DNA of 11,482 bases, taken from contig JAQWRF010000244.1 in assembly GCA_029243845.1 (NCBI GenBank), positions 1 through 11,482 of the forward strand, written 5' to 3'. Origin of the DNA: Planctomycetota bacterium. Lineage in GTDB: Bacteria; Planctomycetota; UBA1135. The notes beneath the pieces were generated by a model. That model had not been told where the DNA came from. It searched no databases and saw only the letters and a program-made list of their open reading frames with translations. Each line of letters opens with the position of its first letter. The stretch's first letter is position 1. This document shows positions 1 to 11,482 of this stretch, piece after piece. Position numbers and translations under genes: made by a program.

Positions 1-890
1 TGGCTATCGTCGCGCAAATCGAAATCAGTAGGGCAGATTACGATGAGGCCACCGTTGAATGCGCAGTCACTAATGTCAATGGCTACGCCTTCAGCAGCTG
101 TAATGATCACCGTGTCTTCAGTGTAGACCTCGCTGATTTCCACACCGGTATAGTTGATAATGGTTTTCCCAGCACCTGGTGTAGTTAAGCTAGCGAAATC
201 CCATGCTGGCGCTTGCGCGTTTTCCGTGATTAGAACTTCTTCACCGAGCTCCTGGTATTCGGTGTTTGCTTTGTAGCGGAAGAGCATTCCGTCAACGACA
301 GAATTGTTGAACAATGTGTGACCATCCGCCGATGCACCACCAGCAGCATAAAATCCAACCCCACTTGCATCGAATTTCCAATCATCAACTTTGCCTTGCA
401 GGTCGGTGACAAGCATATCGCACATCACGTTTGATTGAATCAATTTTAGGTTTTCACCTAAGAAGATCAATCCCACCTCAGAAGTTCCATTGGCGCCTGA
501 TGTCACTTGAATAGTGCCACCGAGTTTTGCAAGACCGGTGCTATAGATGCCATCAACAGTGATGTTGTGAGCAGGCTCGATGTATGTTTCAGATTCATCA
601 ACAGCAGTGTTGATGTCAAATTTCGTCATGCCATCGAGCAGCGTGATAAGGCCTGCGGTCCCAGTCCAGTTCGGATTGAGTAGCAATTGGCGTTGGGCAA
701 ATTCCCAGCCAGATTCAGCAGCGAACTCGGCTCTCAAAGCTTGCCCTTCATCGCGCTGTGTATCAATTTGATTGTCGATTGAATCAGCAAATGAAGCGCT
801 TAGCGCTGTAAGCAATCCGGTTACTAGGATTACCAGGAAGAGGACGGTGCCTCGCTGGGTGTTGTCAGTGTGTTTGTAAAATGTTTTCAT
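1..890 (-). CDS. GspK/PilX-like minor pseudopilin, partial (3' end outside window)
   Basis: This frame is open from ATG at 890 to the left edge, giving 296 codons without a stop. The start has a GGAG ribosome site 6 nt upstream. The N-terminus is a type IV pilin leader ending QRG (residues 12-14), followed by TVLFLVILVTGLLTALSASF as the hydrophobic helix (about 15-34). Mature position 5 is Leu, not Glu. Lack of Glu5 is the known hallmark of GspK and is also usual in PilX-type subunits that start or cap the filament tip. An AAESGWEFAQRQL stretch (57-69) matches the helix that follows in PilX/GspK proteins. The remainder is rich in short beta-like segments and ends in a GGLIVICP stretch, possibly beta-helical; that is inference. 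It follows the GspI-, H- and J-like genes, the usual place for K. The length already equals a typical GspK, so a longer than usual protein is likely. Confidence 0.85.
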   Translation of the reverse strand, partial: MKTFYKHTDNTQRGTVLFLVILVTGLLTALSASFADSIDNQIDTQRDEGQALRAEFAAESGWEFAQRQLLLNPNWTGTAGLITLLDGMTKFDINTAVDESETYIEPAHNITVDGIYSTGLAKLGGTIQVTSGANGTSEVGLIFLGENLKLIQSNVMCDMLVTDLQGKVDDWKFDASGVGFYAAGGASADGHTLFNNSVVDGMLFRYKANTEYQELGEEVLITENAQAPAWDFASLTTPGAGKTIINYTGVEISEVYTEDTVIITAAEGVAIDISDCAFNGGLIVICPTDFDLRDDS

Positions 891-896
891 GTTATT

Positions 897-900
897 CTCC
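897..900 (-). promoter_or_regulatory. Ribosome binding site GGAG for the GspK/PilX-like gene
   Basis: The minus strand reads GGAGAATAACATG, with GGAG 6 nt before the ATG at 890. It supports this start inside the 69-nt gap 891-959. The only other possible in-frame starts before the upstream stop at 930-932 are a TTG (900-902) and a GTG (903-905), which overlap or abut the GGAG. Apart from this site the gap shows only a weak 4-bp GGCT/AGCC hairpin. Confidence 0.7.
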
Positions 901-959
901 AACACCTTTACGGCTCGCCAGCCAGCTACTTAAGGGTAAATCGCCGAATACTAGTTGTC

Positions 960-1514
960 TCAGTCATTGCGCTGAATCCAAGTTGCGCCAGCGAGTTCGA
1001 ATGTGCGTTCAGAATTCGGGTTGCCAGCTCCCGTGGCATGGCCGTCGTCTAGGCCAATGATAAGGTGAAAGCTAATGCGTGATATGACTTCGATGCCATC
1101 CCTCGTGGCTGTTAATGTATCGACGTTAAAATCGCGCACGTCGAAAATAACTTCTTCTGTGATGCCACCAACGAGGGCGACTCGCAAAGAGTTGTCGGGA
1201 GGGCTCCATGTGTATTCGATCTCGCCAGGAGCAAGAGCTCCGGTAGTGCTAATCCCAATCGTCCATCCCGTTTGTTGAGTTCCGGCAACCTCGATTTCGC
1301 TAGCGTAGCGACAGTCCTTGATTAAGCGATTGAGCGCTCGTCGCGCATTGACATTAGTATGCATCCGAATGTCACCCTCACGTACCACTTCTAAGGTCTC
1401 TGAAGTACTGTAAAGCGCTCCAAACAGTAGAACCATGGCAATTGAGGTAGCAACCATGATTTCCATTAACGTGAAACCAGCAGTACTGATGCGGTTGTTG
1501 CGTGATAGTTTCAT
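960..1514 (-). CDS. GspJ/PilW-like minor pseudopilin
   Basis: This is a 184-residue type IV pilin-like protein. The class III-type leader is MKLSRNNRISTAG, cut after Gly13, followed by FTLMEIMVATSIAMVLLFGA with Glu at mature position 5. The cleaved protein is inserted in the inner membrane by this helix and should join the pseudopilus tip. The long second half and the sequence RRALNRLIKDCR (about 70-82) after the helix are typical of GspJ/PilW-class subunits. The frame can be read back to 1571, but ATG 1514 is preferred: it gives a normal leader and sits 2 nt after the stop of the preceding pseudopilin. There is no clear ribosome site, so it probably relies on translational coupling. The exact letter (J against another minor pilin) is inferred from order and length. 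Confidence 0.87.
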   Translation of the reverse strand: MKLSRNNRISTAGFTLMEIMVATSIAMVLLFGALYSTSETLEVVREGDIRMHTNVNARRALNRLIKDCRYASEIEVAGTQQTGWTIGISTTGALAPGEIEYTWSPPDNSLRVALVGGITEEVIFDVRDFNVDTLTATRDGIEVISRISFHLIIGLDDGHATGAGNPNSERTFELAGATWIQRND

Positions 1515-1516
1515 GA

Positions 1517-1987
1517 TTATTGGGGGATTGCGGTTATTAGCCCAGAGAGGGACTTTATTACGATATGCCACTCGTTAGAGCCTTGTACGATGGCAAACGC
1601 TGCATCAGAAGAGGTGCGGCCGGTCGGTAAGAAAACGGCATCGGTATTGCCGCCGCCAATGTTGGCGAAGCTCACGCCAGGTGGTAATTCAATCCAACCA
1701 TCGATGTCAGACTTGTATGTTTGCAAAGCTGTGCCGTTCTGTAGTTGCGAGCGCCAGCGATTATTTGCGACATCAATTTGCATGGTTACATTTTCCCATG
1801 TGCGTTTGGCGTAAGAGCGATTGCGACTTGCGTCTGCCACAATCGAACGCGTAATATTGCCCGCGCGATCGTCATTCTGCACAGCTGGCACAGCAAGACT
1901 GAATAGAACAATAAGGATAGCGACAGTTGCCACTAGTTCTATTAACGAAACCCCGGCATTGCGCTTTAGTGTTCTGCTGACAGCCAT
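1517..1987 (-). CDS. GspH-like minor pseudopilin
   Basis: This 156-residue prepilin-like protein has a leader rich in basic residues ending RNAG (cut after Gly12), then VSLIELVATVAILIVLFSLA, with Glu at mature position 5. Such proteins are processed by a prepilin peptidase at the inner membrane and assemble under the motor ATPase and PilC-like platform. The stretch VADASRNRSYAKR after the helix and the later FLPTGRTSSDAAF segment (about 117-130), with FxPxGr..., are typical of GspH/FimT-class subunits, whose C-terminal half is a beta sandwich. The start codon lies 22 nt inside the preceding pseudopilin gene and has GGAGG 4 nt upstream, slightly close but strong. The following gene begins 2 nt after its stop. 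Confidence 0.88.
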   Translation of the reverse strand: MAVSRTLKRNAGVSLIELVATVAILIVLFSLAVPAVQNDDRAGNITRSIVADASRNRSYAKRTWENVTMQIDVANNRWRSQLQNGTALQTYKSDIDGWIELPPGVSFANIGGGNTDAVFLPTGRTSSDAAFAIVQGSNEWHIVIKSLSGLITAIPQ

Positions 1988-2388
1988 ACCGCCTCCAAGA
2001 TTTTCGCGCCGTTATAAGTAGCTTCAATTCCGACCACGCGCGTTCGGGATTCGTTGCTTGCAACAACTACTGTTGGGTCATAATCATCGACTGCTGTCAC
2101 CGTTACATTAAGAATGAAGCCCGTGCTATTCGGCATTACCGATCCATCGCCTAATACGGGCGAATAAGATTGAGCATTGCGTAAATCGAGACTATCAATA
2201 CTATCTTTATAGGTGTATTCGCGAAACTCGCGGATGGCTATCGCAGCATTTGCTGACACTTCGGTGCCGTGCATAGCTTTCATGCCGATACGTAACGAAG
2301 CGATTGCCGAAGTCGACACAATTACGATTAACACTACCGCAATCGAAACTTCGATGAGGGTGAATCCAGAATTGCGCGTTTTTTTCAT
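1966..2388 (-). CDS. GspI-like minor pseudopilin
   Basis: This 140-residue protein starts MKKTRNSG and then FTLIEVSIAVVLIVIVSTSA, a textbook prepilin leader (cut after Gly8) with Phe1 and Glu5 of the mature protein. The short length, a leader-plus-helix followed by about 100 residues, and the first place in a four-pseudopilin run fit GspI/PilV-class subunits. In type II secretion I, J and K form the tip complex with H joining it to the shaft; the same role is inferred here. Its ATG lies 2 nt after the stop of the PilC-like gene in a TAATAATG context, with AGGA 5 nt upstream. Its end overlaps the next gene by 22 nt. Confidence 0.88.
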   Translation of the reverse strand: MKKTRNSGFTLIEVSIAVVLIVIVSTSAIASLRIGMKAMHGTEVSANAAIAIREFREYTYKDSIDSLDLRNAQSYSPVLGDGSVMPNSTGFILNVTVTAVDDYDPTVVVASNESRTRVVGIEATYNGAKILEAVWLSAEH

Positions 2389-2390
2389 TA

Positions 2391-3548
2391 TTATCCTACG
2401 TATTTCGCCATTGTTAGAATCGGAGTCATTAGCGACACCACAATGAAGCCAACTACGGCACCAGCAAGGACAACCGTGGCTGGCCCGAGCAGGGAAGTGA
2501 AAGTGTTTAGCGCCGCTTTGGTCTCGGCATCTAAAAACTCAGCTGCCTTACGCAGTGAGCTGTCAAGCGAACCAGAGGACTCGCCTGCAACAATCATTTG
2601 TGTAAGAGCCGGCGGCATTTCTTTGCCGCACATAACAGTGTGCATAGGGCGACCGTCGCGTACAGTGACAGCGGCTTTTTCCCATTGCGCTTGCAAGCGC
2701 GGTAATTCAGAAACTTGCCGCGCGTGTTCTAGTCCAGTCAGGATTGGCACGCCAGATTCAAGCGTTAGCGCTAAAGTGCCAACGGAACGTGACAAATAGG
2801 CCTTGAAAATCAAGTCGCCAATTACGGGCATTTTCGAGACGGCATCAAAAATCACCGCACGTGATTTTTTGGATTTTAGTGCGATGAGAAATGCTGCGAT
2901 TACCGTAATGATTCCGCCGAACACTAACTCTGGAGCTGAATGTAGGAGTTGGCTCGCTGAAAGGACAAGCTTGGTTGTCCATGGTAACTCGTCAGGACGC
3001 TTCATCATCAGGCCTTCAAATTTCGGTACCAAAAAGTACAAAATTCCAAGAGTCATAGTGAAAGTCATGAACATCAAAAACCCCGGATAGGTTAGTGCTG
3101 CTTTAATCTTGCTGCCTAGTTCTATTTGATTCGTTAGTAGTTCAATGCTGCGATCTAGGGACTCTTCCAACGCTCCTGCTTGTTCTCCAGCAGCGAGTAA
3201 GTGCACTACGTACTTTTCGAAGCAATTAGGTAGGCAGTCAAAAGCGTATGACAAATCGTGGCCGCCTTCAACGACTGTCGTTATTTTGCGCAAGACTTTT
3301 TCGGATTCTGGTGTTGTCGCGTGCTCAATCAATGAGCGCATTGCAGCAAGCAGTGGCACACCAGCGCTAAGCATAGCACGCATTTGAATCATTACTTGCA
3401 GCGCTTCTTTTGGCTTAAGCTTTATTCTTAAGTCAGCATGCGCAGGACCGTCTTCGACGGTTTGGCGTTCTGGCGGAGTCTCGCCACCAGCGTTGCCACC
3501 GAACACCTCGTCGTCTTGCGTTTTGTAAACAAATGATGTTAGGCTCAT
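2391..3548 (-). CDS. PilC/GspF/MshG-family inner-membrane platform protein
   Basis: This 385-residue polytopic protein is the membrane platform on which the motor ATPase acts to add or extract pilins. It carries two copies of the GspF domain. The first (about 48-171) includes MRAMLSAGVPLLAAM and LLAAGEQAGALEESL; the second (about 250-373) includes TLALTLESGVPILTGLEHA and MIVAGESSGSLDSSL. The paired AGE..G.L motifs are the family signature. Membrane segments lie near 155-175, 208-224 and 355-378. The N-terminal 45 residues are acidic, Gly-rich and probably cytoplasmic and flexible. Length is normal for the family. Its ATG overlaps the ATPase stop as ATGA, with a strong GGAGG 6 nt upstream, so the two partners are made together. 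Confidence 0.95.
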   Translation of the reverse strand: MSLTSFVYKTQDDEVFGGNAGGETPPERQTVEDGPAHADLRIKLKPKEALQVMIQMRAMLSAGVPLLAAMRSLIEHATTPESEKVLRKITTVVEGGHDLSYAFDCLPNCFEKYVVHLLAAGEQAGALEESLDRSIELLTNQIELGSKIKAALTYPGFLMFMTFTMTLGILYFLVPKFEGLMMKRPDELPWTTKLVLSASQLLHSAPELVFGGIITVIAAFLIALKSKKSRAVIFDAVSKMPVIGDLIFKAYLSRSVGTLALTLESGVPILTGLEHARQVSELPRLQAQWEKAAVTVRDGRPMHTVMCGKEMPPALTQMIVAGESSGSLDSSLRKAAEFLDAETKAALNTFTSLLGPATVVLAGAVVGFIVVSLMTPILTMAKYVG

Positions 3549-5482
3549 GACTTTCCTCCAGCACGCAGCGCCTCTTCAACAGTGGTTAAGCCAATGTTTA
3601 CCCGTTGGAAGGCATCGCTAAGCAAGGAGTCCATTCCTTCCTTAAGCGCTAAGCTTCGGATGTCAGACGAAGAGGGGTTACTGGCGATTAAATCTTGCAA
3701 TCCGTCCGTTACTTTCATTACTTCAAAGACACCGCGACGTCCATCGTAGCCCGTGTTACGACACGCTGGGCATCCTGCGGAGGCGAAGTGTTGTTGACGC
3801 TCTAGACCCTGTTTTGCATACTGATCATGCACCGACTCAGAATGTTCAATCGGTCGTTTACACGAGTCGCATAACTTTCTGACCAAGCGTTGCGCAATGA
3901 CTGCGCGTAGGGTTGCAGCAACCAAGAACGGCTCGACTCCCATTTGAATCAAACGTGATGCCGCACCGGGGGCATCGTTGGTGTGTAATGTCGCTAGAAC
4001 TAAGTGACCCGTCAGGGCAGCCTCTATCGCTATTTCGGCGGTTTCTTTGTCGCGAATTTCACCAATCATTATTACGTCGGGATCTTGGCGAAGTAGTGCG
4101 CGCAGGCACAACTCAAAAGATAAGCCTGCTTTGTAGTTTACTTGTGTTTGGTTTACGCCTTGCACCGAACGTTCAACAGGGTTCTCAACGGTAGACACAT
4201 TGGTTTCTGGAGTAACGATTTCGTCAAGCACGCTGTACAAGGTTGTTGTCTTGCCAGAACCCGTTGGTCCGGTGACTAATACCAGGCCGTGCGGCAGGTT
4301 AATGGCTTCATTTAACCACAAGCTATTGTTACTGGTTAGACCAAGGTGCTCTAGCGCTAAAGCTTCGGTGTTGCGGTTCAAAATACGCATTACAGCTTTT
4401 TCACCGTGTACGGTTGGTAGTGTATTGACGCGTAAGTCAACATCACGTGTCCGATCTTCATAATGAATGCGTCCATCTTGCGGTAGTCGCTTTTCGGAGA
4501 TGTCACAGCCGGCCGCAACTTTTATACGTGCCACCAACGAAGAACCAATATCATTTGCAAGTGGACCTACTTCATGCAGGCGACCATCGACGCGGTAGCG
4601 CAACAAGTAATTGTCTTGAAAAGGTTCGATGTGAATATCAGATGCGCCTTCAATGATAGCGTTTACAACAATTTCATTAAAACGCTCCTCTATCGGTACT
4701 TCATCTTCGTCGGTGTTTTCAACAGCAACGCTTCCTGAATGCGCACGCTGTAATTGATCGAGACCAATGTTGATTGCTTCTGGTGTAGTCACAGTTGTGA
4801 TTACGGACAGGCCGGTGTATTTGCGGACTACATCGCTAGCATAGACGTCGGCCGGGTCTTTTAGGGCAACGGCAAGTGTGTCGTTGAGGCGTAAGTAAGG
4901 CAGAATGCCGTGCACGCGCAATTCGGCGAAAGGCACATCGCATTCAAGAGATACGTCGAGAACTCCGTCATTAACCGGATTTACGAAAGGTAAATCGTGT
5001 TGTGCAGCCAAGGCACGAGCTAATTGCTCTTCGTCAATGTGACCTTCTTCGAGCATGATTTGCCCCAAATAAGAATCAGGGCGTTCACTTGATTTCTCGA
5101 TGGAATCATTTAGATCTTCATCATTTGAATAGCCTAATTGAATCAGCACCTCGCCCAGGCGAGCGCCATTATCGATGTTACTGGCGGCATCTGTGTCTTC
5201 GGATATGCCAAGCACTTCGTGTAGTCGAAACGAATTACAAGCCGCGCGCAAAGCGCTCGAAGGGTTCTCTATTGCCAGCATGCGCCCCTGACGATGAAGA
5301 GCGTGTACACCGTCAACCAACATCTGTAAGCCTTCAGAGTCAACCGTGATCACGTTGCTCGCGTCAACTACGCAGCTATCAGCAGTGCTTAATAGTTGCC
5401 ATAGCATATCGAACTCGTTGCTGTGCGCGCCGTTAAGCACACTCGGCAAGGAGAGGTTGGTGGTTGAAGTAGAGGGGTTCAT
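3545..5482 (-). CDS. GspE/PilB/MshE-family assembly ATPase with N-terminal STAS domain
   Basis: This 645-residue hexameric motor should power filament assembly from the cytoplasmic face. Residues about 8-94 form a STAS domain of the SpoIIAA/STAS_2 kind (CVVDASNVITVDSEGLQMLV, then NPSSALRAA), which is not a usual part of this family. Residues 107-162 hold two MshEN-type repeats (RLGEVL... and YLGQIM...LARALAAQ), the c-di-GMP-binding fold of MshE; the closing Gln of the first repeat is Ser131. The ATPase core shows Walker A GPTGSGKT (405-412), an Asp box reading TVENPVE (431-437), Walker B IMIGEIRD (471-478), the His box TGHLVLATLHTND (491-503), and a four-Cys zinc site (C538, C541, C571, C574). 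The absence of a preceding ribosome site and the ATGA overlap with the TPR gene suggest coupled translation. Which subfamily (PilB, MshE or GspE) is unsettled; MshE fits the gene order best. Confidence 0.95.
   Translation of the reverse strand: MNPSTSTTNLSLPSVLNGAHSNEFDMLWQLLSTADSCVVDASNVITVDSEGLQMLVDGVHALHRQGRMLAIENPSSALRAACNSFRLHEVLGISEDTDAASNIDNGARLGEVLIQLGYSNDEDLNDSIEKSSERPDSYLGQIMLEEGHIDEEQLARALAAQHDLPFVNPVNDGVLDVSLECDVPFAELRVHGILPYLRLNDTLAVALKDPADVYASDVVRKYTGLSVITTVTTPEAINIGLDQLQRAHSGSVAVENTDEDEVPIEERFNEIVVNAIIEGASDIHIEPFQDNYLLRYRVDGRLHEVGPLANDIGSSLVARIKVAAGCDISEKRLPQDGRIHYEDRTRDVDLRVNTLPTVHGEKAVMRILNRNTEALALEHLGLTSNNSLWLNEAINLPHGLVLVTGPTGSGKTTTLYSVLDEIVTPETNVSTVENPVERSVQGVNQTQVNYKAGLSFELCLRALLRQDPDVIMIGEIRDKETAEIAIEAALTGHLVLATLHTNDAPGAASRLIQMGVEPFLVAATLRAVIAQRLVRKLCDSCKRPIEHSESVHDQYAKQGLERQQHFASAGCPACRNTGYDGRRGVFEVMKVTDGLQDLIASNPSSSDIRSLALKEGMDSLLSDAFQRVNIGLTTVEEALRAGGKS
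3555..3559 (-). promoter_or_regulatory. Ribosome binding site GGAGG for the PilC-like gene
   Basis: GGAGG lies 6 nt before the ATG at 3548, inside the last codons of the ATPase gene. It fixes this start and its ATGA overlap with the ATPase stop. Confidence 0.75.
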
Positions 5483-6573
5483 AGAGCTGTGCTGTCTGTT
5501 GTTACCGCAGCGATTTTCGAATCTACATACTGCATAAGCAATTCGATACTACGGATGCCGTCGCGATCGCTTGATGCCATCATGAGAGCGGTGCGCGCTT
5601 GAGTGAAACGCTTATTCGTAATGTCAAGTTTGGCCTGCAGGATGTGCCCGCGCCAATCGCGTTTGCTAACGGCAACACGACTTAAAAAGTTTTGCGCTTG
5701 GTTAGAGTTGCTCTGTGCCCAGTAAACTCTGGCGGTAGCCATTAAGAAAAGTTCATTCTGTGGCTCGCGCTCGATCAAGAAGCGTAGTAGGTTAATGGCA
5801 GAATCTAAATCACCGCTATTTTCAGCGCTCTGTGCGGCACTAAACATTGGGTCGATGCCAGCGGCTGTTTCATTCAAAGCAATGCGTATCGATTCTGGCA
5901 TGTCAACATTAGGATCCATGTTGATCGCAGTGCGGTATGCTTCAGCGGCTGCAGTTAAGTCGCCTTGTGAAAGCAGTAGGTCGCCCGATGTGGTCCATGA
6001 GCTTGCGTGTTGTGGATCTTCTCTAAGCATGGCGCTGACAAAGTCCTGCGCCTGTTCCGTTTGACCTGTCGCAGCGTAGTGTGTGAGAATCACGCGCGCA
6101 AAGCTCGGATCGTTTTCGATAGCATCCCATGCGTACTCAAGAGTCTCAGAAGCTTTTTCAGTCTGTCCTGACTCAGCAAGAGCAGCCGCGTAAACCATAT
6201 TGATTTCTGGGTCGTTCGGTGCAAACAATGCCGCGCGCTCAGCATAGGCAAGTGCTTTTGTGACTTCCCCCTCAGCTAGAAACAAACGTGCAAGAGCAGC
6301 GTGGCACACTGTATCTTCAGGGTTGACTTCGCAAGCTTCAGACAGGTATTCACGTGCTTCTTCAATTAAGTTGCTTTCAAGAGCACGAAATGCAAAGGTG
6401 CGCAAGATATTACTGCGCGCGGCATTCCATTCTTCGACATCAATACCTTCCATGCGCTCCACTTCGGCATCGGTTAGATGGCGTACTTCATTAACTCGAA
6501 CATTGTCTAGCTCAGGAGTAGAAGAGGCGCAGCTTGCAAACAAGGCACAAACGATAAGGTAGGTATTTTTCAT
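5479..6573 (-). CDS. TPR-repeat lipoprotein (MshN/PilF-position protein)
   Basis: This 364-residue protein begins with a short signal peptide and a plausible lipobox, FASC with Cys15, so it is predicted to be a lipid-anchored periplasmic or outer-membrane protein. Phe at -3 is allowed but not ideal. From about residue 56 onward it is a run of tetratricopeptide-like helical pairs, for example at 56-84, 90-118, 124-152, 192-220, 242-270 and 276-304, with motifs such as AYAERAALFAPNDPEI and EAYRTAINMDPN. TPR lipoproteins help secretins reach and assemble in the outer membrane (PilF/PilW families), and MSHA loci carry the TPR protein MshN between secretin and ATPase, exactly the place seen here. 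A similar helper role is inferred. The ATG is fused to the secretin stop (TAATG) with GGAGA 7 nt upstream. Confidence 0.88.
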   Translation of the reverse strand: MKNTYLIVCALFASCASSTPELDNVRVNEVRHLTDAEVERMEGIDVEEWNAARSNILRTFAFRALESNLIEEAREYLSEACEVNPEDTVCHAALARLFLAEGEVTKALAYAERAALFAPNDPEINMVYAAALAESGQTEKASETLEYAWDAIENDPSFARVILTHYAATGQTEQAQDFVSAMLREDPQHASSWTTSGDLLLSQGDLTAAAEAYRTAINMDPNVDMPESIRIALNETAAGIDPMFSAAQSAENSGDLDSAINLLRFLIEREPQNELFLMATARVYWAQSNSNQAQNFLSRVAVSKRDWRGHILQAKLDITNKRFTQARTALMMASSDRDGIRSIELLMQYVDSKIAAVTTDSTAL

Positions 6574-8234
6574 TATTTGGTCTCCAGTATTTCTATTTGC
6601 TTAAGAAACTGAAGAGTGTTCTTCAACTCAATAGTTTCGTCACGAGTCGCAAAAATTTCATTGCGACAGTGTGCTGCTAGGGCGGCTAGATCTGGGTCGG
6701 CCGGCATTGCTGATAACCCCCATTCCGCCTTTGCAAGAGCAGTGCGGACGTCGCCTGCGGCGAGCGCTACTGCAGCTTCACGGTACAAATCGCGAGCGTA
6801 TGATGGGCGTAAGTAGCCGTGGTGCGAGGCAGCCAGCTCCGCGTGTGCGGCCTGCAAGCGTTGTCGGCTGCTATTACTGCGTGAAGATAAAGATGCGTCA
6901 TCAACAATGTGCGGAGTTAGCATTACGATAATCTCAGTTTTGATTTCAGATTCGCGTTGCGACTGAAAGAACTGACCAATAAGTGGTAGTGATCCAAGGA
7001 ATGGAATTTGTTCTGTTTGAGTAACCATGCTGCTTTCCATCAAGCCGCCAATTACAACAGTATTGCCTTCACGCACTAAGATATTCGTTTTAACTTCTGT
7101 GGTAGTTTCTTCTGGCAAGCCATCAGAGTTGATAAAGCCAGACGATTTCTTAGGGTAGACCTCCATGCGTACATAGCCGTCTTCACTAACGAAAGGGCGG
7201 AACACTAAAGAAGTACCCACTTCAAGAAAGGAAACCGATTGCAGTGAACCCGTTTGCGTCACAGTAGTTGTGATGTAAGGTAGCTTAGAGCCCACCAATA
7301 ATTCAGCAGCGTGACGATTTACAGTTAATATCTGTGGATTAGAAAGCACAGTAGCGTTGGCTACCGACTCTAGAGCTGACACAAACACGCCCACTTGATT
7401 ACGCAGGATGCCAAAGTGGAGGCCATCTGCAGCGCCGTCGGTAAAGCCCGTTTGCGTCAAGCCACCAAGCCATCCGTCAAGGTCGCCGCCAGTTACGTCA
7501 CCGGTCGCTATGCCACCGCTTACGTTCGTTGAACCACCCATGGATTGAAAGTCAATACCACCAAAGGCTGAGAAATCGACACCTAACTGAAAATCATCGT
7601 TTAGTGTGACCGATAAGATTGTCGCCTCAACAAGTACCTGCAAAGGTGGCACGTCGAGCTGACTCAATAAATCGCGGACTTTGATTACAGTCTGCTCGCT
7701 GGCATAAAGCACTAAGGTCTCGCGGTTAGCTTCTTCGTTGCCGCCAAGATCCGTTAGGCTATCTACACCTTTTTGTGCAGCCATTCCGGAAATCAATTGT
7801 TCGCTACCAACCAGTAGCGGGGCGAGCATTTTCGTTGCCTCGGCTGCGCGAATGTGGTTTAAGCGTAACACGGTTGGAAGGTAACGCACCGTTTGCGTTT
7901 GTCCCTCATCAGCAGATTTCGGGCGAACGATGATGAAGTTACCGTCAATCTCTAGACCGAGTTCGTTGGCTGCCAATATTTGGCGTAATGCATCTTCGAC
8001 AGGAGCGTCGAAGAAGTTCATGGTTACGGTGCCACCGATTTCGGGGCCGTACACCAAGTTCAATTTATAAGTCGCGCTGAATAATTCAAGAACCTGACCT
8101 AAGTCTTCGTCGTGAAAGTTGACAGTGATATTACTGTCCTCGCCAAGATCTGTGAAAGGACCTTGTTGTGCGCTAGTCAGAGTCGCGCTGCCCAGGCAGG
8201 CGATCAGGGTTAGTGTTAAGCGATTTAGAAGCAT
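6573..8234 (-). CDS. Secretin (PilQ/GspD/MshL family) with C-terminal helical extension
   Basis: This 553-residue protein forms the outer-membrane pore of the system. Numbered from ATG 8234, it has an export signal to about 22 (TSA before QQ); an LIAC tetrapeptide ending at Cys13 is an alternative lipobox. An STN/N0-type domain spans about 36-105 (ITVNFHDEDLGQVLELFS), a secretin N1-type domain about 120-195, and the secretin beta-barrel domain about 285-445, including the signature IPFLGSLPLIGQFF (410-423) and MLTPHIVDD at its end. About 105 further residues form a helical, TPR-like tail (RDLYREAAVALAAGD), unusual for the family. The frame also allows TTG at 8249; ATG 8234 is preferred for a normal signal peptide, though neither has a clear ribosome site. 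It overlaps the PilP-like gene by 62 nt. Confidence 0.94.
   Translation of the reverse strand: MLLNRLTLTLIACLGSATLTSAQQGPFTDLGEDSNITVNFHDEDLGQVLELFSATYKLNLVYGPEIGGTVTMNFFDAPVEDALRQILAANELGLEIDGNFIIVRPKSADEGQTQTVRYLPTVLRLNHIRAAEATKMLAPLLVGSEQLISGMAAQKGVDSLTDLGGNEEANRETLVLYASEQTVIKVRDLLSQLDVPPLQVLVEATILSVTLNDDFQLGVDFSAFGGIDFQSMGGSTNVSGGIATGDVTGGDLDGWLGGLTQTGFTDGAADGLHFGILRNQVGVFVSALESVANATVLSNPQILTVNRHAAELLVGSKLPYITTTVTQTGSLQSVSFLEVGTSLVFRPFVSEDGYVRMEVYPKKSSGFINSDGLPEETTTEVKTNILVREGNTVVIGGLMESSMVTQTEQIPFLGSLPLIGQFFQSQRESEIKTEIIVMLTPHIVDDASLSSRSNSSRQRLQAAHAELAASHHGYLRPSYARDLYREAAVALAAGDVRTALAKAEWGLSAMPADPDLAALAAHCRNEIFATRDETIELKNTLQFLKQIEILETK
6581..6585 (-). promoter_or_regulatory. Ribosome binding site GGAGA for the TPR lipoprotein gene
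   Basis: GGAGA sits 7 nt before the ATG at 6573, within the final secretin codons. It supports the TAATG start/stop fusion at this junction. Confidence 0.65.
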
Positions 8235-8877
8235 TTTTGAAGTTGGCAAGCTTCAGTTCGAACTCGTTTTCTCCAAGGTGGAGGACGACACGGCGTGAAT
8301 GTATTGCGCTAACTTCATATCGGATAGATTTGCCATCAAACTGAAGCTCTAAATAGTCACCATTTCGATATTGCTCGCCATTGATGATAGCTACAGCAGT
8401 TCCGCCGAAGATGGCGGTGGTGCTTAGGTCAAGGCCAAAACTATTGATATCAATCGACATAAACTCTTGTTCATCAATGACTTCTACGATTTCCTCGCTA
8501 ACCAAGTTGGTGTCATTACTGGCTTCAACGGCCTCTTCCATGACCGTGTTTAGCAGGTTGTTGATGGGGGTAATTTCTTCGATAGAACCGTGAAAAACCT
8601 TCCGATTGAGAGCTTTTGGCCAAACTTCGAGCCTCTGCAACGCAGTTTCGTATGAAACCACCTTGGAGCTGCTGCCAGCGGCGGCCGGGTGTACCGTTGG
8701 CCCGGCAATTGCGGTGGCGCTTGAGGCGACAGAGGCTACTACAGTTGTTCGGTCACCTTCGTCATTGGCAAAGAGGGTGCGCGACCACACAAAGCCAGCA
8801 CAGCAGAGCAATACCACCAAGGCAATAGCCTTCTTGCGTTGTGCCTGTTGACGCAATTCTTCTCCGCGAGAAACCAT
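8173..8877 (-). CDS. PilP/GspC/GspB-like periplasmic linker protein
   Basis: This 234-residue bitopic protein has a basic cytoplasmic start (MVSRGEELRQQAQRKK), one membrane helix (about 17-32), an Ala/Ser/Thr-rich linker (about 46-70), an acidic middle, and a C-terminal small beta domain (about 146-210). The beta domain carries AVAIINGEQYRNGD (161-174) followed by YEVSAIHSRRVVLHLGENEF, the pattern of the homology region of GspC, GspB and PilP that docks on the secretin N-terminal domain. It is therefore expected to link the inner-membrane platform to the secretin. Its place between the PilO-like gene and the secretin is that of PilP or MshK. GGAGG 7 nt upstream and a TAATG fusion with the PilO-like stop fix the start. 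Subfamily assignment is by position and domain pattern, since overall sequence is divergent. Confidence 0.82.
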   Translation of the reverse strand: MVSRGEELRQQAQRKKAIALVVLLCCAGFVWSRTLFANDEGDRTTVVASVASSATAIAGPTVHPAAAGSSSKVVSYETALQRLEVWPKALNRKVFHGSIEEITPINNLLNTVMEEAVEASNDTNLVSEEIVEVIDEQEFMSIDINSFGLDLSTTAIFGGTAVAIINGEQYRNGDYLELQFDGKSIRYEVSAIHSRRVVLHLGENEFELKLANFKNASKSLNTNPDRLPGQRDSD

Positions 8878-9434
8878 TATTCCGCCTCCGCTTGATCAGA
8901 ATCTTTGAGTACAGGAATCATGATTGATCCGGTTAAGCGAACGGCCCCATAGCTGGCCTGTGCAGAATCAAGGCTTGGCATAATAAAGGACAACTTCTCA
9001 AAGCGTACGAAGTGCTGACCTTGTTCTAATTGGTCAACTAATTTTACTAAGTCGGTATATCGCCCAGATCCCGTCACAATAAAGCGTACGGCCGTATCAC
9101 CTTTTTGTGCTGCCTTAGGCGTGATGTGTATCTCACAATTTAATTCAGCAGCCGCGCGATCGATTCTCTTCTGCACCAAGTGCGGGTTTAAGTCTTGTTC
9201 AAGATTCTCTAAGGCTTCACTTGCGACAGGTAAAAAATCTTGCCACATATCGTTTAATTCATCACGTTGTTGCGGCAACTTGCTATTCTGCTGCTGAATG
9301 GAAATCGCATTTGACTGCCTTTGAAGGTAGTTATCACGAGATTCAAGGTCTGGGTTGATTTGCACGCCCCAGATGACACCCGGAATCAAGATGAAACCGA
9401 GGAGGAAAATCACGCGGTGATATTTAACAGTCAT
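8877..9434 (-). CDS. pilO: PilO-like inner-membrane assembly protein
   Basis: This 185-residue bitopic protein has a short cytoplasmic start, one membrane helix (about 8-24), a Gln-rich predicted coiled coil (about 33-60), and a periplasmic ferredoxin-like domain (about 95-180). The segment GSGRYTDLVKLVDQLEQGQHF followed by VRFEKLSF (about 122-150) matches the conserved core of PilO/MshJ proteins. PilO pairs with PilN through coiled coil and fold and passes the link to PilP. It is flanked by the PilN- and PilP-like genes in the standard order. The start is well fixed by a perfect AAGGAGG 7 nt upstream and a TAATG fusion with the preceding stop. Confidence 0.9.
   Translation of the reverse strand: MTVKYHRVIFLLGFILIPGVIWGVQINPDLESRDNYLQRQSNAISIQQQNSKLPQQRDELNDMWQDFLPVASEALENLEQDLNPHLVQKRIDRAAAELNCEIHITPKAAQKGDTAVRFIVTGSGRYTDLVKLVDQLEQGQHFVRFEKLSFIMPSLDSAQASYGAVRLTGSIMIPVLKDSDQAEAE
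8885..8889 (-). promoter_or_regulatory. Ribosome binding site GGAGG for the PilP-like gene
   Basis: GGAGG lies 7 nt before the ATG at 8877, in the last codons of the PilO-like gene, and supports the TAATG junction. Confidence 0.7.
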
Positions 9435-10054
9435 TATCGCGCCTCCTTGTGCATTTTCGCTTTGTTTAATCCTGGCATCAGTAACTCACCACGTAAGTGA
9501 ATAGTCGCACGTACGGTATCGTTCATGTCCTCGACCAGTTCGGTGTTTTCGTCGATGCTAGCGTAGGTGAATGAGGTGAACTCACGCAGACGTTCTGGCA
9601 AGTTCATTAAGTTCTCATCGCCGCGCACTAGAGCAGTAATCTCTAAATGTATTTCGGCTGATTTGATTTTGCTCAAACCTTGACGGCGCAAATCGTGCTT
9701 GAATTCAATCTTTTCAATGAGCACGTATTCACCAACAGCGCTCGCTAGCTCTGCCAAAATGGAGCCCGCTGTTGGCATGCGCAAATGATCGCTCAGAGAA
9801 TCTAGTCGCGCAGCGTATTGATTCATATCTGCGTAGAGCATTCCGAGGTCTTGGCCAGCGCGAATTTCTTCTGAGTTCGGCGCTTCAGCCAATTCGGCTA
9901 TGCGGCGCTGCTGCTTCGCTTCAGCAGAAACGGTGAAGGCTCCGGCGAGGCAGGCCGCCATAAATAGCATTAATATCGCCACGCGACGCGTGGTTCGTCG
10001 GCGCTCTAAATGTTGCTCAAAGGCCACATTAGGCATGAAATCAGCTGTTTTCAT
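9434..10054 (-). CDS. pilN: PilN-like inner-membrane assembly protein
   Basis: From ATG 10054 this is a 206-residue bitopic protein. MKTADFMPNVAFEQHLERRR is the cytoplasmic tail; PilN tails normally read like INLLP and bind PilM, and here DFMPN stands in that place. One membrane helix follows (about 25-43), then a helical stretch with QQRRIAELAE, then a periplasmic alpha/beta domain with LAELASAVGEYVLIEKIEFK (about 99-118), the usual PilN core. The frame continues upstream to a possible start at 10096, but ATG 10054 is preferred: it gives TAATG fusion with the pilM stop, a GAGGG site 8 nt upstream, and a family-like N-terminus. Sequence is divergent; the assignment rests on topology, the core pattern and position between PilM- and PilO-like genes. 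Confidence 0.86.
   Translation of the reverse strand: MKTADFMPNVAFEQHLERRRTTRRVAILMLFMAACLAGAFTVSAEAKQQRRIAELAEAPNSEEIRAGQDLGMLYADMNQYAARLDSLSDHLRMPTAGSILAELASAVGEYVLIEKIEFKHDLRRQGLSKIKSAEIHLEITALVRGDENLMNLPERLREFTSFTYASIDENTELVEDMNDTVRATIHLRGELLMPGLNKAKMHKEAR
9442..9448 (-). promoter_or_regulatory. Ribosome binding site AAGGAGG for pilO
   Basis: A full consensus AAGGAGG lies 7 nt before the ATG at 9434, inside the end of the PilN-like gene. It is the strongest Shine-Dalgarno site in the window. Confidence 0.8.
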
Positions 10055-11130
10055 TATTTGTACCCTCGCATTGCTAAGCCTAGGGACACAGCCCATAGGT
10101 GTTGATTCTCTAAGACATGCTTGGGTGCATCAATGCCTAACTTGGTAAACGGTTTGGCGACCTCGGTTGGTATTTGTAGAGCATTCGCCAACGAAGTTTC
10201 CACTTCTGGTAAGTTCGCACCGAATCCGGTCAAGAAGACTTGATTGAGCTTGGCACCACGGTGACGATTCGCATAATGGCGTAAACAAGCACGAACTTCT
10301 TGCGCCACTGATTCGGACTCTAGGCGCAGTGCATGAAGTAATTCAGCGCCGCGCCCGAGAGCTTGTTCAGCTAGCTGCGAGATTGAGGTCGCTTGGGTTG
10401 ATTTAGAGGGGGCGGAGTCATCGTCATCGAAAACCAATTTGTTTAAATCAATTTCGTCAACGTTTAACACCTTGTCGAGTGTGCCCAGCAAACGTTCTCC
10501 GTTTAGCTGCATTGGTTTTAAGAAGCGTAATTCTCCACCTTGCATAATGCCGAAGAAAGAGTGCCCAAAACCTAGATGTAGAAAACCCCAAGGATTCTCT
10601 AGTTCGCCGTGCATTGCTTGCAAACTGCGTCCTAAGGGGAATGCCGAAATCTCAAGTCCGCAAGTCCGCATGCGTAAATTGTCGACGGCTTCTTCGCAAC
10701 GACGCTTTTCTGACTGACCGATACTTACCAGTAGCAGTTCTTCACGCGCCTGAAGATCGTCTTCTTCAAAGTTGCCATTCAGCGGAATGTAGCGATAGGC
10801 CACGCCTTCAGGGTCGTTGATCGATCGTAGTGCAGTTTCCTTCAAGGTTTGCTGCATCTTGCCGCGATTGTGCGCGTCAACCGGTACCAGCGAAACAGCG
10901 ACATCGTTGCCACTTAAACTAACTAAGCAATCTTTGCCGCGCGTTTTCATGTCTTTTAAACGCGGAAGCATATTTTCAACAACCGTCATTTGACGACCAG
11001 CTCCAGCAGCCTCTACTTCTTCCGCGCAACGTACCGACCAGCCCTTAGGGCCACCATCGAGTTGTAAAATGCGTGTTTCGAGTGCCCCAAAGTGGACGGC
11101 AATCGGCGAGGTTCGAGTAATAAATTTCAT
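10054..11130 (-). CDS. pilM: PilM-like actin-fold assembly protein
   Basis: This 358-residue cytoplasmic protein has the PilM/FtsA-type actin fold. The first phosphate loop is AVHFGALETRILQL (11-24), the second is LHLGFGHSFFGI (184-195), and the adenosine-loop region is VFLTGFGANLPEVE (298-311). A PilM-like insert with acidic DDDD lies at 235-238. PilM forms a ring under the inner membrane, binds the PilN tail and connects the platform to the motor. In typical members the two phosphate loops begin with Asp (DIG-like); here both positions are His (His13 and His185), so nucleotide binding may be altered or lost. ATG 11130 is the first possible start after an in-frame stop at 11134-11136, but the nearest GAGGA is 19 nt away, so initiation looks weak. 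It opens the run of machinery genes and is joined to pilN by TAATG. Confidence 0.9.
   Translation of the reverse strand: MKFITRTSPIAVHFGALETRILQLDGGPKGWSVRCAEEVEAAGAGRQMTVVENMLPRLKDMKTRGKDCLVSLSGNDVAVSLVPVDAHNRGKMQQTLKETALRSINDPEGVAYRYIPLNGNFEEDDLQAREELLLVSIGQSEKRRCEEAVDNLRMRTCGLEISAFPLGRSLQAMHGELENPWGFLHLGFGHSFFGIMQGGELRFLKPMQLNGERLLGTLDKVLNVDEIDLNKLVFDDDDSAPSKSTQATSISQLAEQALGRGAELLHALRLESESVAQEVRACLRHYANRHRGAKLNQVFLTGFGANLPEVETSLANALQIPTEVAKPFTKLGIDAPKHVLENQHLWAVSLGLAMRGYK
10063..10067 (-). promoter_or_regulatory. Ribosome binding site GAGGG deciding the pilN start
   Basis: GAGGG lies 8 nt before ATG 10054 within the last codons of pilM. It favours the short PilN form over the in-frame start at 10096. 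Confidence 0.65.
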
Positions 11131-11144
11131 GGATTAGAGCGTGT

Positions 11145-11171
11145 TGCATTCCTCTTTCGGCAAGAAATGCA
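11145..11171 (-). other. Stem-loop between the mini-protein and pilM
   Basis: TGCATT (11145-11150) pairs with AATGCA (11166-11171) and, inside it, TCTT (11153-11156) pairs with AAGA (11162-11165) around a 5-nt loop, with a 2-nt bulge: a 10-bp stem. In the transcript the bulge belongs to GAGGA, the only Shine-Dalgarno-like string before pilM. No T-run follows, so it is not a standard intrinsic terminator. It might slow transcription, mark RNA processing or limit pilM translation; this is inference. Confidence 0.4.
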
Positions 11172-11183
11172 TCGCAACTTAAG

Positions 11184-11273
11184 CTAAATCCAATTAACTA
11201 TCGCTACAGTAGAAAATATGAATACCATGGCGGCAGCCAAGGCCATTAAGGGGCGTTTGTTGTTGTTTTTCAT
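11184..11273 (-). CDS. 29-residue single-helix membrane mini-protein
   Basis: A short frame runs from ATG 11273 to TAG at 11184-11186. It encodes MKNNNKRP and then a hydrophobic stretch LMALAAAMVFIFSTVAIVNW and a final Ile. A basic, Asn-rich head and one membrane-length helix predict a small inner-membrane protein with the head inside. Its ATG overlaps the stop of the GspG-like gene as ATGA, the same coupling seen at the ATPase/PilC junction, so it can be translated by reinitiation; it has no ribosome site of its own. I do not recognise a family. It could be a regulator or stabiliser of the pilus platform, or a remnant leader-plus-helix of a pilin, though no Gly-Phe...Glu prepilin site is present. 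Confidence 0.55.
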   Translation of the reverse strand: MKNNNKRPLMALAAAMVFIFSTVAIVNWI

Positions 11274-11482
11274 AGTTCGAAGAGGACGACGCCGTCCTCG
11301 GTGACGGTGGTGGAGTTGATCTTGAAGGAGCCCGTGTCTGTCCAGTACACCCAACCTGTTGTGTCGTCAGCGCTTACGATAGATTCTCCTGGCTGGATAA
11401 CCATGATGGTCGTTAGATTGTTAAATGGATTAGTGGGCAGTGCATCACGCAAATATGGGCCGAAGTAATAGCCCGGAGTGCC
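11270..11482 (-). CDS. GspG-like (major) pseudopilin, C-terminal part; 5' end outside window
   Basis: The frame is open from the right edge to TGA at 11270-11272 and gives 70 residues. They begin GTPGYYFGPYLRDALPTNPF and include the later segments SADDTTGWVYWTDTGSFKIN and VVLFEL. The pattern GPYL...P.NPFN...GW.Y....G is the C-terminal signature of GspG-type major pseudopilins, where this region forms the calcium-binding loop and final beta strands; here the match to calcium ligands is not certain. The N-terminal prepilin signal is outside the window. The tail style is common in Planctomycetota and Verrucomicrobiota pseudopilins. Its place ahead of pilM suggests that it is the main filament subunit of the cluster, but this cannot be shown from the part seen. 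Confidence 0.78.
   Translation of the reverse strand, partial: GTPGYYFGPYLRDALPTNPFNNLTTIMVIQPGESIVSADDTTGWVYWTDTGSFKINSTTVTEDGVVLFEL

Follow-up and report, generated by a model that had tools for sequence, protein, structure and literature searches.

On/off control of the motors that drive pili and type II-like machines is known mainly in the form of c-di-GMP acting on MshEN domains and of a few accessory proteins, and the N-termini of GspE and PilB ATPases carry domains that bind the platform. Among titles and the opening parts of abstracts, with partial cover of the literature, no published link between a STAS domain and a pilus or type II assembly ATPase was found.

The closest described STAS protein is MlaB. 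As set out in excerpts of the primary reports, MlaB is a single STAS domain that serves a transport ATPase within the MlaFEDB lipid transporter, binding the ATPase MlaF through the face of its helix α-2; Thr52 lies at this interface, where the substitution T52E weakens binding (PMC7367683) and T52A abolishes ATPase activity (PMC5016091). In SpoIIAA, Ser58 is the loop position at which mutation and phosphorylation have an effect, according to an excerpt of a review of STAS domains (PMC8256260). The same excerpt describes SypA/SypE of Vibrio fischeri, in which, as in the proposal made below, a STAS protein stands under a response-regulator protein and has a non-sigma output; the targets that it gives for SypA/SypE and other STAS-only proteins are unknown or are not assembly ATPases, and the review mentions pilus, ATPase and Planctomycet 0 times.

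Here we describe a Planctomycetota assembly ATPase that begins with a STAS domain. Like MlaB, this domain has a D-T/S-x-G loop with a Ser/Thr at the equivalent place, and MlaB is its best profile match among solved structures; the partner of MlaB is, however, an ABC ATPase, whereas the motor studied here is a T2SSE ATPase (hexameric in solved relatives), and MlaB is a separate protein whereas this STAS domain is fused, with a score of 21.7 bits against the NCBIfam MlaB equivalog cut-off of 90. With SpoIIAA and RsbV it shares the STAS fold (predicted here) and the phospho-acceptor Ser, Ser49 being the counterpart of Ser58; unlike them, it is fused to an ATPase, in a genome with no SpoIIAB/RsbW-type partner over cut-off. 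With PilB, GspE and MshE the protein has MshEN and T2SSE in common, and it is 41-47% identical to the solved PilB/PilF/GspE chains among the best 24 Foldseek matches. In each solved relative listed, however, the best matching stretch starts at residue 100 or later, and the present protein misses the NCBIfam equivalog cut-offs for PilB (528.1 against 675.65 bits) and GspE (508.3 against 630.25 bits).

Results

Operon and domain organization

The window, i.e. the whole stretch of 11,482 nucleotides that was analysed, carries the following genes, all on the minus strand:

960..2388 (-), three pilin/pseudopilin-like genes (960-1571, 1517-1987, 1966-2388)
2391..3548 (-), inner-membrane platform protein of the GspF/PilC family (PF00482, 160.8 bits)
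3545..5482 (-), assembly ATPase of the PilB/GspE/MshE type, 645 aa, with N-terminal STAS domain (T2SSE PF00437, 426 bits)
5479..6573 (-), TPR protein directly upstream of the ATPase gene, with a 4-bp overlap
6573..8249 (-), secretin (PF00263, 138.2 bits)
8173..10096 (-), three small genes (8173-8877, 8877-9434, 9434-10096) in the places of PilN, PilO and PilP/GspB, by position only
10054..11130 (-), PilM-like protein (PF11104, 42.0 bits)

The three small genes have no Pfam match over cut-off, and only one of the pilin-like genes (1966-2388, 27.5 bits) exceeds the N_methyl cut-off of 21.2, the other two scoring 17.2 and 18.1. The gene order from the PilM-like protein to the pilins is kept in 14 stretches from genomes of the window's family, some of which end at contig ends and one of which lacks a match to the small gene that precedes the secretin. 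In 14 of 14, the TPR gene ends at most 58 bp from the ATPase frame.

Within the ATPase, the order of domains is STAS, MshEN and T2SSE:

5201..5461 (-), STAS domain, residues about 8-94 (Pfam match at residues 10-82, i.e. 5237-5455; predicted STAS fold)
5330..5341 (-), D48-S49-E50-G51, STAS phospho-loop motif (Ser49 equivalent to SpoIIAA Ser58 and MlaB Thr52)
4997..5164 (-), MshE-type paired motifs, residues 107-162, before the Pfam MshEN match (NCBIfam NF053729, 39.1 bits, cut-off 38)
4742..4996 (-), MshEN domain, residues 163-247 (PF05157, 32.9 bits, cut-off 23.1)
3563..4708 (-), T2SSE ATPase core, residues 259-640 (Pfam match)

The N-terminus of the ATPase is a STAS domain

Residues 1-99 score above cut-off with both Pfam STAS models, at 40.0 bits for STAS_2 (PF13466, cut-off 29.2) and 25.8 bits for STAS (PF01740, cut-off 22.6); the whole protein scores 35.9 and 22.1 bits, respectively, the latter slightly below cut-off. 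The match at 5237-5455 on the minus strand is the sole STAS_2 match obtained by six-frame search of the window's genome (1.8 Mb in 391 contigs, 84.8% complete), in which three STAS profiles built here also gave one match each, the position of one of them not being among the matches listed. Against solved structures, the single STAS sequence yielded no significant match and SpoIIAA (1auz) was not significant with the family profile (0.59); because this profile of 20 family members matches MlaB (2.7e-6) and TM1442 (9.5e-5), the STAS match is not a chance one.

Structure prediction of residues 1-104 (mean pLDDT 75.3, pTM 0.60) gave the element order E-H-E-H-E-H and thus the predicted beta-alpha sandwich of a STAS domain. 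The best 50 Foldseek matches of this model are nearly all STAS domains or STAS-bearing transporters (SulP, SpoIIAA, RsbV, MlaB, TM1442), with a best E-value of 5.0e-4 and two matches at or below 0.001; few E-values in that range may be expected, the domain being short. The full-length model (pTM 0.47) does not place the packing of the STAS domain. Since the region lies ahead of the MshEN motifs and both its sequence and its predicted fold identify it as STAS, an ordinary variant of the GspE/PilB N-terminal domain is rejected, and residues about 10-94 are a STAS domain. The preliminary description had placed such a domain at residues about 8-94, ahead of MshEN, and had proposed a domain search and a structure prediction for the N-terminus; both bear out its assignment.

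The STAS domain is the fastest-changing part of the protein, with a mean pairwise identity of 0.41 versus 0.72 for the ATPase core across 77 clusters of fused proteins. In 21 aligned rows, the Walker A motif GPTGSGKT (G405-T412) is invariant except for S409, which is nearly so, and the two cysteine pairs C538/C541/C571/C574 are invariant. GGDEF occurs in 26 of 26 family genomes and, to judge from this and the motif match (39.1 bits, cut-off 38), c-di-GMP may act on the fused ATPase through its MshEN domain; against this, Arg108 of the first MshE-type motif is present in only 51 of the 77 fused clusters.

Ser49 is the counterpart of the phosphorylated Ser of SpoIIAA

The SpoIIAA motif, verified letter for letter against 1auz, reads D57-S58-S59-G60, so that Ser58 matches Ser49 and Ser59 matches Glu50; in the profile alignment, the Asp-Thr-Gly-Gly of MlaB likewise falls under the D-S-x-G of the family. 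Of the 77 fused clusters, the window's own included, 76 have S and one has T at position 49, which is S in 18 and T in two of the 20 aligned family members. D48 and G51 are each found in 77 of 77 clusters, and position 50 is free (R 18, E 16, A 13, S 11, and others including G).

Glu50 had been taken in the preliminary description as the match of the phosphorylated Ser, leaving the domain perhaps fixed in a phospho-mimic-like state. This proves to be the wrong residue: the phospho-mimic is rejected, Glu50 being the counterpart of Ser59 and not conserved, and in the alignment the phospho-acceptor position is intact. Asp-Ser loops of this kind are conserved in STAS domains generally, and the motif by itself is no sign of phosphorylation.

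Reach of the fusion

When 61 genomes (26 of the window's family and 35 others of its order) were searched with the ATPase, the STAS-ATPase fusion was found in 21 of the 26 family genomes, with one (G016) ending at a contig edge at residue 70. In the 35 other genomes, no match among those listed starts within the first 36 residues of the ATPase. A STAS profile scored 104-142 bits in 20 family genomes versus 42.4 bits at best in 128 non-family genomes of the order, the weaker matches in the latter having been opened in part. The fused domain is tied to the operon: fusion and GspF of this machine co-occur in 21 of the 26 family genomes, GspF being at least 55% identical in the same 21 (in two pieces in G012 and G019) and the five genomes that have no fusion (G008, G013, G015, G017 and G020) having best GspF matches of 24-31% identity.

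In a protein database, of which the best 120 of 7999 scored proteins were compared, 77 fused clusters including the window's own score at least 973 bits, and all 77 carry the STAS domain; the other 43 of the best 120 listed (at most 780 bits, headed by five short or partial ones) lack any STAS match with an E-value of 1 or below. Proteins with the STAS, MshEN and T2SSE architecture thus form a closed set within these 120, which agrees with the earlier remark that no standard PilB/GspE/MshE architecture is known to include a STAS domain. The sources file the fused proteins as PilB, GspE or TadA. Matching records of a genome collection are Planctomycetota/Planctomycetes MAGs (including UBA1135 and UBA7888) plus one uncultured bacterium; in a twentieth record, an Actinobacteria MAG, the match covers residues 139-243 only.

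Separate STAS genes next to the ATPase gene in other Planctomycetota

Nine genomes of the same order have a separate STAS gene just ahead of the ATPase gene. In one of them (G026, another family), the TPR and ATPase genes are separated by genes for a 530-aa histidine kinase, a 132-aa response regulator and a 114-aa STAS protein, the last ending 3 bases before the ATPase start. The kinase-regulator-STAS-ATPase cassette recurs in G033, G135, G136, G146, G147, G149 and G152 with regulator, STAS and ATPase genes tightly spaced, and G085 has kinase, STAS and ATPase with a short open frame in the regulator's place. In the fused family, the TPR-ATPase gap of at most 58 bp means that no kinase or regulator gene fits in this slot. 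In another family of the phylum, a STAS gene (99-138 aa) lies between secretin and ATPase in six of six genomes, overlapping the ATPase gene by 4 bp in five and separated from it by 28 bp in one.

We searched 392 genomes of the phylum with a profile of separate STAS proteins and opened the 70 best places. An ATPase gene follows directly downstream on the same strand in 46 of these (27 among the top 30 and 19 among the 40 that follow), a share that is inflated, since the profile was built from STAS genes neighbouring an ATPase, and that is not a prevalence; the remaining 24 places (three and 21, respectively) have no ATPase where expected. One of the nine same-order genomes is also among the 46 pairs. 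STAS and ATPase genes overlap by 4 bp in 19 of the 46, and a kinase and/or regulator match occurs in 17 of 19 pairs (flank of about 2 kb, the exact place within the stretch not being fixed) and in five of 27 (flank of 1.5 kb). With the profile of the fused family, an ATPase adjoins two of 28 loci outside the fused genes (L149 and L153); the rows L160, L087 and L158 of that comparison are STAS against STAS.

All 15 separate STAS proteins that were aligned have the loop Ser, and 43 of the 46 pairs fit a loop pattern that demands S or T, with S every time; two of the remaining three show DS by eye and the frame of the third was not recovered. Relatives of one separate STAS gene go by the names anti-sigma B factor antagonist, anti-anti-sigma factor or STAS domain-containing protein, and one relative so named comes from a Gimesia MAG. 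Two matches within the order that have an internal stop (L029 and L031) were rejected as STAS genes, being pilT-type frames before the ATPase; L024 (in G033) and L023 (in G026), likewise with an internal stop in the match, are true separate STAS genes.

Grouping of the STAS-linked ATPases

A maximum-likelihood tree of 72 ATPase cores separates 35 separate-STAS and 14 fused ATPases from 23 others (support 97/94); the same branch appears in 98% of 200 bootstrap trees, the root of the tree not being known, and the 14 fused ATPases stand together (100/100). The 23 others are non-STAS assembly ATPases of the same phylum, chosen by us, and 11 rows were left out of the tree (eight PilT-like and three long-branched: L246, L243 and L261). 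A larger quick tree that keeps these 11 rows, and with them long branches, gives the same split at a support of 79, with an inner order that is partly open and six separate-STAS ATPases apart in an unresolved fork.

Profile scans of the stretches upstream of the 23 others found no STAS on their own strand; two STAS matches of 37-38 bits lie on the opposite strand (L025 and L028). Because 10 of 35 frames had fewer than 250 bases upstream, 11 further upstream stretches were added, which contain no STAS at E 1 or better. On these sequence comparisons, the simplest reading is a single lineage of STAS-linked ATPases in which one fusion took place.

Partner-switch components in the window's genome

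HATPase_c_2 has a single match in the window's genome, at 22.3 bits against a cut-off of 27.4 (genome about 85% complete). SpoIIE is represented there by one HAMP-SpoIIE protein (74.7 bits), whose gene has uvrD- and pgpA-like neighbours on a contig other than the window's. Of the 26 family genomes, 23 have SpoIIE-type matches, and in a few relatives the RsbW-type or SpoIIE matches are stronger. Six HAMP-SpoIIE proteins aligned to 3ke6 have another residue in place of the GDV-motif Asp, as have nine of nine such proteins inspected, the other metal ligands having been judged by eye; because of this replacement, the HAMP-SpoIIE protein may be a dead phosphatase. It is also found in G008, which lacks the whole operon.

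Discussion

That the STAS domain and this type of ATPase are associated is close to certain. By analogy with the action of MlaB on MlaF, we consider it fairly probable that the domain is a regulatory module or subunit of the filament-assembly motor, fused to it in the window's family; such a role is favoured because of the fusion itself, the conserved Ser/Thr, the STAS-ATPase gene pairs, the grouping in the tree and a profile that lies nearest to MlaB. In the proposed mechanism, a separate STAS module would have become the N-terminus of the ATPase in the window's family, its association being made permanent by gene fusion. The face around helix α-2, with Ser49 at its N-cap, would dock on the motor, either on its own hexamer or on the PilM/GspF platform, and the docked domain would decide if the motor can hydrolyse ATP; the contact would be made or broken by a partner or by a change to Ser49. 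In the relatives, the single-domain response regulator encoded nearby would act on the STAS protein. We infer the binding of STAS to the ATPase, the gating of ATPase activity and the regulator-to-STAS step from the comparisons above.

At about even chances stands a broader reading, in which one secretin-linked pilus/type II-like lineage across Planctomycetota has a dedicated STAS subunit that is set by a nearby kinase and regulator and switches the motor directly, and in which the window's family has fused this subunit and lost the two-component genes from the slot.

The domain might instead be no more than a dock that holds the motor in place on the PilM/PilN/GspF platform, comparable to the GspE N-terminal domain and its contact with GspL. 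We regard this as rather unlikely. In its favour, GspE/PilB types do have their platform-binding domains at the extreme N-terminus, the TPR-ATPase slot, which is the part of the operon scanned for such genes, leaves no room for a kinase or regulator gene in 14 of 14 family stretches, and in the two stretches read from another family the secretin, STAS and ATPase genes likewise have no regulator gene among them. Against it, S/T49 is fixed in 77 of 77 clusters while the rest of the domain changes fast, and relatives pair STAS with kinase and regulator genes, for which a mere tether would have no need. A fast-changing STAS domain, it may be observed, fits a loose tether as well as a regulator. 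That the domain is a functionless passenger of a chance fusion can hardly be credited; no other part of the protein is so poorly conserved, yet the domain is kept in all 77 fused clusters with its motif residues fixed, and other families have it as a separate gene in the same place.

The notion of gating by a phospho- or partner-switch signal, put forward in the preliminary description, holds in part. A signal input to filament assembly gains in likelihood from the histidine-kinase and regulator genes beside the separate STAS gene in relatives, whereas the search for a partner kinase or phosphatase returned, in a genome about 85% complete, a sub-cut-off HATPase_c_2 match and an off-contig SpoIIE protein. 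A classical switch, in which a SpoIIAB/RsbW-type kinase would phosphorylate Ser49, a SpoIIE-type phosphatase would reverse this and the resulting state would gate assembly, is accordingly improbable: a conserved phospho-acceptor is present, as are SpoIIE-type matches in most family genomes and stronger RsbW-type or SpoIIE matches in a few relatives, but the canonical RsbW/SpoIIE pair is not supported by a kinase match below cut-off and a seemingly degenerate SpoIIE protein on another contig that also occurs without the operon. More doubtful still, and in our view very unlikely, is a link from the machine to transcription, by which the domain, depending on the motor's state, would bind an anti-sigma factor and release a sigma factor. 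Some separate homologues bear the names of anti-sigma B factor antagonists or anti-anti-sigma factors, but such names can come from the domain alone, no RsbW-type anti-sigma match exceeds the cut-off in the window's genome, and the STAS gene stands directly before the ATPase gene in 46 of the 70 places opened.

In summary, the regulatory reading combines two parts of known kinds, STAS control and an assembly ATPase, and to our knowledge STAS control of a type II/IV assembly ATPase would be the first of its kind. The fusion serves as a Rosetta stone that points to what the separate STAS protein would act on, and the anti-sigma antagonist names of some separate homologues are put in question by a gene neighbourhood that points to a filament motor. 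If true, this would add, to c-di-GMP and accessory proteins, another way of controlling filament assembly in these Planctomycetota, by a STAS module coupled to the motor and accompanied in relatives by two-component genes close by.

A HAMP-SpoIIE phosphatase relative and partner-switch genes

Matches to the SpoIIE-type phosphatase domain (PF07228) occur in 23 of the 26 genomes searched for the family, and in the window's own genome one belongs to a membrane protein encoded on contig C314, within the stretch L109:

L109 2586-3998, minus strand: HAMP-SpoIIE membrane protein

Relatives of this protein are found in eight other stretches (L110-L117); across the set its length is about 465-490 aa, the longest frame reaching 546 aa, and the gene is adjoined by uvrD-like, pgpA-like and often mazG-like genes. 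All nine sequences inspected have another residue in place of the GDV-motif Asp, so the protein may have lost phosphatase activity while keeping some lasting function. Genome G016 has genes closer to a classical partner switch: on its contig C191 (L091, L097), 484-aa frames with a SpoIIE match and a strong match to HATPase_c_2 (103.8 bits) adjoin a second STAS match. No such set was seen in the window's genome.

Variation in separate and fused STAS proteins

The separately encoded STAS protein of one family within the order has Asn instead of Asp in its loop but keeps the Ser (L221, L222, L223, L224, L225, L230 and L231), the loop reading QANSAGLE, QANSVGLQ or QPNSAGLQ. In genome G085, a short open frame between the kinase and STAS genes (L214 1100-1500) occupies the position that the response-regulator gene takes elsewhere, and is possibly a remnant.

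Among the fused proteins, one with 75% identity to the window's (database row P0152) is labelled as from a Myxococcota MAG, which probably reflects a misbinned or mislabelled contig, or transfer. The first c-di-GMP motif of the fused ATPase (window 4997-5164, minus strand) is being lost in some members of the fused family: in 26 of 77 proteins its Arg108 is replaced by Asp, Asn, Leu and other residues. In these members, control through the STAS domain may have replaced control by c-di-GMP.
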